Shown here piece by piece: positions 1-64,000 of a DNA stretch of 64,000 bases. The notes beneath the pieces are model-generated. The model was not told the DNA's origin and did not search any database. It saw nothing but the letters and a program-made list of their open reading frames with translations. The DNA is from Myxococcales bacterium (GTDB lineage: Bacteria > Myxococcota_A > Polyangia > Polyangiales > Houyiibacteriaceae). How positions within the stretch are numbered: the first letter of the stretch is position 1; each line of letters begins with the position of its first letter. The DNA is taken from positions 85,486 to 149,485 of the forward strand of contig JAOTXX010000001.1 in assembly GCA_029862185.1 (NCBI GenBank), written 5' to 3'. Position numbers and translations under genes: made by a program.

Positions 1-2455
1 AGAAGTCGTCGGCGCTGCCTTGGTATTGTGCATCGGACCAGGCCCGGATTCCGCCGGCTTTGCGAAGCTGATCGTTGGTGGCGATCCGCCAGGGCTGCGA
101 CGGAGGATCAGTGTCAGCGTCAGTGCCAGTGTCGGTGTCGGGCGCGTATTGAACCGGTCGCCAGCCCTTGAAACCTGCGCCGACGAGCTTGGTTTTGGGG
201 GTGAACAGGAAGGAGCCCCGCCAGAAACGCCGGCGGCCGACCGTGCCGTCCGGTTGAGCGTCGGCACCGATCAGGACGCCGTAATCGCTGACGCCCTGCG
301 GCTTCCAACGCGCCACGACCAAGACGTGGCCGTACGGGTCGGCGAACACGGTGCCCGGTCGCATCGCTCGCCGGCTCAAGCGCAGCGGATAAAGATCGGT
401 TTGGTCGTCGGTGGGGAGGGTGCGAGGGCTCGACGAGTGAACGGTGCCCGCCAACCTGCGAACGAATCTACGAAACGCGCCGACTTCGTCGCGGTCCGGA
501 ACGGGGTCGAGATTGCTGAGGACCGCGGTGTCACAAACCGGGGGTGTGTCTTTTCGGCCGCGCGTACACGCCCGATAGACGAATGGCAGTTGAAGCTTCC
601 ACGCGAAGTACGCTCGCAGGAAGTAGGGCAGGTCCGCACAGTCGGGCTCCAGGTCGAGCCTCGCATCCTCCCCAACCGATCGGTAGTCGTAGAGAAGGTT
701 GCGATCGCGTACCCCGATCAGCTCTTGGAGTCGAGACCAGGTGACGTCGCCGCCGCTCGGTTCACGAAAAAGCTGCTCGACGAAGGCAGCGAAGAAATTC
801 TCGGTATCCCGCTCCCACTTCCGGCTCGGCTCCCACGCGGGGCCTCGGGAGCTGCGTTTTGCGGGTGGCGCTGGATGCTTTGCAACCGCGATGGACTCGC
901 AGGCGCGCACGAGATCGCCGTCGGCAAAGACGGCGGTCCACCGGCCCGCTTCCGGCGTGGGAACCTCGACCCACCGGCTGTACGGAGGCCCATCGAGAAT
1001 CTGCTGCGCCGGTGTGACTCGAGAGCCATCCGGCGCAAAGAGAACGAGCGAGGCGGGACCCGGGTCGCGCTCGCCGGTGACGATGACGCGGAGGGGCCTC
1101 GAGGAGTCCGGTCGCTGAGGCGATCGAAAGATCGCGGTTTGTTTGTTATCGACGCATCGTCCCTCCGGAAGAGAGACCGGCGCGTTCGGGCGAAGCTCCG
1201 CGTCGGCGACCAGTGCGGGCCCGGGCGTCTTGCCCAAAACCGTGATGCGCGTGATCCGGCTCAAGAAATCACGGCGGGAGCTTCCGACGCCCAAGGAGAG
1301 GTCGCTCACCGCGACGCGATCAACGCGGTTGACCGTCTCCAGGTCGAGGCCCACGCAGGGCGTCAGGTACTCGGAGAACGCGTGGATCGCCATTGGCACG
1401 CCTTCGTTGCTCGTGCCGAGGTAGAGCATGATGTGGCCGGGAAAGTGGAGCAGCACGATTCCGCGGTGTGCGGCGGCTTCGAGCAGCAGCCGCTTTTCGT
1501 TGAGGTCCCCGACACTGGACACGTCGACACTGAACGTGCCCGCCAACGCTTGCCGCGCGCTGTGCCGCGGCAGTTCAATCCCGAAACTACCAAAGACGTC
1601 GAGGAGAAATCGCGAGCAATCGTAGCCGCCTCCCTTGCCGCCCCAGCCATAGGGTTCATCCAACACGGAGAACGCTTCGGTGAGGAGCTCTCGGCGGGTA
1701 AACGGGCGGAGCTCGCCGGCTTGCCTTCGCGTTTCGACTTCGTCGCGGTCGATCGCCGAGGAGAGCGCTTCGCTGCGGACCCAGCCGAGCGCGTACGGTG
1801 TGCGTGCGAGGAACATGCCGTTTGGCCAGCGGGCCAGAAGCTGAACGAGCTCGCCTTCGCGCATGGTGCTGCAGCGGTTGCGGTCGAAGTCCGGGTCGAT
1901 CGGAGCGGTGTAGAGGCCGCCGTCGTACGGACCACAGCGGAGGGCCTCGAGCTTCTCGACGACTCGCCACTCGTCTATCGCGTCGATCGACGCCGGCGCA
2001 CTGAACGGAGCGAGCAGGTCTGCCCCGATCGTCTTCCCGCTCGAATCGAAGAGCTCGTCCGCCTCGAGCCTCTGGCTCATGTATGCCAGGCGCTCATCGA
2101 GCTGGGTCTGCAGCGCCTCCCGATCGACCGGTGCCAGCAGATCCGTCTGACCGATCGGCTCGCCTTCCCGGGGCTCTCGGAGCGCAAGCTGGTGGCGCCG
2201 GACCGCCGCTGCGTCCATGAGCGGCTCGTCGAGGGGCCCGTAGGCCTCGTTCCGGGCAAGCCAGTATTCGAGCGTCTCATGGGCGGGAGACACATTGGCC
2301 AGGGGCGGATCGACTTTGCGGGTTTCAGGGCACCAGGCAGGGCGTGGTGGCTTCTCCGCAAGGTGAGGGCCGTCATCCCTGCACCCGGACAACGAGACAA
2401 GGCAGAGCGCTGCCGCAACGGCCAGGCGAAACGCTATGTGGGTGCCAGCATCCAT
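1..2455 (-). CDS. NlpC/P60-family lipoprotein with SH3-like domain (3' end beyond window)
   Basis: The frame is open from an ATG at 2455 to the left edge, giving at least 818 residues with no stop. The N-terminus is a lipoprotein signal with lipobox LSGC (Cys25). After a helical stretch comes an SH3-like segment, then an NlpC/P60 core: YDCSRFLLDVFGSFGIELPR with catalytic Cys280, GHIMLYLG with His341, and a possible third ligand at His358. The family cleaves peptide bonds in peptidoglycan stem peptides, so this is probably a periplasmic lipid-anchored murein hydrolase. The roughly 450 residues after the catalytic core are unassigned and far exceed a normal NlpC protein. The start overlaps the upstream hydrolase gene by 22 bp, implying one operon. 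The C-terminus is outside the window. Confidence 0.8.
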   Translation of the reverse strand, partial: MDAGTHIAFRLAVAAALCLVSLSGCRDDGPHLAEKPPRPAWCPETRKVDPPLANVSPAHETLEYWLARNEAYGPLDEPLMDAAAVRRHQLALREPREGEPIGQTDLLAPVDREALQTQLDERLAYMSQRLEADELFDSSGKTIGADLLAPFSAPASIDAIDEWRVVEKLEALRCGPYDGGLYTAPIDPDFDRNRCSTMREGELVQLLARWPNGMFLARTPYALGWVRSEALSSAIDRDEVETRRQAGELRPFTRRELLTEAFSVLDEPYGWGGKGGGYDCSRFLLDVFGSFGIELPRHSARQALAGTFSVDVSSVGDLNEKRLLLEAAAHRGIVLLHFPGHIMLYLGTSNEGVPMAIHAFSEYLTPCVGLDLETVNRVDRVAVSDLSLGVGSSRRDFLSRITRITVLGKTPGPALVADAELRPNAPVSLPEGRCVDNKQTAIFRSPQRPDSSRPLRVIVTGERDPGPASLVLFAPDGSRVTPAQQILDGPPYSRWVEVPTPEAGRWTAVFADGDLVRACESIAVAKHPAPPAKRSSRGPAWEPSRKWERDTENFFAAFVEQLFREPSGGDVTWSRLQELIGVRDRNLLYDYRSVGEDARLDLEPDCADLPYFLRAYFAWKLQLPFVYRACTRGRKDTPPVCDTAVLSNLDPVPDRDEVGAFRRFVRRLAGTVHSSSPRTLPTDDQTDLYPLRLSRRAMRPGTVFADPYGHVLVVARWKPQGVSDYGVLIGADAQPDGTVGRRRFWRGSFLFTPKTKLVGAGFKGWRPVQYAPDTDTGTDADTDPPSQPWRIATNDQLRKAGGIRAWSDAQYQGSADDF

Positions 2456-3372
2456 CGGAGGATTTGGTCTTCGACGGTACCCTCGGACCCGAGTCCAAGG
2501 TCCACGTTCTGCGGGAAGCCGACGTGGCCTCCGCGATCAGTGACGATCCGCCGCAGCCCGGTCGCATTCTGGAGCCAAGGCCGCACCGTGTCGATCGGCA
2601 CAATCGGGTCCCGTTCGGTTGCGATGAACAAAGTCGGCGTTTCGATGTCTTCGAGGACGTGGCAGGCGCTGGTCCGCGCCCAGTAGTCCTCGGCACCTGC
2701 GAACCCGTGACGCGGCGCGATCACCCGTTCGTCCCACTGTTCGATCGTGTCGATGCGGTTGGCTTCCGCCATCGAGAGAGGCACTTCACGACGCTCTGCG
2801 ACGTTGCGATAAATGTCCTTGAGGGCGTTCAAGATGTGTCGACGATAAAGCAGGCCGCGCGGCTGATCGATCGCACGCGCGCCTGGCTTCAAATCGATCG
2901 GCGAGCAGACCGCAGCAGCGGCTCGCACGCGTGGCTCGGGGCGGTCGGCGAGGTAGCGAAGCATCATGTTGCCGCCAAGCGAGTACGCGAGCAGCAGGAT
3001 CGTGTCATAGCCGGCGAGGGCGGGGCTTTGCAGCGCGGCATGGAGATCGTCGGTGAGGCCAGCATGGTAGTAGTCCGCGCCGCCGCGATCGGCGCCGCGA
3101 AGGTTGAGCCGAAGGCTGTCCAGCCCGGCGCGTGCTGCGGCAAGTGCGGCCCGGCGAGCGTAGTAGCTCGTCGCGCTGCCACCGAGCCCATGCACGATCA
3201 CCACGATGGTGTCCGATGCGCCGCTCCCGCTCAGCCGGCCGCTCAGCTCGAGCGTACCGACCGCGCCGTCGCTGAGACTCGTCTGCCAACGCTGCCAGTC
3301 CGGAGCCCTCGGCGGGAGCAGGCTATGGAGAAGAAATGGGCCTAGGGTCCAGAAGTGACCCCGCCAGCTCAT
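2434..3372 (-). CDS. YheT-type alpha/beta hydrolase
   Basis: A 312-residue alpha/beta hydrolase of the YheT/EMB8 group. The oxyanion-hole motif HGLGGS is near residue 60, the nucleophile elbow AYSLGGN near 130, the acid in TERDPIVP near 255, and the catalytic His in GGHVGF near 285. This is the complete Ser-Asp-His order of the family. YheT relatives act on esters or lipids, but the substrate is unknown. The ATG overlaps the stop of the upstream murein endopeptidase (ATGA), and its 3' end overlaps the NlpC/P60 gene by 22 bp, so the three are probably co-transcribed and translationally coupled. The family call is secure; the biochemical role is not. Confidence 0.88.
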   Translation of the reverse strand: MSWRGHFWTLGPFLLHSLLPPRAPDWQRWQTSLSDGAVGTLELSGRLSGSGASDTIVVIVHGLGGSATSYYARRAALAAARAGLDSLRLNLRGADRGGADYYHAGLTDDLHAALQSPALAGYDTILLLAYSLGGNMMLRYLADRPEPRVRAAAAVCSPIDLKPGARAIDQPRGLLYRRHILNALKDIYRNVAERREVPLSMAEANRIDTIEQWDERVIAPRHGFAGAEDYWARTSACHVLEDIETPTLFIATERDPIVPIDTVRPWLQNATGLRRIVTDRGGHVGFPQNVDLGLGSEGTVEDQILRWMLAPT

Positions 3373-4316
3373 GAATCATTGGGCTTGAGCGTGCTGACGG
3401 CCGGAGCCTGTGTAGCCCGTTGGTGCCACGAATAGAAAGGCGGGCGGTCTTTGCACATCGGGCGATCGTCGTCTGCGCAGTAAACACGGACGTGGAAGTG
3501 GCTCCGGTGTGGCGCACCGTGTCGGGGCTGCGTGATGACGCGTCGTGCGCGCATCAAGAGCTCGGGATTCGCGCGTTCCTTGATGGCCTGATTGAGCAGG
3601 CGACGCTTGATCGCATTCGACACGAAGATGTGCTGGACGTCGGTCGTCGGATGGCTGAGCAATGATTCGATTAGCGCCCAGTTTCTTGACGCGTCGAACT
3701 TGTAGAGGCTACCCCACTGCTTGCCCATAGCCTGATTGTTGAGCCGGACGAACACGTGCGCGTTCACCGGCGTCGAGCGCCTATCGAGCAGGTAGAATCC
3801 GATGTCGACATCGCGGCCACTCTGGTGCGAGACGTGCGGGCGGAATCGGCCACCACCGGGCCGCGAAAGATCACCGACCGTGAGCTCGGCGCGAGGGTAT
3901 CGAAATGCAACTTCGTGCGCGGCGCGTTCGATCAGTCGAATGAGCTCGCCGGTCGCATGGCGCGAGTCTTGCGAACCGACCTTGACCTTGAGGGCCCTAT
4001 CATCGTTGATCCGCATCCCGAATCTCAGCAGCCCGCGGTTAGGGTAGCCGACGGAAACACTGGGGTTCGGCTCGATGTCCGAAGGCGAAATGCTGCGAGG
4101 CATCCGCGCAATCTTTTCTAAGTCTGCGTCGGAAGGTTCCGCGTGCGACTCCGCATGTTGCGCTTCGCGAAGAACCGGGTTGCCGGTCATCGGGAGCTCA
4201 GCGGATGCAGACGTACCGAATGAGCCCGACAGCCACACCAGAGATGTCGCGATCAGCGCACAGATCCATGGCACTAGCCTGGATTGCGTTCCCCTCTGTG
4301 AATCCTGGTTCCCCAT
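3369..4316 (-). CDS. M74 (MepA-type) penicillin-insensitive murein endopeptidase
   Basis: A 315-residue protein with an N-terminal hydrophobic segment (about residues 15-38) ending in an ASA-like cleavage site, so it is exported. The M74/MepA metal-binding signature is present: HQSGRDVDIGF (His164, Asp169, Asp171) and HRSHFHVRV (His270, His273, His275). MepA enzymes are zinc-dependent and cut cross-links between D-Ala and meso-diaminopimelate in peptidoglycan. Length fits MepA with an extended N-terminus. It is the first gene of an overlapping trio with the hydrolase and the NlpC/P60 lipoprotein, so the operon looks devoted to wall turnover. A second M74 protein lies at 15183-16214. The 147-bp upstream gap contains a small palindrome. 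Confidence 0.88.
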   Translation of the reverse strand: MGNQDSQRGTQSRLVPWICALIATSLVWLSGSFGTSASAELPMTGNPVLREAQHAESHAEPSDADLEKIARMPRSISPSDIEPNPSVSVGYPNRGLLRFGMRINDDRALKVKVGSQDSRHATGELIRLIERAAHEVAFRYPRAELTVGDLSRPGGGRFRPHVSHQSGRDVDIGFYLLDRRSTPVNAHVFVRLNNQAMGKQWGSLYKFDASRNWALIESLLSHPTTDVQHIFVSNAIKRRLLNQAIKERANPELLMRARRVITQPRHGAPHRSHFHVRVYCADDDRPMCKDRPPFYSWHQRATQAPAVSTLKPNDS

Positions 4317-4413
4317 TTTCGCGACGGCAAGTGTGGCCCGAATCCCCTCAAGTGCCAGTGTGCAGGTTGGACTACCCTCATGCCAAGGCTGAGAGCCCGT
4401 TCAGCCTGTGTTT

Positions 4414-4428
4414 TACAGGGTTCCTGTA
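4414..4428. promoter_or_regulatory. 15-bp palindrome upstream of mepA-like gene
   Basis: TACAGG-gtt-CCTGTA is a perfect inverted repeat about 100 bp upstream of the murein endopeptidase start, in an unusually AT-rich gap between two minus-strand genes. It could be an operator or a small hairpin. No T-run follows on either strand, so it is not a good intrinsic terminator. Confidence 0.3.
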
Positions 4429-4463
4429 TCCTTGGATCGCCTTTTTACGAAAAAAACGACGAT

Positions 4464-5015
4464 TCAACCGAGTGCAGGCTGCTCCTGTGCGGCTTTTTCG
4501 AAGGGAATGTCGCCCGGAGGGGGGATTTTCGCGCCCATGAGATAGCGCAGAAAGAGCCACCAAATGACGCCGAGGCCCCACATCAGGCCGAGCACGACGC
4601 CCCCGTCGACGATCCCACGCCAGGGCTGCGGCAGCGAACGTACCCACCAGATCAGCAGAACGATCGCCACGACGAACACCCAGCTCACGGTCATCTGGCG
4701 CCGGGTCGAGTGAAAAAGGCTCATGCAAAAGGGAAGCGCGAGAATGACCCAGAGCGGCCGGGGATTCTGCCCAAGGTAGATTGCCCTGGCCACGACCCGC
4801 GGCGAGAACCGCAACTGGAAGCCACGGTAGCCCTCGAGGTAGGCATTCGCGGCGAGCCAGGCGATGTAGATGCCCTTTTGACCGTTCGTCATCAGGTCCT
4901 GAGTCCACGGTTCGAGCGCAAGCGGCGCGAGTCGCCATATCGCCCTTCCGAGCAGTAGCGACACCCAGGCGATGCCCCAGGCGGCCAATAGTTTTTCCAC
5001 CCACGGGCGCATCGT
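4464..5015 (-). CDS. Hypothetical four-helix membrane protein
   Basis: A 183-residue protein read from ATG 5015; the frame extends to a TTG at 5060, which has no better ribosome-binding site. Four hydrophobic stretches are visible: near the N-terminus (AWVSLLLGRAIW), mid-protein (VILALPFCMSLF), SWVFVVAIVLLIWWV, and GLMWGLGVIWWLFLRYLMG. The C-terminus is short and polar. No domain was recognised. It is divergent from the polysaccharide co-polymerase gene and lies upstream of the wall-hydrolase operon, so an envelope role is plausible but unproven. It could be a small accessory subunit; nothing in the sequence decides this. Confidence 0.6.
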   Translation of the reverse strand, partial: TMRPWVEKLLAAWGIAWVSLLLGRAIWRLAPLALEPWTQDLMTNGQKGIYIAWLAANAYLEGYRGFQLRFSPRVVARAIYLGQNPRPLWVILALPFCMSLFHSTRRQMTVSWVFVVAIVLLIWWVRSLPQPWRGIVDGGVVLGLMWGLGVIWWLFLRYLMGAKIPPPGDIPFEKAAQEQPALG

Positions 5016-5103
5016 CGGCCGCGACGTTAGCAGCCTCACATGGCTTGTCGACTTGCCCAAAGGGCGCCTCGACGGTCATGCTCACGGAAGCAGAGGACGC
5101 AAC

Positions 5104-7653
5104 TTGGACGACGCATCGTACGACTTTGGCGAAGAGGACGCGTCGGCTGAAAAGCCACGGCGTCCCGGCTTGCCGGTCGAGCCGCGGCGCTTGCTGTGGA
5201 TTGTTCGAGACCATCGCAAGCGCTTGCTCAAGGCGTTTCTCGTCGCGTCGGTATTCGCGCTCCTCGGATTATTCTTCGTGCCGCAAACCTTCGAGTCTTC
5301 GGCACTGCTCTTGTACGAAGGGACCCCGGAGCTGGAACGGGAGGGTGCGAGGCCCACGCCGGACGCTTTTATCGACGCTGCGATGGCGCCGAGCCGTCTT
5401 CGAGAGATGCGCGATCGACTGAGCTGGGACGTGTCGCTCGAGGACCTCGAGAGCCAGATCGAAGTATCGCAAGAAACCGACGCAGCGATGCGGATCGTCG
5501 GACGAGACAGGAGCGCTGAACGGGCGCATACGCTGACCCAAGTCGTGCTCGATGTGTTTCTTGCACGGCAGGCCAGCTTCAACCGTGCGCGGCTCGAGCG
5601 TCTCACCGCGGAGAACGAGCAGGCACTAGAACATGCCAAAAAGAAGCGGGACGAAGCCGTCGCGGCCTATCAGGTATTTCGAGAAGAGAGCGGCAAGCCC
5701 GACGTGATTCAAGAGAAAGAACAGCTCTTGGCACGCGCCGATCTTCTTCGCACCCAAGCGGAGGCGGCGTCGGTGGAGGTGGTGGCGCAGCAGGCCCGCA
5801 TCGGGGAGCTCGAAAAGGCGCAGACGGAGTTGCCGCGTCAAATGGTCGCGAGTTCGAAGAAAGGCTCACCCGTCGACTCGCCTCTTGCGCAGGCGCGGTC
5901 CGAGCTTGCTTCCGCTCGCGCTTCGTTGAGCGAGCAACATCCGAGGGTGCAGGCGCTCAAACAACGGGTTGCAAGCCTCCAAGCACAAAGGAAGGGTCAG
6001 AAGGCGGAGCTCAGCGAGCAGACGATGGCCGTCAATCCGGCCCGGTCCGCGGTCGATCAGCAGCTTGCGACGGCGCGCGCTGCGCTGGCGGGGGCCAAGG
6101 AGCGGGAATCTGCCCTCCTGGTGCTGTTGAAGACGATCAGAACGGAAATGGAATCGCTTTCCCCCGACGAAGGGGAGGCTCGACAACTGGTCGGAGCGGT
6201 GGAAGCAGCCGACGAGCGCTTCCAGCAACTCGCCAAACGGGCTGCGGAGCTTCGAGATGCATCGCTCGGGCCGATGACCGGCTTTCGCGTCTTGTCGTCC
6301 CCGATGTTGCCGGAGGAGTCGCATCGCTCCCCCGCGCATGCGTTGATGCTCGTGATGCTGCCGATCCTGACGGCGCTGATCTTCGCGGTCGTGATTATCG
6401 TGCGAAGGTTGCGAACCCTCACCGTCGAAGCCCCGCGCGAGGTTGCATGGTGGGGCAACGGCCCTGTGCTCGGCACCAGCGTGTGGCCGCGTGACCCGAG
6501 CGCGCTCGAAATCTTCGTCGACGAGCTCGAGGACTACGGAATGTACGGGGCGGGGCGAACCCTCGTCGTACCTGCCACCGAGGCCGAGCGCGAGATCGCG
6601 TGTTCGTTTGCGATGCGCCTCGCCGATGCGCCTTGGTTGGCGGCTGCGATTCTCGATGTTGGGGACAGGGCAGGCACAGCCTCGAACGCGGCTCCGGTCA
6701 TCACGCCGGCACCATCGGTACGGCCTTCCACACCGCCGTCGCGTCCGCGTCGGCTCTCCTCGCAGGCGAGCGTGTCGGTGCCCCCGGGAACCAGGCCGTC
6801 CGCGCGCCCGACGATTCAAGGTTTCGTGCCACCGAGTGGGGGCTCGCCGTCGGCGCCGCCGGTCGTCACGCCCCCTCCGAAGGCCGAGGCGGGTAAGGCC
6901 TACTCCTCGAGACCGCCGCGCAAAAAGACGATGATCGGCTTGCCCGCGGTGGAGTCGTCTCGCCCGCCCCCCATCTCCTCGACGCCCCCCTCCGCGGCGA
7001 CGGTGTCTGCGATCGGTTCGTCCGAGCCCCCCAGGCCATCCAAGGAGCCCGAGCCGTTTCGGAGGAAGCGCGGGGCGCGAGCGACGGTGCGCATGATGGT
7101 GCCCGATCCACATCCGGACCTGCCCGCGCGTGAGTCTGCGGCTGGTCCGGCTCGTGACCCAGGAGCCGAGGAGGACGCCTTCCTGCTCACTCGGCCTGTA
7201 CCCGTGGCGACCGGACCTAGCACGTCGCGCGCTGGGCGCGGGGTGCACGTGAGAACCGAAACGCCGTATGCAGGCGCCTCCAACGCCGTCATGAGTGCCG
7301 CGGTCAGGCTGCTCGGGAACGAGGAGGAGGAGCTCCGCAGCCTTCGGCCATCCGATCCACCGGATCGATCCGAGTCGCCGGGTCCTGGGTCCGTGACGGG
7401 TGTCGCGCTGGCCTGGAATGGCCCGTTGAGCGGCCCGGTGTTGCGCCGCGCTGCGCGGCTCGCGCACCGAGTGATGGTGGTGGTGTCTTCAGGCATCAGC
7501 GTGATCGAGCTGGCGCGCATCCAGACGCGTCTGGGGCGTACCAAAGCCGTCGGCTACGTGCTCGTCAACCTGGGCGATGCCTATGTGGACCTTCAGGATC
7601 GCGCGGGGCCCGTCGAAGAGTTCTGGGAGAGCGCGAGCGAGGCAGAGCGCTAG
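5104..7653 (+). CDS. Wzz-like polysaccharide co-polymerase with degenerate tyrosine-kinase domain
   Basis: The start chosen is TTG 5104, with AGAGGA 7 bp upstream; the frame is open back to 4972 but that would overlap the divergent gene. The protein has 849 residues. A cytoplasmic N-tail is followed by TM1 (about 40-59), a long periplasmic coiled coil rich in Glu, Ala and Gln, and TM2 (about 413-434), which is Wzz/PCP architecture. The cytoplasmic C-terminus resembles a CpsD/Wzc BY-kinase but is decayed: residues 454-522 align in outline (GPVLGTSVWP, then AAAILDVGDR) with no Walker A GxxGxGK[ST], and 766-830 (RVMVVVSS, VGYVLVNLGD) correspond to the kinase end without a DTPP Walker B. About 185 Pro/Ser-rich residues separate the halves. 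It probably controls chain length or export of a surface polysaccharide. No Wzx/Wzy genes are adjacent. Confidence 0.75.
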   Translation: MDDASYDFGEEDASAEKPRRPGLPVEPRRLLWIVRDHRKRLLKAFLVASVFALLGLFFVPQTFESSALLLYEGTPELEREGARPTPDAFIDAAMAPSRLREMRDRLSWDVSLEDLESQIEVSQETDAAMRIVGRDRSAERAHTLTQVVLDVFLARQASFNRARLERLTAENEQALEHAKKKRDEAVAAYQVFREESGKPDVIQEKEQLLARADLLRTQAEAASVEVVAQQARIGELEKAQTELPRQMVASSKKGSPVDSPLAQARSELASARASLSEQHPRVQALKQRVASLQAQRKGQKAELSEQTMAVNPARSAVDQQLATARAALAGAKERESALLVLLKTIRTEMESLSPDEGEARQLVGAVEAADERFQQLAKRAAELRDASLGPMTGFRVLSSPMLPEESHRSPAHALMLVMLPILTALIFAVVIIVRRLRTLTVEAPREVAWWGNGPVLGTSVWPRDPSALEIFVDELEDYGMYGAGRTLVVPATEAEREIACSFAMRLADAPWLAAAILDVGDRAGTASNAAPVITPAPSVRPSTPPSRPRRLSSQASVSVPPGTRPSARPTIQGFVPPSGGSPSAPPVVTPPPKAEAGKAYSSRPPRKKTMIGLPAVESSRPPPISSTPPSAATVSAIGSSEPPRPSKEPEPFRRKRGARATVRMMVPDPHPDLPARESAAGPARDPGAEEDAFLLTRPVPVATGPSTSRAGRGVHVRTETPYAGASNAVMSAAVRLLGNEEEELRSLRPSDPPDRSESPGPGSVTGVALAWNGPLSGPVLRRAARLAHRVMVVVSSGISVIELARIQTRLGRTKAVGYVLVNLGDAYVDLQDRAGPVEEFWESASEAER

Positions 7654-7736
7654 GATTCAAAGCGATGCCAGGGGCGCGTTGCGGCTCCAATCTCTCTAGT
7701 CTATCTAGCTTTGCGGTGCCCAACTCCGACGAGCGA

Positions 7737-9760
7737 ATGAACGTCTTTCCGCCGGTGAGCAAGTCCGAGTGGATCGCGAAGGTGGAGGCTGACCTCAAGG
7801 GCGTCTCGTATGCCGGACTCCGCTCGGCGGCGCCGGGGGGGCCGGCGCTCGAACCGCTCTATTCGGCGGAGGACGTCGAAGAGCTCCGCGATCCTGGTTT
7901 GCCGGGAATTTTTCCCTATCTCCGCGGGGCGTCGCCTCTGGGCGGTTGGCAGATTCGGCAGGAATACGACGAACCTCGTCCTGGCGTCTGCAGGGAAATG
8001 ATCAAGCAAGACCTCGAACGTGGCGTGGAAGCGCTTTGGCTGCGCTTGGGGCCGCGTCGCGGATGCCGCGTGCTGACGATCGACGAGCTCGATGAGCTGT
8101 TGGCGTCGGTCGATCTTCAGACGACATCGGTTTGTGTCGACGGCGGTGCGGACGCCCTGGCCGTTGCCTCGGGGCTCCTCGCCATCGCGAAGCGCCGTGG
8201 AGTGGAGTACGGCGGGCTAGCAGGCGGCCTCGGGTTCGACCCGATCGGACTGCTCGCCGCGGAAGGATGCATTCAAGGTGGGCTTGGCGCGCGATCGGCC
8301 GAGCTCCAAGATCTGGCAATGTGGTGCTCCGAGAACGCACCGGGCCTCCGCACTGCGAACGTCTCGAGCGACCCCTACGACGGCGGCGGTGCAAGCATCG
8401 TCCAAGAGCTCGCCTACACCATCGCCACGGGAATCGCGTACCTTCGCCAGCTGACCGATGCGGGCATGAGCGTCGATGCGGCGGCACGCCAAATCGGATT
8501 TAGCTACGCGGTGTCGAGCGATTTCTTCACGCAGGTGGCGAAGCTTCGCGCGGCTCGTTGGCTCTGGGCCAAGGTGGTGTTCAGCGCGGGCGGCGAGGCC
8601 GCCTCCGCAGCCATGCAAATGCATTGTCGGACATCGCGTTTCACAAAGTCCCAGGTCGACCCCTGGGTGAACATGCTGCGGGTGACCGCCGAGTGCACGG
8701 CCGCGGTGTTGGGCGGCGCTCAGAGCATCGCCACGCTGCCCTTCGACTGCGTCATCGGTTCCCCCGACGAGCTCGCACGCCGCATCGCGCGCAATACGCA
8801 GGTCGTGCTCCGGGAGGAATCCCACCTCGGCAAGGTGGCCGATCCGGCTGGCGGCAGTTGGTTCGTCGAGCGGCTCACCAGCGATTTGGCTCGGGGCGCC
8901 TGGAAGGAGTTGCGTTCGATCGAGTCGGGAGGCGGCGTGGTCCGGGCGCTGGGCTCCGGCAAGATGGTCGATGCGATCCGCGACGTCGCCGACGAACGAG
9001 AGAAGGTTCTATCCAAGCGCGAGGCCGCCTTGGTCGGCGTGAGCGAGTTCCCGAACCTGCACGAGGATGCGATCGATCGCGCGTCCGTCTCGGACAAAGA
9101 GCTGCAGGCCCTGCTCAAAGCTTCCCTCGAGTCGCTCGATCTGGCTGCCAATCGCGATCGCCTTTTGGCGGTCGCTCGCAGCGTGAAGGACGAAGCGCGC
9201 GCGCCAGGTTCGCTGACAGAAGCCTGCGTCGATGCCACGAGCAACGGAGCTGACATGTACAGCGTCGCGACGGTCCTGCAGCACGGCCAACCCGATTTCC
9301 ACGTGGAGCCGATTCTGCAGTGGAGAGCATCGGAGATTTGGGAGCGGCAGCGGGAGCGAAGCGATCGGCAACAGACTCGACCGACGGCGTTCCTAGCCAA
9401 TCTCGGCTCGATCTCGTCCCACACGGCGAGGGCGACCTGGGCGCAAAACCTTCTTGCTGCGGTAGGCGTCGACGCGGTCGCCAACGACGGCTTCGATGCC
9501 GTGGATTCACTGGCCGCTGCCTGGAAGAGCTCTGCGACCGGGCTTGCGGTGATTTGCGGCAGCGATGCGGACTACGAGACGATGCTCGAGCCGGCCGTCG
9601 CTGCCTTGAAGAACGCCGGATGCGACCTGGTGTTGGTCGCAGGCCGCCCTGGCGAGCGCGAGGGTGCGATTCGGGAGCTTGGAGCGAGTGATTTCGTCTT
9701 CGTCGGCGCCGACGTGCTTCGTGTGATGACGCGGGTCCTCGATGCGATGGGGGTGCAAGG

Positions 9761-9764
<4 letters not shown>
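7737..9764 (+). CDS. mutA: Methylmalonyl-CoA mutase, small (beta) subunit
   Basis: ATG 7737 gives 675 residues beginning with the family-typical [19 protein letters not shown]; the frame is open further upstream to 7665 without recognisable sequence. The TIM-barrel domain is complete (Ser/Thr-rich mutase motifs and the region near [10 protein letters not shown]), while the C-terminal flavodoxin-like domain (IAKRRG..., then [20 protein letters not shown]) lacks the cobalamin DxHxxG. That is expected of the non-catalytic subunit. It pairs with the large subunit to convert (R)-methylmalonyl-CoA to succinyl-CoA in propionate/odd-chain/branched-chain catabolism. It overlaps mutB by ATGA (9761-9764). 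Confidence 0.93.
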
Positions 9765-11934
<2,170 letters not shown>

Positions 11935-11938
<4 letters not shown>

Positions 11939-12933
11939 GCCGTCTCGACGTGCAGGCCTATGTCGATGGCGTTCGCGGCGGAGACCGCGCGGTTCTGGCC
12001 CGAGCCATCACCTTGATCGAGAGCGAGCAGCGCGCGCATGCCGAGCTCGCGCAACGAGTCCTCGAACCGCTCTTGCCGGAGACGGGCGGAGCCTATCGAG
12101 TTGGGATCAGCGGCGTACCCGGGGCCGGGAAGAGCACCTTCATCGACGCGTTGGGGACACAGCTCACCGCGAACGGCCATCGCGTGGCAGTGCTCGCAGT
12201 CGACCCGACCAGCAGCGTCAGCGGAGGAAGCATCCTCGGGGACAAGACCCGGATGTCAGCGCTCAGCAACGATCCCAAAGCCTTCATTCGTCCCTCGCCG
12301 ACGAGTGGAACCCTCGGCGGGGTCACCCGGAAGACCCGTGAAACGATCCTTCTTTGCGAGGCCGCCGGCTTCGATGTGGTGCTCGTCGAGACCGTGGGCG
12401 TGGGTCAGTCCGAGACAATCGTCGCTGGGATGGTCGACTTTTTCCTCGTTCTGCTGATCGCGGGGGCGGGCGACGAGCTCCAGGGAATCAAGCGCGGCAT
12501 TCTCGAAGTCGCGGACATGCTGGCGATCAACAAAGCCGACGGCGACAATCGGTCGCGGGCGATTCGGGCCCAGGCTTCGTACCTGAGCGCTTTGCGCCTG
12601 ATGCGAGGAGAGAACGTACCGCCTGTCGTGACGTGCAGCGCGCTCGAAAAGACCGGCCTCGACGAGCTCTGGGCGCTCGTCGTCGAGAGCCGACAAGCTC
12701 GCGAAGCGTCCGGCGAGCTCCATCAAACGCGCCGCACCCAACAAGTTCGATGGATGTGGGACATGGTCGAGGACGGGCTACGTCGCGCGCTCCGCAGCGA
12801 CGCGGATCTGTCGACCCTCATCTCGGAGCTCGAGGACGCCGTTGGGCAAGGCCGCACGACTGCGAGCGCTGCAGCGCTGAAGGTCCTTCGCCGATTCGCG
12901 GAACGGGCCGGCGACTTGCTCAAGCTCGACTGA
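11935..12933 (+). CDS. meaB: MeaB/ArgK-family GTPase, methylmalonyl-CoA mutase chaperone
   Basis: A GTG start at 11935 overlaps the mutB stop. The 332-residue protein is a G3E-family GTPase: Walker A GVPGAGKS at residues 60-67, a switch region around [27 protein letters not shown] (Walker B/G3), and NKADGD (G4). The C-terminal helices match the MeaB dimerisation arm. MeaB gates cofactor loading of methylmalonyl-CoA mutase and protects it from inactivation, which agrees with its place as the third overlapping gene after mutA and mutB. It converges with the AI-2E-family gene, overlapping by 14 bp. Confidence 0.95.
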
Positions 12934-13981
12934 GCTCGTCGGCTGCGTCGGAGCTCTTTAGTTTCGCCTTGCCCGCAGGCCTGGGTGACGGGCCGAGAAG
13001 CTCTGCCAACCAACGCAGCTCATCGCTGTGGGCGAGCGAATGCTTGATGACCATCGTGAGCGGTGCTGAGACGAGGGCACCGACTGGCCCGAGCAACCAG
13101 CCCCAAACCACCATCGAAACCAGCACCACCAGCGGCGAAAGCCCTAGCGCGTGCCCCATGACCCGCGGCTCCATCGCGCCGATGGCCAAGTTGATGCCCC
13201 CAAACCCGGCCGCGACGACCAGCGCCTGGCCGGGGCCGAATTGGATCAGCGCCAGCGCAATGGCCGGTGTCGCTGCGATGATTTGGCCGACGGTCGGGAT
13301 GTAGTTGAGGAGATACGCAAGCAGGCCCCAGAGCACCGGAACGTCGACGCCTCGCCACACGCACCAGAGAAACACGAGGGCGCCGGTGAGGAGGCTCATC
13401 ACCGTCTTTGCGACCAGATAGGCATTGACCTCGCGGGCGGCGGCAGACAGCTCCTGGATTTGGGCAGGCGTCGCGATCTTCGCGAGCTTTTCACGAAGGC
13501 CGGTGGACTCGAAGAGCATGAAGGCGACGATGAGCAGGACGAGAACCATCTGTGACACGAAGGAGGCGGCGTACTGGGCCATGGTCGCCGCGAGATTCAG
13601 CATCCAAGTCGACTCGGAGAAGTCGTAGATCGATTCGAGGTGAATGCCGTTGCCCGCCAACCAGAGCTCGAGCTTCCCAAGTTGGCCTGAGAGCATCGGG
13701 GCATAGGTCGGCGCGCGCGCGGTGAAGGTTCCGACCGCTCCGGCGAGTGGAACGCCGAGGGCGGCGCCTGCGGCCACGTCCAGAAGCAGCCCCGACAACA
13801 CCGCGATGAGGCGCGGGACACCGCGGTCGCAAAGCCACATCACGAGGGGCGCGGTCACGATCGCGATGAAGGAGGCGACGAGAACAGGAACCAGCAACGG
13901 CGCAGCCAGCTTGATACCCGCTCCGACCACGACGATCGAAGCAACGATCAAAATGATGCGTCCGGTCTTGGTGACAGCCAC
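12920..13981 (-). CDS. AI-2E transporter-family permease
   Basis: A 353-residue integral membrane protein read from GTG 13981. The frame is open to 14113, but that would sit inside the RNase D gene, and GTG directly precedes the first helix (GRIILIVASIVVVGAGI). Hydrophobic segments follow at regular intervals. The conserved C-terminal part (LNYIPTVGQIIAATPAIALALI, GGINLAIGAMEPRVMGHALGLSPLVVL) is diagnostic of the AI-2E/UPF0118 family, whose members include AI-2 exporters and Na+/H+ or other permeases. The substrate cannot be read from sequence. It lies downstream of rnd on the same strand and may be co-transcribed with it. Confidence 0.87.
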   Translation of the reverse strand: MAVTKTGRIILIVASIVVVGAGIKLAAPLLVPVLVASFIAIVTAPLVMWLCDRGVPRLIAVLSGLLLDVAAGAALGVPLAGAVGTFTARAPTYAPMLSGQLGKLELWLAGNGIHLESIYDFSESTWMLNLAATMAQYAASFVSQMVLVLLIVAFMLFESTGLREKLAKIATPAQIQELSAAAREVNAYLVAKTVMSLLTGALVFLWCVWRGVDVPVLWGLLAYLLNYIPTVGQIIAATPAIALALIQFGPGQALVVAAGFGGINLAIGAMEPRVMGHALGLSPLVVLVSMVVWGWLLGPVGALVSAPLTMVIKHSLAHSDELRWLAELLGPSPRPAGKAKLKSSDAADELSRA

Positions 13982-14000
13982 CGAAACAATGTAGCGCGGA

Positions 14001-15146
14001 TCAGGGAGGCGTGCGATCCAGCAGCTCGAGCTCGGTGCCGTCGACGCGAAGCGCGGCCGTTCCGTCGATGATGGCGCGCAGCTCGTGGCCGACGAGGGCA
14101 TCTCGCCAGCCACTCGCGAGGCGAGAAGGCTGACCCAGCACGAGGTTGGTCACGTCGTCACGCGTGCCGAGCACGGTCATGTCCAAGCCTTCTCGCCCGG
14201 CACGCTGCGCAAGCCAAGCCAGACAGAGCGCGATGACGCCTTCGACGCTCGGCAGGTTCTCCGGCTTCCTCGGCGGCACCCGAACGTCGTGTTTCGGTAG
14301 TCGGGTTCCCCGTTCGATGGCCAGCAAAAGCTCGTCGCGGTGTTTGAAACGCCGAAGGTCGAAGTTCCGGATGCCGCCCAATTGCTCGGCGTTGCGCGCG
14401 GGCCGTTGGGCCAGAGCCAACAGAGCCATGTCGGACAGGACGGTTCGTGGCGGCCGATTCTTTTGTTTCGCAACGCCCTCGCGCCAGGCAGCGAGCTCCT
14501 GCGCAACCCCGCGCGCCCTTCCGTTGAGCTTGGTCTTGCCACGTAGCTTCCACCAGAGCGTCTCGGGCTCGAGTGGCGAACGGTCCTTGCAGCGTAGGCG
14601 TTCGATTTCTTCTTCCGCCCATTCGACCCGACCTCGCTCACGAAGGCGGTCGAGCAGCGCATCACGGAGCTCCAGTAGATGTGCCACATCCGAGGCGGCG
14701 TACCGGAGGTCGTCCGGGGGCAGGGGACGTCGCGTCCAGTCGCTGAGCTGGGAGCTCTTGTCGAGCTGAATCCCAAGAAACCCCTCCACCAGCTTTCCGA
14801 GCGAGCTGGTGCGATATCCGCAAAAGAGAGCGCCGATTTGGGTATCGAACATTCGGTTCGGCACTGCGCCGCACTCGAGCTCGAGAATCTCGAGGTCCTG
14901 AGAGCCGGCGTGCATCACGCAGACTGCTTCGCTTTGAAATGCTCTGCCGAGCGTTCGCACGTCGACGTCGAGAGCGTCGACTAGGGCGATGCGGTCCGCG
15001 GTTGCGAGCTGCACCAGAGCGAGATGCGGTAGGTAGGTTCGTTCGCGATGAAACTCGGTGTCGAGGGCGTAGGCGTCCGTCCGACAGAGCTCGTCCACCA
15101 GCCGATCGAACTCTACTTGTTCGGTGATCCAGTCGAAGTCGGTCAC
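14001..15146 (-). CDS. rnd: Ribonuclease D
   Basis: A GTG start (15146) with AAGG about 7 bp upstream gives 381 residues. The DEDD exonuclease core is complete: Exo I YALDTEFHRE (Asp29, Glu31), Exo II HAGSQDLEIL, and Exo III YAASDVAHLLEL. An HRDC-type helical region follows (QRPARNAEQLGGIRNFDLRR). RNase D trims the 3' ends of tRNAs and other structured RNAs, releasing nucleoside monophosphates with Mg2+. Length and order match E. coli Rnd. It lies upstream of the AI-2E-family gene by about 20 bp and 37 bp downstream of the second M74 gene; all three are on the minus strand. Confidence 0.93.
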   Translation of the reverse strand: MTDFDWITEQVEFDRLVDELCRTDAYALDTEFHRERTYLPHLALVQLATADRIALVDALDVDVRTLGRAFQSEAVCVMHAGSQDLEILELECGAVPNRMFDTQIGALFCGYRTSSLGKLVEGFLGIQLDKSSQLSDWTRRPLPPDDLRYAASDVAHLLELRDALLDRLRERGRVEWAEEEIERLRCKDRSPLEPETLWWKLRGKTKLNGRARGVAQELAAWREGVAKQKNRPPRTVLSDMALLALAQRPARNAEQLGGIRNFDLRRFKHRDELLLAIERGTRLPKHDVRVPPRKPENLPSVEGVIALCLAWLAQRAGREGLDMTVLGTRDDVTNLVLGQPSRLASGWRDALVGHELRAIIDGTAALRVDGTELELLDRTPP

Positions 15147-15182
15147 GACGTTACCTTAGCGCATCACGGCCCGGCCGCCCGA

Positions 15183-16214
15183 TCACCGACAATAGCGGCG
15201 GCCCGGGTGCGGTTGCTCGGCCCATTGCTTGCGGCGATCGAGCCAACGTTCGACTTCGGGATCCATCGGCCCTGCGGCCGCGCGGGCCTCCTCGTGCGTC
15301 ACGATCTTGGCATTGGCGCTTGGGCGTCTGGACGCGAGCGGGCGGGGTTGCACGCCGGCGCGCTCGAGCCGCTTTCGGTGCCACGGGTAGAGCGGAGCAG
15401 AATCGCGACAGCCCTCCACGATGTCGTCGGGAGCACAGAAGAAGCGGAAATGGAAGTGATCGTCGTGTGGATAGCTCGGCTGACAACTCATCGCCGCGAA
15501 GCGCATCACCGCGGTCGAGGGCTCGTCGTTTGAACGGGCGTACTCGAGAAGCAGCGTTCGGAGGTGCTCGGCGACGAAGATTTGCTGGAGCTGTGCCTCT
15601 TCGTCCTCGATGAGCGCCCGAAGAAAAAGCCAAGTCCGAGCCCTGTCGAACTGCAGGACGATGTCGTCGTTAGGGTCCGCCAGGTCTCGAAAATCCACCC
15701 CTACGCCGTCTGGGCCGAAGAACGCACCCACGCTCTCGATGGGCTCGCCGTCGGGGCCGCGCTGGTAGAAGAGCACATCGACGTCGCGGCCGCTCTGGTG
15801 TGAGCGATGATGGGGGATCGGTCCGCCGCGCTCGCGGCTGAGGTCGTTGATTGTGACCGGAAGCCCGCCGAGCTCTTGGTCGACCCGTGCGCCGGCGCGA
15901 ACCAAAGCCCGAACGACTTCCACGGTCCCGTAGCGAGCCGATGGATCGCGGCGCGGGTTGAAGCGCAAGCCGGGAGCCCTGAGGGGAAGCGGCACACCGC
16001 CCCGCAATGCGCCGTCGTTGGGGTTGCGGAGCGAAGCGGAGTCGCAGCAGCTCCAGTCCATCGCGGCGCCTTGGCGCGCTGGGTCGGTCCTCAGGGGAAC
16101 CGGCGTAGCGTCCTCGGTTTCGGTCTCCTGCGTCGGAATGGACCTCTGCCCGCTGGTGCAAGCGGTCACTGCCGCGGCTACGAGCGCAGCGGCAAAGACG
16201 TCGCGTCGCCCCAT
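15183..16214 (-). CDS. M74 (MepA-type) murein endopeptidase lipoprotein
   Basis: ATG 16214 gives 343 residues with a lipoprotein signal (lipobox VTAC, Cys19). The M74 signature is HQSGRDVDVLF (His139, Asp144, Asp146) plus HDDHFHFRFFC near residue 275. It is thus a second, lipid-anchored relative of the 3369-4316 protein, predicted to hydrolyse D-Ala-mDAP cross-links from the membrane. The C-terminus carries an additional basic tail. Its ATG shares one base with the stop of the upstream TetR gene (TGATG), so regulator and enzyme are translationally coupled, an unusual partner for a wall hydrolase. The frame runs upstream of 16214, but residues there are not signal-like. Confidence 0.86.
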   Translation of the reverse strand: MGRRDVFAAALVAAAVTACTSGQRSIPTQETETEDATPVPLRTDPARQGAAMDWSCCDSASLRNPNDGALRGGVPLPLRAPGLRFNPRRDPSARYGTVEVVRALVRAGARVDQELGGLPVTINDLSRERGGPIPHHRSHQSGRDVDVLFYQRGPDGEPIESVGAFFGPDGVGVDFRDLADPNDDIVLQFDRARTWLFLRALIEDEEAQLQQIFVAEHLRTLLLEYARSNDEPSTAVMRFAAMSCQPSYPHDDHFHFRFFCAPDDIVEGCRDSAPLYPWHRKRLERAGVQPRPLASRRPSANAKIVTHEEARAAAGPMDPEVERWLDRRKQWAEQPHPGRRYCR

Positions 16215-16828
16215 CACGGCTCGGTGGGATTGAGAATGGCGGCAAATACGGCGCCTGCCATCTGGACGAGAAGCTCCAAAAACACATCCAGATCGAGCTC
16301 TTGGCGTTCTGCCCAGTCGAGGCTCGCCGCTTCGAGAAAGCCCAGCCATCCCCGGAGACGCAGCCTGGTCGACGGGGCTTTCGGGTCCGCGCCGAAGCGG
16401 GACAAACGCGAACCCATTTTATCCAGAACAGCCTGTCGGGTCTCCTCGATGATCTGGGCGACCTCCGTGTCGGTTCCAATGCCTCCGCGAAGGAGAAAGG
16501 AATACGAGATGCGCCGGCGCGAGACGTACACAAGGAAGGCTCGAATCCTGGCGCGAATGCCCTCGGGGTCGAGCTCATGTCCCACGAGCTGCTGATCGAC
16601 GTCGGTCTCTTCCAAGAGCTCGCGCGCCGCTTCACGGACCGCCGCCACGTAGAAGGCCCGTTTGCTCGGAAAGTAATGGTAGAGAAGGCCTTTGGAAACG
16701 CCAGCCCTTTTAGCGATCTCGTCGATGGAGAGCTCGTCGTAGGTCTGATTCCCGAAAAGCTCGAGCCCGAGCTCCAGCAGTTGCTGTCGGCGGACGTCGA
16801 CTTGGAGCCGTGTGCGTGCGGGCTGCAT
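16214..16828 (-). CDS. TetR/AcrR-family transcriptional regulator
   Basis: ATG 16828 gives 204 residues. The N-terminal helix-turn-helix (about residues 33-52: DELSIDEIAKRAGVSKGLLYHYF, split as DELSIDEIAKRAG and VSKGLLYHYFPSK) is the classic TetR DNA-binding domain. The remaining helices form the ligand-binding/dimer domain, with no recognisable ligand pocket. The gene is divergent from the NifU-like gene and overlaps the M74 lipoprotein start, so it likely regulates itself, the endopeptidase and perhaps the divergent gene. A 19-bp imperfect-spacer inverted repeat at 16868-16886 is a candidate operator. The effector is unknown. Confidence 0.9.
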   Translation of the reverse strand: MQPARTRLQVDVRRQQLLELGLELFGNQTYDELSIDEIAKRAGVSKGLLYHYFPSKRAFYVAAVREAARELLEETDVDQQLVGHELDPEGIRARIRAFLVYVSRRRISYSFLLRGGIGTDTEVAQIIEETRQAVLDKMGSRLSRFGADPKAPSTRLRLRGWLGFLEAASLDWAERQELDLDVFLELLVQMAGAVFAAILNPTEP

Positions 16829-16867
16829 CGTGCAGTGCAGAGTATAGCCCAGCTTTGCTTCGGCGCT

Positions 16868-16886
16868 GCAAATCTGGGAGGTTTGC
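16868..16886. promoter_or_regulatory. Candidate TetR operator (inverted repeat)
   Basis: GCAAA-tctgggagg-TTTGC lies in the 89-bp gap between the divergent TetR gene and the NifU-like gene. TetR-family proteins usually bind short inverted repeats next to their own gene. The arms are only 5 bp, so chance occurrence is possible. Confidence 0.25.
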
Positions 16887-16917
16887 GTCCGGGGCAGCAA
16901 TTTCGCATGCTGGGCAG

Positions 16918-17169
16918 GTGCTACAGGCGGTGCAGCGAGTCATCGACGAGGTTCTCAATCCGCTCCTTCAAAAAGACGCGAGCAGCATCGAGCTCTTGGA
17001 CGTGGGCGAAGACGAGGTCGTCGTTCGAGTGACAGGCCGGGCGGCCTTCGGGGTCGGCGCGGAGTACGTTCGCAGCGGCGTCATCGAGCCGGCCCTGCGG
17101 AAGGTCGTCGGAATTGACTGCACAATTCGAATCGAGAAGGCGATTCCGAAGGTCAAGCGGCGCAGCTGA
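16918..17169 (+). CDS. NifU C-terminal-like protein lacking the Fe-S cysteines
   Basis: GTG 16918 gives 83 residues; GTG 16930 is an alternative, and neither has a strong ribosome-binding site. The fold pattern matches the NifU/Nfu scaffold domain: helix VQRVIDEVLNPLLQKD, a strand with DVGEDEVVVRVTG, then the loop before VIEPALRKVVGIDCTIRIE. In Nfu proteins that loop holds CxxC, which binds a 4Fe-4S cluster. Here the corresponding segment is RAAFGVGAEYVR with no cysteine, and the only Cys is elsewhere. Cluster scaffolding is therefore unlikely. The gene is divergent from the TetR regulator. It could also be an unrelated alpha/beta protein of similar pattern. Confidence 0.6.
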   Translation: MLQAVQRVIDEVLNPLLQKDASSIELLDVGEDEVVVRVTGRAAFGVGAEYVRSGVIEPALRKVVGIDCTIRIEKAIPKVKRRS

Positions 17170-17221
17170 CCGCGCAGGCGTCGAGGCGCTGCACGATTCG
17201 GATCAGACGATCGGAGAGCGG

Positions 17222-18010
17222 TTAGCGGCCTTTGAAGTCGCCGTCGCGCCGCTCGAGGAACGAGCGGATGCCCTCGGCCGCGTCTTCGCTGTCCATCAGC
17301 TCGCGCGCGATGACCAAAAGCTCGGCGACTGCCGCCTCCTGCCCCTTCAGTTGAGAGGTCCGCGCGGAGCGGAGGGTCGCCCGGACGCCCAGCGGGGCCT
17401 GCTTGGCGACAGTCCGCGCGATCTCGATGGCCTTTTCGCGCAACGCGGCCTCGGGCACGACCTCTTGGACCAAGCCGAGCCGTAGGGCCTCGTTCGCATC
17501 GAAGCGGTCACCGGTGAGGAGCCAGCGCATCGCGTTGCCCCAACCGGCGATCTCCGGGAGCCGAATCGTTGCGCCACCAAACGGAAAAATGCCTCGGTTG
17601 ATTTCGATCTGTCCGAAACGGGCGCCTTCGGAGGCCAGGCGAATATCGGCGGCGAGCAGCAGCTCGATCCCGATGGTCAGGCACCAGCCCTGCACGGCCA
17701 TGACGAGCGGCTTTTGGCGCATCGTCGCGTGCAGATTGAGCGGATCGACCGAGCCCTCCGGGAACAGCGCCGCTCCGCTTCGGACGGCCGGGCCCACCTC
17801 GGCCAGGTCGAGGCCCGCGGTGAAATGCTCACCATTGGCGTAAAACACGGCGCACCAGAGCGATTCGTCGGCTTCGTACTCGGTCACGGCCTCGGCGAGC
17901 TCCCGAAGCATGCGCACGTCGAAGGCGTTCATCTTGTTCGGGCGATCGAGGACGATGTGAAAAATGCGTCCATCGCGTTCGGTCAGCACACGGGGTCGTT
18001 CGTCGTTCAT
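17222..18010 (-). CDS. Enoyl-CoA hydratase/isomerase-family protein
   Basis: ATG 18010 gives 262 residues; the frame extends upstream to 18310 but crosses the previous gene. The crotonase fold is clear: DRPNKMNAF at the start, the oxyanion-hole segment NGEHFTAGLDL, and the central QGWCLTIGIELLLAADIRLA region. In classical hydratases two Glu residues act in catalysis; here the region INRGIFPFGGATIRLPEIAG keeps the family frame but only one acidic candidate, so the reaction (hydration, isomerisation or other CoA chemistry) is uncertain. It overlaps the upstream YbjQ-like gene by ATGA, forming a three-gene unit with the YbjQ pair. Confidence 0.87.
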   Translation of the reverse strand: MNDERPRVLTERDGRIFHIVLDRPNKMNAFDVRMLRELAEAVTEYEADESLWCAVFYANGEHFTAGLDLAEVGPAVRSGAALFPEGSVDPLNLHATMRQKPLVMAVQGWCLTIGIELLLAADIRLASEGARFGQIEINRGIFPFGGATIRLPEIAGWGNAMRWLLTGDRFDANEALRLGLVQEVVPEAALREKAIEIARTVAKQAPLGVRATLRSARTSQLKGQEAAVAELLVIARELMDSEDAAEGIRSFLERRDGDFKGR

Positions 18011-18477
18011 GGGCCGCGATCGTAGTGGACTGCCGTTCCATAGGCCAGCGCTTCGATGGTCCCCATCCCCTCGTTCCCCGTCGTGCTCGAGATGGTCGAG
18101 GTCTCGATTCTGGTATTGAGGAACGCATCCGCGCCGGGCTGGGATTCTTTCATGCGGAGCACCGCTTCGCGACGGGCGCGGTCGATGAGCGACGAGTAGG
18201 AACGGATCTCTCCGCCGAAGATCATTCGGAACCCGCTCAAGAAACGCTTGAAGTGGTCGACGGACACCACCACGGAACCGACGGCGAGACTTGCCGATTG
18301 AATCGGGCAAGGTGCGTCGAGGTGCTTCGTGGAGACCGCCGGCCGAGCGCGGAACTGGGCTTCACGCTCGATGATGCTTCGGTAGTGATTGCGCTCGACG
18401 CTCGCGCCGACGAACCTGCCCACGAGGATCAGGATGACGGGGATTCCGAGGGTTATCCACAGCTCGACCGAACCCAT
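18007..18477 (-). CDS. Membrane-anchored YbjQ-family (PF01906) protein
   Basis: A 156-residue protein with an N-terminal transmembrane helix (LWITLGIPVILILVGRFVG) followed by a YbjQ/UPF0145 domain, recognisable from FGGEIRSYSSLIDRARREAVLRMKESQPGADAFLNTRIETSTIS and the ending EALAYGTAVHY (read in short pieces). YbjQ proteins form pentameric rings and are loosely labelled heavy-metal-binding, with no settled function. The gene starts 4 bp after a second, soluble YbjQ gene and overlaps the enoyl-CoA hydratase by 4 bp. The tandem of a soluble and an anchored paralogue suggests they assemble together. Confidence 0.8.
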   Translation of the reverse strand: MGSVELWITLGIPVILILVGRFVGASVERNHYRSIIEREAQFRARPAVSTKHLDAPCPIQSASLAVGSVVVSVDHFKRFLSGFRMIFGGEIRSYSSLIDRARREAVLRMKESQPGADAFLNTRIETSTISSTTGNEGMGTIEALAYGTAVHYDRGP

Positions 18478-18481
18478 TCGG

Positions 18482-18796
18482 CTACTCGATTAGGACGGCA
18501 GTGCCGTAGGCGAGAATTTCGGAGGCTCCCTGAGCAACCGAGGAGGTCGTGAAGCGCACATTGATCACCGCGTTCGCGCCCAGCTCGCTCGCTTGCGCAA
18601 CCATGCGGCTCGTGGCCTCGGCGCGGCTTTCTTGAAGCAACTCCGTGTAGCCCTTGAGCTCTCCGCCGACGATGTTCTTCAGGCCGGCGGCGAAGTCTCG
18701 CCCGAAGTGTTTGGCCCGGATGGTGCTCCCCTGCACCAGTCCGTAGTGCTGAACGATATGTTGGCCCGGCACGCTGTCGATGTTGGTGAGAATCAA
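18482..18796 (-). CDS. YbjQ/UPF0145-family protein
   Basis: TTG 18796 (104 residues) is preferred because GGAAAGG lies just upstream and the protein then begins as YbjQ proteins do (LILTNIDSVPGQHIV aligned to the E. coli start). GTG 18814 is an alternative. The domain is complete: NIVGGELKGYTELLQESR, ELGANAVINVRF, and ILAYGTAV. Family members assemble as pentamers; the molecular role is unknown. It leads an operon with the anchored YbjQ paralogue and an enoyl-CoA hydratase-like gene, and it is divergent from ugd. Confidence 0.82.
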   Translation of the reverse strand: MILTNIDSVPGQHIVQHYGLVQGSTIRAKHFGRDFAAGLKNIVGGELKGYTELLQESRAEATSRMVAQASELGANAVINVRFTTSSVAQGASEILAYGTAVLIE

Positions 18797-18880
18797 AGGA
18801 GCCTTTCCGTGCACGAAGGTTAGCCCGAAGATCCGAAACTGGCATCTTTCGGGAATCCGAAAACGTGCTATGGCTCCGCC

Positions 18881-20197
18881 GTGAAACTCTGCGTCATTGG
18901 CACAGGTTACGTTGGCCTCGTCACCGGCACATGCTTCGCCGCGACCGGTCAGCGCGTGGTTTGCGTCGACAAAGACGCCGACAAAATCGAGCGCCTCAAG
19001 CGCTACGAGATTCCCATCTACGAACCGGGCCTGGAAGAGATGGTGAGGGAGAACGCGAGCGCAGGCCGCCTGACCTTTACGACCGACCTCGCCTCCGCCG
19101 TTCGGGATGTGGATTTGGCCTTCATCGCGGTGGGCACGCCTCCCACGCACGACGGCGAGGCGGACCTGAGCGCCGTCTTTGCGGTCGCACGGGAGCTGGC
19201 CAAACACACGACCCACGACCTGGTCATCGTCAACAAGAGCACGGTGCCTGTGGGGACGAACGCGCAGGTTCAGAAGCTCGTCGCCGATGCCGAGCACGAC
19301 ATTCAAGTAGCCTCGAACCCGGAGTTCCTCAAAGAGGGCGGCGCGATCGAAGACTTCATGTATCCGGACCGGATCGTGGTCGGCATCCGTCCGGGGCATG
19401 AGCGAGCGCGCCGACTCATGGATCGGGTCTACCATCCACTCAATCTATCGAGCACGAAGATCGTCTGGATGAATCCGGAAAGCGCGGAAGTCACCAAGTA
19501 CGCCGCCAATACGATGCTAGCGATGCGCATCTCTTTCATGAACGAGTTGGCGGTTCTCTGTGAAGAGGTCGGCGCCGACGTGCAGAGCGTTCGCAAGGGC
19601 GTCGGCAGCGACCCGCGAATTGGCGCACAGTTTTTGCACGCGGGCCCTGGGTACGGCGGGTCTTGCTTCCCGAAGGACGTCAAAGCGCTCGTGGCAACCG
19701 CGCGGCGCCACGGCATCGAGCTCGAGCTCGCAGACGCCACCAACCGCGTAAATGTCCGACACCGGAGCTTTTTGGTTCGTAAGCTCAAGCGCCACTTCGG
19801 AAGCGAGCTTGCTGGCAAGCGGATCGCGATATGGGGCCTCGCCTTCAAGCCGGGCACCGACGACATACGTGAGTCGCCTTCGATCACCACCATCGAATTC
19901 CTGCTCAATGAGGGGTGCGAGGTCGTCGGCCACGACCCCGAAGCCATGAAAAACATCAAGGAACTGTTTGGCGACAACGTCACGCTGGTCGACGACGCCT
20001 ACGACGCGGTAAAGGACGCCGACGCCCTCGTGCTACTGACCGAATGGCGCGAGTATCAATACCCGGAGTTCGATCGGATTCGCGATCTTTTGCGGAGGCC
20101 CGTGATTTTCGACGGCCGCAACATTTGGGTCACCTACAAGCTCGCCGAGCAAGGCTTCGAGTACGCGGGCGTTGGGATCCATACCGAACCGGCCTGA
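18881..20197 (+). CDS. ugd: UDP-glucose 6-dehydrogenase
   Basis: A GTG start gives 438 residues of typical length. The N-terminal Rossmann domain begins KLCVIGTGYVGLVTG (NAD binding), followed by the central helical domain and the catalytic GYGGSCFPKD with Cys262. The C-terminal UDP-binding domain contains GLAFKPGTDDIRESP. The enzyme oxidises UDP-glucose twice with NAD+ to UDP-glucuronate, a precursor for acidic polysaccharides. It fits with the envelope and polysaccharide genes of the window. It is divergent from the YbjQ operon and is followed 6 bp later by the SRAP gene, which may share its transcript. Confidence 0.96.
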   Translation: MKLCVIGTGYVGLVTGTCFAATGQRVVCVDKDADKIERLKRYEIPIYEPGLEEMVRENASAGRLTFTTDLASAVRDVDLAFIAVGTPPTHDGEADLSAVFAVARELAKHTTHDLVIVNKSTVPVGTNAQVQKLVADAEHDIQVASNPEFLKEGGAIEDFMYPDRIVVGIRPGHERARRLMDRVYHPLNLSSTKIVWMNPESAEVTKYAANTMLAMRISFMNELAVLCEEVGADVQSVRKGVGSDPRIGAQFLHAGPGYGGSCFPKDVKALVATARRHGIELELADATNRVNVRHRSFLVRKLKRHFGSELAGKRIAIWGLAFKPGTDDIRESPSITTIEFLLNEGCEVVGHDPEAMKNIKELFGDNVTLVDDAYDAVKDADALVLLTEWREYQYPEFDRIRDLLRRPVIFDGRNIWVTYKLAEQGFEYAGVGIHTEPA

Positions 20198-20203
20198 CCA
20201 GCG

Positions 20204-20827
20204 ATGTGCGGGCGATACACGCTGACTTGCCCCGACGAAGATACACTCGTTGCTAACCTGCCGTTCGACGCGTTCAGCGAGACTCGAATCGAGCTCCGCC
20301 CACGATACAACATCGCGCCAGGGCAACGAAGCCCGGTGATTTATTTCGACGGTGGCAGCCTCATCCTCGCCGATTCGCTCTGGGGATTCGAGCGATCGAC
20401 GGGAGGGCTTGCCATCAATGCACGGTCGGAGACCGCTGAGCGAACGGCCATGTTTCGTGATGCCTTTCGCGGCGGACGATGCCTCGTTCCGGCGGATGGC
20501 TTCCTCGAATGGCGAAGGGAAGGGCGGGTCAACCAGCCGTATCTTTTTCGGACCCAAGACCGTTCGTTGTTCTCGATGGCGGGCCTTTGGAAAGAGGGCC
20601 GCTACGTCGTTCTAACCCAAGATTCGGCCGGCGAGGTCGAGGACATCCACGACCGAATGCCGGTGGTTTTGAGCGGCGAACGAGCGCGGCAATGGTTGCA
20701 CGAGGGTGAGCTATCGGAGTCGCCGCCTCTGACCAGAACGGCGGTCTCTGCGAGAATCAACCGAATCGAAAACGACGACCCCGGCTGCATCGAACCACTT
20801 GCCCAAGGCACATTTCAATTCGACTAG
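20204..20827 (+). CDS. SRAP-domain (YedK/HMCES-type) abasic-site DNA-protein crosslinking protein
   Basis: A 207-residue SOS-response-associated peptidase family protein. Catalytic Cys2 follows the initiator Met (MCGRYTLT), so Met must be removed. Asn36 is in YNIAPGQ, Glu102 in GFLEW, and His149 in IHDRMPVVL, so all active-site residues are present. YedK/HMCES forms a thiazolidine crosslink with abasic sites in single-stranded DNA and shields them. The gene starts 6 bp after ugd; no LexA-type operator was recognised. It converges with the 2TM-domain gene. Confidence 0.94.
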   Translation: MCGRYTLTCPDEDTLVANLPFDAFSETRIELRPRYNIAPGQRSPVIYFDGGSLILADSLWGFERSTGGLAINARSETAERTAMFRDAFRGGRCLVPADGFLEWRREGRVNQPYLFRTQDRSLFSMAGLWKEGRYVVLTQDSAGEVEDIHDRMPVVLSGERARQWLHEGELSESPPLTRTAVSARINRIENDDPGCIEPLAQGTFQFD

Positions 20828-20848
20828 CGATCGGGCTCAGGCTTCGTT

Positions 20849-21469
20849 TTAGCGTCGCTGCTTTCGCTCGGGTCGCTCGATGACCTCGACCTCCGCGACC
20901 TCGGAGTCCGCTCGTTCCACCCTCACTCGCCGGCCTGGCTGCGACGGTGCCTGCGCGCGAGCGGAGAGCTTGCGGGACGCGGCATCCACGAGGGCGTCCA
21001 CGCCCACCTGAATGGCGCGGTCGACCTCTTTGCGAACTTGCTTCTCCCATTTTCCACGGCTCCGCCTAGCGATGCGGCGGCGAGCGCGGGCACGAAGCCG
21101 CTCTCGGTCAGGCATCAATGCGCGACGGGCGCCCAAAGCCAGGGCGACACCCCAGCCTGCGAGGACCCACTGCACCCACCAGCCTGGCCCAGACATGATG
21201 TCGATGACGAACAGGCCGGCGTTGACGACCACGTAGGTGTAGATGCTTTGAAGGAAGCGCTTCTTTCGGGCGGTGACGATTTGCTCTTCTTCGACGAGGA
21301 TCTCGCGCTCCTCTTCGATTTGCGTTGCCGCAGCTTCGACGTCGGCCGCGTCGATTCCGGCTTCCACCGCGGAGTCGACGAGGTCTCGATGAGAGAGCGT
21401 TTCGAGCGGCTGCGTTTCAAGCGCGCGCCGCAAAATTTCTTCGACCTCGTCTCGCGAATACTGCTTCAC
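20849..21469 (-). CDS. 2TM-domain membrane protein
   Basis: A GTG start (21469) gives 206 residues. A charged N-terminal third (MKQYSRDEVEEILRRALE..., rich in Glu/Arg and probably helical) precedes two adjacent hydrophobic helices (SIYTYVVVNAGLFVIDIM and WWVQWVLAGWGVALALGA), the layout of the 2TM family (PF13239). The C-terminus is long, basic and then acidic, and likely cytoplasmic. Function is unknown; similar domains are attached to regulators elsewhere. The gene starts 2 bp after the acyl-CoA dehydrogenase stop, so they form an operon. Confidence 0.7.
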   Translation of the reverse strand: MKQYSRDEVEEILRRALETQPLETLSHRDLVDSAVEAGIDAADVEAAATQIEEEREILVEEEQIVTARKKRFLQSIYTYVVVNAGLFVIDIMSGPGWWVQWVLAGWGVALALGARRALMPDRERLRARARRRIARRSRGKWEKQVRKEVDRAIQVGVDALVDAASRKLSARAQAPSQPGRRVRVERADSEVAEVEVIERPERKQRR

Positions 21470-21471
21470 GG

Positions 21472-23214
21472 CTAGACTGTGTCCCAGCGAAACCCTTCCG
21501 CCGAAAACGCGTCGTCGGCGATGGCCTTCAACATCTCGTCGTCGTTGGTGTCGATGCGCCGGAAGTTGTGCTTGATGCGGACCTTGGCCGCGCGGGTGAA
21601 TGTCCTGAGAATGTCGATTTCGAGCGCCGAAGCCTCGACGCCCTTGCTTTCAATCGAGGCCTGGACGCGGCTAATGGTCGCCGCCATGACGAAGAGGTCG
21701 ATCATGATTTGGGCCAGGCGGTGGCTGTCGAACTGCTTACCGATGATGGCCTTTCCGTGCTTGCGGAGAATCTTGTCGGCCGCCTGAGCCAGGTACCGGG
21801 TTTCCTCTTCGAAAACCTGCGCCTGATCTTGAATGGCCGCGTCTATCCCAGTGAACTTCGCGTCTCCTCCGATGCCGGTCCGGAGCACCGCGTGCTTGCG
21901 CGCGTAGTCCGAGAGCACTCCGAAGCCCTTGATCGGTTCGTTGAAGATGTCCTTCATGGTGGACGCGAGCTCTTTGAGCTGGCTGGCTACGTCGTTCATC
22001 GCCGTCAAAGCGATGAGCAAACGCAGAATCTCGTTGGTGCCTTCGAAGATCCGATTGATTCGGCAGTCGCGAACGATCCGCTCGTACGGATACTCGCGCA
22101 TGTAGCCGTTGCCGCCTGCGATCTGGAGGGCTTCATCGGCCGTACGCCATAGGCATTCGGTGGCGTACACTTTGGAGATGGCGGCCTCGACTTGGTACTC
22201 CTCATAGCCTTCATCGATGAGCCCACCGACCATGGTGACCGCGGCTTCGGCGGTGTAACAGTCGATGACCATCCGAGCGACCTTCTTCTTGATGAGGCCG
22301 TAGCTCGAAATAGGCTGGCCGAACGTCTTTCGCTCGTTTGCTTGGAGGGTCGCCATCTTGATCAGGTGCTTCATCGCGCCGACCGAGCCGCCCCCAAGCC
22401 CCGTGCGTCCGCTGTTCAGGATTGCCATCGCGACCTTGAACCCTTGGCCCACCTCGCCAAGGACGTTGCCGTCCGGCACTTTAACATTGTCGAAGTGCAC
22501 CGTCGTCGTCGAGCTGGAGCGGAGCCCCATTTTGTCTTCGTGGGGGCCGATGCTTACGCCTTCCATATCGGTCGTGATGATGAAGCCGGTCATCTTGCCG
22601 CGGCCGCCTTCCTCGGGCGTCTTTGCGAAAACCGTGAAGAAGTCCGCGATGCCGCCGTTGGTGATCCAGAGCTTGTTGCCATTGATCACCCAGTGGTCAC
22701 CCTCTTTGACGGCAGTCGTCTTCACCGCAGCGGCATCCGAGCCGGCGCCCGGCTCCGTCAGGCAATAGGCCGCGAGCATTTCGCCCGAAGCGAGCTTTTC
22801 CATGTAACGGTTGTTTTGATCTTCGGTTCCGAACAGCAACAGGCCACGCATCCCGATAGAGCTGTGTGCCCCAATCGTCACGGCAACGGAAGCATCGTAC
22901 TTCGCGACTTCTTGTAGGGTGCGCGAGTAGGCCTTGTTGCCGAGCCCCATGCCGCCGTGCTCTTCGGGGATGACCAAGCCAAACATGCCGAACTCTTTCA
23001 GCTCGTCGATGAACTCCTGAGGCAGCTCGCCAGCGACGTCCCAGGCTCGAAAGTCCTCGGCTCGGGGGCCGAGCAAGCCTTCGAGCGCGCCGGAAACATC
23101 AGCGAGGGTTTCTTTTTCTGCGTCGGAGAGCGTCGGAAACGGAAAGATGACGTCCTGTTCGATGCGGCCCATGCACAGGGATCGCATGAAGCTCGTGGTG
23201 TCTTTGTCGGCCAC
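21472..23214 (-). CDS. Acyl-CoA dehydrogenase (VLCAD/ACAD9-like)
   Basis: GTG 23214 with a strong AAAGGAG 7 bp upstream gives 580 residues, longer than the usual 380 because of a C-terminal extension as in very-long-chain enzymes. FAD/substrate motifs are visible: CLTEPGAGSD, KLWITNGG, the QANERKTFGQPISSYGLIKKKVARM region, and the catalytic-base motif RIFEGTNEILR (Glu). It probably introduces the trans-2 double bond in acyl-CoAs, passing electrons to ETF. It is co-transcribed with the 2TM protein. Substrate chain length cannot be fixed from sequence. Confidence 0.93.
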   Translation of the reverse strand: MADKDTTSFMRSLCMGRIEQDVIFPFPTLSDAEKETLADVSGALEGLLGPRAEDFRAWDVAGELPQEFIDELKEFGMFGLVIPEEHGGMGLGNKAYSRTLQEVAKYDASVAVTIGAHSSIGMRGLLLFGTEDQNNRYMEKLASGEMLAAYCLTEPGAGSDAAAVKTTAVKEGDHWVINGNKLWITNGGIADFFTVFAKTPEEGGRGKMTGFIITTDMEGVSIGPHEDKMGLRSSSTTTVHFDNVKVPDGNVLGEVGQGFKVAMAILNSGRTGLGGGSVGAMKHLIKMATLQANERKTFGQPISSYGLIKKKVARMVIDCYTAEAAVTMVGGLIDEGYEEYQVEAAISKVYATECLWRTADEALQIAGGNGYMREYPYERIVRDCRINRIFEGTNEILRLLIALTAMNDVASQLKELASTMKDIFNEPIKGFGVLSDYARKHAVLRTGIGGDAKFTGIDAAIQDQAQVFEEETRYLAQAADKILRKHGKAIIGKQFDSHRLAQIMIDLFVMAATISRVQASIESKGVEASALEIDILRTFTRAAKVRIKHNFRRIDTNDDEMLKAIADDAFSAEGFRWDTV

Positions 23215-23350
23215 TGGTCACTCCTTTTTCGAGGTGGCCCATCATGCACGCCTTGCAGCGGTGCGTCCATGGCCTCCCGATAGGAACTCTTTAGGGTCAG
23301 CGGGCGCTTCCCGCCAGGACGCCGGGCCCGAGAAAAACCGCGGCTTAACG

Positions 23351-23387
23351 AAAAAGGGACCGCGCGCTTTCGCAGCACGGTCCCTTT
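23351..23387 (-). terminator. Intrinsic terminator of the beta-barrel gene
   Basis: On the minus strand, AAAGGGACCG and CGGTCCCTTT (23387-23378 and 23362-23353) form a 10-bp stem with a 15-nt loop, ending in a TTTTT run at 23355-23351. It lies 28 bp past the stop of the 23415-24191 gene. Confidence 0.75.
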
Positions 23388-23414
23388 GGAACGTTCGAGG
23401 ATTCGAGCCCAGGC

Positions 23415-24191
23415 CTAATCGCTGACCTCAACCTCGATGACTTCGGTCTCTGCGACATTCGACTTGTTCTTGTTCTTGCCTAGGACACCCCAGAACGCTG
23501 TGCCGGCGCCGATTCGCCAAGCGAACGACGCGCCGGAACGGCCACTGCCGACATTGATGCCCGGGCCGAGGTCGAAGAAGAACCAAGGGGCAACGTTGTC
23601 ATTGGCCTTGATCTCCACCCCCATACGGACGAGCAGCGGAATCACGCCAAAGTTGCTGCCCTGATTAAAGAAGTAAGTGAACGGGATGTAGCCACCGGTG
23701 ACGACGCTGACGCGCTCGTGAACGTCGATCGAGACGGGGGCGCCTACTTCGGTTTTGATCCCAAAGGTAAACGAGTTGCCGACGTTGCTCGAAAGCAGAA
23801 TACCGGGCTTGAAGAGAATTCCCACGTCGTTGGTCACTTTGGGCCGCTCTTTTGCCGACAGATGCCACCGGAGCAGGCCATTGATGCCAAGGCCGATCTT
23901 GATGAATCGGCTTCCAGATCGGACCCTCACGCCAAAGACCCGGGTTCGGCTGCCTGTGGTCGCGACTCCCCAGCTTCCGCCGTAGACGAGATCACCGCTC
24001 AATCCCCAGTCGAGCTTCTTCTTACCCTTATTCCACCATTCGTAGAACATGCTCGGGTAACCCACGCCACCACTGTGGACCATGTCGTTCTCGAGCTTCT
24101 TCGCACCAATGGTCGAATTCGACGGCCCCGCCAATGCAGGGCTCGCCATCGCCAGGACCAGGACGAATACACCAATTGCTCTTGCTGTCAT
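23415..24191 (-). CDS. Predicted outer-membrane beta-barrel protein
   Basis: ATG 24191 with GGAAGGAG upstream gives 258 residues. There is a clean signal peptide (MTARAIGVFVLVLAMASPALA), then alternating polar/aromatic beta-strand patterns with many Gly, Phe and Tyr (such as SFTFGIKTEVGAPV and GGYIPFTYFFNQGSNFG) and no cytoplasmic helices. This suggests a small barrel or porin-like protein. The last residues are acidic (ETEVIEVEVSD) rather than ending in Phe, so the C-terminal insertion signal is atypical. No specific family was recognised. A strong terminator follows, so the gene is probably monocistronic. Confidence 0.6.
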   Translation of the reverse strand: MTARAIGVFVLVLAMASPALAGPSNSTIGAKKLENDMVHSGGVGYPSMFYEWWNKGKKKLDWGLSGDLVYGGSWGVATTGSRTRVFGVRVRSGSRFIKIGLGINGLLRWHLSAKERPKVTNDVGILFKPGILLSSNVGNSFTFGIKTEVGAPVSIDVHERVSVVTGGYIPFTYFFNQGSNFGVIPLLVRMGVEIKANDNVAPWFFFDLGPGINVGSGRSGASFAWRIGAGTAFWGVLGKNKNKSNVAETEVIEVEVSD

Positions 24192-24404
24192 TTCCAGCTG
24201 CTCCTTCCCCGTGAAACTGGCCGAAGCCTAGATGACAAGCGCCCACATAGCCAGCGAATATCAGGGTGAATTCGATTGAACGCCAGATCCTAGTTTCGAT
24301 AGTGGTTTCAACCGTTTTCGGCGCTTGTCCGTCGATGTAATCAAAGCGATCGCCGGTCTTGACCATGACCGTGCAATCACCATAACCGGGCTCACGGAGG
24401 ATTC

Positions 24405-25043
24405 ATGCGAACAACAGCGCTTCTATTTGTGACTGGTCTCTTGGTGGTGGGCTGCAAGAACCCCGGCGCCGACGTGGCGCCTGCGAAAGTCGAGCCTGCC
24501 CCCGACAGCAAGGCAGAGGCCGCTCCAAGCGGCAAGCCCGACAAGGCGGCCGCAGGCTCCTTGGCCATCAACCCCTCGAACAGCAAGATTGAGTTCGTCG
24601 GCGCCAAGGTCACAGCGAGCCATGTCGGAGGGTTTACCGATTTTTCGGGCAGGGTGGACGTTGGCGACCCCATCGAGTCGAGCACGATTGAGTTGACCAT
24701 CCAAACGGCCTCGCTCTTCGCAGACAAGGAAAAGCTCACCAAGCACCTGAAGTCGCCGGACTTCTTTGATGTGGGCAAGTTCCCAACCGCGAAGTTCCGC
24801 TCCACCGAAATCAAGAAGGACGGAGCCGGCCACACGATAAGTGGTGACTTGATCCTTCACGGCGTCACCAAGAGGATCAGCTTTCCGGCCACGATCAGCG
24901 CCACCGACTCCGAAGTCAGTGCCAACGCGGAGTTCTCGATCAACCGTCAGGACTTCGGCATCGCGTATCCCGGGATGCCGGATGATCTCATCCGCGACCT
25001 GGTCGTGATCAAGCTTTCGCTCAACCTGCCGCGCCAGAGCTAG
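24405..25043 (+). CDS. YceI-family lipoprotein
   Basis: ATG 24405 is preceded by CGGAGG. The 212-residue protein has a lipobox (VVGC, Cys17) and a Pro/Ala/Lys linker, then a YceI domain from about residue 50: NPSNSKIEFVGAKVTASHVGGF, KSPDFFDVGKFPTAKF, and ISGDLILHGVTKRISFP. YceI proteins are extended lipocalin-like barrels that bind polyisoprenoid or other hydrophobic tails. The domain here is lipid-anchored, so it acts at a periplasmic membrane face. Its stop overlaps the convergent DUF3556 gene by 4 bp. Confidence 0.88.
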   Translation: MRTTALLFVTGLLVVGCKNPGADVAPAKVEPAPDSKAEAAPSGKPDKAAAGSLAINPSNSKIEFVGAKVTASHVGGFTDFSGRVDVGDPIESSTIELTIQTASLFADKEKLTKHLKSPDFFDVGKFPTAKFRSTEIKKDGAGHTISGDLILHGVTKRISFPATISATDSEVSANAEFSINRQDFGIAYPGMPDDLIRDLVVIKLSLNLPRQS

Positions 25044-26704
25044 TCACTCGGTATCGCGGGCCAGGGCTGCAGGCCCAGGAGATCTTTGACCGCGATCTCA
25101 CCGGTTTCACGCACTCCGGTCGCTGCGTCGGCGATGGTCCACGCGTGGGTCCCGCGGCCCATTGGCTGCGATTCCACGAAGATGCATCGCAGCTCGCCAT
25201 CTTCGAACCCGCACTGCTCCTGAATGGATCGCAGGAGCTGCAGGTTGTGTAGGTGCCCCTCGCCGAAGTTCCAACCGACGACGATGCCCGTCACGAGCTC
25301 GCCGTCGAGATATTCGTACGCGTCGATGTCGTCGACGGCCTTGGGTAGCAGGGACTGCAGACAGCGGCCGTGGAGGTGCATCGAACGGAAAGCGAGGACC
25401 TTGGACATCGAGGCGATGATGGCGTCCTCGTCGAGCATGCCCTCGAGCTGCGCATGGAGGCCGGGCGCGACCTTGGTGATGTGCGCGTCGATCTTCTTCC
25501 AACAGTCGCCCTTGAAGAGCCAAACGCTGTAGGCCCAGTTCCCCGCGTAGTAACGCATCGAACATAGGAACGAGGCGCGTGACGGAACGAGGTTCCCGAA
25601 CAGCGGGACGGCGATCAGCGCGAAAGCGAGGTAGGCGATGAGCAGTGGCGAGCCAATGCTGAACGCGCTGACGTCGGCATAGTGCCCGAAGAGCACGAAC
25701 GCGCCGTACACCATGATGACGTTCCATTCGATTGGCACGCCCATCGGAATGCTGCTGGTGATGAAGATGTGGAACGAGAGCATGACGGTGAGCGCCACGG
25801 TCGTCGGCATGCCACCGTCGCTGAGGACCAGCACCACCGGGAAAACGAGCTCGACCGCGGTCCCCGCGTGCGCCATCAGGTGGGTCAGGCGGGAAGGGCG
25901 GAGGTCGTCCGGATAGCTTCGGTAAAACAGCTTTCGGACAGACCCCATGCGGGTGAGCGGGCTGTTGCTCTGCATCACTGCGACGACCGACGGGAAGTGA
26001 TGGTTGAGCTTGGAGGTCGCTGCCCACAACCAGATGGCGACCCAAACCAGCTTCGAGCCCGCGAGCCAATCGCCGGCAAAGAGGAAGCAGACGAGCGCGG
26101 TGTAGTAGTGCTCGGCTCGCGACGCGAGGAAGATCGTTTTGTCGGTAAGGCCGAGGAGTGGAAGCAGAACGATAGTTGGCAGGAGGAGGTCGGTTGAAAG
26201 CTCGGGCGCCACCAGCGCACGGAACAAGAAAAACATGTGGGCCGCGTAGAGCAAGACGTCGAGCACGGTGCGCTTCGAGCCACCGAAGACCGGGATGCCC
26301 GGGAAGAGTGAGACTTTGGTCGTGCCCGGTCGGAGGAAGTAAAGCGCGCCGCCCATCGGCGGCTTGTATCGACCCGTGAGCGGACCGCTCCCGCATCCGA
26401 GACCGAGGCCCTCGAAGGCCATGCTCCACAGCACGGCCTTTTGAAACGCGATCGGCTCGTAGTACCAGGCGCTGAAGCTGCCGAGGTCGCCTAAGCCGGG
26501 CGTGACGGAACAGAACACCGTCCAGAGCCAGACGTAGAGAGCGATCTTGAGGATGTAGACGATATAGATCGGCGAGGGAGTGCCGTAGCCCTGCAGCGCC
26601 CAGGATTGGCAGACCATCTTGACGCGCTCCGGAAACGGTTTTCGTTGCCATTCGCCGATGTCGTAGGGGGGTGGGATGGGTTTCAGCAGAGGCACCGGCG
26701 GCAT
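25040..26704 (-). CDS. DUF3556 transmembrane protein
   Basis: ATG 26704 gives 554 residues; the open frame continues upstream but without membrane-protein character. The N-terminus (IGEWQRKPFPERVKMVCQSW, then LQGYGTPSPIYIVYILK) matches DUF3556. About eight to nine hydrophobic segments follow through residue 380, and then a soluble C-terminal region (from about CFKGDC... to the end) ends in short strands. Function is unknown. The family occurs in mycobacteria and proteobacteria, often near lipid metabolism genes. It is divergent from PPK2 (130 bp between starts) and converges with YceI. Confidence 0.8.
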   Translation of the reverse strand: MPPVPLLKPIPPPYDIGEWQRKPFPERVKMVCQSWALQGYGTPSPIYIVYILKIALYVWLWTVFCSVTPGLGDLGSFSAWYYEPIAFQKAVLWSMAFEGLGLGCGSGPLTGRYKPPMGGALYFLRPGTTKVSLFPGIPVFGGSKRTVLDVLLYAAHMFFLFRALVAPELSTDLLLPTIVLLPLLGLTDKTIFLASRAEHYYTALVCFLFAGDWLAGSKLVWVAIWLWAATSKLNHHFPSVVAVMQSNSPLTRMGSVRKLFYRSYPDDLRPSRLTHLMAHAGTAVELVFPVVLVLSDGGMPTTVALTVMLSFHIFITSSIPMGVPIEWNVIMVYGAFVLFGHYADVSAFSIGSPLLIAYLAFALIAVPLFGNLVPSRASFLCSMRYYAGNWAYSVWLFKGDCWKKIDAHITKVAPGLHAQLEGMLDEDAIIASMSKVLAFRSMHLHGRCLQSLLPKAVDDIDAYEYLDGELVTGIVVGWNFGEGHLHNLQLLRSIQEQCGFEDGELRCIFVESQPMGRGTHAWTIADAATGVRETGEIAVKDLLGLQPWPAIPSD

Positions 26705-26833
26705 GCTATCGACCTGAGCGTCGTCTGTCACGGGCAACGGTCCCCGGCTGGCGCAAGAATTCTGAGCTTGGTCCTTTTGGGGGTTTGCCTCCGTCGAGCG
26801 TGCTATGCGAAGTTGAGTTGGAGCGAGGGTGCG

Positions 26834-27691
26834 ATGGGCAAGAGTGAAGAGCAGGAGTCCGGAGTCGAGAGCGTGCGGTCCGACGTCGGTCGGGAGTCGA
26901 AGGCTCCCAAGAGGCCAAAAATCAAAAAGGCGCAGTACAACAAAGTCCTGGCGGATTTTCAGGTCGAGTTGGTGAAGCTCCAGAAGTGGATTCACACCGA
27001 AGGCCTCAAGGTCGTGGTGATCTTCGAAGGTCGTGACGCTGCAGGTAAGGGTGGCGCGATCAAACGGATCACCCAGAGCCTCAATCCACGCGTTTGCCGC
27101 GTCGAGGCGCTCGCAAAGCCCACCGAACGCGAGCGATCCCAGTGGTACTTCCAGCGCTACGTCGAATATCTCCCCGCTGCAGGCGAAATGGTTTGCTTCG
27201 ACCGGAGTTGGTACAACCGCGCCGGCGTCGAAAAGGTCATGGGCTACTGCACCGAGGAGGAGTACCGCGAGTTTCTCCGTTCGTGCCCTCAGTTCGAGCG
27301 CATGCTCGTCCGCTCGGGGATCATCTTGATCAAATACTGGTTCTCCGTCAGCGACGAGGAGCAAGAACGCCGCTTCCAAAAGCGCATCGAAGATCCGATT
27401 CGACGTTGGAAGATCAGCGACGTCGATCTGCAGTCGCGTAAGTACTGGGTCGACTACTCGAGGGCCAAGGACGAGATGTTCGCGCACACCGACATCAAGC
27501 AGGCGCCCTGGTACGTCGTGCACGGCGACGACAAACGCCGCGCCCGCCTCAATGTCATTTCACACTTCTTGAGCTTGATTCCCTACCAAGAAGTGCACCA
27601 GCCCGACCTCAAGCTTCCCGAGCGGCAGAGCAAACAGAAATACATCCGCCCGCCACTCGACGACCAGAACTTCGTACCCGAGATCTACTGA
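26834..27691 (+). CDS. ppk2: Polyphosphate kinase 2 (PPK2 class I)
   Basis: ATG 26834 gives 285 residues. The P-loop is GRDAAGKGG (66-74), and the Walker-B-like segment CFDRSWYNRAGVEKVMG contains Asp123 and Arg124. The lid motif with RRFQKRIEDPIRRWK and the YSRAKDEMF segment are all typical of one-domain PPK2. These enzymes transfer phosphate between polyphosphate and nucleoside diphosphates, usually favouring ATP/GTP formation. The N-terminal 30 residues are basic and probably disordered. It is divergent from the DUF3556 gene. No PPK1 or exopolyphosphatase is nearby. Confidence 0.93.
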   Translation: MGKSEEQESGVESVRSDVGRESKAPKRPKIKKAQYNKVLADFQVELVKLQKWIHTEGLKVVVIFEGRDAAGKGGAIKRITQSLNPRVCRVEALAKPTERERSQWYFQRYVEYLPAAGEMVCFDRSWYNRAGVEKVMGYCTEEEYREFLRSCPQFERMLVRSGIILIKYWFSVSDEEQERRFQKRIEDPIRRWKISDVDLQSRKYWVDYSRAKDEMFAHTDIKQAPWYVVHGDDKRRARLNVISHFLSLIPYQEVHQPDLKLPERQSKQKYIRPPLDDQNFVPEIY

Positions 27692-27802
27692 ACCGGGTCC
27701 GCCGCCCTGCGCAGTTTTTTCCGCGGAAAGTGGCCACGGATTGCGGTCCGGTCGTTCGAGCCCCAGAGTTCAAGGGTTCGGCCGGATGTCCGGCTTCCTT
27801 TC

Positions 27803-28663
27803 ATGACTTCTCCCTCCCGTCATTCCCTACGTTCCGCCATCGTAGCCGTGAGTCTTTTCCTCGTGCTCGCGACGGGCTGCACCGGGCTGCTTCAAAACCT
27901 CGGCGCTCGCTGGGTGACTCGCCAGATCGCCGTCGAGTTCAATTTCGACGAAGCGCAAACCGCGGCCACGCGCGCTTCGGTCGACAAGCTCATGGCTGCG
28001 GCGCCCGTCGTCCTTGGAACCAAGATCGACATGCTGGTCGCGACGGTCGACGTGGCCATCGCCAAGGGGCTCACTGAAGAGAAGCTTCTCGGGATGGAGC
28101 GCCAGGTCGACGGCCTCATCGACACCGTCGCGGGCGCCATCATCGACGAAGCCGCGCCGATCATGGCCACCCTTCGAGACGATCAGATTGATTTCGTCGA
28201 GAAGCGAATCGAAAAGCGGCTCGAAGAGGCGCGAGAAGAGCTGGCCCGGCCTCACGCGGAACGTCTGCAGGAGCGCCAAGACCAGTTCGTCGACGCCGTG
28301 GAAGATTGGGCGGGAAGCCTCACCGACGGGCAAGACACGGCGCTTCGCAAATACGTGGCCAACCTTCCCGACGAGGCAGCCGCGCGCCTAGAGGCCGATG
28401 AGCGGCGCGTCGCACGGTTCAGCAAGTTGGCGCGAACGCACCCCGACGCGCCGACGATCCGCGACGCCATCTGGCAAGAGTGGCAGAACCGCGAAGACTG
28501 GGGCCCCAACGCCCGGCCGCCTTCAGCGCGAAGAGCCGAAGGGCGTCAAGCACTGCTCTTCGTCTACGGCCTGCTCGACTCCGAGCAAAAGGACCACGCG
28601 AGCAAACACCTCCACGAGCTCCACGACAAAGTGAAGACCTTCTTCGGCGCAGCGGGTTCCTAG
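27803..28663 (+). CDS. DUF6279-like lipoprotein
   Basis: A 286-residue lipoprotein (lipobox ATGC, Cys26). The rest is predicted helical: a repeated pattern of charged amphipathic helices (LLGMERQVDGLIDTV, RIEKRLEEAREELARPH) with alanine-rich turns, and the region KIDMLVATVDVAIAKGL is characteristic of a family annotated DUF6279. It probably sits on a periplasmic membrane leaflet as a helical bundle. No catalytic residues are obvious. It converges with the minus-strand beta-barrel gene and overlaps it by 4 bp. Just upstream, a GCCGGAtgTCCGGC palindrome at about 27781-27794 lies close to the start. Confidence 0.65.
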   Translation: MTSPSRHSLRSAIVAVSLFLVLATGCTGLLQNLGARWVTRQIAVEFNFDEAQTAATRASVDKLMAAAPVVLGTKIDMLVATVDVAIAKGLTEEKLLGMERQVDGLIDTVAGAIIDEAAPIMATLRDDQIDFVEKRIEKRLEEAREELARPHAERLQERQDQFVDAVEDWAGSLTDGQDTALRKYVANLPDEAAARLEADERRVARFSKLARTHPDAPTIRDAIWQEWQNREDWGPNARPPSARRAEGRQALLFVYGLLDSEQKDHASKHLHELHDKVKTFFGAAGS

Positions 28664-29397
28664 AAGAGCCAGCCGAGGAAGAACTTGAACACGTGCGTGT
28701 TCGTTCGGAACTCTGTCTTTGTGAGGCTGTTCATGCCAACGGTGTAGTTGAAATCGAAGTTCAGCGGGCCGAGGTCGAACTGGACGCCGATGCGCGCCCC
28801 GGCGAGGTAGGGCGCGATCTTGTACCCCGGGACCTCCCTCGGACGGAACTTGAGCGCCTTTCGCCGGCCGTCCAGCTCCACGAAGCCCCGTATGTTGAAG
28901 GTGTTGACCAGACCTCCATAGACGAAGATCTTGAAGTAGGGGTTCGCGTAGGGACGGTAGCCGGCGGTCAGCGGGATCTCCATCTGGTTCATTCGGATCC
29001 GCTGGCCAGACAGTCTGTCTACTTCTGCGGGGTCCTCACCCAGCCACAGCGCAAAGGTCTGGAGCTGGGGCCCGTAGTTGAAGTGAAAGCGACTGAAGCC
29101 GGCGGCCAATTCCGTGAAGACCTTGTTGTCAAACGTAACGCGCGCGGCTAGCTGCATGCCCCAGTTTGGGAAGGTGGCCGGGTTCCTGCCGCCCACGGTG
29201 CCGATGTAATTCCCTGGGTTCGCGGGGTCGTCGCCTTCGTAGAGATTGGCCGTCGGGAACCGGGGTACAATCGTCGTGCTTCCGACGCCGACGGCGACCT
29301 TAACGTCCATCTTGGGGACGGCAGACGCCGAGCTCGGCGGGAGCCAGACCGCGGCGCAGAGAGTGAGAAGAGCAAGGGCAGGGAGGATTTTCTTCAT
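28660..29397 (-). CDS. Predicted outer-membrane beta-barrel protein
   Basis: A 245-residue protein with a signal peptide (MKKILPALALLTLCAAVW, cleavage near SASA) and a beta-strand-rich body with alternating hydrophobic residues and many aromatics, ending FKFFLGWLF. A terminal Phe after aromatic-rich strands is the usual BamA insertion signal, supporting an outer-membrane barrel. The gene starts 12 bp after the sulfatase stop, so it is the second gene of that operon. A role as a channel or surface protein working with the sulfatase is inferred only from position. Confidence 0.65.
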   Translation of the reverse strand: MKKILPALALLTLCAAVWLPPSSASAVPKMDVKVAVGVGSTTIVPRFPTANLYEGDDPANPGNYIGTVGGRNPATFPNWGMQLAARVTFDNKVFTELAAGFSRFHFNYGPQLQTFALWLGEDPAEVDRLSGQRIRMNQMEIPLTAGYRPYANPYFKIFVYGGLVNTFNIRGFVELDGRRKALKFRPREVPGYKIAPYLAGARIGVQFDLGPLNFDFNYTVGMNSLTKTEFRTNTHVFKFFLGWLF

Positions 29398-29409
29398 TGC
29401 ATCAGTCCG

Positions 29410-31020
29410 TTAGGCGGGGAAGTAGTAGTCCTTGCCGTCGATGACGAACCGCTTATCCATGATGCGGGGCCACATCGGGTTCACCTTGAGCTTGTTCTTC
29501 TGCCACTCCTCATGCTCTTCGTGGAGCTTGTCGTAGAGCTCCGGCATCTGCTCCTTTAGATTGATCTCTTCGGACTGGTCGGTGATGAGATTGTAGAGCT
29601 CTGCCCAGCCGTCTCGCGTGCTCAAGATGAGCTTGTAGTCGCCGTCGCGAATCGCCCAGATGTGATCGGCCCGCCAGAAAAGCGACTGGTGCGGGCGTTC
29701 CTTGTTCTTCCCGGTGACATAAGGAACGAGGTCGACGCCGTCATACTCGCGGTCGTCAGGCAAGACGCCCCCCGCTGCGGCGACCGAGGTCGCAAAGATG
29801 TCGGTCGAAGACACGGGGTACTTGTAACGCGTGCCGGCCGGAATCTTGCCCTTCCACTTCATCATGAAGGGCACCCGGATGCCGCCCTCGAACTGCGTGA
29901 GCTTGCCCGCCTTGAGCGGCCCGTTGTCGGTCGCGTGGGTGTACGAAGCGCCGCCGTTGTCGCTGATGAAGAAGATCAGCGTGTCTTCTTCGATGCCGAG
30001 GTCTTTGATTTTCTGGGTGATCGCACCAATCGCGTCATCGAGGGACGAGATCATCGCGTAGTACACTCGCTTGTTCTCGTCTTCCACCTGCGGGTACATG
30101 CAGTAGTATTCGACGGGCGCTTGGAAGGGCACGTGAGGCGCCGAGAACGCGCCGTAGATGAAGAAGGGCTCGTCCTTCTTCTCCTCCATGTACTGCAACA
30201 TCTCGTCGCGGAAGGCGTCGGTCAGGTATCGATCTTCCTCGATCTCTTCGCCGTTGCGAAGCATCGCCGCCTCGCCTTTGCGCCCGGTCTTCCATTGGTG
30301 CTGCGCGCTAAAGGCCTCGTGCTTGTGGTTGATCACGCCCGACCAGTTCTCTTTGGGCGTGTACAGCGACGAAGCGCCGTAAAAGCCGTACTGGTAGTCG
30401 AAGCCCCGAGCCGAGGGCACCTGCTCTCGGTGTACGCCGAGGTGCCATTTGCCGATCAGTGCCGTGTCGTAGTCGTACTTCTTCAAGATCTCCGAGAGCA
30501 TGATCTCGGACGGCGGGACGCCCTGCTTATGCACCTGCCACGCGGACGGGAAGGAAGGCTTGGCCTTGACCTTGAATTCGCCCGTGTCGACCAGCCATCG
30601 GCCCGAGATGTATTCGACGTAGTTGCTCGGATAGAACTCCATCACCTGGGTCTCGAAGCCGTAGCGGTTCTGCACGCGGCCGGTCATCAGGCCCGCGCGT
30701 GCAGGCGCGCAGGTGGGCGCCGTGGCGTAGCCCTCTTCGAAGACGACGCCATCCTTGCCGATCTGATCAATGTGGGGTGTCTTGATGTGCTCGACGCCGT
30801 AGGCGCTCACTTCGTAGGGGCCGAGATCATCCGCGACGAGCAGAATGATGTTGGGCTGTCGCGCTTTTTCGATCGGGAGTGGGGCGTTCATAAAGGCCGC
30901 CTTGCTCTCCTCCATCCCCTTGTTCCATTTGATGCGCCATTTGACGCGGGTGATGGAACAGCTGACGAGAACCAGCCCAAGGCCGACCAAGAGAAACGTA
31001 CGCAGGTAGCGATGGTTCAT
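29410..31020 (-). CDS. Arylsulfatase-type sulfatase lipoprotein
   Basis: A 536-residue protein with a lipoprotein signal (VLVSC, Cys21), placing it in the periplasm or at the outer membrane. The catalytic signature TCAPARAGLMTGR gives the sulfatase CxPxR (Cys104, Pro106, Arg108), in which Cys becomes formylglycine after maturation. The Ca2+-site pair is ADDLG (Asp64-Asp65). Later motifs include TALIGKWHLGVH and SDNGGASYTHATDNGPL, typical of type I sulfatases. It hydrolyses a sulfate ester of unknown origin. It forms an operon with a beta-barrel gene and is divergent from a FadL-type channel 92 bp away. Confidence 0.93.
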   Translation of the reverse strand: MNHRYLRTFLLVGLGLVLVSCSITRVKWRIKWNKGMEESKAAFMNAPLPIEKARQPNIILLVADDLGPYEVSAYGVEHIKTPHIDQIGKDGVVFEEGYATAPTCAPARAGLMTGRVQNRYGFETQVMEFYPSNYVEYISGRWLVDTGEFKVKAKPSFPSAWQVHKQGVPPSEIMLSEILKKYDYDTALIGKWHLGVHREQVPSARGFDYQYGFYGASSLYTPKENWSGVINHKHEAFSAQHQWKTGRKGEAAMLRNGEEIEEDRYLTDAFRDEMLQYMEEKKDEPFFIYGAFSAPHVPFQAPVEYYCMYPQVEDENKRVYYAMISSLDDAIGAITQKIKDLGIEEDTLIFFISDNGGASYTHATDNGPLKAGKLTQFEGGIRVPFMMKWKGKIPAGTRYKYPVSSTDIFATSVAAAGGVLPDDREYDGVDLVPYVTGKNKERPHQSLFWRADHIWAIRDGDYKLILSTRDGWAELYNLITDQSEEINLKEQMPELYDKLHEEHEEWQKNKLKVNPMWPRIMDKRFVIDGKDYYFPA

Positions 31021-31112
31021 GATGCTGCGTCATGAGTAACGCCGATGCGGCGACTGGTGCAACTACAAAATTTGCGCCTCCAGGTTTAGGTTTTTCGATT
31101 AGTATCCGCGGC

Positions 31113-32504
31113 ATGCGCCGGTGCGGGCCGCTCTTGCTACTTGCCGTCTTGGTCGCCCCTGCCAAAGCATGGGCCGGAAACAGTGACGAGGTGAATGCAG
31201 GTCTCGATGTCACCCTCACCGGCGGTGCGGTCGTCGCGACCACGTACACGGGTGCGGCGCTCTGGTACAACCCCGCGGGCATCGCTCGCATCAACAAGGC
31301 CTCCCTCGAGCTTACGGGCATTACCATGCAGATCCAGATCGTGAAGATCCCCGGACTGCTGACGATCGAGACCGACCCCCAAGCGCAGAGCGAGGGCAAG
31401 ACGGTGAACTTCACGGTCGTCCCCCAAGCGATCACCTTCACGATTGTGCTCAAAGAGAACCTCAAGCTGGGCGTGGGTCTGTTCAATAGCTCGATTCGAC
31501 GATCGTTCGTCACCGAACAGGTCACGACCGCGCCCGGCCTCTCGTCCGAGGCCCGAGCGGTCGGCGGCCAGAACTCCAAGGTCGACTTTTTTCACATCAG
31601 CGCCGGCTTAGCGGGAGAGTTTGGCGCGAGGCAAAAAGTGCTCGTCGGCGGTGCGTTCGACATCGTCGTGGCCACGGGTCGCCTCGACGCGACGCAGGCG
31701 ATCTTCTACGACGAAGGAGAGGCTGGCTTCGTGACCAGCGGTGTGACCGAGACGCAGACCGGCTTCGGCCTGCAGCTCAAGGGGGGCATCCAATGGGTCC
31801 CGATTCCGGAAATCCGACTCGGCTTGTCCGTGGCATCGCCCTCATTCGCGTTCGTGATCCTCGAGCGCTCCGCAAACACGTTCGGGCAGAGCCCGCCCGT
31901 GGGCACCACACTTCCAAGCTGCGATCCTCAGGTCGAGGACGGTTGCAGCGCCCAAGCCTCGGGCGGCTCGGAGTCGCGTGGGGCACGAGGAGGTTGGTGG
32001 GGGGTCGAGCCGGGGAATTTTCGTTTCGGCATTGCCTATGTCGGGGACTGGGGCTGGGTCGAAGCGGATCTGATCGCCCAGTGGCGGCTTCGCACGGCCG
32101 AGCTCGACATTGACCTGCGGGCAATTATCAACGGACGCATTGGAAGCTCTTTTCGGCTGACGAAGTTCGTGAAGCTTGGCCTGGGGCTGTTCACCGATCT
32201 GAGCCCCATCGACCGGCTTCGTGTGGCGCCGTTCGCGACGAGCGATGTCAATTTCTATGGCGCTCACCTGGGCTTTCTATTCTCCAACCGCGAGGTCCAT
32301 CCAGAACGCGCCGACGCCGAGGGCGCTGCGAAGAAAGGAGGCGGCTTTTCGATCGCGATTGGCTTCCGCTACTCGCATGGACGTGGGCAGGCCTTGGGGG
32401 TCTCGGTTCCCGCGCAGTATGACCCCTCGTCGATTTCATTCGAGGGCACCAGCGGCAGAATCAATGAGATCGCCCTCAACCTAGGCGCCAACGTCAGCTT
32501 CTGA
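31113..32504 (+). CDS. FadL/OmpP1-type outer-membrane hydrophobic channel
   Basis: ATG 31113 gives 463 residues with a signal peptide (MRRCGPLLLLAVLVAPAKAWA). Upstream in-frame starts would put extra non-signal residues in front. Immediately after the signal comes the FadL-like hatch NPAGIAR (TGAALWYNPAGIARINKAS), and the body is beta-strand-rich with Gly/aromatic alternation; the final residue is Phe. FadL-family barrels take up long-chain fatty acids, aromatics or other lipophiles. It is divergent from the sulfatase operon, suggesting uptake of a lipophilic sulfated compound or its product. It converges with the duplicated membrane protein, overlapping by 11 bp. Confidence 0.82.
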   Translation: MRRCGPLLLLAVLVAPAKAWAGNSDEVNAGLDVTLTGGAVVATTYTGAALWYNPAGIARINKASLELTGITMQIQIVKIPGLLTIETDPQAQSEGKTVNFTVVPQAITFTIVLKENLKLGVGLFNSSIRRSFVTEQVTTAPGLSSEARAVGGQNSKVDFFHISAGLAGEFGARQKVLVGGAFDIVVATGRLDATQAIFYDEGEAGFVTSGVTETQTGFGLQLKGGIQWVPIPEIRLGLSVASPSFAFVILERSANTFGQSPPVGTTLPSCDPQVEDGCSAQASGGSESRGARGGWWGVEPGNFRFGIAYVGDWGWVEADLIAQWRLRTAELDIDLRAIINGRIGSSFRLTKFVKLGLGLFTDLSPIDRLRVAPFATSDVNFYGAHLGFLFSNREVHPERADAEGAAKKGGGFSIAIGFRYSHGRGQALGVSVPAQYDPSSISFEGTSGRINEIALNLGANVSF

Positions 32505-33600
32505 ACAGGGCGCGGAACCGTCCCCACCAGTCGGCGCCGAGCGCGTAGACGCCAGCGAAGAAGAGCGCTTCTGCCGCAACCAGCAGCCCGACAAACCACT
32601 TCAACTGTTCCGCGCGGCCGAGGCCGAGTACCGTCGGGAAGGTTCCGTCTGTTGCCACCGAGTAGTGTGATGCGATCGGAAAGACCAGCGCCGCGAATTG
32701 GGCCACGACGTGCAGGACGAGAAGAGTGACCCCGACGCGGTGGCGCCGAAGCGAGACTGGCTGGCCCGATGGTGTACGCTTCAGCAGCGCAAACAGTTTG
32801 GTCTTGAGCTCGGTGAAGCCCTCTTTGCCGAGCAGAAAGATGCTGCTTGCACTGATGATCTCGCCTGCAGCGAGGATCACCGCGATCACGCCGACCATGC
32901 GACCACTTGCGAGACCAAAGGCCGGCAAGACCATCCCCGTCACCGCCAGGAGGTTTCCGAAGATGAATACGCCGAGGCCGATTCGATATCGAAGGGTCGG
33001 CGTCGGCTTGGACGCTTCGGATTTCAGCGGCATGGCGGCAGGGGCATAGCGAAAGAGCTGCTTGAAGCGATCCCACCAAGCTGGCCCGAGGACATAGATC
33101 GCAACGATGAACAGCAGCTCGGCCAGGATGACGCCCCAGACCAGTGCCGGCCCCTGACTCTCGAACGACAGGCCGAAGATGGTGGGGAAGGGGTCTACTA
33201 CTGTTGCCCGGCTGTAGCCGAGGATGCCGGTGATCCAAACCAGGAAGTAGGCGCTGAGATGAGCGAGGAGCAGCGCCATGCCGGCGCTGTGACGCTTCGC
33301 CAAAGTGGGGACGGCCTTCGCTGCCGTGTCGCGCCGCAAGATTGCAGAACCGCGCGCCCGGAGGGTTTGGTATCCGTCGTCTCCCAGCAACAGAACGCTG
33401 CCGAGAACCGTGAGCTCACTGGCAGCCACGAGTGCGACGATCCAAGCTCCGGCGGTTCCCTGCGCGTAGCCCAGCGCTGCCAGAATCAGTCCGGCGATCG
33501 CAAGCGCGTTTCCGATGCTGAAGAGCAGGAAGCCCATCGGCGCGGACCATGCCACAGATTTCCGCGCCTGACGCACCGTTGGAGAGCCATCTGCAACCAT
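32494..33600 (-). CDS. Tandemly duplicated membrane protein of unknown function
   Basis: ATG 33600 gives 368 residues. About nine hydrophobic segments are visible, and the sequence is two copies of one unit: residues 22-186 and 206-367. Matching pairs include LLGDDGYQTLR/LLGKEGFTELK, DPFPTIFGL/GTFPTVLGL, and AIYVLGPAWWDRFKQLFR/GVYALGADWWGRFRALFR. The linker (187-205) is Lys/Pro/Thr-rich. The conserved aspartate and glycine positions suggest a functional site in each half, but no known family was recognised. It is divergent from the sulfotransferase and converges with the FadL-type gene. Confidence 0.7.
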   Translation of the reverse strand: MVADGSPTVRQARKSVAWSAPMGFLLFSIGNALAIAGLILAALGYAQGTAGAWIVALVAASELTVLGSVLLLGDDGYQTLRARGSAILRRDTAAKAVPTLAKRHSAGMALLLAHLSAYFLVWITGILGYSRATVVDPFPTIFGLSFESQGPALVWGVILAELLFIVAIYVLGPAWWDRFKQLFRYAPAAMPLKSEASKPTPTLRYRIGLGVFIFGNLLAVTGMVLPAFGLASGRMVGVIAVILAAGEIISASSIFLLGKEGFTELKTKLFALLKRTPSGQPVSLRRHRVGVTLLVLHVVAQFAALVFPIASHYSVATDGTFPTVLGLGRAEQLKWFVGLLVAAEALFFAGVYALGADWWGRFRALFRS

Positions 33601-33682
33601 TGGCGCCTCGATTCCAACCGTCGAGCAACAGGGGCCCACCTTGCTTTGACAGTGTGCGCGTCTCCGTTCTACTAGAACCTCG

Positions 33683-34900
33683 ATGAGCGAAACCCCCGAC
33701 GACCTGAAGCCCGGCCTGCCGTTTTCGCTCGTGAACAAGCTCGATGGTCTCAGCAAGAAGATGATACCGATCGACTCGGAGCGGGTCATGAAGCTGGCTC
33801 AGCGGACGACTGGGCTAGACGATTGGGGCAACGGCGGGTTTCGGGCGCGGCTCGATGCCGCCGTCGACGGGCTCAACGACGCAGGGCTCAATACGACCGG
33901 CCTCTTTGGCGCGCGATACGTTCTCAACTGGCATCTAGGCAACAGGCTTCGCGTCGTCGACTTTGCCAAGCGTCATCCCGAGCTCGATGAAGTCGACATC
34001 GAGCGTCCGGTGGTCATCACCGGCTTTTTCCGCACGGGCACCACGTTCCTTCACAATGTGCTCGCGGCCGACCCGAACAACCGGGTGGCCCAAGCCTGGG
34101 AGCTCGCCTATCCACTCGGCCGCTTGGGAGACCCGCTTGGTGACGTCGCGTGGAGGCGTGCTCAGGCCAAGTTCACCTTCGGCTTCAATCAGGCGGCGAT
34201 CCCAGATCAAGGCGTTGCCCACAACGTCACCGCGGACTCTTATGAAGAGGACTTCTTCCTCCTCGAGAACGACATGGCCGTGTTGACGTTCTGGGTGGGC
34301 TTCGGGACCTACAGCTACGCCCGCGCGATGCTCGACTGGGACATGGTCGAGCCGTACCAGTTCCACAAGCTGCAGCTCAAGATGCTCAACGCGCAACGCT
34401 CCGCGAAGCGCTGGGTTTTGAAGTGCCCCTGGCACATCTGGAACATGGATGCCTTGATGGCGGTCTATCCGGACGCCCAGGTGATCTTCACGCATCGAGA
34501 CATCACGAAGGCACTCGCATCGCATTGCAGCCTGTCAGCCAAGATGGCCTCGAAGCTCAAGCGTAGCCTCGACGTGAACGAGCTGGGTGAGTTCTGGCTC
34601 GACTACACGCGGATTGGCTTGGAGAAGGCGATGGAGTCGCGGAAAAACATTCCCGAATCGCAGCTCTACGACGTCCGACTCCGCGATCTGATGGCGAATC
34701 CGATGACCGTGCTCCAGGACATCTACGCGCAGTTCGACTTGGAGTTCACCGCAGAGATCGCCGGCCTCCTCGAGGAGCGCATTGCCGAAAAGCCGACCTC
34801 ACAGGAAGGTGAGCACGAATACGCGATCGAGGACTTCGGGCTCACCGACGAGCGGGTGCGCGAGACGCTGAGGGCGTACAACGAGCGCTTCGGTGTTTAG
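33683..34900 (+). CDS. Sulfotransferase-family protein
   Basis: A 405-residue protein with the PAPS-binding 5'-phosphosulfate loop GFFRTGTTFLH (residues 114-124), the family-typical helical N-terminus (RTTGLDDWG), and later KCPWHIWNMDAL and THRDITKALASHCSL, which fit the 3'-phosphate-binding region. Sulfotransferases move sulfate from PAPS onto hydroxyl groups of carbohydrates, lipids or small molecules; the acceptor is not readable here. The protein has no signal peptide and should be cytoplasmic. It is divergent from the duplicated membrane protein. A related sulfotransferase lies at 49056-50303. Confidence 0.88.
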   Translation: MSETPDDLKPGLPFSLVNKLDGLSKKMIPIDSERVMKLAQRTTGLDDWGNGGFRARLDAAVDGLNDAGLNTTGLFGARYVLNWHLGNRLRVVDFAKRHPELDEVDIERPVVITGFFRTGTTFLHNVLAADPNNRVAQAWELAYPLGRLGDPLGDVAWRRAQAKFTFGFNQAAIPDQGVAHNVTADSYEEDFFLLENDMAVLTFWVGFGTYSYARAMLDWDMVEPYQFHKLQLKMLNAQRSAKRWVLKCPWHIWNMDALMAVYPDAQVIFTHRDITKALASHCSLSAKMASKLKRSLDVNELGEFWLDYTRIGLEKAMESRKNIPESQLYDVRLRDLMANPMTVLQDIYAQFDLEFTAEIAGLLEERIAEKPTSQEGEHEYAIEDFGLTDERVRETLRAYNERFGV

Positions 34901-34908
34901 CGGTTTCG

Positions 34909-35631
34909 CTAAGACTTGCGCAAGACGGCGACCAGGAAGCCACCGAAGTATCGAAGCGGTGAGCGAGCGGCGAGGTGCTCGGCCCGGCTCAAGGCGCGAC
35001 CGACCCATGGGATGCGGTGCGCGCTGGCAACCGGCGTGAGCACGCGAACGCCGTAGTAGTCGACGAGCTCGAGGGTCGGCGCCACCAGCTTCTGAATGGA
35101 CCGGGGCGAGTCCCAGCGGGTCGGAATGTCCGCTTCGGTTCGGTCGTCACCGATCGGCTGTGGGCCTGCGACCTTCTTTGCGAGGTAGCGAAGGCTCCAT
35201 GGGTTGTAGAACTCGAGCAACAGATGCCCACCGGGCCGCGTGACGCGCGCGGCCTCTCGAAGGGCGGCGTCGATGTCAGGGACGTGCGCAAGCACTTTGA
35301 AGCTGTAGGTGAGGTCGAATTCGTCATCGTCGAACGGGAGGTCGCACACGCTTCCGATGTGCACGTCGAGGCCACGCTTCCTCGCGTGCTGCGCCATTCC
35401 TTCAGACAGGTCGATCCCGACCGCCTTCTCTGCGACCTCTGCGACTCGCGCGAGGATCAAACCGGTGCCGCAGCCGAGCTCGAGCACGCGCGCGCCCCGG
35501 GCGTAGGGCACGGTGAGCTGAAGCTCTAGGTCGTCGATCATTTGATGATAGCCGTGGCCTCGCTCGTGTTCGTACGATTGACTGAAGTCGTCGTAGTATT
35601 GCCGCGCCTGTTGCTCGGATCCTTCATGCAT
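34909..35631 (-). CDS. Class I SAM-dependent methyltransferase
   Basis: ATG 35631 (240 residues) has AGGA 6 bp upstream and overlaps the upstream glycosyltransferase by 8 bp; the frame continues further but without recognisable content. The Rossmann-type motif I is VLELGCGTGL (about 49-58), and motif II is an acidic strand end near GIDLSEGM. Later motifs FDLTYSFKVLAHV and ARVTRPGGHLLLEFYNPW are typical of the UbiE/Methyltransf_11 group. The substrate is unknown; translational coupling to a GT4 glycosyltransferase suggests modification of a glycoconjugate. It converges with the sulfotransferase. Confidence 0.87.
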   Translation of the reverse strand: MHEGSEQQARQYYDDFSQSYEHERGHGYHQMIDDLELQLTVPYARGARVLELGCGTGLILARVAEVAEKAVGIDLSEGMAQHARKRGLDVHIGSVCDLPFDDDEFDLTYSFKVLAHVPDIDAALREAARVTRPGGHLLLEFYNPWSLRYLAKKVAGPQPIGDDRTEADIPTRWDSPRSIQKLVAPTLELVDYYGVRVLTPVASAHRIPWVGRALSRAEHLAARSPLRYFGGFLVAVLRKS

Positions 35632-36736
35632 GGATTTCCTCATAGAGCACCTCGTATGCTTCTGCGACCGCTTGTGGTGAGAACTTCGACGTCGCCAGGC
35701 CGCGCGCCTTTCGGCCGACCGCGTGAAATGCCGCCTGGTCAGCGCTGAGACGCTCAATCGCCTCGGCCAAGGCTTCACCGTTCGTCTCGACCGCGACCGC
35801 CGCGCCACCTTCGGCGAGCTCGGCGGAGGGTGTTCCTTTGCCGACCAGCACTGGGCGCGCGAGGCACATCGATTCGAGCGCCACCAGCGGGTAGTCCATC
35901 TTGGCGTAGGCCTCGGGGTTGACCATCACCACGAAGTCGCTGACCGCAAGGAGATCGTGGATGTGCTCGGTCTCTCCAAGCCAGCGCACCCGGGCATCGA
36001 TACCCCATTGCTTTGCTGTCGCTTGAAGCCTGGACAGCGCGTCGTCCGCTCGCGGGGTCTTCCGGCGGCAGGCCATCAAGAGCATCGAGTCGGATCGGTT
36101 CCATGCTGCAAAGCCTTGCAGCGCGATCTCGGCGCCGCCGCCGAACTCCAAGTCGCCGGGGTAGATCCAGAGGGTCGCCGCCTCGGGAAGCCCGTGCTTC
36201 TCGCGGAGCTCGGCCCGTTCGGATGGAGTCGGCTCCGCGAGAGCCGGGACGGACGGCGGAATGACACGCAGGGCCTGCTCGCTGATACCCTCTTGGCGGA
36301 AGCGCTCGTAGGCGGACCGCGACAGCGCAACGGTCGCATCTGCAAAGAGCAGCTTCCTCACGTCGACCCCTTCGGCCGGTACACTGCAGACGGTGTGGAC
36401 GCTCGGTACGTTTCGAATCGCCGAGGCGAGGCGGCCGGCGGCCGAGCTCTTCGGATTGGGCGCGAAGAAGAAGTGCCAAAGATCGGCCGAACGCCCCAAG
36501 AGCAGGTGACGCAGAACTCCCAGGTTCTCTCTCGCGCTGGGGGCAAAGCCACCAGAAGAGGCGGCGCCGTACACCGCCTCTACCCGCCCCCGGTCGATCG
36601 GGTTCAATTGGCCGATGCGCCCCATCAAGACGGGAGAATGGCGCTGAAGTTGCCCTGCGATGTCACGGACGAGATTCTTGCTGCTGTCGTTCCAAGGGGG
36701 GGCGACCGGCTTGGACACGAAGAGGACTTCAGCCAT
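35624..36736 (-). CDS. GT4-like (GT-B) glycosyltransferase
   Basis: ATG 36736 gives 370 residues. The GT-B fold shows a degenerate N-terminal domain and a C-terminal Rossmann half with EFGGGAEIALQGF, SDFVVMVNPEAYAKMDYPLVALES and GKGTPSAELAEGGAAV. The acidic residue in the PLVALES segment corresponds to the E of the usual EX7E motif. GT4 enzymes transfer sugars from nucleotide donors with retention. The protein is soluble with no signal peptide. It overlaps a methyltransferase gene, so both likely act on the same glycan or lipid. Donor and acceptor are unknown. Confidence 0.82.
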   Translation of the reverse strand: MAEVLFVSKPVAPPWNDSSKNLVRDIAGQLQRHSPVLMGRIGQLNPIDRGRVEAVYGAASSGGFAPSARENLGVLRHLLLGRSADLWHFFFAPNPKSSAAGRLASAIRNVPSVHTVCSVPAEGVDVRKLLFADATVALSRSAYERFRQEGISEQALRVIPPSVPALAEPTPSERAELREKHGLPEAATLWIYPGDLEFGGGAEIALQGFAAWNRSDSMLLMACRRKTPRADDALSRLQATAKQWGIDARVRWLGETEHIHDLLAVSDFVVMVNPEAYAKMDYPLVALESMCLARPVLVGKGTPSAELAEGGAAVAVETNGEALAEAIERLSADQAAFHAVGRKARGLATSKFSPQAVAEAYEVLYEEIHA

Positions 36737-36848
36737 TCGCAGAGGTGTTACGCGGTGCCACGGCACCCTGCAAGCGCTTGACCCGCGAACCGGCAGGCGA
36801 TAGCCCGTCGCTCCATGTCGGACTCCCTCAGCCTATCTGGAGAAAACG

Positions 36849-37610
36849 ATGCTTGCCGGTAGACGAATCGCCGTCGTGATGCCGGCCTACAATGAAGCGA
36901 AGCTCATCGCGGGGGCGCTCGACGGTATTCCGAGCTTCGTCGATCACATCATCGTGGTCGATGACGCGAGCCTCGACGCCACTTCCATGATCGTCCGGGC
37001 GTTTCCGAGGCAGATCGACCTCACGGAGCACGCCGTCAATCAGGGTGTGGGCGCAGCCATCGCGACGGGTTGCAGGCGTGCCCTCTGGCTCGGCGCAGAT
37101 CTCACGGCCGTGATGGCGGCAGACGGGCAAATGGACCCGATGGATCTGCCTGCCCTCCTTGCACCTCTAATCGCAGGCGAGGCCGACTACACACACGGCA
37201 ATCGCCTCGGCTGGCCGGCGGCAAGAGAAGCGATGCCTTTGCACCGCTGGTTCGGGAACCACTTCTTTTCGCTGATGACCCGATACGCCCTTGGCGTGGA
37301 AGTCCAGGATTCGCAGTGCGGCTACGCGGCGATGAATCGACGCACGCAGCAAGTCCTCGATTGGGACGGCCTGTGGAAGGGCTACGGCTATCCAAACGAT
37401 CTACTGAGCGCGTTGTCGCTTTGCGGGCTCCGCGTGCGAGAAGTCTCCGTGCGTCCAGTGTACGGGGCGGAGGAAAGCGGGATACGGCTCCGGCACGTGC
37501 TTTTCATCATCCCGTTCGTGATTGCACGCGCGTGGATCCGAAGACACACGCGACGACGAGAGCTCGCCCTGCGTTCTCGTGCGGTTGCACCGGACAATCT
37601 CAGCGACTAG
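36849..37610 (+). CDS. Family 2 glycosyltransferase (DPM1/polyprenol-phosphate type)
   Basis: A 253-residue GT-A protein: VVMPAYNEAKLIAGAL at the start, VVDDASLDAT with the first Asp pair, and MAADGQMDPMDLP, the DxD-like donor site. The length equals the catalytic domain only. The last hydrophobic stretch (LFIIPFVIARAWI) may be a membrane-associated helix. Such proteins transfer sugars from UDP- or GDP-sugars to polyprenyl phosphate. It is divergent from the GT4/methyltransferase pair and 45 bp upstream of a lipoprotein gene. Confidence 0.88.
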   Translation: MLAGRRIAVVMPAYNEAKLIAGALDGIPSFVDHIIVVDDASLDATSMIVRAFPRQIDLTEHAVNQGVGAAIATGCRRALWLGADLTAVMAADGQMDPMDLPALLAPLIAGEADYTHGNRLGWPAAREAMPLHRWFGNHFFSLMTRYALGVEVQDSQCGYAAMNRRTQQVLDWDGLWKGYGYPNDLLSALSLCGLRVREVSVRPVYGAEESGIRLRHVLFIIPFVIARAWIRRHTRRRELALRSRAVAPDNLSD

Positions 37611-37655
37611 AAGCGCGTTCGGGCTGGCAGTGGATGGCAGCCGGGAGGAGATCCA

Positions 37656-38588
37656 ATGAAGATGACGCTCGTACGTGGTTTGCTGTGCATGTCCCTGTTG
37701 CTCGCGCTGAGCAGCTGTAAGAAGGACGGTTCTTCGGCGACAGCCGCGGATGCGAATGTCGATCCAGTGCTTCTTCTCGACGCGGGCGCCGAACCGCAGG
37801 CGCTACTTCGTTACAAGATCGCGGACGGGACCACGACCAAGTCCAACATGGACTTCACGATGGCGACCTTGGCGAAGACCTCCGAATCCGCTGCGCTTTC
37901 GGTCGTGCCGGGCGTCCGGCTTCACATCGTTTCGGGGCCTGCCATGGCGACCGAGCGAGGGGTGAAGTTCGAAGTCAAAATCGCGAAGGCCGAAGCGGCC
38001 ATTCCACAAGGCCTCGATCCGGAGGTCGCCAAGGAGCTGCAAGCGAGCGCCGCCATCCTCGACGATGTCGGTGGCACCGTCGAGATGGACGACCGTGGTG
38101 TTTCCTTGTCGACGGAACTCAACGACAGGGCCAAGAGTCCCGACATTCCGCTGCGCCTCTTGATGATGATCGTCAACGCGCGCACTACGCTGTCCCGCGT
38201 CGTTTTGCCGGTCGAGCCCGTAGGACTCGGGGCGCGCTGGGAGGCTCGCAAGGAGCTCCAGCTCTATGGCTTCAAGGTGCAGCAGGTGGACACGTACACG
38301 CTGGTCGAGCGCGTGGGTGACGAAATCAAGCTGAACGTCGTGGTCACCCAGAACGCGCTTCCGCAGACGGTCGACTTCCCGGACGAAGGCATTGCGATCT
38401 CGGTCGAGCAGATGTCGGCGAACGCAAACGGCGAAATCATTCTCAATTTGAATGCCCTGGAGTCCGATGCGGCTGCGTCCGGCGCCGCCACGGACAAGCT
38501 CTCGGTGACTGCGCCGGAAGGCAGCGAGAAAATCGAGGTCGACGAGGCCTTCGAGATTCGGATGACCAACACCACCGCCTTCGAGTAG
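37656..38588 (+). CDS. Hypothetical lipoprotein
   Basis: ATG 37656 has a very strong GGAGGAG 6 bp upstream, deciding the start. The 310 residues begin with a lipoprotein signal (lipobox LSSC, Cys21), then an Ala/Asp linker and a long beta-rich body (such as VRLHIVSGPAMATERGVKFEVKI and GGTVEMDDRGVSLSTEL) with several invariant-looking acidic residues. No catalytic motif was recognised. It resembles extracytoplasmic lipoproteins of unknown function common in Myxococcota. It lies between a GT2 gene and a FAD oxidoreductase gene on the same strand. Confidence 0.65.
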   Translation: MKMTLVRGLLCMSLLLALSSCKKDGSSATAADANVDPVLLLDAGAEPQALLRYKIADGTTTKSNMDFTMATLAKTSESAALSVVPGVRLHIVSGPAMATERGVKFEVKIAKAEAAIPQGLDPEVAKELQASAAILDDVGGTVEMDDRGVSLSTELNDRAKSPDIPLRLLMMIVNARTTLSRVVLPVEPVGLGARWEARKELQLYGFKVQQVDTYTLVERVGDEIKLNVVVTQNALPQTVDFPDEGIAISVEQMSANANGEIILNLNALESDAAASGAATDKLSVTAPEGSEKIEVDEAFEIRMTNTTAFE

Positions 38589-38600
38589 AACAGCCGGGCG

Positions 38601-40058
38601 GTGAGCGAGCACCGAGAGACGTTCGATGCGGTGGTGATCGGCTCGGGCCCAAACGGCCTGAGCGCCGCCGTAGCCTTGGCGCAGGCGGGCGCGTCGGTCT
38701 TGGTGCTCGAGGCGACCGAACAGATCGGCGGCGGTACGCGTACGGCCGAGCTGACTCTGCCTGGGTTTCGACACGACGTTTGCTCGGCGGTACACACCAC
38801 AGGAATCCTTTCGCCGTTCTTTCGGTCGCTTCCGCTCGAAGAGCACGGCCTTCGCTGGGTTTCGCCGCGGGCTTCCGTCGCGCACCCGCTTGACGATCAA
38901 CCTGCCGTCATGATGTGGCGCTCGCTCGAGGAGACCGCTCTGGGGCTCGGCGCCGACGCAAGCAGCTACCGCGACCTCCTCGCGCCGTTTGTCGAGAACG
39001 CCGAAGGGTTCTTCGGCGATGCGCTCGGGCCGCTCGGCTGGCCTCGTCATCCAGGGCCTTTCGTTCGGTTTGGACTCGAGGCGATGTGGCCAGCGACCGC
39101 CTTTGCCAATTGGCAGTTTCAGCAGTCACGGGCCAAGGCGCTGTTCGCAGGTTGCGCGGGCCACAGCATCCTGCCGCTCGACAAGATGTTCACCGCGGCG
39201 CTCGGGCTCATCTTTTCGATTGCAGGCCACGTCGAGCCCTGGCCGATCGCGTCTGGAGGCTCGCAGGCGATCCCGCGCACGCTTGGCAGTCTCTTGAGGC
39301 AGCTCGGCGGCGAGATCCGCACGGGCGTGCATGTGACGTCGCCGGCAGAGCTTCCTGCCGCTCGGGTCTACCTCTTCGACACCAGTCCGGACCAGCTCGC
39401 TTCGATCGCCGAGGCCGCGCTTCCGAGCGGTTACCGGCGGCGACTGAGTCGCTATCGGTATGGCCCCGGCGCATTCAAGCTCGATTGGGCGCTCGACGGG
39501 CCGATTCCCTGGCGCGACGCCAATTGCCTGGAGGCGTCAACGGTGCACCTCGGTGGTACGCTAGGAGAGATCGCAGCCGGAGAAGCAGGGGTGTTCCGAG
39601 GAGAGCATCCCAAACGACCCTATGTGCTGCTCTGCCAGCAGAGCCAATTCGATGCGAGTCGAGCGCCCGAAGGGAAGCACACCGGGTACGCCTACTGCCA
39701 CGTTCCTGGCGGTTCCACGGTAGACATGACCGAAGCGATCGAGTGCCAAGTCGAGCGATTCGCCCCCGGCTTCAGAGATCGAATTCTCAGCCGGCACGCC
39801 ATGAACACGCACGACTTCCATCGGTACAACCCGAACTTCGTCGGGGGCGCGATCACGGGCGGCATCGCCGACGCGTTCCAGCTCTTCACGAGGCCTGTCA
39901 CGAGGCTCGACCCATACACGACGCCGAATCCACGTGTGTTCATCTGCTCCGCATCGACGCCACCGGGCGGCGGCGTGCACGGCATGTGCGGCTTCCATGC
40001 GGCAAAGAGCGCACTGCGTAGGCTGGAGCGCTTCGAGCCAGCGCCGCTGGTGGGTTGA
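38601..40058 (+). CDS. Phytoene-desaturase-like FAD-dependent oxidoreductase
   Basis: A GTG start gives 485 residues. The N-terminal dinucleotide-binding loop is VVIGSGPNGLSAAVALAQAG, followed by VLVLEATEQIGGGTRT, typical of the CrtI/PYROXD2 type. The C-terminal FAD contact is FICSASTPPGGGVHGMCGFHAAKSAL (read in short pieces). Such flavoproteins dehydrogenate or isomerise polyenes or other hydrophobic substrates; no carotenoid genes are adjacent, so substrate assignment would be a guess. No signal peptide is present. It converges with a methyltransferase gene 12 bp away. Confidence 0.85.
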   Translation: MSEHRETFDAVVIGSGPNGLSAAVALAQAGASVLVLEATEQIGGGTRTAELTLPGFRHDVCSAVHTTGILSPFFRSLPLEEHGLRWVSPRASVAHPLDDQPAVMMWRSLEETALGLGADASSYRDLLAPFVENAEGFFGDALGPLGWPRHPGPFVRFGLEAMWPATAFANWQFQQSRAKALFAGCAGHSILPLDKMFTAALGLIFSIAGHVEPWPIASGGSQAIPRTLGSLLRQLGGEIRTGVHVTSPAELPAARVYLFDTSPDQLASIAEAALPSGYRRRLSRYRYGPGAFKLDWALDGPIPWRDANCLEASTVHLGGTLGEIAAGEAGVFRGEHPKRPYVLLCQQSQFDASRAPEGKHTGYAYCHVPGGSTVDMTEAIECQVERFAPGFRDRILSRHAMNTHDFHRYNPNFVGGAITGGIADAFQLFTRPVTRLDPYTTPNPRVFICSASTPPGGGVHGMCGFHAAKSALRRLERFEPAPLVG

Positions 40059-40070
40059 AGCGCTCGGCCC

Positions 40071-40835
40071 TTAAGCGACGCGGCGCCCCGAGACGAAGTA
40101 CTGCGCGCCGAGCGGCAGCCAACGTAGGCCCGATTCGACCGCGCGAAAGCCCGAGCCGTCCCACGGAAAGAAGAGAACGTAGCGCTCTTCGGCGGCGTCG
40201 AGCCCAGCGCTACGCAACAGGGCGTTCGACCGGCTGCGCGTGAGCAGGGTCGCGTCGGCGTCAAAAGGGCAGTTGCTGACCGCTCGCCTGGTGAGTGGAT
40301 TGTAGGGGTTGTGCTCGAAGATGTAGAGCAGCCCGCCCGGCTTGAGGACGCGGGCCATTTCGGCGACCAGTGACTCCCATTGCAGGGGCGGCACGTGATG
40401 GAGAACGCAGACCGTAAATGCGACGTCAAAGGTCTCGTCCTCGAACGGTATTTGCTTGCCGTCGTAGAGCTCGAACATACCCTGCGGAACTTGCGTGCAC
40501 GCTCGGTCGACCACCCCAGGGGCGATGTCGATACCGTGAAGCCGGCCGAAGTGCTCTCCGACGTAGCGCGACATCAGCCCAACGCCACATCCAACGTCGA
40601 GCACGCTGCGCTCCTTCAGCGAGCCGAGCTGCCTAGCGCAAGACGCAACCAGCTCGTCTGCCTTGACGCGGATGAAGAAATCATGGCTCTGCCCGGCGAA
40701 GTCGATCGATTGCTCGACTTCCGCCACATAGCTTTGCTTGTATTCCTCAAACTCCACGCAGGCTCCGAAGGTTGAACTATACACGACGTCGTTGTACAAG
40801 GCCCGCTGCCGCTTGGTAGGCTCGGAGCGACTCAT
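40071..40835 (-). CDS. Class I SAM-dependent methyltransferase
   Basis: ATG 40835 gives 254 residues. Motif I is VLDVGCGVGLMSRYV, motif II is GIDIAPGVV, and FDVAFTVCVLHHVPPLQWESL and ARVLKPGGLLYIFEHNPYNP complete the Methyltransf_11 core. A C-terminal segment (RSNALLRSAGL and onward) carries aromatic residues that may bind a lipid or sugar acceptor. Its start codon overlaps the divergent GT2 start codon as CATG (40833-40836), so each promoter must lie in or across the other gene, unless TTG about 48 bp downstream is the true start. Confidence 0.87.
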   Translation of the reverse strand: MSRSEPTKRQRALYNDVVYSSTFGACVEFEEYKQSYVAEVEQSIDFAGQSHDFFIRVKADELVASCARQLGSLKERSVLDVGCGVGLMSRYVGEHFGRLHGIDIAPGVVDRACTQVPQGMFELYDGKQIPFEDETFDVAFTVCVLHHVPPLQWESLVAEMARVLKPGGLLYIFEHNPYNPLTRRAVSNCPFDADATLLTRSRSNALLRSAGLDAAEERYVLFFPWDGSGFRAVESGLRWLPLGAQYFVSGRRVA

Positions 40836-41823
40836 GCAACGTCCAGCGCTGTCTCTCATCATCCCCGTTTACAACGAGGAAGCCATCATCGAGGAGCTCG
40901 ACCGTCGGCTCAAAGCGTTCTTGGCAGAGGTCGACGAGACCTGGGAAGTGCTTTTCGTCGACGACGGCTCCCAAGACGGCACGCCGGCGGCCCTCGGCCA
41001 GCTCGCCGCGGCCGAGCCACGCTACAAGGTGATTTCGTTTTCGCGCAACTTCGGGCATCAGATTGCGATCACGGCAGGCATGGACCGCGCCGAAGGGGAC
41101 GCCGTCGTCATCATGGACGCCGACCTTCAGGATCCTCCCGAGGTGGTCACCGAGATGATTCAGAAGTGGCGCGAGGGATATGACGTCGTGTACGGACAGC
41201 GAGCCATTCGCCACGGAGAGAGCGTTTTCAAGCGAGCGACCGCCGCCGTCTTCTACCGCGTGTTGCGTGCTCTAATCCCGATCGAGATGCCTCTCGATAC
41301 CGGGGATTTTCGACTGATGAGTCGGAGCGTAGTCCTATCGATGCGCGCGCTACGCGAGCAGCATCGCTTCGTGCGTGCCATGGTCTCTTGGGTGGGCTTC
41401 AAGCAAACCGCAGTGCGATACGAACGGCCCGAACGCTTTGCAGGCGATACAAAATACCCGCTTCGCAAAATGATCCGGTTTGCGATCGATGGTATCACCT
41501 CGTTTTCAATCGTTCCGCTTCGGGTGGCCACTTGGCTCGGTCTGCTTTCGGGCGTCGTTGCGATCGTTACGTCGGCTTGGGCGCTGTACGCCGCAATCAC
41601 GGAGCAGACTGTTCCAGGCTGGGCGACGATCATGATTGCGGTGGCCTTGGCTGCGTCGGCTCAGCTCATCATGACGGGAGTCCTCGGCGAATACATCGGC
41701 CGCATTTACGAAGAGGTCAAACGTCGGCCGCTCTACGTCGTGGCGGACACGCTGAACCTTCCGTCGACCGATGCCTCATCGGCAACCATGGAACCGCCGG
41801 CCGAGCCCTCCGAAAGATCCTGA
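40834..41823 (+). CDS. Family 2 glycosyltransferase with C-terminal membrane helices (polyprenol-phosphate type)
   Basis: ATG 40834 gives 329 residues. The GT-A domain shows SLIIPVYNEEAIIEEL, VLFVDDGSQDGT and VIMDADLQDPPEVV (DxD donor site), and two C-terminal hydrophobic segments (ATWLGLLSGVVAIVTSAW and ATIMIAVALAASAQLIMTG) follow. This is the ArnC/GtrB/polyisoprenyl-phosphate glycosyltransferase pattern, which loads glucose or a modified sugar onto undecaprenyl phosphate. A GtrA-family flippase occurs later (54777-55199), but not adjacently. Start overlap with the divergent methyltransferase is noted there. Confidence 0.92.
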   Translation: MQRPALSLIIPVYNEEAIIEELDRRLKAFLAEVDETWEVLFVDDGSQDGTPAALGQLAAAEPRYKVISFSRNFGHQIAITAGMDRAEGDAVVIMDADLQDPPEVVTEMIQKWREGYDVVYGQRAIRHGESVFKRATAAVFYRVLRALIPIEMPLDTGDFRLMSRSVVLSMRALREQHRFVRAMVSWVGFKQTAVRYERPERFAGDTKYPLRKMIRFAIDGITSFSIVPLRVATWLGLLSGVVAIVTSAWALYAAITEQTVPGWATIMIAVALAASAQLIMTGVLGEYIGRIYEEVKRRPLYVVADTLNLPSTDASSATMEPPAEPSERS

Positions 41824-41884
41824 CGGGCCACAAAGCCTCACCCCACGAGCCCCAGCGAGCCTCCACATTGAAAACGAAGGTGGG

Positions 41885-44083
41885 TTAGGGCAATGGGTGA
41901 TTGCGCTCAGCGTGGCTGATGAACGAAGTCAGAATCGCCATGAGCTCCTCGAACTCTTCAGGCTCTTGCTCGTGCACATCCTCGAGCTCGCCCGGGTCGG
42001 TGGCCAAATCGTAGAGTGCGGCCGTACCACGAAGTCGATCGACGATCAGCTTGTAGTCGCCGCGTAGCACCGCCTTGATGTCGTACGTGCGCTTGCCGCT
42101 TGGGTCGGTGTATCGATGCGCTTCGGTGAACACCGGGCGCTCATCGGGGTAGCGGTCGTCGACGGCAAGCGGGAACAGATTGACGCCGTCGAGGCCCAAG
42201 GTGGGGGCGCCCGCGGCGACCGCAAACGTCGCCGTGAGGTCGATCGTGGCGGCGTTGTCGGTCACTTCCCGTCCTTGGACGTTGGGAACGCGCAAGATCA
42301 TCGGAACGCGCGCCTGCTCTTCGTAAAGGGAGGTGCCGTGCCCCCGGTGGCGGTGCTCGCCAAATGCCTCGCCATGGTCCGACGTGACGCCGATGAGAGT
42401 GTCTTCATAGACGCCTCGCTTTTCGAGCGCAGCACGCAGCTTCGCGAAGCCCTTGTCGGTGTGTGCCAGCATGGTGTCGTAGCGCGCCTTGCTGTGCTTG
42501 TTCTCGTGCGGATCGTACAGGTGAATCCAAAGAAACCACGGCGATTCCAGCTCGTCCAGCTGATTTAGCGCGATGTCGACGATGCGTTCGGTCGTTGGCG
42601 CTGTCCATCCCGTGCGGGTGAGATCCTCGAACAGGTCGAAGCCTTTATCGAAGCCGACGCCAGGTCGGAAGAAGTCGGCCGACACGTACGGTGTCGCCGC
42701 GGTGTTGTACCCCGCGCTCTTGAGTCGCATCGCGAGCGAGTCCCCGGGCTGGAACGCCGGAATCGTGGTGAAGATGGCCTTGCCGTCGTACTTCTCGCGC
42801 TCCTCGTCGGACATCTCCTTTGGGTTGGCCAAGCGTCCACGGGTCCAAAACCAGAGGTCCCAGTCGATGTTGGCGCTGTAACGACCGACGAGTAGCGTGC
42901 CCATCCCCATTGCGGTGCGCGGACCTCCTGCATAGCCGCGGCGGAAGTGGAGCGACTCGTCGGCGAACCGCTGAAGCGCGGGCATACGCTCGTTCTTTTC
43001 GCCCCGGCCGACGAGCGCATCGCCGCGAAGCGCGTCGACGCTGATCAACAAGATATTCGGACGTCGGAGCGGAGGCTCGGCATCGTGGTAGCGATCGTAG
43101 TCCAGCGCCGGATGTGACGGGAAACCGTCCGGAGAAGCCGATGGGGCGGCGAGCACGAGCTGGAGCAGCGAGCCTCCGATCGCCGTCTGGCCGAGCTGGC
43201 TTCGGATGCCGATCTGCTGAACGCCGTCCAGCGCGAATAGAAACCAAAAGGCAGAGCCGGTCACGACGATCGCCGAGAGTGCCGCGAGGGCCTGTGTGAC
43301 TCGATGTCGCGCCGAGCCCAGCAACGTGCGCGCCCCCGTTTCGAGAGTCAGGATGCCGAGGGCACCCAGCCACAGATGCACGGGCACGTAGAGGTCGACG
43401 AATAGACGGCGGTCGGCTTCGAGCAATCCCATGCCGATGAAGCACGTCGCGACGCCGACCGCGTATTCCTTTGGGCCCGAGGGGAGTTCGTCGTCGAGCG
43501 CGCTGTAGCGATTGGCGAGGACAAACATGAGCGCACACGAAAGGAGCCAGGTGCCACCGAACAGACCGATGTGCAGCATGCCCGTGCCCGGCCGCACGGT
43601 GAACAGGGTGCCGGTGGCATGATGCATGAGCAGCAAGGCCAAGGTGAGCAGGGTGGAAGCGGCGATCGACCCGACGGCCCAGCGCCCGCGTATGCGACGC
43701 GTGGGCCACGGCATCATGGACAAGCCGTAGGCTCCCACGACCCCCAAGGCCAGTAGCGCCACCGGCGTCCAGCCCGGCAATACCGATCGGGCCTGCCACC
43801 ATCGAACGGCGCCGAACGCCATCGGAATCAGGGTGATGATGCCCACCGCTGCGGCTTTCAAACCGGCTGCGTGCTGCGCGGCGACCGGTGCACATCGTAT
43901 GGCGGCGTCGAGCGCCATCATCACAAGCAAGCCGAGGCTCACTGCTCCGGCCAGTGTCAGGAGCGCCTGCGGGGACAATCTTCGCCCGTCGCGCGCAACC
44001 ACGTACGCGACCGTGAGTGCAATCGCGATGAATGCAGGGCCGGCTGTCAGCAATGCCTTCGTTACGCGATTCGACGAAGTCAC
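41885..44083 (-). CDS. Large membrane sulfatase-fold protein (Thr at nucleophile position)
   Basis: GTG 44083 gives 732 residues; TTG 44131 is an in-frame alternative. The N-terminal half has about eight to ten hydrophobic helices, then a periplasmic alkaline-phosphatase-superfamily domain: ILLISVDALRGDALV (metal Asp350), and SDHGEAFGEHRHRGHG (metal ligands). At the site of the sulfatase nucleophile Cys (CxPxR) the sequence is PRTAMGMGTLLVGR, putting Thr390 in the nucleophile position and losing the PxR. Thr is the nucleophile in phosphotransferases such as LtaS and EptA, so this is more likely a phospho-transferase or phosphodiesterase than a sulfatase. It is divergent from the DUF2079 gene. 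Confidence 0.83.
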   Translation of the reverse strand: MTSSNRVTKALLTAGPAFIAIALTVAYVVARDGRRLSPQALLTLAGAVSLGLLVMMALDAAIRCAPVAAQHAAGLKAAAVGIITLIPMAFGAVRWWQARSVLPGWTPVALLALGVVGAYGLSMMPWPTRRIRGRWAVGSIAASTLLTLALLLMHHATGTLFTVRPGTGMLHIGLFGGTWLLSCALMFVLANRYSALDDELPSGPKEYAVGVATCFIGMGLLEADRRLFVDLYVPVHLWLGALGILTLETGARTLLGSARHRVTQALAALSAIVVTGSAFWFLFALDGVQQIGIRSQLGQTAIGGSLLQLVLAAPSASPDGFPSHPALDYDRYHDAEPPLRRPNILLISVDALRGDALVGRGEKNERMPALQRFADESLHFRRGYAGGPRTAMGMGTLLVGRYSANIDWDLWFWTRGRLANPKEMSDEEREKYDGKAIFTTIPAFQPGDSLAMRLKSAGYNTAATPYVSADFFRPGVGFDKGFDLFEDLTRTGWTAPTTERIVDIALNQLDELESPWFLWIHLYDPHENKHSKARYDTMLAHTDKGFAKLRAALEKRGVYEDTLIGVTSDHGEAFGEHRHRGHGTSLYEEQARVPMILRVPNVQGREVTDNAATIDLTATFAVAAGAPTLGLDGVNLFPLAVDDRYPDERPVFTEAHRYTDPSGKRTYDIKAVLRGDYKLIVDRLRGTAALYDLATDPGELEDVHEQEPEEFEELMAILTSFISHAERNHPLP

Positions 44084-44339
44084 GCGCGGCAGTCTAGAGG
44101 TTCGGCGTTCAAGCGCCAAGCCAAGCTCCAACCAATCTCCGGTGCCATCGCTGACTCACCGTTGCATCGGCAGCGAAGCGAACGACTTCGGTCGGTTGGA
44201 GACGCTGCTGAGGGTATACAGAGAGCCGGTTTTTGGCGGACTTTTCGTTCCAGATCACGTCGAACAGCCGGGGTGTGGACACGCCCGCCAAGATGACTAC
44301 CCTGGCGGCGTGACAGACGAGCAGAGGCCCTGCGAAGAC

Positions 44340-46385
44340 ATGTCCCAGCCGACCACTGCTCCGTCCGAGGGGCCTGCCGAGTCCTCTTCTGGAGTCGAGT
44401 ATTTGTCATCGTTGATTCGGGGAATTTCCCTGTTGCTTGGGGCCGGCGCTTCGTTTGGCATTGCGATTTGGGAGGTCGTGTTTGGTGATCTGATGGTCGC
44501 CTACGTCAGATCGAACCAAATCGAGCCGGCTACTCGTAAGCTGCTCTTCCTGTTCGGCGGCCTCGGATTGGCCGTCCCCCTGATCGCGATTGCGGGCTAC
44601 TGGTTGGTGCGCCGAATCCAGCCCCGCGACAAGGCACAGAAGCTCGAGTCGGTCGGGTGGAAGCTCTCGTCGCTATGCGTATCGCTCGCCCTTCCGATGC
44701 TGTTTGAGTGGCAGATCTGGAAGGGCCGCGATATACAGTTCCTGGTCATCGCCGCGGTTACTGGCCTTGCAACGCAGAGGCTGTTCTATCGATCACTTGC
44801 CGAGCCGTCGCTGTTCCGCCCGACTTCTGGGGCGATCGCCACGGCCCGCCAACGGACCGCCGACGCTCTCCATCGATGGTCCACTTGGCTCCCCTGGGTC
44901 CTCGTCATCAGCCTGTTCTTTTTCTATGCGTCGTATTTCTCGTTCTACACACTGCGCAACCACTGGAACCTGGGGACATCCGCGTACGACATGGCGATCG
45001 AAGACAACGTCGTCTTCAATGCCATGCGCGGGGAGTTGCTGAAGGCGTCGCCGATCTTCGGCCCCGAGGGCACGCATTTGGGACACCACGCGACTTTCTT
45101 CGCGTATGTGCTCGTGCCCATCTACGCGCTCGCACCGCGTGCGGAAACCCTGCTGATCATTCAAGCCACCCTCATCGGTGCGGCCGTGATCCCGCTTTTC
45201 CTCTTCGCGCGCAACCGCCTGGGGGCGTACCAAGCTGCCGCGATTGCAGCCATGTACGTGTTCTACGCGCCGCTGCACGGCGGCAACCTGTACGACTTCC
45301 ACTACCCTCCGCTAGGGATCGGGTTTGTGTTTTGGCTCGCGTATCTGGTCGACATCGGCAAATATCGATGGGCGGTCATTCCACTGCTCTTGAGCCTCTC
45401 GGTGCGCGAGGACATTGCTCTCTCCGTCTGTGTGCTGGGCGCCTATTTTCTGTTGTCCAATACCCGGCCTCGGGCTGGCCTGGCGCTGTCGCTGATCGGC
45501 CTTGGCTATTTCGTGATCATGAAGATGGGGGTGATGCCGTTGTTCCGTGACGGAAAGTCGACCTTCGTCTGGTACTACGAGAAGTTGGTTCCGGAAGGCG
45601 GGCCAGGGGGCTTTGGCGGCGTGCTGGTAACGATTTTCGGCAACGCGGGGTACACCCTCGGCACGCTGCTCGACGCCGAAAAGATCAAGTACTTCCTGCA
45701 GGTGATGGTTCCGTTCGTGTTCCTGCCGTTTCGACGACCGATCGTGCTCGTGTTTTGCCTGCCAGGACTCCTGATGACCTTGTTGGCGACTCGTTCCGCC
45801 CTCTACAACATCGGGTTTCAGTACACCACGCACTGGGCGCTCGAGATGTTTCTCGCCTCCGTCGTGGTTCTGACGATGATCAAGGAACCTACGCAGCTCG
45901 GAGACCAGCACGGTGAAACGCGCGTTCGATCTTGGTTGATAGCGTTGGCGCTCGCGATGGCCGCTACGTCCTATCAGCATGGCGCAATTCTTCAGCACAA
46001 CACCGCGCGCGGCGGTTTCTCCGCTTTCAAGTTCGAACGTACGGAGAAAGACATCGAGCGGTACGAACACCTCATGTCGCTGGCGGCCCTCATCCCGCCG
46101 GAAGCGAAGGTTGCTGGAACCGAAAGGACATTGTCCCACGTGTCCAATCGCCCCGATGCGTACACTATTCGGTACCTGGGCATCCAGGATGCCGAATACA
46201 TCTTGTTCCAGACGAGCATCGGCGGAGCCGACCTCGACCACATTCACCCGGTGATCAGTGATGGGACGTTCGGCGTTGTCGAGGCCGCTGGAGAGTTCGT
46301 GCTCGCCAAGCGCGGGCACCCCGCCGAGCTCAATGCTGCGACGGTCAAGCGCCTTCGCAAGCCTCGAAGGCCCCGAAAAAAATGA
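44340..46385 (+). CDS. DUF2079 multi-pass membrane protein
   Basis: ATG 44340 gives 681 residues; GTG 44310 in frame is an alternative. The protein has about twelve to fourteen hydrophobic segments and the DUF2079 features DMAIEDNVVFNAMRGELL, HHATFFAYVLVPIYAL, and FHYPPLGIGFVFWLAYL. The soluble C-terminus (from about MSLAALIPPEAKVAGTERTL on) also matches the family, ending in a Lys/Arg-rich tail. Relatives resemble dolichyl/polyprenyl-phosphate-dependent glycosyltransferases in topology, but function is unproven. Its poly-Lys tail (AAAAAAA at 46376-46382) overlaps the likely terminator of the convergent gene. Confidence 0.84.
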   Translation: MSQPTTAPSEGPAESSSGVEYLSSLIRGISLLLGAGASFGIAIWEVVFGDLMVAYVRSNQIEPATRKLLFLFGGLGLAVPLIAIAGYWLVRRIQPRDKAQKLESVGWKLSSLCVSLALPMLFEWQIWKGRDIQFLVIAAVTGLATQRLFYRSLAEPSLFRPTSGAIATARQRTADALHRWSTWLPWVLVISLFFFYASYFSFYTLRNHWNLGTSAYDMAIEDNVVFNAMRGELLKASPIFGPEGTHLGHHATFFAYVLVPIYALAPRAETLLIIQATLIGAAVIPLFLFARNRLGAYQAAAIAAMYVFYAPLHGGNLYDFHYPPLGIGFVFWLAYLVDIGKYRWAVIPLLLSLSVREDIALSVCVLGAYFLLSNTRPRAGLALSLIGLGYFVIMKMGVMPLFRDGKSTFVWYYEKLVPEGGPGGFGGVLVTIFGNAGYTLGTLLDAEKIKYFLQVMVPFVFLPFRRPIVLVFCLPGLLMTLLATRSALYNIGFQYTTHWALEMFLASVVVLTMIKEPTQLGDQHGETRVRSWLIALALAMAATSYQHGAILQHNTARGGFSAFKFERTEKDIERYEHLMSLAALIPPEAKVAGTERTLSHVSNRPDAYTIRYLGIQDAEYILFQTSIGGADLDHIHPVISDGTFGVVEAAGEFVLAKRGHPAELNAATVKRLRKPRRPRKK

Positions 46386-46405
46386 GGGCCCAAATCCTGT
46401 TGGGC
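46376..46405 (-). terminator. Intrinsic terminator of the MopE-motif sulfatase-fold gene
   Basis: On the minus strand GCCCAA-caggat-TTGGGC (46405-46388) is followed after five bases by TTTTTTT (46382-46376). The first stem base is the last base of the stop codon. Confidence 0.5.
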
Positions 46406-48603
46406 TAGTCCACCAGCAGCGGCGCACCCCCGGTGTCGTCGAGGTATGTTCGCAACGCGGCCTGAAGCGAATCGGCATTCCGGGCGTCCATCAGATTGCG
46501 TTCAGCCCCCGCAGGGTCGTCGACGTCATACAGCCCGAGCGTCTTGTCGAGCCGGTTCATGGTGAGCTTGTAAGGATCTGAAACGGCAGAGACGAGATCG
46601 AGCCTGAACTTGGTGCCGGTGTCGCCGGCGTTCTTGTCGAGAATGAAGGTGTCGACGAGAAGCATGCGGTGTCGATATTCATCGGCCGAGGTCGCGATTG
46701 CAGCCAGAGAGATCCCGTCGAGCCCGCGCGGCCCGGGTGTTTCGGTGATGTCCAAGACGGTGGGCATCAAGTCGATCGCACCTGCAACAACATCGATCTC
46801 GGCAAGTGGAAAGCCCGGGCCTTTGGCGAGCAGTGGGACCCTGATGTTCTGCTCGGTATGATCGGTTCCGTGACCTCGCGAACGAGCGTTGTAGATACGC
46901 TCGCCGTGGTCAGAGGCCAGCAAAACCGTCACAGGCCGATCCGTCTGCTCATCGATGACCTGCAGCAAGCGACCGACCTGTTGATCGACGTATGTGATCT
47001 CGCCCTCGTACAGATCCCGTTCGGTATCACCGGCGAGGGAGATGCCCGGATGACGGGTGCTCCGCGCGTGCGGGCCGAAGAAATGCACCCAAAGAAAGAA
47101 TGGCTTGCCGCGAGGGCGGTTGCGCAAAATCTTGATGGCTTGGTCGGCCGTTTGGGCGTCGTTTCGTAGGTGCCTCGCCAACAAGTTGATTTCCACGAAC
47201 GTGTCGAACCCCTCCGCGGTGCCCCACTTTTTGGAGAGTATCTCCGTGAAACCGCCGTCTACCACCGCCGCAGTGAACATGCCTCGCCGGCGGAGATAGG
47301 TCGCCAAGGACCAATGCGGATCGCTCAGCGGCAGCAAGAACATGGCACGCGGCGTTTCTCCATGCCGCAGCTGGTTTCCGAGCGGTGCCTTCAGGCACCT
47401 GTAGCGGTTCGTCTCGTACATGCGCGTCCACTGCAAGCGCCGCGGATTGACCCCGCGCAGAATTGCCGGAATCGCGATGCTCGTCCATCCCCCTGCGGCA
47501 TAGGCGCGGGTGAACTTCGTGCCGTCCGCAAACCAACGCGCGATCTCGGGCGTCGTGTCTCGCTCATAGCCGTAGACGGACATCAGGTCGGGGCGGACGG
47601 TGTCGACCGTGATCAAAGCGACATGCTGAGGAGATGGCTCGGCAGGCACGGGAACCCGGGATTGATGTGCGGCCGCGACGACTGGGTTTGCGTCACCCAT
47701 GGAACAATCGTCGTCCACACCGTTGCCAGGAATCTCGCGCTGTTGAGGGCTGACGTCTGCGTTGAACGGTTCGCAGTCACCACCACCGAGCAAGGCCGAG
47801 GAACCGTCGCCATCGACGTCCGTCACGAGCCGCACGGCTCGAAGGGGCAAGGCGGCAAACGGCCGGCTGAGCATGGTTTCTAGCGCTGGCTGAAACGGGG
47901 CCTGCAATAACGGAAACGGCAAGAACACGAGCAGTGCGACACCGGCGATACCGAGGTTGCGAACCGTGCGCCGCCGAGGGGTGAGGACGATTCCGGATAA
48001 CAGGACGACAATGGCGATGCAAAACAAGGTCAAGCCCTGAAGCGCGATATGGAAGGTCGCGTATTGCCCGGGAAACTGGCTTCGATCGATGTAGGCGAAC
48101 ACGAGCGCGCCAACGACGAGCCCAAGGCCGACGACCCATCGAATCCAGCCGGGCGCACGCATGAGTGGAGGTGGGCCCGTGCGGTTGGGCTGCATCAGCA
48201 CCAGCAGAACGCCGGTCGTCATCGCGGCAAGGCCGCACGCGACGAGTGTGCCAACCGCAAGCGTATTGTAGCGCGTCCCGAGGTTCGCAAAGGCGCGAAG
48301 GCTCCACGCGAGCTCGGCGAAAGCCCACAAAGCCAAGCCCGGCCAAATCACCCATGAAGCGAATCGCGGAGCTCTTGCGAGCAGGTGGGCCAATGCCGCC
48401 CACACAGCCCCCATCGTCAAGCCGAACGCCAGCCCAAGCCCGACGCTACCCGCGAGCGCGCGAAAGGAAAGCCCAGCGCCGGCGGGCACGATGTCAGCGG
48501 CCGCCGCGACCGTCGCAGTCAGGCCGGCCGCAGTCAGTCCACGACCCAGCTTGCTAGCCAAGGTGGTCCAATCATCGGGGTGCGAGAAACCAGGGACGCT
48601 CAC
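46405..48603 (-). CDS. Membrane sulfatase-fold protein with MopE-type metal-binding motif
   Basis: GTG 48603 overlaps the DoxX-like stop (GTGA), deciding the start; 732 residues. About six to seven hydrophobic segments occupy residues 20-235. Residues 262-300 carry a MopE-type motif: DVDGDG, GGDCEPF and GNGVDDDC. The alkaline-phosphatase-superfamily domain follows: ALITVDTVRPDLMS (Asp334), nucleophile-equivalent Thr374 in GGWTSIAIPAILRG, and SDHGERIYNARSRGHG metal ligands. No CxPxR is present, so classical sulfatase activity is unlikely; a phospho-transferase/hydrolase role or another nucleophile is inferred. It is coupled to a DoxX-family gene. Confidence 0.83.
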   Translation of the reverse strand: MSVPGFSHPDDWTTLASKLGRGLTAAGLTATVAAAADIVPAGAGLSFRALAGSVGLGLAFGLTMGAVWAALAHLLARAPRFASWVIWPGLALWAFAELAWSLRAFANLGTRYNTLAVGTLVACGLAAMTTGVLLVLMQPNRTGPPPLMRAPGWIRWVVGLGLVVGALVFAYIDRSQFPGQYATFHIALQGLTLFCIAIVVLLSGIVLTPRRRTVRNLGIAGVALLVFLPFPLLQAPFQPALETMLSRPFAALPLRAVRLVTDVDGDGSSALLGGGDCEPFNADVSPQQREIPGNGVDDDCSMGDANPVVAAAHQSRVPVPAEPSPQHVALITVDTVRPDLMSVYGYERDTTPEIARWFADGTKFTRAYAAGGWTSIAIPAILRGVNPRRLQWTRMYETNRYRCLKAPLGNQLRHGETPRAMFLLPLSDPHWSLATYLRRRGMFTAAVVDGGFTEILSKKWGTAEGFDTFVEINLLARHLRNDAQTADQAIKILRNRPRGKPFFLWVHFFGPHARSTRHPGISLAGDTERDLYEGEITYVDQQVGRLLQVIDEQTDRPVTVLLASDHGERIYNARSRGHGTDHTEQNIRVPLLAKGPGFPLAEIDVVAGAIDLMPTVLDITETPGPRGLDGISLAAIATSADEYRHRMLLVDTFILDKNAGDTGTKFRLDLVSAVSDPYKLTMNRLDKTLGLYDVDDPAGAERNLMDARNADSLQAALRTYLDDTGGAPLLVD

Positions 48604-48971
48604 ACGGTGAACCAGTATGCCCACGCGATGAACAGGAACTGAAACGGGAGGCGTGCCCAGAGCGCCCAGCGTGGGATGGGCTTCTTCGGGTTCAGGGAGA
48701 TGTTGTGCGTGAGCATGTAGATGTTGGCTGGGAACACGGCGACGTAGAGCGCGATGAGGCCCCAGGCCGCCCACGCCCGTGTGTCGGGGATGAGTAGACC
48801 GATGCCACCGAGGATTTCGAAGAAGCCACTGATGTAGACCAGCGCAAGAGGCGCCGGCAGGAACTTCGGGACGATTCGGACGAAGGGCTTGGGCTGGACG
48901 AAGTGAAGGATGCCAACTGCGATCATCAGGATCGCGAGCAACCAGAGAGCGGCGAGCTTGAAGCCGGGCAT
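48600..48971 (-). CDS. DoxX-family membrane protein
   Basis: A 123-residue protein with four hydrophobic helices, the DoxX/DUF417 pattern: LWLLAILMIAVGILHFV, ALVYISGFFEILGGIGLLIPDTR, AAWGLIALYVAVFPANIYML, and LWARLPFQFLFIAWAYW. DoxX-like proteins have been linked to quinone or redox roles, but the family is heterogeneous and functions are poorly known. It overlaps the start of the MopE/sulfatase-fold gene (GTGA) and is divergent from a sulfotransferase by about 85 bp, so it likely forms an operon with the former. Confidence 0.82.
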   Translation of the reverse strand: MPGFKLAALWLLAILMIAVGILHFVQPKPFVRIVPKFLPAPLALVYISGFFEILGGIGLLIPDTRAWAAWGLIALYVAVFPANIYMLTHNISLNPKKPIPRWALWARLPFQFLFIAWAYWFTV

Positions 48972-49055
48972 AGCTCCGCTTGTACCTCAAGGACGGCCTC
49001 GGCGACACCCTCCGTGCCAGCGTCCAGCTTGGCTGACGTGCTAGATCTCCTACGC

Positions 49056-50303
49056 ATGGGAGCCGACCGCCAAAAGCCCCTCCGCGCGGAGCAGTTCACC
49101 ACGGCGCGTGCTGCGCAGCCGTTCTGGTATCGTGCGGTGAACCGCGTGGGGCGAGTCCTGCCGAGCTTCGGCAAGCCTTCGGCCGAGGCCTGGTTCGAGA
49201 AGGCCCAGCGAAAGAACCCGGGAGTCGGGGACCCGCGGCCCGAGACGGTGGCCGCGCTCGACGCGCTCCTTCGCTCCGTGCAACAAGATGCGGCGCTAAG
49301 CTTCTCGGGCCGGATCGCTGCGCAAATGGACTGCCTGCGGATGGCAAGCCAGCACCTGAGAATCGAACAAGCCCTTCGCGACACGCCAGAGATTCTGGAC
49401 ACCGAAATCCCCGCGCCGATCTTTCTCATCGGCTGGATGCGGACCGGGACCACGTTCGTTCACCGCTTGCTCGCCCAAGACCCGGATACGCGGACGATGC
49501 CCTATTGGGAAAGCATGTACCCGGTGCCTCCGACGCGCGGAAAGGACGATCGCCCGGAGCAGCTCGCCCACCTGCTCGAGCAGCTCGAGAGCATCTCGCC
49601 CAACTACGAGGCCATCCATCCGATGGGCGCGCGTGAGCCCGAAGAATGCGTCGCGCTCTTCACGAATGTGTTCCGGACGCTGCAGTACAACGTACAGTAT
49701 CGTGCCCCGGGCTACATCGAATGGCTTCGCGCGCAAGACCCTCGCATCGCGTACGGCCAATATCGACAGCAGCTCCAGCTGGTCCAGCACTACCGGCCGC
49801 ACGGCAGCCGGTTCGCGCTGAAAGATCCGACCCATTCCGTGTTCGTCGACACGATTCTCGAGCTTTTTCCGGGCGCACGATTCGTGTTCACCCATCGCGA
49901 CCCGGCGACGACGATGAGCTCGCTCTGCAGCCTTTATGCTTATACCCGCGCCCTCTTCAGCGACGACGTCGACCCGCACGCGCTTGGGCCGGAGCTCCTC
50001 CGCAGCTACCTTCCGGCTTCGCTGGAAACCGCGCTCCACAAGGTCGACGCACTAGCTCCGGGAAGGGTGGCCCACATGCGTCACGTGGACGTGCGTCGCG
50101 ACCCAATCGGGACGATGGCGCGGGCATATCGAGACCTCGGGATGGAGTTGAGCGAGCCGGCGCGCGCGGCGATGGCTGCGATGGTCGACGCCGAGCATCG
50201 AAAGGTTCGGGACGTGCACATTCACAGCCCCGAGGGCTTCGGGCTCCGTGCCGACGAGATCCGAGAGCGCCTGGCGGGCTACTGCGAGCGCTTCGACCTA
50301 TGA
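49056..50303 (+). CDS. Sulfotransferase-family protein
   Basis: ATG 49056 gives 415 residues; GTG 49038 is in frame and close. The PAPS 5'-phosphosulfate loop is IGWMRTGTTFVH (about 125-136), and the 3'-phosphate region appears as THRDPATTMSSLCSL. KDPTHSVFVDTILELFPGARF (read in pieces) corresponds to the conserved helix and strand before it. Acceptor specificity is unknown. It is divergent from the DoxX/sulfatase-fold operon. With 33683-34900 it makes two sulfotransferases in the same 17-kb region, unlike each other except at the binding loop. It converges with DUF1523, overlapping by 6 bp. Confidence 0.88.
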   Translation: MGADRQKPLRAEQFTTARAAQPFWYRAVNRVGRVLPSFGKPSAEAWFEKAQRKNPGVGDPRPETVAALDALLRSVQQDAALSFSGRIAAQMDCLRMASQHLRIEQALRDTPEILDTEIPAPIFLIGWMRTGTTFVHRLLAQDPDTRTMPYWESMYPVPPTRGKDDRPEQLAHLLEQLESISPNYEAIHPMGAREPEECVALFTNVFRTLQYNVQYRAPGYIEWLRAQDPRIAYGQYRQQLQLVQHYRPHGSRFALKDPTHSVFVDTILELFPGARFVFTHRDPATTMSSLCSLYAYTRALFSDDVDPHALGPELLRSYLPASLETALHKVDALAPGRVAHMRHVDVRRDPIGTMARAYRDLGMELSEPARAAMAAMVDAEHRKVRDVHIHSPEGFGLRADEIRERLAGYCERFDL

Positions 50304-50822
50304 GCCCTCGGGCCGCTTGCTGAGCTTGGCTTTGGCCCCGGCGAACATGCGTCGTACCTTCACGCCCGCCCAGATGAAGCCGATGAGCAGCAACACCAAG
50401 ACGACCATGTTGAACCACGGGACGTAGACGTAGTCCGGCTCGACTTCCTTTAACGACAGGACGTTGGGGTACGAGTCGAAAATCGCGATGCGTACGCCGT
50501 AGTAGGTGACCAGTGCGGTCTCATCGACATCGTTTTTCGCCAGCTTCGAGGCCTCCGCGGCGATGTCGCCCGCGTCCCATTTGAGGTACCAGCCGTTGTC
50601 CTCGTTGCGAAAGACGCGTGCCTTCTGCGTGTCCTGATCCTTCGCGTAGATGAAACGAACGTCGCGGCTCCGGTGGTCGCCGGTCGCAGGGTCCTTGGTG
50701 TCCATTCGCTTGACCTCGGTTCCCGTTATCAGGACCTTGGTCGCTCGAGGCATGAAATAGTAGAGCGTGCCTGCGAAAAGCAGGGCCACCAAGACCGCAA
50801 GCGCTATGCCTAGTTTTCGCAT
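50298..50822 (-). CDS. DUF1523-family membrane protein
   Basis: ATG 50822 gives 174 residues. An N-terminal transmembrane helix (KLGIALAVLVALLFAGTLYYFM) is followed by the DUF1523 body (RATKVLITGTEVKRMD, RDVRFIYAKDQDTQKARVFRNEDNGWYLKWD) and a second helix near the C-terminus (MVVLVLLLIGFIWAGVKV). The topology suggests a periplasmic domain tethered at both ends. Function is unknown. It lies downstream of the saccharopine-dehydrogenase-like gene on the same strand (70 bp gap) and may be transcribed with it. Confidence 0.8.
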   Translation of the reverse strand: MRKLGIALAVLVALLFAGTLYYFMPRATKVLITGTEVKRMDTKDPATGDHRSRDVRFIYAKDQDTQKARVFRNEDNGWYLKWDAGDIAAEASKLAKNDVDETALVTYYGVRIAIFDSYPNVLSLKEVEPDYVYVPWFNMVVLVLLLIGFIWAGVKVRRMFAGAKAKLSKRPEGS

Positions 50823-50892
50823 CGTGTTGGCTCCCAGGGCAGGAGTCATACGTCCTTTCCGGGGGCACGCGCAACCGTGAAGGGGCTCATGC

Positions 50893-52134
50893 CTAGCCCT
50901 GGACCTCCAAGGTCAGGCCGGCTGCACGCAGACGCTCGACGAGTCGCATGCCCATGGTCGCAGCGGGCGTCAGGATGCCACCTTCTGCCTCGAGCTCCTG
51001 GCCCTGCAGTGCGAGGCAGAGCGCTGCCTCCGAGAGCATGACCGCGGTCGAGCCGTATCCGGGATCGCGCTTGTCGGCTACCGTGCCGCGCAGCGACTGA
51101 CCGTCGCCAAGCGCCACGAACTCGGTCTTGAACCGGCCCTTCGCACGAGCCTCGGCGTCTGGTCCTTCGCCGGGGGAAGGCAGGCGCTTCTCGACGAACG
51201 GTCGCGTGAGCGGGATGGCGAGCGATGCCATGAACGCCACCATGCCGCCTGCGACCGAAACCGCGGCCGAAAGCCCCTTCGCACCCTTGCCGGTCCCCAT
51301 GACCTCGGAGTAGCGGAAATCCTGTCCCCATGGCTGACCCATCAGCGCGTGGCTTCGCCGAACGATTCGCGTGTTGATGGCCGCCATGATGAACGGCCCC
51401 GTCCACATATTGAAGTCCTTATCGAAGCGTGCGCCCGCCTGATCGCCTTTGTCAGGGCCGCGCATGCCCTTGGGATTGAGCGCATAGGGATTGCCGAGCA
51501 CTTTTCGTAGGCTCGGGTTCTCCTTTATCTCGTCGACGATGTTCATCATGCTGGCGATCGTGCCGCCGCTGAACGCGCCCCTCATGTCGACCGCCGCCAT
51601 CTTGACCTGGGTCGCGTACTTGCCGTGCCTCGCTTTGAAGGCCTCCTGCACCATGAGGGTTCCGAGGTCTGATGGAATCGAATCGTAGCCGCAACAGTGC
51701 ACGATCCGTGCGCCCGTCTTCCGCGCTTCCTCGTGGTGAGCGTCGATCATCGCGCGCACGAAATGGGTTTCGCCCGTCAGGTCGCAGTAGTCGGTGCCGT
51801 TGTGTACGCACGACGCGACAATCTCAGCGCCGTACTTCGCGTAAGGCCCCACCGTGCTGATCAGGACCTCGGTTTTCGAAGTGATGGCATCGAGCGATGG
51901 GGTGTCAAAGCTGTCGCCGACCAAAATCGGAAGCTGCGGGGCCCCAATCTCCTTGGCGATGCCTTCGAGCTTCTCTTTGTTGCGACCCGCCAGCGCGAGG
52001 CGCAGCCCGGTGTCGCCGCCCAGGTAGTTGCGAACGAGGTAGTCAGCCACGAGGCGCCCGGTGAAGCCGGTGGCGCCCCACAGAACGATGTCGAAGTCAC
52101 GGGAGCGGTCGCGGGGGCGGGGGAGATTCGTCAT
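50893..52134 (-). CDS. Saccharopine-dehydrogenase-like trans-acting enoyl reductase family protein
   Basis: ATG 52134 gives 413 residues. The N-terminal Rossmann loop is VLWGATGFTGRLVADYLV, then LALAGRNKEKLEGIAKEIG, typical of the saccharopine dehydrogenase-like/trans-acting enoyl reductase group, followed by TVGPYAKYGAEIVASCV and CDLTGETHFVRAMID. Homologues reduce double bonds of polyketide intermediates in lipid synthesis or act as NAD(P) oxidoreductases, so the substrate is open. The last third is more variable, with a hydrophobic stretch around residues 270-300. It follows the amidase by 7 bp, forming an operon. Confidence 0.85.
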   Translation of the reverse strand: MTNLPRPRDRSRDFDIVLWGATGFTGRLVADYLVRNYLGGDTGLRLALAGRNKEKLEGIAKEIGAPQLPILVGDSFDTPSLDAITSKTEVLISTVGPYAKYGAEIVASCVHNGTDYCDLTGETHFVRAMIDAHHEEARKTGARIVHCCGYDSIPSDLGTLMVQEAFKARHGKYATQVKMAAVDMRGAFSGGTIASMMNIVDEIKENPSLRKVLGNPYALNPKGMRGPDKGDQAGARFDKDFNMWTGPFIMAAINTRIVRRSHALMGQPWGQDFRYSEVMGTGKGAKGLSAAVSVAGGMVAFMASLAIPLTRPFVEKRLPSPGEGPDAEARAKGRFKTEFVALGDGQSLRGTVADKRDPGYGSTAVMLSEAALCLALQGQELEAEGGILTPAATMGMRLVERLRAAGLTLEVQG

Positions 52135-52141
52135 CCGGGTG

Positions 52142-53641
52142 TCATAGGGCAGCCACAGTGCCAGTGCCAGCAGGAAGCGTGGGTGGGGGCTCGAATCCGC
52201 CTCGCACTTCGGCGAGAAGCTCTGCAAAACGGATCGTTGTCCTGTCCCCCAAAAAAGGACCCACGATTTGAACGTTGACCGGGAGCCCGTCGGGCGTGAC
52301 GCCAACGGGAGCGCTGGTTGCCGGCAAGAATGCGGCGCTGGCGAGTGCCACCCAGCAGACGTGATCCATGTACGGCCGCTTTTCTCCGTTGACCGTCAGC
52401 CTTCTCGACAGATGATTGCCTCCGGTCTGATGGGGAAAGGCCGTCACCGGGACGATCGGGGTGAGCAGCACATCGATGTCTTTGAAGAGCTCTTGGCATT
52501 GCCAGCGCAATTTCGTGCGCCCTTCGTTCGCACGGTTCCAATCGGTGTGCGACTGCAGCATGCCACGTACGGCATTCTTGGTGACGAGGTCGGTCGGGAT
52601 CCCCACGCGGTCGGCGAGCGCGTAGTAGGGCAACAAGATGCGCGCCATCGTCCGAAGCGGCATCGGCATATCCCCCCCGATGACCCCCATCAGCAAACGA
52701 ACGTACATCGGCACGATTCGGTCCAGTTGAAGCGGCGCGCCGATGTCCACGAGCTTGACGTGCGGCCGAAGCGCCTCGATCGTCGCTTCGAGCTCGTCCC
52801 GAACGCTGGCGTCGATGGGGCAGAGCGGGTCGTCGAGCCAGTACCCGACCCGAAATTCGCTGAGACGGTCTGCCCGCGACGCCGGTAGGTTCAGCGACCA
52901 TCCATCTCGCATGAGCATGTCGGGGCCGGCGATGACATCGAGCGCGAGCTGCAAGTCGCCTGCCGTTCGCGCGAGGGGTCCGACCACCGCGAGATCCGGC
53001 TCGCTCTTGGTTCCCGGCGGCCCAGGAATGTGCCCGCGCCCCGGAACGACCCCGTGCGAAGGCTTGTGCCCGTACACCCCGCAGTAGTGGGCAGGAGTTC
53101 GAATCGAGCCGCCGATGTCGCTGCCGATCTCCAAGGGCACGAAGCCCGCGGCGACCGATGCGGCCGCGCCACCCGATGAGCCGCCTACCGTACGTGTGAC
53201 GTCCCAGGGGTTGTTGGTGCGTCCGTAGACCGCGTTGTAGGTCTGCCAGTCGCCCGCGTAGATAGGCAGGTTGGTTTTCCCGAGAACGATCGCGCCCGCG
53301 TCGACGGCGCGGTGAACCGCAACCGCATCTTCCTCAGGCAGGTGGTGGCGAAGCTCGGGCGCGCCCGAGGTCGTGACCAGACCTGCGGTTTCCAACGAGT
53401 CCTTGATCGTCATCGGAAGGCCGTGCAACACGCCCAACGCGTCTCCATTCGCGCGCGCGGCGTCAGCTGCGCGCGCCGTCTCCCGGGCACGGGCATAATC
53501 CGTTGCAACCACCGCGTTCAGCTCTGGGTCCAAGGCCTCGATGCGTGCGATGCAAGCGTCGACGAGCTCCAAAGAGCTCACCTCTCGCATTCTGAGCGCC
53601 GCCAGACACTCCGAGGCAGAGCGATAGCTCAACTCGTCCAT
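52142..53641 (-). CDS. Amidase-signature enzyme
   Basis: A 499-residue protein with the complete Ser-cisSer-Lys site: Lys80 in [11 protein letters not shown], cis-Ser in [10 protein letters not shown] (Ser155/156), and nucleophile Ser179 in [16 protein letters not shown]. The signature helix and loop fit GatA-like amidases, but no GatB/C genes are nearby, so a free amidase or hydrolase acting on an amide or ester is more likely than tRNA transamidation. It lies upstream of the enoyl-reductase-like gene by 7 bp and is divergent from the hypothetical 53755-54762 gene. Confidence 0.93.
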
Positions 53642-53754
53642 CGTGTCCTCATCGTGCCGCAGCCTACATCAAGGGTCACGTTTGCCGGCCGACTTTTTCA
53701 CGGGCCTTACGCGCTTGGCTTGTTCTCCCTGTGGCCCAGGCTAGGGTCGGTCGG

Positions 53755-54762
53755 ATGGGCGCCGAACAGGACAAGCGCGTTGCGCTGAAGCAATGGCTTC
53801 GCGGGCGGCTGACCGAAGGGCAGCAACCCAAAGAGGAGTGGCGCCAGCTGTTGGAGGCCACCTGGGATTACCTTCTGCTCACGCCGGTTGATGACTTGAT
53901 CGACGCCAAGTCCGCGAAGGCTGCGGCCGATGAGCTCATGAACGCGGACCTCGTCACAGAGCTCTCGCGCCCCATCGTCGCGGCCGTCGCCCCCGCGGTC
54001 ATTCAAGAGCTCAGAGAGGACGAGCGTCCGCTCGAACGTTTCTTGCCCCAAGACGCGCAAGCCAAGCTCCAGGAAGCGATCGCTCGACCTGGTCTGGTTC
54101 ATCCCGATTGGGTTCGGGCCATGTTTCGCGGGGAGGCCGCCGAGGCCGTGCTCAACGACGCTCTGTATCGCGCGCTGAAGGACTTTTCCACCTTGCTGCC
54201 GCGCTTGATGGTGAAGGTTTCGCCGATGGGGCCCCTCGGAGTTCTGGGTAGTGCGGGCGCCTTTGCCGAGAAGCTGATCGAGGACTTGGAGCGGCGGATC
54301 GAACCCGAGATCAAGTCGTTTCTCGCCGACCGATCGGAGCAGATCCTGGAGCGCGCGGCCGAGTTCACCATCGCCAAGCTCGACGACCCCGCCTCGATCG
54401 AGTTCCGCGTCAACCTCGTAAACTTCGTGCTTTCGAAATCCCCCGCGTTTCTCGTGGGAGCCGCAGACGACGAGCTGTGCGGCGACATCGGACTTGTCGT
54501 GGAGCTCAGCGCGCGACACGTCGCGGACATGCCCAAAATGCGAGCAGACGTCCATGCATGGATCGATCGCGCGCTGGGATACTCCGCAGGCATGAATCTC
54601 GGTGAGGCCCTCGATCTCGATGGAATCGAGGTGCGCCCGCCGCTCGACGCCTTGGCCGAAGCGACCTGGCCGGCGTTCACGACGCTGCTCCGCAGCCCGC
54701 AGGCCGAGCATTGGACGGACACGCTCCTCAACGAGTTGCTCGACGAGTACGAGCGCTTGTGA
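53755..54762 (+). CDS. Hypothetical soluble protein
   Basis: ATG 53755 gives 335 residues; an in-frame GTG lies 24 bp upstream. The protein is predicted all-helical, with acidic amphipathic stretches (DDLIDAKSAKAAADELMNADL, AEKLIEDLERRIEPEIKSF), no signal peptide, and no strong hydrophobic segment. No catalytic motif or domain was recognised. The region RPIVAAVAPAVIQEL could be a membrane-proximal helix but is short. It is divergent from the amidase operon and converges with the GtrA-like gene (14 bp gap). Confidence 0.6.
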   Translation: MGAEQDKRVALKQWLRGRLTEGQQPKEEWRQLLEATWDYLLLTPVDDLIDAKSAKAAADELMNADLVTELSRPIVAAVAPAVIQELREDERPLERFLPQDAQAKLQEAIARPGLVHPDWVRAMFRGEAAEAVLNDALYRALKDFSTLLPRLMVKVSPMGPLGVLGSAGAFAEKLIEDLERRIEPEIKSFLADRSEQILERAAEFTIAKLDDPASIEFRVNLVNFVLSKSPAFLVGAADDELCGDIGLVVELSARHVADMPKMRADVHAWIDRALGYSAGMNLGEALDLDGIEVRPPLDALAEATWPAFTTLLRSPQAEHWTDTLLNELLDEYERL

Positions 54763-54776
54763 ACCGAGCGTATCGC

Positions 54777-55199
54777 TCACCGCGAGCGAAAGATCCAAAC
54801 CTCTCCGGCCGTGAAGTTGATCACCGTTCCGACGGCGATGCCCACGAGGTTTGCGATTCGATAGTCGACGCCGAAGAGCTCGACGGCGCTCATCAAGATG
54901 ATCACGTTGCCAGCAAACGCCGCCATGACGGCGGCTGCGTGGTACTGAACGACCCGGCGAATCAATCCACGCTCGCGCAGCGGCAGGCGCCAAGTCCAAG
55001 TATGGTTCAGTAGGAAGTTCGTGAGAATCGAAACCTCGATGGCGATGATGCTCGACAGCAGCAGCGGAGCCCCGAACGTGCCGTGCAGCAGCATCAAAAG
55101 GCCCTGGTTCACGAGGACGCCGCTGAGCCCGACCACGCCAAAGCGCAGCATGCGTCCGATGGAACCGGCTCGAAGTCGGGTCTGGGGGGGATCGGTCAT
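54777..55199 (-). CDS. GtrA-family membrane protein (polyprenol-linked sugar flippase type)
   Basis: A 140-residue protein with four hydrophobic helices: MLRFGVVGLSGVLVNQGLLMLL, SSIIAIEVSILTNFLLNHTWTW, and two later, ending GTVINFTAGEVWIFRSR. The N-terminal FGVVG and central NFLLNHTWTW motifs are diagnostic of GtrA (PF04138). GtrA proteins are thought to move undecaprenyl-phosphate-linked sugars across the inner membrane, often next to GtrB-like transferases, as at 40834-41823, though not adjacent here. It lies 21 bp after the amidohydrolase gene, on the same strand. Confidence 0.9.
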   Translation of the reverse strand: MTDPPQTRLRAGSIGRMLRFGVVGLSGVLVNQGLLMLLHGTFGAPLLLSSIIAIEVSILTNFLLNHTWTWRLPLRERGLIRRVVQYHAAAVMAAFAGNVIILMSAVELFGVDYRIANLVGIAVGTVINFTAGEVWIFRSR

Positions 55200-55220
55200 T
55201 GGGCTCGGGCCGGGCGACCC

Positions 55221-56948
55221 TCAGCGAGGCTTCTCGTAGATGGTCACGCCACCCACGAGCGTTTGGTCGATCTCGATATCACGGAGATCTCCTTCGTCGA
55301 GAGGATTCTTCGATAGGATCACGAGGTCAGCGAGCTTGCCGGGTTCAATCGTACCGAGCTGTTCTTCGATCCGCAGTTGCCAGGCCGCGTCGGATGTCAT
55401 CGCACGAAGGGCCTGTTCGACGGAGATGCGTTCGTCGGGGCCCAGGACCTCGCCGTTCGAGGTCTCACGCGCAACAGGTGTCCAAAGCTGCAGCATCGAG
55501 TCGATCGGGACGATCGGCGTATCGAGATGGGTCGTGAATGGTATCCCGAGGGCAGCCGCGCTTGCTGCCGGGCTGATTCGCGCGGCGCGTTCGGGCCCGA
55601 GGAAGATGTCGCGGTGCCGGTCACCCCAGTAGTAGACGTGCGCGCTGAAGAAGCTCGGGGTCGCGCCGAGTTTCTTCATCCGTTCGAGTTGGTCGGGGCG
55701 TGCCATCTGCGCGTGTACCAGAATTGGTCGAGCGTCTTGTGCGGGACAGGCTCCCAGCGCCGCTTCCCATGCATCGAGAAACCGATCGATCGCCGCATCC
55801 CCGTTGCCGTGCACCGCGACCTGCCGGCCCGAGCAATGAATCGCTTTGACTTGCGCGTTCAGCTCCTCGCCATCGATGTTCGGATAGCCGCGGTAGTCCG
55901 CTTGGTGCTCGCCAGGTCGGTAGTAGGGCTCGCTGAGGAAGCCGGTGTATCCCTGAATCGATCCGTCACCCACGAACTTCACGGCGCCGATGTACACGCG
56001 CTCGCTCGCGTACTGCCCGAGGTCCAGTGTCCCTTCCGCCACCTCCAGGCCGAGCTCGTCCTTCGGCCAAATCACCAATCGCTGCGGGATCAGACCGAGC
56101 TTTGAGCCGCTGCTCATTCCTTTGATTTGCACGAGGGTCGCGAGACCGTTCTGGACGGTCGTGAACCCTTGCGCGGCGTAGAGAGCCGAAGCCGAACGGA
56201 CCACGGCGATCTGCTGGAGCGGCGGCATGTTGAGCGCCTCCAGCTGAAGGGGGCGTGAGGCGGTCTCGAGGAGCAGGCCGGTGGGCTTCCCGGTTTCTTG
56301 GTCTTTGCGGATTTCCCCGCCAGGCGGGTCCGGCGTTTCCGCGGTGATGCCGAAGCGTTCGAGGGCCAGGGAGTTCACGACGGCCATGTGCGCCGATATG
56401 TGCATGGCGAGGATCGGTCGGGTCGTAGACACGCCGTCGAGATCCTCGCGCGTGAAGTGCCGCTGCTCCTCGAGCATCGTGTCGTCATAGCCAAAACCGA
56501 TGAGCCAACCGTCTCCTGGCTGGTCCGCGTTCGTCTCTTTGAGCGCATCGAGCGCCTCTGGGATCGTCCTTACGGTGCCGATGGGAGGACTGTTCAAGTC
56601 CGCCGCAACCGCGACGAGCCCGGCTCCTGGGAAATGGCCATGCGCTTCGATGAACCCAGGGACGACCGTGCGCCCGTCGAGATCGAGCACGACGTCCGCG
56701 TTTGGCAGCCAGCTCTGCACGTCACCATCGCTGCCGACCGCGACGATTCGGTCGTCTTCAATCACGAGCGCCGTCGACTGCGTGCCCTCGGCGTCCATCG
56801 TGAGGATTCGCCCGTTGGTCCAGACCTGAAGCCCAGGCGGTGACGGATGAAGCCGCAGCCATGCGAGGCCGCCGCCAACGACGACGAGAGCGACGAGCGC
56901 AACGAGGGCCCACGCAATTCTCCGGATGATCTTCTTCACGGCGGCCAT
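55221..56948 (-). CDS. Membrane-anchored amidohydrolase (Amidohydro_3)
   Basis: ATG 56948 gives 575 residues; the open frame extends upstream without recognisable sequence. An N-terminal membrane helix (WALVALVALVVVGGGLAWL, about 13-31) precedes a metal-dependent hydrolase: NGRILTMDAEG, metal His103/His105 in EAHGHF, FVGDGSIQGYTG with the conserved Asp/Gly region, and HTTHLDTPIVPIDSM. The C-terminal strand IEPGKLADLVILSKNPLD matches YtcJ-type Amidohydro_3 proteins, which hydrolyse amide or related bonds on mostly unknown substrates. Anchoring suggests periplasmic action. It is divergent from the DUF4412 gene. Confidence 0.87.
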   Translation of the reverse strand: MAAVKKIIRRIAWALVALVALVVVGGGLAWLRLHPSPPGLQVWTNGRILTMDAEGTQSTALVIEDDRIVAVGSDGDVQSWLPNADVVLDLDGRTVVPGFIEAHGHFPGAGLVAVAADLNSPPIGTVRTIPEALDALKETNADQPGDGWLIGFGYDDTMLEEQRHFTREDLDGVSTTRPILAMHISAHMAVVNSLALERFGITAETPDPPGGEIRKDQETGKPTGLLLETASRPLQLEALNMPPLQQIAVVRSASALYAAQGFTTVQNGLATLVQIKGMSSGSKLGLIPQRLVIWPKDELGLEVAEGTLDLGQYASERVYIGAVKFVGDGSIQGYTGFLSEPYYRPGEHQADYRGYPNIDGEELNAQVKAIHCSGRQVAVHGNGDAAIDRFLDAWEAALGACPAQDARPILVHAQMARPDQLERMKKLGATPSFFSAHVYYWGDRHRDIFLGPERAARISPAASAAALGIPFTTHLDTPIVPIDSMLQLWTPVARETSNGEVLGPDERISVEQALRAMTSDAAWQLRIEEQLGTIEPGKLADLVILSKNPLDEGDLRDIEIDQTLVGGVTIYEKPR

Positions 56949-57043
56949 GCTACGCCCGAGGAAGGAGCCGTCGCAATCTCCCTTTGCGAGATCGATGAGA
57001 TTGGCGATCACGCTCCGGTCGCCACGAATGTCATTTTTCGAAT

Positions 57044-57062
57044 GCAAAACTCGCCGTTTTGC
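57044..57062. promoter_or_regulatory. Inverted repeat in amidohydrolase/DUF4412 intergenic region
   Basis: GCAAAAC-tcgcc-GTTTTGC is a perfect 7-bp inverted repeat with a 5-nt spacer, between the divergent amidohydrolase and DUF4412 genes, 54 bp before the latter's start. A second overlapping repeat, CTCGC/GCGAG (57050-57065), shares its right side. A dimeric regulator site is possible. Confidence 0.4.
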
Positions 57063-57115
57063 GAGATCATCGGCCTTTCCCGTCGTCCACAAGGGGAAGA
57101 GCCACGGAGGGTTGG

Positions 57116-57904
57116 ATGCGCTGGTTGATGGGTGTTCTGGTCTTGGCTACTGCGGCTCCTGCGCTGGCGTTCGAAGGTGAAATCGAAGCGAAGTCGATCG
57201 GCGATGCATCCGCTGGGTCCATTCAATTTCAAGTCTACGTCGCCAAGAATGGAGACGTGCGCATGGACACCTCGGCGAAGAGCGCCAAGGGGCAGGCAAA
57301 TCGTGCATCGTATATCAAACCCGCCAAGGGCCAGTACGACTACGCGCTCGACCACGACCGAAAGCAGGCCACCAAGATTCCAAAGGACACGATCACGAAG
57401 GTCGCCCAGAGCCAATCGGAGAAGCAGAAGAGCAAGAAACCGAACGTCGAGGTCAAGAAGCTCGGGACGGACACGGTTGCTGGGCAGAGCACCCGTCACC
57501 TCCGCGTGATCGACAAGGACGAAGGGAGCACGGCCGACCTGTGGCTGAGCGATCGGTACCCGGCGAGGCTCTGGCAGACGATCTTTTCGTTTGGCGGCGA
57601 TGGCGGGAAGAGCCCGTCGAGTGGATGGACCCAAATTGTGGAGAAGGAGTACGGCTTCAAGCCCGGGTTCGTCATGAAGATGCTGTCCAAGGACAAGGGA
57701 GGCCAGCAAAGCGGTTTGGAAGTGACCCGGATGCAAGAAAAGAAAGTCGCCGCCGGGAAGTTCGCGGTTCCGCCCGGCTACCAGGTGACCGAGGTGCCCG
57801 ATATGCCGGGGGGCATGCCGAGCATGAAGATGCCAAGCACGAAAGAAGAAGCTGAGAAGATGCGCGAAGAGTGGATGAAGAAGATGCAGGAGCAGCAGCG
57901 CTGA
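57116..57904 (+). CDS. DUF4412-domain exported protein
   Basis: ATG 57116 has CGGAGG 5 bp upstream. The 262-residue protein begins with a signal peptide (MRWLMGVLVLATAAPALA) and carries a DUF4412-like body: FEGEIEAKSIGDASAGSIQF, VRMDTSAKSAKGQANRASYI, and the strand STRHLRVIDKDEGSTADLWLSD. The C-terminus is Met/Lys/Glu-rich (MPSTKEEAEKMREEWMKKMQEQQR, in pieces) and probably a coiled coil. The fold resembles LolA-like outer-membrane lipoprotein carriers, and function is unknown. A long hairpin follows at 57959-57993. Confidence 0.75.
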   Translation: MRWLMGVLVLATAAPALAFEGEIEAKSIGDASAGSIQFQVYVAKNGDVRMDTSAKSAKGQANRASYIKPAKGQYDYALDHDRKQATKIPKDTITKVAQSQSEKQKSKKPNVEVKKLGTDTVAGQSTRHLRVIDKDEGSTADLWLSDRYPARLWQTIFSFGGDGGKSPSSGWTQIVEKEYGFKPGFVMKMLSKDKGGQQSGLEVTRMQEKKVAAGKFAVPPGYQVTEVPDMPGGMPSMKMPSTKEEAEKMREEWMKKMQEQQR

Positions 57905-58248
57905 GCCGCCGCGCGCATCCGCTCCTCCGGTGAGCGTCGGACGGTATCACGACCGTTGGGCTGGGTGGCTCAGAGCGGCCGTGAGACCCAGCCGTGCTTC
58001 CACATCCACAGCAAGAGCCGCTCTCGTATGACCATTAGGGTCGAGTGGCTTGGGGGATGAGCTCTGGGCATGGCCTGAGTGGTAAGCAAGACACGTGCCG
58101 TTCAATTTCGCGGTCGATCAGCGACCGACCGGGCTGCGTGTGTGACCGTGAGGCACGATCCCTGTGGCGCCGTTGGCACAGTCTGCTCAAACGGGCAGAG
58201 AGAACCCTCCTCGACATCCGCGGGACGCCGCTGTGATATCCTCGCCCG
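57905..58248. other. Gene-free stretch after DUF4412 gene
   Basis: No convincing gene in 344 bp. It contains a hairpin at 57959-57993 (GGCTGGGT with ACCCAGCC, inner CTCA/TGAG) that may act as a transcription stop for the gene before it, although no T-run follows. The rest shows nothing I can name. Confidence 0.5.
57959..57993 (+). terminator. Long hairpin, possible terminator
   Basis: An 8-bp outer stem (GGCTGGGT/ACCCAGCC) and 4-bp inner stem (CTCA/TGAG) enclose a GC-rich loop, 55 bp after the DUF4412 stop. The lack of a T-run makes intrinsic termination uncertain. Confidence 0.35.
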
Positions 58249-58521
58249 ATGCCATTTCTCGTCGGTTGCTTGGCACTAGGCACGCCGCGTTTCGCCATCG
58301 TCTTGGTCGTCATCTTCAGCGACTACATCGGGACTGCATACGAGACGACTATCTGGCCGCTGCTCGGGTTCTTCTTCATGCCGCTGACGACGCTCTCCTA
58401 TGCCTTTGCCATCAACAGCAACGGCTCGGTGGACGGCATGTATCTCGTCCTCGTCGTCGTCACCGTGCTGCTCGATCTCGGCCTGGTGGGGGCGGGCTCG
58501 AAGACCAAGTGGCGGGATTGA
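58249..58521 (+). CDS. Small membrane protein, hypothetical
   Basis: A 90-residue protein with three hydrophobic stretches: MPFLVGCLALGTPRFAIVLVVIFS, TTIWPLLGFFFMPLTTLSYAFA, and YLVLVVVTVLLDLGLVG, ending in a charged tail (GSKTKWRD). No ribosome-binding site is obvious before ATG 58249, and no family was recognised. The amino-acid make-up (continuous membrane pattern without frame interruption) favours a real gene over chance. It is isolated; its 3' end is 40 bp before the partial tRNA-Glu-like copy. Confidence 0.5.
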   Translation: MPFLVGCLALGTPRFAIVLVVIFSDYIGTAYETTIWPLLGFFFMPLTTLSYAFAINSNGSVDGMYLVLVVVTVLLDLGLVGAGSKTKWRD

Positions 58522-58550
58522 GCAGCGGGAGGGGGCTAGGGAGGCGACTT

Positions 58551-58585
58551 CGAAAGAAAGAGCCCGCTCTGTTAGGAGCGGGCTC
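58551..58585 (-). terminator. Terminator-like hairpin (minus strand) with repeat of tRNA-Glu flank
   Basis: On the minus strand GAGCCCGCTC-ctaaca-GAGCGGGCTC is followed by TTTCTTTCG. It lies immediately 3' of a GGGACGCC fragment. The same 18 bases recur at 59412-59429 beyond the real tRNA-Glu. Confidence 0.6.
58553..58570. repeat. Direct repeat, copy 1 (18 bp)
   Basis: AAAGAAAGAGCCCGCTCT here equals 59412-59429 exactly, 859 bp apart in the same orientation. Both copies lie on the 3' side (minus strand) of a GGGACGCC tRNA-Glu end. Confidence 0.7.
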
Positions 58586-58757
58586 GATCGTGGCGTCCCT
58601 ACTCACTCCGAGTTGGAACCAAGTGGTGGGGTTCCTCACGGATTGGGAGGGGCTTCGGAGGATGGCTGCATAGGACGGTGCCCCTTCCGATCGCACCTTG
58701 CTGAACCAACGAGAGCCAAGCAGAACGAAGACCACAGCGTACGTGACCACGTAGCAC

Positions 58758-58781
58758 CATTCACTTGGACCCAAGTGAATG
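58758..58781. repeat. Perfect 24-bp palindrome (11-bp arms)
   Basis: CATTCACTTGG-ac-CCAAGTGAATG is an exact inverted repeat with a 2-nt spacer, in gene-free DNA. It could be a regulator site, recombination site or hairpin. No T-run is present. Confidence 0.7.
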
Positions 58782-59054
58782 TCACGGTCCTGCGTGGGCG
58801 TTGTGACCCTGCCGACCAGGGCTGCTGGCACATCTTCGTCTGACCGCGTTCGGCCGTTCATTGCCGGATCCCGATTGTCGCTGTCAATCCGATCGGTGTT
58901 CCGATATGGTGCGCGCTCGTACCGTCTGGACGTCGGGATGTTCCCGTTTCTTGTGGGGGGAGTTCCTCTGCTTCCACGAATGGAAGGCGGTACGGGTAGG
59001 AATACGCAGTGCCGATTGACGGCGAACTTGCGGTCCGGGAAAGAATACAGAGAA

Positions 59055-59297
59055 ATGAAATTTGGAGTAGTCAGTGTTTGTATCGCGGCGTTCTTGATGG
59101 CCCCTTTGCTGGTCGGAGGCTGCGCCTCGACGAACCGCGTCATCCCCCTCGTTCCCGAAATGACCGAGGACAGCGACAAAATATGGATCTATCTCGAGAG
59201 CAGCAAAGGCCGGCGTGATGGAGTCTATCGATGCGTCGATGACGGCACCCCAGAGTGCATCCGCGCCAAAGACTCGAGGAAGGACGTGAGCAACTAG
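59055..59297 (+). CDS. Small lipoprotein, hypothetical
   Basis: ATG 59055 gives 80 residues. It has a lipoprotein signal (MKFGVVSVCIAAFLMAPLLVGGC, lipobox VGGC, Cys23) and a short mature part with a conserved-looking core, KIWIYLESSKGRRDGVYRCVDDGTPECIRA. The two cysteines after the lipid site could form a disulfide. Similar short Cys-containing lipoproteins with a GVYRC-like core seem common in Myxococcota; this is recollection, not a search. The upstream reading frame is open but uncharacteristic, and the ribosome-binding site is weak. It is isolated between a gene-free region and tRNA-Glu. Confidence 0.55.
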   Translation: MKFGVVSVCIAAFLMAPLLVGGCASTNRVIPLVPEMTEDSDKIWIYLESSKGRRDGVYRCVDDGTPECIRAKDSRKDVSN

Positions 59298-59410
59298 GTC
59301 GGCGCGGGCGGGTGACGACTTCACCCGGGTTGAGCGGAAAGCTGGATTGTCACGGAACGGAGTGCCCTGACTGACCGATAAGCGCGCCGAACTCCCGTCG
59401 TGACGCCCCG

Positions 59411-59463
59411 AAAAGAAAGAGCCCGCTCTTTAAGGCCCCGAGACCATTTCTGATCTCGGGGCC
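59411..59463 (-). terminator. Hairpins downstream of tRNA-Glu
   Basis: On the minus strand just after the tRNA end, GGCCCCGAGA/TCTCGGGGCC (59463-59434) forms a long stem, then AAAGAG-cggg-CTCTTT with a TTTCTTTT tail. This likely terminates the tRNA transcript. Confidence 0.6.
59412..59429. repeat. Direct repeat, copy 2 (18 bp)
   Basis: AAAGAAAGAGCCCGCTCT, identical to 58553-58570, beside the intact tRNA-Glu. Confidence 0.7.
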
Positions 59464-59465
59464 GG

Positions 59466-59538
59466 CGTCCCCACGGAGGTTTGAACTCCGGTTACCGGCG
59501 TGAAAGGCCGGGGTCCTGGGCCACTAGACGATGGGGAC
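59466..59538 (-). tRNA. tRNA-Glu (anticodon TTC)
   Basis: A 73-nt cloverleaf on the minus strand: acceptor stem GTCCCCA/TGGGGAC, D arm, anticodon loop CTTTCAC in stem CCGGC/GCCGG, and T arm CGGAG-TTCAAAC-CTCCG. The discriminator is G, and the terminal CCA is not encoded completely. It sits 30 bp from tRNA-Lys, probably co-transcribed. Confidence 0.95.
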
Positions 59539-59548
59539 AATAAGCAAG

Positions 59549-59564
59549 AGAGGCTTGCGCCTCT
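59549..59564 (-). other. Hairpin between the two tRNAs
   Basis: AGAGGC-gcaa-GCCTCT (read on the minus strand) lies in the spacer between tRNA-Lys and tRNA-Glu and may guide RNA processing. Confidence 0.35.
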
Positions 59565-59568
59565 AGGG

Positions 59569-59641
59569 TGGGCCGTCAGGGATTCGAACCCTGGACCGTC
59601 GGATTAAAAGTCCGCTGCTCTACCAACTGAGCTAACAGCCC
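59569..59641 (-). tRNA. tRNA-Lys (anticodon TTT)
   Basis: A 73-nt cloverleaf on the minus strand: acceptor GGGCTGT/ACGGCCC with a U-G pair, D arm AGCTCAGTTGGTAGAGC, anticodon loop CTTTTAA (TTT), and T arm CAGGG-TTCGAAT-CCCTG. It is upstream of tRNA-Glu in the same orientation. Confidence 0.96.
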
Positions 59642-59804
59642 GACGAAAGGCCCGGGGCTGTTTAACATGCGGATCGGTGGGGTCAAGGCAGCTAGTCAAA
59701 GCACGTGGGGGCCAACGCTATCTGCCGATTTCGCTTCCTCGAGCTGCAGACAGTGGCCTGTGTTCGGTCGGGCCGCCACGTGACATCCGGCGGTCCCGCA
59801 ACCG

Positions 59805-60386
59805 CTAGGAGTCGGGAACGGTCGCCCGTCCATAGGTCATCTTGAATCGCAGCGCCGCCGGAAGCCGATCGGCGGTGATGACCGTGTGAATCGTCAGGCG
59901 TTTTTGGTCTTTGCTGAGGACGAACCGATTGCGCGAGACGCTGCGTTCGCCCTCGAAGCGCTGGTAGAGCACGCCCTCGTCGTCGATGCCGTGACTGACT
60001 TGGAACACGTCGCCATCGGTGGGGTGGCGCCAGGTGATGGGTCGGCCGTCTGCGGGTGCGGACACCTCCGGTTGGCCGGGCCGATCGATGCGAATCTGCC
60101 CCTTCTCGACGAACACGCTGACCTCCTTCGACGGGAGGTTGGGCGCGCGCAGGCGGCGACGTGCGATGCCCCGGATGAAGAAATTCATCTGGCCGACGAC
60201 CTCGTCGATGGCTCGGTCCAGTGCTTTGATCTCCGCCTCGCCGCCCGCGTAGGTATACCTCCCAACGAACCGCTCGAGCACAGAATCGGAAGCCTGCGCC
60301 GCCGCAATCGAAGTACCGCAACAGGCTGCCAGGGCCGCGGCGGACAGCAGGCGCGATGCCGTGGACGGCGGTCGGCGCGCGCTCAT
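59805..60386 (-). CDS. Exported protein of unknown function in GH13/GT8 operon
   Basis: ATG 60386 overlaps the GH13 stop (ATGA). The 193-residue protein has a signal peptide (SRLLSAAALAACCGTSIAAAQA) and a body with mixed strands: FVGRYTYAGGEAEIKALDRAIDEV, then FVEKGQIRIDRPGQPEVSAP and DVFQVSHGIDDEGVLYQRFEG. The two adjacent cysteines inside the signal are not a lipobox at its end. No domain was recognised. Its position as third gene with an alpha-glucosidase and a GT8 suggests a link to glycan metabolism or export, but this is inference only. Confidence 0.65.
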   Translation of the reverse strand: MSARRPPSTASRLLSAAALAACCGTSIAAAQASDSVLERFVGRYTYAGGEAEIKALDRAIDEVVGQMNFFIRGIARRRLRAPNLPSKEVSVFVEKGQIRIDRPGQPEVSAPADGRPITWRHPTDGDVFQVSHGIDDEGVLYQRFEGERSVSRNRFVLSKDQKRLTIHTVITADRLPAALRFKMTYGRATVPDS

Positions 60387-62098
60387 GCGGGTTGATCCCG
60401 CAGTACCACGGCGCCTTCCCACGGACGCAAGACGTGCCGCCCGCTGGCTTCCACCGGGGTATCGTGCAGGTTCGAGTAGAGGAGGGCGTCGGCACCGCGA
60501 GCGAGATGTCGGAGGTCGATCGGCACCTCCGCCTTCGAGAAGTTGAGAAATATGTCGGCGCCTTCGTGCCGATCGGCGTCCTCGTAGACCCGCCGATACG
60601 CAAGCACCTTGTTTGGATCCGCAGGTGGATCGACGAGCGTGAGCTCGCCGGCCGAGAGTGCGAGGCTACTGCTGCGCAGCCGAAGCATCCGCCGATACGA
60701 TGCCAAGACCGAGGCCGGGTCCTCTCGCTGCGCGGCCACATTCATGACAGCGCTTTGCGGATGCAAGGGCAGCCAGGGTTCGGCGGAGTCGGGTGGCGCG
60801 AATCCCGCATGCGGTCCGCCGTGCCAGGGCATCGGGCTTCGGCATTGGTCTCGATTGGTGAGGATCCCTCGTTTCCGCAAAGCCGGCAGCAGGACTTTCG
60901 GAATGAAACCAAAGCGTTTCGAAAGTGGGTCGCGGGCTTCGTCGCGCGGCATCGGGTGATGCGAAAGACCGAGCTCGTCGCCGTAGTAGACGAACGGCAC
61001 GCCACGAACCGTCATCTGAAACGCCGCCAGCAAGCGGGCCCGATCCAAGTCGTTGCCGAGCCGCTCCATATGGCGTGGCCGATCGTGGTTGCCGAAGACG
61101 TAGGTGGGATGAAAGGGCTCGGGAAATGCCGATTCGAATTCGGCGACGAGGTCCCGAAACGCACGAGCCTGGAACGGGGTACGAAGGCTCTTGAACAAGA
61201 AAACGAGGTTCAGACCCTCTCCCGATGGACCGCAATACTCTCGCAGAAGATCGGCCGAGCCGAACACCTCGCCGACGATGAAGCGAGAGGGATGGTCGAA
61301 CTCGTCGACCACGGCGCGCAGCTCGCGCGCAAACGCAAAGGTATCGGGGTGGTTCTGGGTGTGCAGCGCTCGCTGAAAAAAACCACCGGGATTGTCTTCA
61401 GACGGGATCGCGCGCAGCGATCGAGGGTTGTCCGAGAACGCGGCGTCTTTGTAAATCGCGTTGAAGATGTCGAGCCGCAGGCCGTCCGCGCCTTCACCCA
61501 GCCAGTGCCTGACCATATTTAGCATCGCGCGTTTCACCTTCGGATTTCGGTAGTTCAAGTCCGGCTGAAACGGCAGGAAGCTGGCCCAGTACCACTGATC
61601 CGTCTCGGCGTCGTAGTGCCAGCCCGAGCCCCCAAGCATGGAGCGCCAATTGTTGGGAGGTGCTGCACCATAGGGTTTGCGTCCGTCGCGCCAAAGGTAG
61701 AAGTCCCGATGCGGGTTGTCGCGTGAGCTTCTGGATTCGAGAAACCAGGGGTGCTGGTCCGAGGTGTGGTTCAAGACCATGTCGAGAACCACTTTCATCC
61801 CGCGAGCGTGAATCTCGTCGATCAAGCGACGGCAATCCTCCAGGGATCCATACTCGGGCGCGATGCCGAAGTGGTCGCTGATGTCGTAACCGAAGTCCGC
61901 CTGCGGGCTCGAAAAGAAGGGGGACAACCAGATCGTTTCCAGGCCGAGCCACTGTACATAGTCGAGCCGCTCGATGATTCCCGGCAGGTCGCCGATTCCA
62001 TCACCCGTTTGGTCCGAGAAAGAGCGCGGGTAGATTTGATAGACGGTCGTGCGCTTCCACCATGGGAGCTCACGTTGAAGGACTTTGCTGCTGCTCAT
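60383..62098 (-). CDS. GH13 alpha-glucosidase-family glycoside hydrolase
   Basis: ATG 62098 shares a base with the GT8 stop (TAATG). The 571 residues form an intact GH13 barrel: VYQIYPRSFSDQTGDGIGDL, GLRLDIFNAI with nucleophile Asp210, VGEVF with acid/base Glu277, and FGNHDRPR with Asp339. MVLNHTSDQHPWF is the first conserved His region. The pattern fits oligo-1,6-glucosidase/alpha-glucosidase (retaining, cytoplasmic, no signal peptide), acting on alpha-glucans. Linkage preference cannot be set from sequence. Overlap with GT8 upstream and the exported protein downstream suggests tight co-expression. Confidence 0.93.
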   Translation of the reverse strand: MSSSKVLQRELPWWKRTTVYQIYPRSFSDQTGDGIGDLPGIIERLDYVQWLGLETIWLSPFFSSPQADFGYDISDHFGIAPEYGSLEDCRRLIDEIHARGMKVVLDMVLNHTSDQHPWFLESRSSRDNPHRDFYLWRDGRKPYGAAPPNNWRSMLGGSGWHYDAETDQWYWASFLPFQPDLNYRNPKVKRAMLNMVRHWLGEGADGLRLDIFNAIYKDAAFSDNPRSLRAIPSEDNPGGFFQRALHTQNHPDTFAFARELRAVVDEFDHPSRFIVGEVFGSADLLREYCGPSGEGLNLVFLFKSLRTPFQARAFRDLVAEFESAFPEPFHPTYVFGNHDRPRHMERLGNDLDRARLLAAFQMTVRGVPFVYYGDELGLSHHPMPRDEARDPLSKRFGFIPKVLLPALRKRGILTNRDQCRSPMPWHGGPHAGFAPPDSAEPWLPLHPQSAVMNVAAQREDPASVLASYRRMLRLRSSSLALSAGELTLVDPPADPNKVLAYRRVYEDADRHEGADIFLNFSKAEVPIDLRHLARGADALLYSNLHDTPVEASGRHVLRPWEGAVVLRDQPA

Positions 62099-62907
62099 TA
62101 CTTGATGATGGCGGCCACCGCGTGGTCGAAGGTCCAGTCCTCCATCGCATGCCACCGGCGCCTCCACTCGCTTGCCTTCTCGGGATGCGCGCCGAAGTAC
62201 GCATTCCACCAGGCCTCCGACCCGCCCGTGAGGGCAGGTTTGGTGAGCCAGGGCTTTTGCACCGAGTAGTGGATGACTTTGGCTTCGCGCAGGAGTGTCT
62301 CCTTCAAGCTTGGGTGGCCATGGAGAAACTGAAAAATGAAGTTCTGCAGGTTGTAGCCGGCTGGCAGGCGATGCGCGACGTCCATCGCATACCAGTTCGA
62401 GTGGAACACGTTCAAAAACCCCTGGTCGCCCCCGTCGTAACTCGGGGTCTTCCAAAGGGCCTCTAGCATTCGCTCGAAGGTTTCGGACGATGGCTCGATG
62501 ACCATCAGGCCGCTGTTGAATCGATCAGGGAGAAAGAAATCGGGTGCGGCGGCAATGGAAGGCCGCTCGAACAGCTCGTCGATGTTTTGGAGCGTAATCA
62601 GGTCGGCATCGAGCAGAACGACCTTGTCGAGATCGACGAGCTCCCAGGCCCGAAGTTTCGTGTACACGTTTCGAAAGCGTTCGAAGAGTTGCGCGCTGTC
62701 CGGTTGGGGGTTCTCGAGCGGCTCGACCTCACGAACCTGCCAGCCCTGTTCGGTTAGACGGTTGCGGGCATCGGCACCCACATCAGCCGTCACCAAAACG
62801 ATGCGCGGGACCTTGGTGCCGTGGGCCTCGAGAGATTTCCCCAGTGCTTCGACGCCGGGCAGATATCCGTCGCCGTTGCAGAGTGTCGTGGTGTATGCGG
62901 TTTTCAT
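62098..62907 (-). CDS. GT8 glycogenin-like glycosyltransferase
   Basis: ATG 62907 gives 269 residues, with residues before it in the open frame not recognisable. The GT-A fold starts MKTAYTTTLCNGDGYLPGVEALGKSL, and the metal-binding DxD is LLDADLI (Asp100, Asp102); later FNSGLMVIEPS and DQGFLNVFHSNWY correspond to the GT8 donor and acceptor regions. Family members transfer glucose or similar sugars; eukaryotic glycogenin self-glucosylates a Tyr to start glycogen, and bacterial relatives have other acceptors. It is the first gene of an overlapping operon and divergent from the CBS-domain gene. Confidence 0.88.
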   Translation of the reverse strand: MKTAYTTTLCNGDGYLPGVEALGKSLEAHGTKVPRIVLVTADVGADARNRLTEQGWQVREVEPLENPQPDSAQLFERFRNVYTKLRAWELVDLDKVVLLDADLITLQNIDELFERPSIAAAPDFFLPDRFNSGLMVIEPSSETFERMLEALWKTPSYDGGDQGFLNVFHSNWYAMDVAHRLPAGYNLQNFIFQFLHGHPSLKETLLREAKVIHYSVQKPWLTKPALTGGSEAWWNAYFGAHPEKASEWRRRWHAMEDWTFDHAVAAIIK

Positions 62908-63012
62908 TCGAAGTTGGGCGAACGTGCCTTTCGCGGCACACCGCCCTCGTGAGGTCGATCGAGGTCCATCTTGCATCCGAAGTCCAGGCCCGGCAAGCTC
63001 CCCGAATCGATC

Positions 63013-63459
63013 ATGACCGCTGGCGAGCTTTGCAACCGAACCGTCTACATCATCCGCGCAGACGAGAACGTCTTGGAAGCGGCTCGTTTGATGAAGAGGT
63101 ATCACGTGGGTTGCCTCGTGGTGGTGGAGGAGCGCGGCAGAGACAGGGTTCCAATCGCGTTGGTCACGGACCGGGACCTGGTCGTGAAAGGTTTGGCCGA
63201 GGCTTCTGGTGATCTCCAGACCATGCCGGTGAGTCAAGTCATGAGCGACGGCCTGACGACAGCACGCGACACCGAAGACGCGTTCGACGTGCGAAAGAAG
63301 ATGCGCGCGCGAGGGGTGCGACGAATACCAGTGGTGGACGCCGAGAATCGTCTGCAGGGGATCATCGCGTTCGACGACATGGTAGAGTGGATGGCTCAGG
63401 AGCTCACCGACCTTGCTCAACTGGTCTCGCGCGAGCAGCAACGCGAGTCAGAATCTTAA
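63013..63459 (+). CDS. CBS-pair domain protein
   Basis: ATG 63013 gives 148 residues: two CBS motifs, TVYIIRADENVLEAARLMKRYHVGCLVVVEE (in pieces) with IALVTDRDLV, and ARDTEDAFDVRKKMRARGVRRIPVVD with LQGIIAFDDMVEWM. A stand-alone CBS pair usually binds adenosine nucleotides and regulates a partner that is not identifiable here. The C-terminus is helical and charged. It is divergent from GT8 and converges with rtcB, with 7 bp between. Confidence 0.9.
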   Translation: MTAGELCNRTVYIIRADENVLEAARLMKRYHVGCLVVVEERGRDRVPIALVTDRDLVVKGLAEASGDLQTMPVSQVMSDGLTTARDTEDAFDVRKKMRARGVRRIPVVDAENRLQGIIAFDDMVEWMAQELTDLAQLVSREQQRESES

Positions 63460-63466
63460 GCCGCCG

Positions 63467-64000
63467 CTAACCCTTGATGCACACCATGGGCTCGAGACGT
63501 GCGACCTTGCGGGCAAGCCCGGCTCGATCCGCTGAGTCCACCACGGCGCGAACGTCCTTGTAGGCGCCCGGCGCTTCCTCTGCGACGCCGCGCATGCTGA
63601 CTGAGCGAACGAGGATACCGCGGTGCTCGAGATTCTTGATCAGCTTGCTGCCACGCCATTGTTTTTTCGCGCGGTGCCGGCTCATCCGCCGCCCCGCGCC
63701 ATGGCAGGCCGACCCAAAAGAGAGCGCCATGCCCTTTGACGTACCGACGAGGACCCATGACTCGGTCCCCATGCTGCCTCCGATCAGCACGGGTTGACCG
63801 ATGCCGCGAAGCTGGTCTGGTAGCTCGGGGTGCCCGGGCCCGAATGCGCGCGTGGCTCCCTTTCGATGAATGAACAGTCGCCTCCGTACACCATCGACGA
63901 CGTGCTCTTCCTCTTTGCAGGTGTTGTGGGAGACATCGTAGAGAAGGGGAAGCTCGGCCTCTGGCAATACGTCGCTGAAGACCGCGCGCGTGAGGTGCGT
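63467..64000 (-). CDS. rtcB: RtcB RNA ligase, C-terminal part (5' end beyond window)
   Basis: The 177 visible residues match the end of RtcB: LTRAVF...LPLLYDVSHNTCKEEEH, IGGSMGTESWVLVG, and ACHGAGRRMSRHRAK containing the guanylylated His (HGAGR), finishing MVCIKG. The family ends in a Gly after a short basic segment, so the C-terminus is complete. RtcB ligates RNA 2',3'-cyclic phosphate or 3'-phosphate ends to 5'-OH using GTP and Mn2+, in RNA repair. The start and N-terminal metal site lie outside the window. It converges with the CBS gene. Confidence 0.93.
   Translation of the reverse strand, partial: THLTRAVFSDVLPEAELPLLYDVSHNTCKEEEHVVDGVRRRLFIHRKGATRAFGPGHPELPDQLRGIGQPVLIGGSMGTESWVLVGTSKGMALSFGSACHGAGRRMSRHRAKKQWRGSKLIKNLEHRGILVRSVSMRGVAEEAPGAYKDVRAVVDSADRAGLARKVARLEPMVCIKG

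Follow-up and report, generated by a model that had tools for sequence, protein, structure and literature searches.

A probable PCP-2-type polysaccharide co-polymerase with a catalytically degenerate BY-kinase-like domain and a motif-bearing linker

The window analyzed here, a stretch of 64,000 nucleotides, carries on its forward strand (5104..7653) an open reading frame for a protein of 849 aa that is most likely a polysaccharide co-polymerase (PCP) working without kinase activity, as judged from comparison with related sequences. The protein consists of a PCP half (residues 1-440) and a cytoplasmic half with a degenerate BY-kinase-like appearance. We consider it probable, with some room for doubt, that it represents a PCP-2-type co-polymerase whose cytoplasmic BY-kinase (BYK) domain is no longer catalytic and has been retained for a structural role.

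Translation of the window gives a frame that is open from a TTG codon at 5104 through 849 codons to the stop at 7651-7653. A Shine-Dalgarno-like AGAGGA (5092-5097) lies six bases upstream of this TTG (5104-5106; both elements in 5092..5106, forward strand). An ATG is present further upstream at 4972, but the TTG is favored over it because in one ortholog (L004) the frame is closed by a stop codon five codons ahead of that TTG; a TTG start is thus plausible for this gene. The frame is kept in four orthologs (L003-L006) with 66-86% identity, all from public metagenome-assembled genomes, three of which are labeled as Polyangiaceae, Deltaproteobacteria or Myxococcales, with the fourth labeled simply as ‘uncultured bacterium.’

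The N-terminal half had been predicted to have the complete Wzz/PCP layout, and this is borne out. The NCBIfam chain-length determinant model TIGR03007 matches residues 112-447 (E 1.1e-20, below the curated cut-off of the model) and is matched by all 51 aligned members of the family, while the window protein has no significant match to the Pfam Wzz model alone (E 0.24). A profile made from the 51 members finds the solved structures of Wzc (E 1.4e-16) and PslE (E 2e-15). The NCBIfam Wzc model is matched by 11 of the 51 full-length members but not by their C-terminal halves alone, and these matches are therefore due to the PCP part. The first transmembrane helix lies at about residues 40-59 (5221..5280, forward strand), where the sequence is hydrophobic by eye and a low-confidence structural model has a helix at 38-57. 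It is followed by the periplasmic Wzz/PCP domain with its long coiled-coil (about residues 60-405; 5281..6318, forward strand), to which the TIGR03007 match and the profile matches to Wzc and PslE point. Long helices were modeled in this domain by AlphaFold2, with pLDDT values of about 52-78 in residues 161-390 only of a model of otherwise low confidence. The second transmembrane helix (TM2; about residues 410-435; 6331..6408, forward strand) was likewise read by eye, is a helix in both models and aligns with TM2 of BYKs. The protein thus shows the layout expected of PCP-2 proteins, in which a periplasmic domain of Wzz type, rich in long helices, is bounded by two transmembrane helices, here recognized by eye.

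The kinase motifs are named here by their usual consensus designations. The cytoplasmic half starts with a putative N-terminal pseudokinase half (residues 444-525; 6433..6678, forward strand), in which the Walker A and A' positions are lost, and ends with a putative C-terminal pseudokinase half (residues 764-842; 7393..7629, forward strand), which has lost Walker B and has no Tyr-rich tail; both were delimited from family alignments and hhalign. The pattern GK[ST] is absent from the kinase-like region of all 51 aligned members, the window protein included (a GKS does occur in two of the 51, within the PCP half), and D[TS]PP was found nowhere in any of them. The state of Walker A' was judged by eye on the alignments. 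In residues 514-522 of the window protein (AAILDVGDR) a likeness to the Walker A' strand persists, with one Asp retained; this Asp is gone in most members with a short linker, although L038 and L055 retain LIDV. All 51 members have no Tyr or a single one in their last 25 residues (Y827 in the window protein). Outside the linker, positions E446, W450, P454 and W461 on the N-side and W771, R781, R785, V792, V794, G811, R833 and G835 on the C-side are invariant or nearly so. The original prediction that Walker A, A' and B are missing from the C-terminal half therefore stands, apart from the remaining A'-like strand with its one Asp, and the search for intact Walker motifs in orthologs found none among the 51 aligned members. 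Since all 51 lack GK[ST] in the kinase-like region, the catalytic motifs are missing from the family as a whole across the order, and damage to a single gene is not the cause.

The family itself is widespread in the order. A protein search of the genomes of 19 relatives gave matches in 12, and an alignment search of 115 genomes of the order, in which at most eight candidates were scored per genome, gave matches in 61. Fifty of the 115 match at E<=1e-40, a count that rests on the whole-protein model, and 11 of the 61 are weak, with best E-values from 9.7e-4 to 1.8e-8 over short PCP stretches. Of 235 genomes searched across the phylum with a C-terminal profile, 20 gave matches; 16 matches are strong, and all 16 fall in the order of the window. 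Viral contigs were scanned and no relatives were found in them. The window's own assembly (169 contigs) has one copy only, and the absence of a second member is provisional. For the alignment, 51 of 55 open reading frames of the order (the window protein included, each with at least 60 bits) were kept; L025, L050 and L051, which are cut by contig ends, and L057 were dropped, while L067 was kept despite its cut N-terminus. In L057 (genome G090) the PCP frame of the family continues through a run of undetermined bases (N) into an unrelated helicase-like sequence, which is probably an assembly join.

Does the cytoplasmic half descend from a kinase? Instead, the kinase could have been replaced by an alpha/beta scaffold specific to the lineage and similar to it in strand order only, an explanation to which we give a minor share of probability. 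In its favor, the C-terminal half has no kinase match in sequence searches of Pfam, NCBIfam and PDB, and ordinary BYKs give a weak signal. The same searches matched no other family. The BYK profile was built from nine of 12 BYK-containing proteins, after setting aside L013 and L017, which gave no hit to the Walker A pattern used, and L001, which is truncated by the end of its locus; another sequence, L018, did not enter the profile either. When the joined halves from five close orthologs were aligned with the nine BYKs by hhalign, no signal was obtained and shuffles scored as well. With the deep family, TM2 and the first strand align to BYKs (hhalign, E 2e-5); such a C-terminus of TM2 plus strand is, according to PMC12004946, also found in a PCP without a kinase domain.

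Against a scaffold of other origin stand two bridge proteins from another class of the phylum, L125 (1-2334) and L126 (1066-3180), which are fused to a PCP and give weak matches to the family profile (E 3e-6 and 5e-6). Their domain is clearly BYK-like, with phmmer E-values down to 2e-15 against the nine BYKs and an hhalign E-value of 3e-19 in one comparison, and the positions of Walker A, A' and B are changed in both. A third PCP/BY-kinase-like fusion, L127 (790-2832), also from outside the window's class, keeps A' and B by eye and is missing the Walker A lysine. The gene after L125 encodes a WecG-type glycosyltransferase. The joined halves align with the bridges plus BYKs in a colinear, in-register manner (hhalign, probability 95%, E 4e-8, TM2 included). 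When TM2 is left out, the score of the C half is 25.9-30.5 if the bridges are included and 20.2 against BYKs alone (shuffle maximum 14.4); in the control of 40 column shuffles, the best values for the C half were 14.3-17.7. The N half without TM2 reaches 22.4 against the alignment of the three bridges (shuffle maximum 14.3), is at noise against BYKs and so matches the bridge alignment only, and its strand equivalent to Walker A is near noise when taken alone. In a test against 26 single proteins (the nine BYKs, the three bridges and 14 unrelated controls from the window), L126 and L125 rank first, and the unrelated controls, like the shuffles described above, score far below them. For the C half, two of the nine single BYKs come next after the bridges and above all 14 controls; for the joined halves none of the nine does, and the GTPase MeaB ties with the best BYK. 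Bridge L127 alone is at noise in this test.

Kinase descent of the cytoplasmic half is thus likely at the level of sequence profiles, mainly through the bridges L125 and L126. The original prediction of a dead BY-kinase fused to a PCP is supported for the fusion and for the loss of motifs, and its kinase descent is visible between profiles and weak against single BYKs. The three bridges seem to be stages of kinase decay, which would have proceeded from loss of the Walker A lysine (L127) over change of all motifs (L125 and L126) to loss of the middle of the domain (window family). Structure prediction, intended to see whether the two halves dock, gave two models that are unusable for this purpose: AlphaFold2 run with five close sequences had a mean pLDDT of 42 for the full protein and 35 for residues 403-849. 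In the C half, as modeled at this low confidence, strands and helices alternate.

Between the two halves lies a Pro/Ser-rich linker (residues 526-755; 6679..7368, forward strand), delimited by composition and by comparison of members. It comprises about 230 residues, 20% of which are Pro and 13% Ser, and it occupies the place of the stretch that separates Walker A' from Walker B in normal BY-kinases. A Pro/Ser-rich linker had been predicted correctly, but with a length of about 185 residues and as an insertion, whereas it is longer and in part replaces the A'-to-B segment. In the 51 members, the stretch between the halves (equivalents of residues 528-755) is 7-96 residues long in 39 and 155-230 residues long in 12, the window protein included. 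The long-linker group consists of nine members from the window's genus (the window protein included) together with L058, L059 and L076. In a tree built without the linker, this group joins L088, which has 96 residues, with a support of 85/71 that is not strong.

Four motifs stand out in the linker of the nine genus members. Motif 1, SSRPPRKKTMIGLPAV (residues 601-616; 6904..6951, forward strand), has a mean conservation of 0.92 and is seen in the genus only. Motif 2, EPFRRKRGARATVRMMVP (residues 650-667; 7051..7104, forward strand), was found by its conservation in the genus, and its core RATV[RQ] is present in eight of the nine genus members (RATIR in L048) as well as in L058, L059 and L076. 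Motif 3, AFLLTRPVPV (residues 692-701; 7177..7206, forward strand), is also conserved and seen in the genus only. Motif 4, ASNAVMSAAVRLLG (residues 725-738; 7276..7317, forward strand), is conserved in the genus and may form an amphipathic helix; the helix pattern is kept in all nine genus members and in L058 and L059, with looser counterparts by eye in L076 and L088. The four stretches are conserved at 0.86-0.94 compared to 0.58 for the rest of the linker in the nine genus members; as they were chosen because they are conserved, shuffles of the linker columns served as control. For window lengths of 10 to 18 residues, only 1 to 4 of 2000 such shuffles were as good as the best window observed, and 20 windows of 10 residues at >=0.9 were observed, compared to at most 5 in 1000 shuffles. 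Alignment of orthologs revealed conservation in the form of four motifs within the genus, two of which recur beyond it, in a long linker confined to 12 of the 51 members. Because it carries conserved short motifs, the long linker appears to be more than a spacer.

The gene has a divergently oriented membrane protein gene and an M74 peptidase gene on one side; mutA lies on the other, together with mutB and meaB, which were recognized by eye. The first possible start of the mutA frame after the PCP gene is 12 bases past the stop codon and the likely start at about 84. The same gene order is seen by eye in L003-L006, as far as these extend, and in L143. The membrane protein (4464-5060, reverse strand) is about 190 aa long and has no Pfam match; a protein that looks similar by eye is encoded in locus L140 (17415-18038), at a distance of about 5 kb from the PCP gene. 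The window contains two homologs of M74 (MepA-like) murein endopeptidases, 3369-4316 and 15183-16349 (-), about 12 kb apart.

The window gene does not lie in a polysaccharide cluster, and genes for glycan synthesis or export are not among its neighbors; the other long-linker genes are likewise outside such clusters in the neighborhoods read. The long-linker copy may conceivably have left polysaccharide synthesis and scaffold another process, e.g., propionyl-CoA metabolism or a neighboring membrane protein, but we regard this as quite improbable. It would fit with mutA close behind the gene, with the Pfam-identified mutA and meaB flanking a long-linker gene in another genus (L140), with sucD, ndk (by eye), terC and DUF6929 near the long version in another family (L139), and with the fact that no PF02397 protein was found in the 169 contigs of the window's assembly, an absence that is provisional. 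Conserved gene order is, however, possible without shared function, the PCP domain is intact, and the same assembly has one OPX export protein, whose gene is a few kb at most from a polysaccharide gene with a PF02719 match. An FHA-domain reading of a gene near the OPX gene was dropped, as Pfam sees only TonB_C. The L088 gene (locus L144, parts of which were read by eye) is likewise near sucD, ndk, terC and DUF6929. The neighbor sets with methylmalonyl-CoA mutase and with succinyl-CoA ligase both touch succinyl-CoA metabolism, perhaps by chance.

The family as such is tied to polysaccharide synthesis because in two genomes of the window's genus, G003 (L040, 6274-9807) and G012 (L031), a short-linker paralog follows directly downstream of a PF02397 sugar phosphotransferase gene. 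In a third genome (G001, L039), no sugar phosphotransferase gene was recognized by eye within the 13 kb read around the short paralog. For the window protein itself, whose gene lies outside a polysaccharide cluster and whose assembly has no PF02397 protein, a role in a Wzx/Wzy pathway is putative.

An active kinase was also searched for in the genome, and one was found: contig C143 encodes a single Wzc-like BY-kinase with AAA_31, Wzz and GNVR matches and with Walker motifs by eye. The window protein might work together with this kinase, in mixed rings or through phosphorylation of its scattered Tyr residues, a partnership that its presence in the assembly allows and that we nevertheless hold to be unlikely. 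The kinase is encoded on another contig and has a PCP half of its own, there are no more than six Tyr in residues 441-849 of the window protein, with Y827 as the only one in the last 25 residues, and the authors of the EcpK study argue (PMC12004946) against dependence on active BYKs in Myxococcus xanthus.

The most probable reading is the co-polymerase whose kinase domain is kept for structure. Such a protein would form a ring in the inner membrane that helps a Wzx/Wzy-type machine to polymerize and export a glycan. As has been proposed for EcpK and EpsV, direct contacts, and not cyclic Tyr phosphorylation, would let the dead domain hold or release neighboring subunits. In the long-linker lineage a disordered loop at the A'-to-B site could display short docking motifs for a cytoplasmic partner; in the original prediction the putative partner was a kinase or phosphatase. 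A bolder version, which is speculative, holds that control has moved from the C-terminal Tyr cluster to this loop, where motif segments that we take to be centered on Thr (RKKTMIG, RATVRMM and LLTRPV) and the helix-like motif might recruit a Ser/Thr-based or other cytoplasmic signaling partner, making up a kinase-free switch encoded outside glycan clusters. In either case, the motifs of the long linker are concrete candidates for control of a co-polymerase without tyrosine phosphorylation.

The window family shares with the BY-kinases Wzc, Etk and CapAB the PCP half, TM2 and, as far as profile alignment through the bridges indicates, the order of the cytoplasmic elements, but its members have lost the catalytic motifs and the Tyr-rich tail, and a low-complexity linker has taken the place of the A'-to-B segment. 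Among the closest known systems is EcpK (MXAN_7447) of M. xanthus, an experimentally tested BY pseudokinase which, as described in the 2025 paper PMC12004946, is a separate protein serving the PCP-2 EpsV. Walker motifs and a Tyr-rich tail are missing from the domain that serves the PCP-2 in both cases, a domain whose BY-kinase-like character is supported for the window protein at the profile level. EcpK is also without parts of the Wzc domain (helices 6-7 and strands 4-5), a missing middle region that, by description, resembles the linker site of the window protein. EcpK, however, has no N-terminal PCP, while the window protein is fused, as is its family, which spans much of one order (PMC12004946 for EcpK). 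HfsA and HfsB of Caulobacter crescentus are likewise described there as a PCP-2 working with a BY pseudokinase, but they are two separate proteins and act in holdfast synthesis. Fused PCP-2/BY pseudokinases are named in the same paper after Cuthbertson et al. (SMc01795, BCETI_6000729, Mlr8439 and VV1_2305) and, by description, have the overall fusion of the window protein. A search of the open literature, narrow with respect to linkers, found no paper on such a linker; for links of pThr or FHA to Myxococcus exopolysaccharide it gave one paper, on Bdellovibrio. Pseudokinase partners of PCPs, separate or fused, are thus already known; what is new is the order-wide family, its intermediates and the lineage with a motif-bearing linker.
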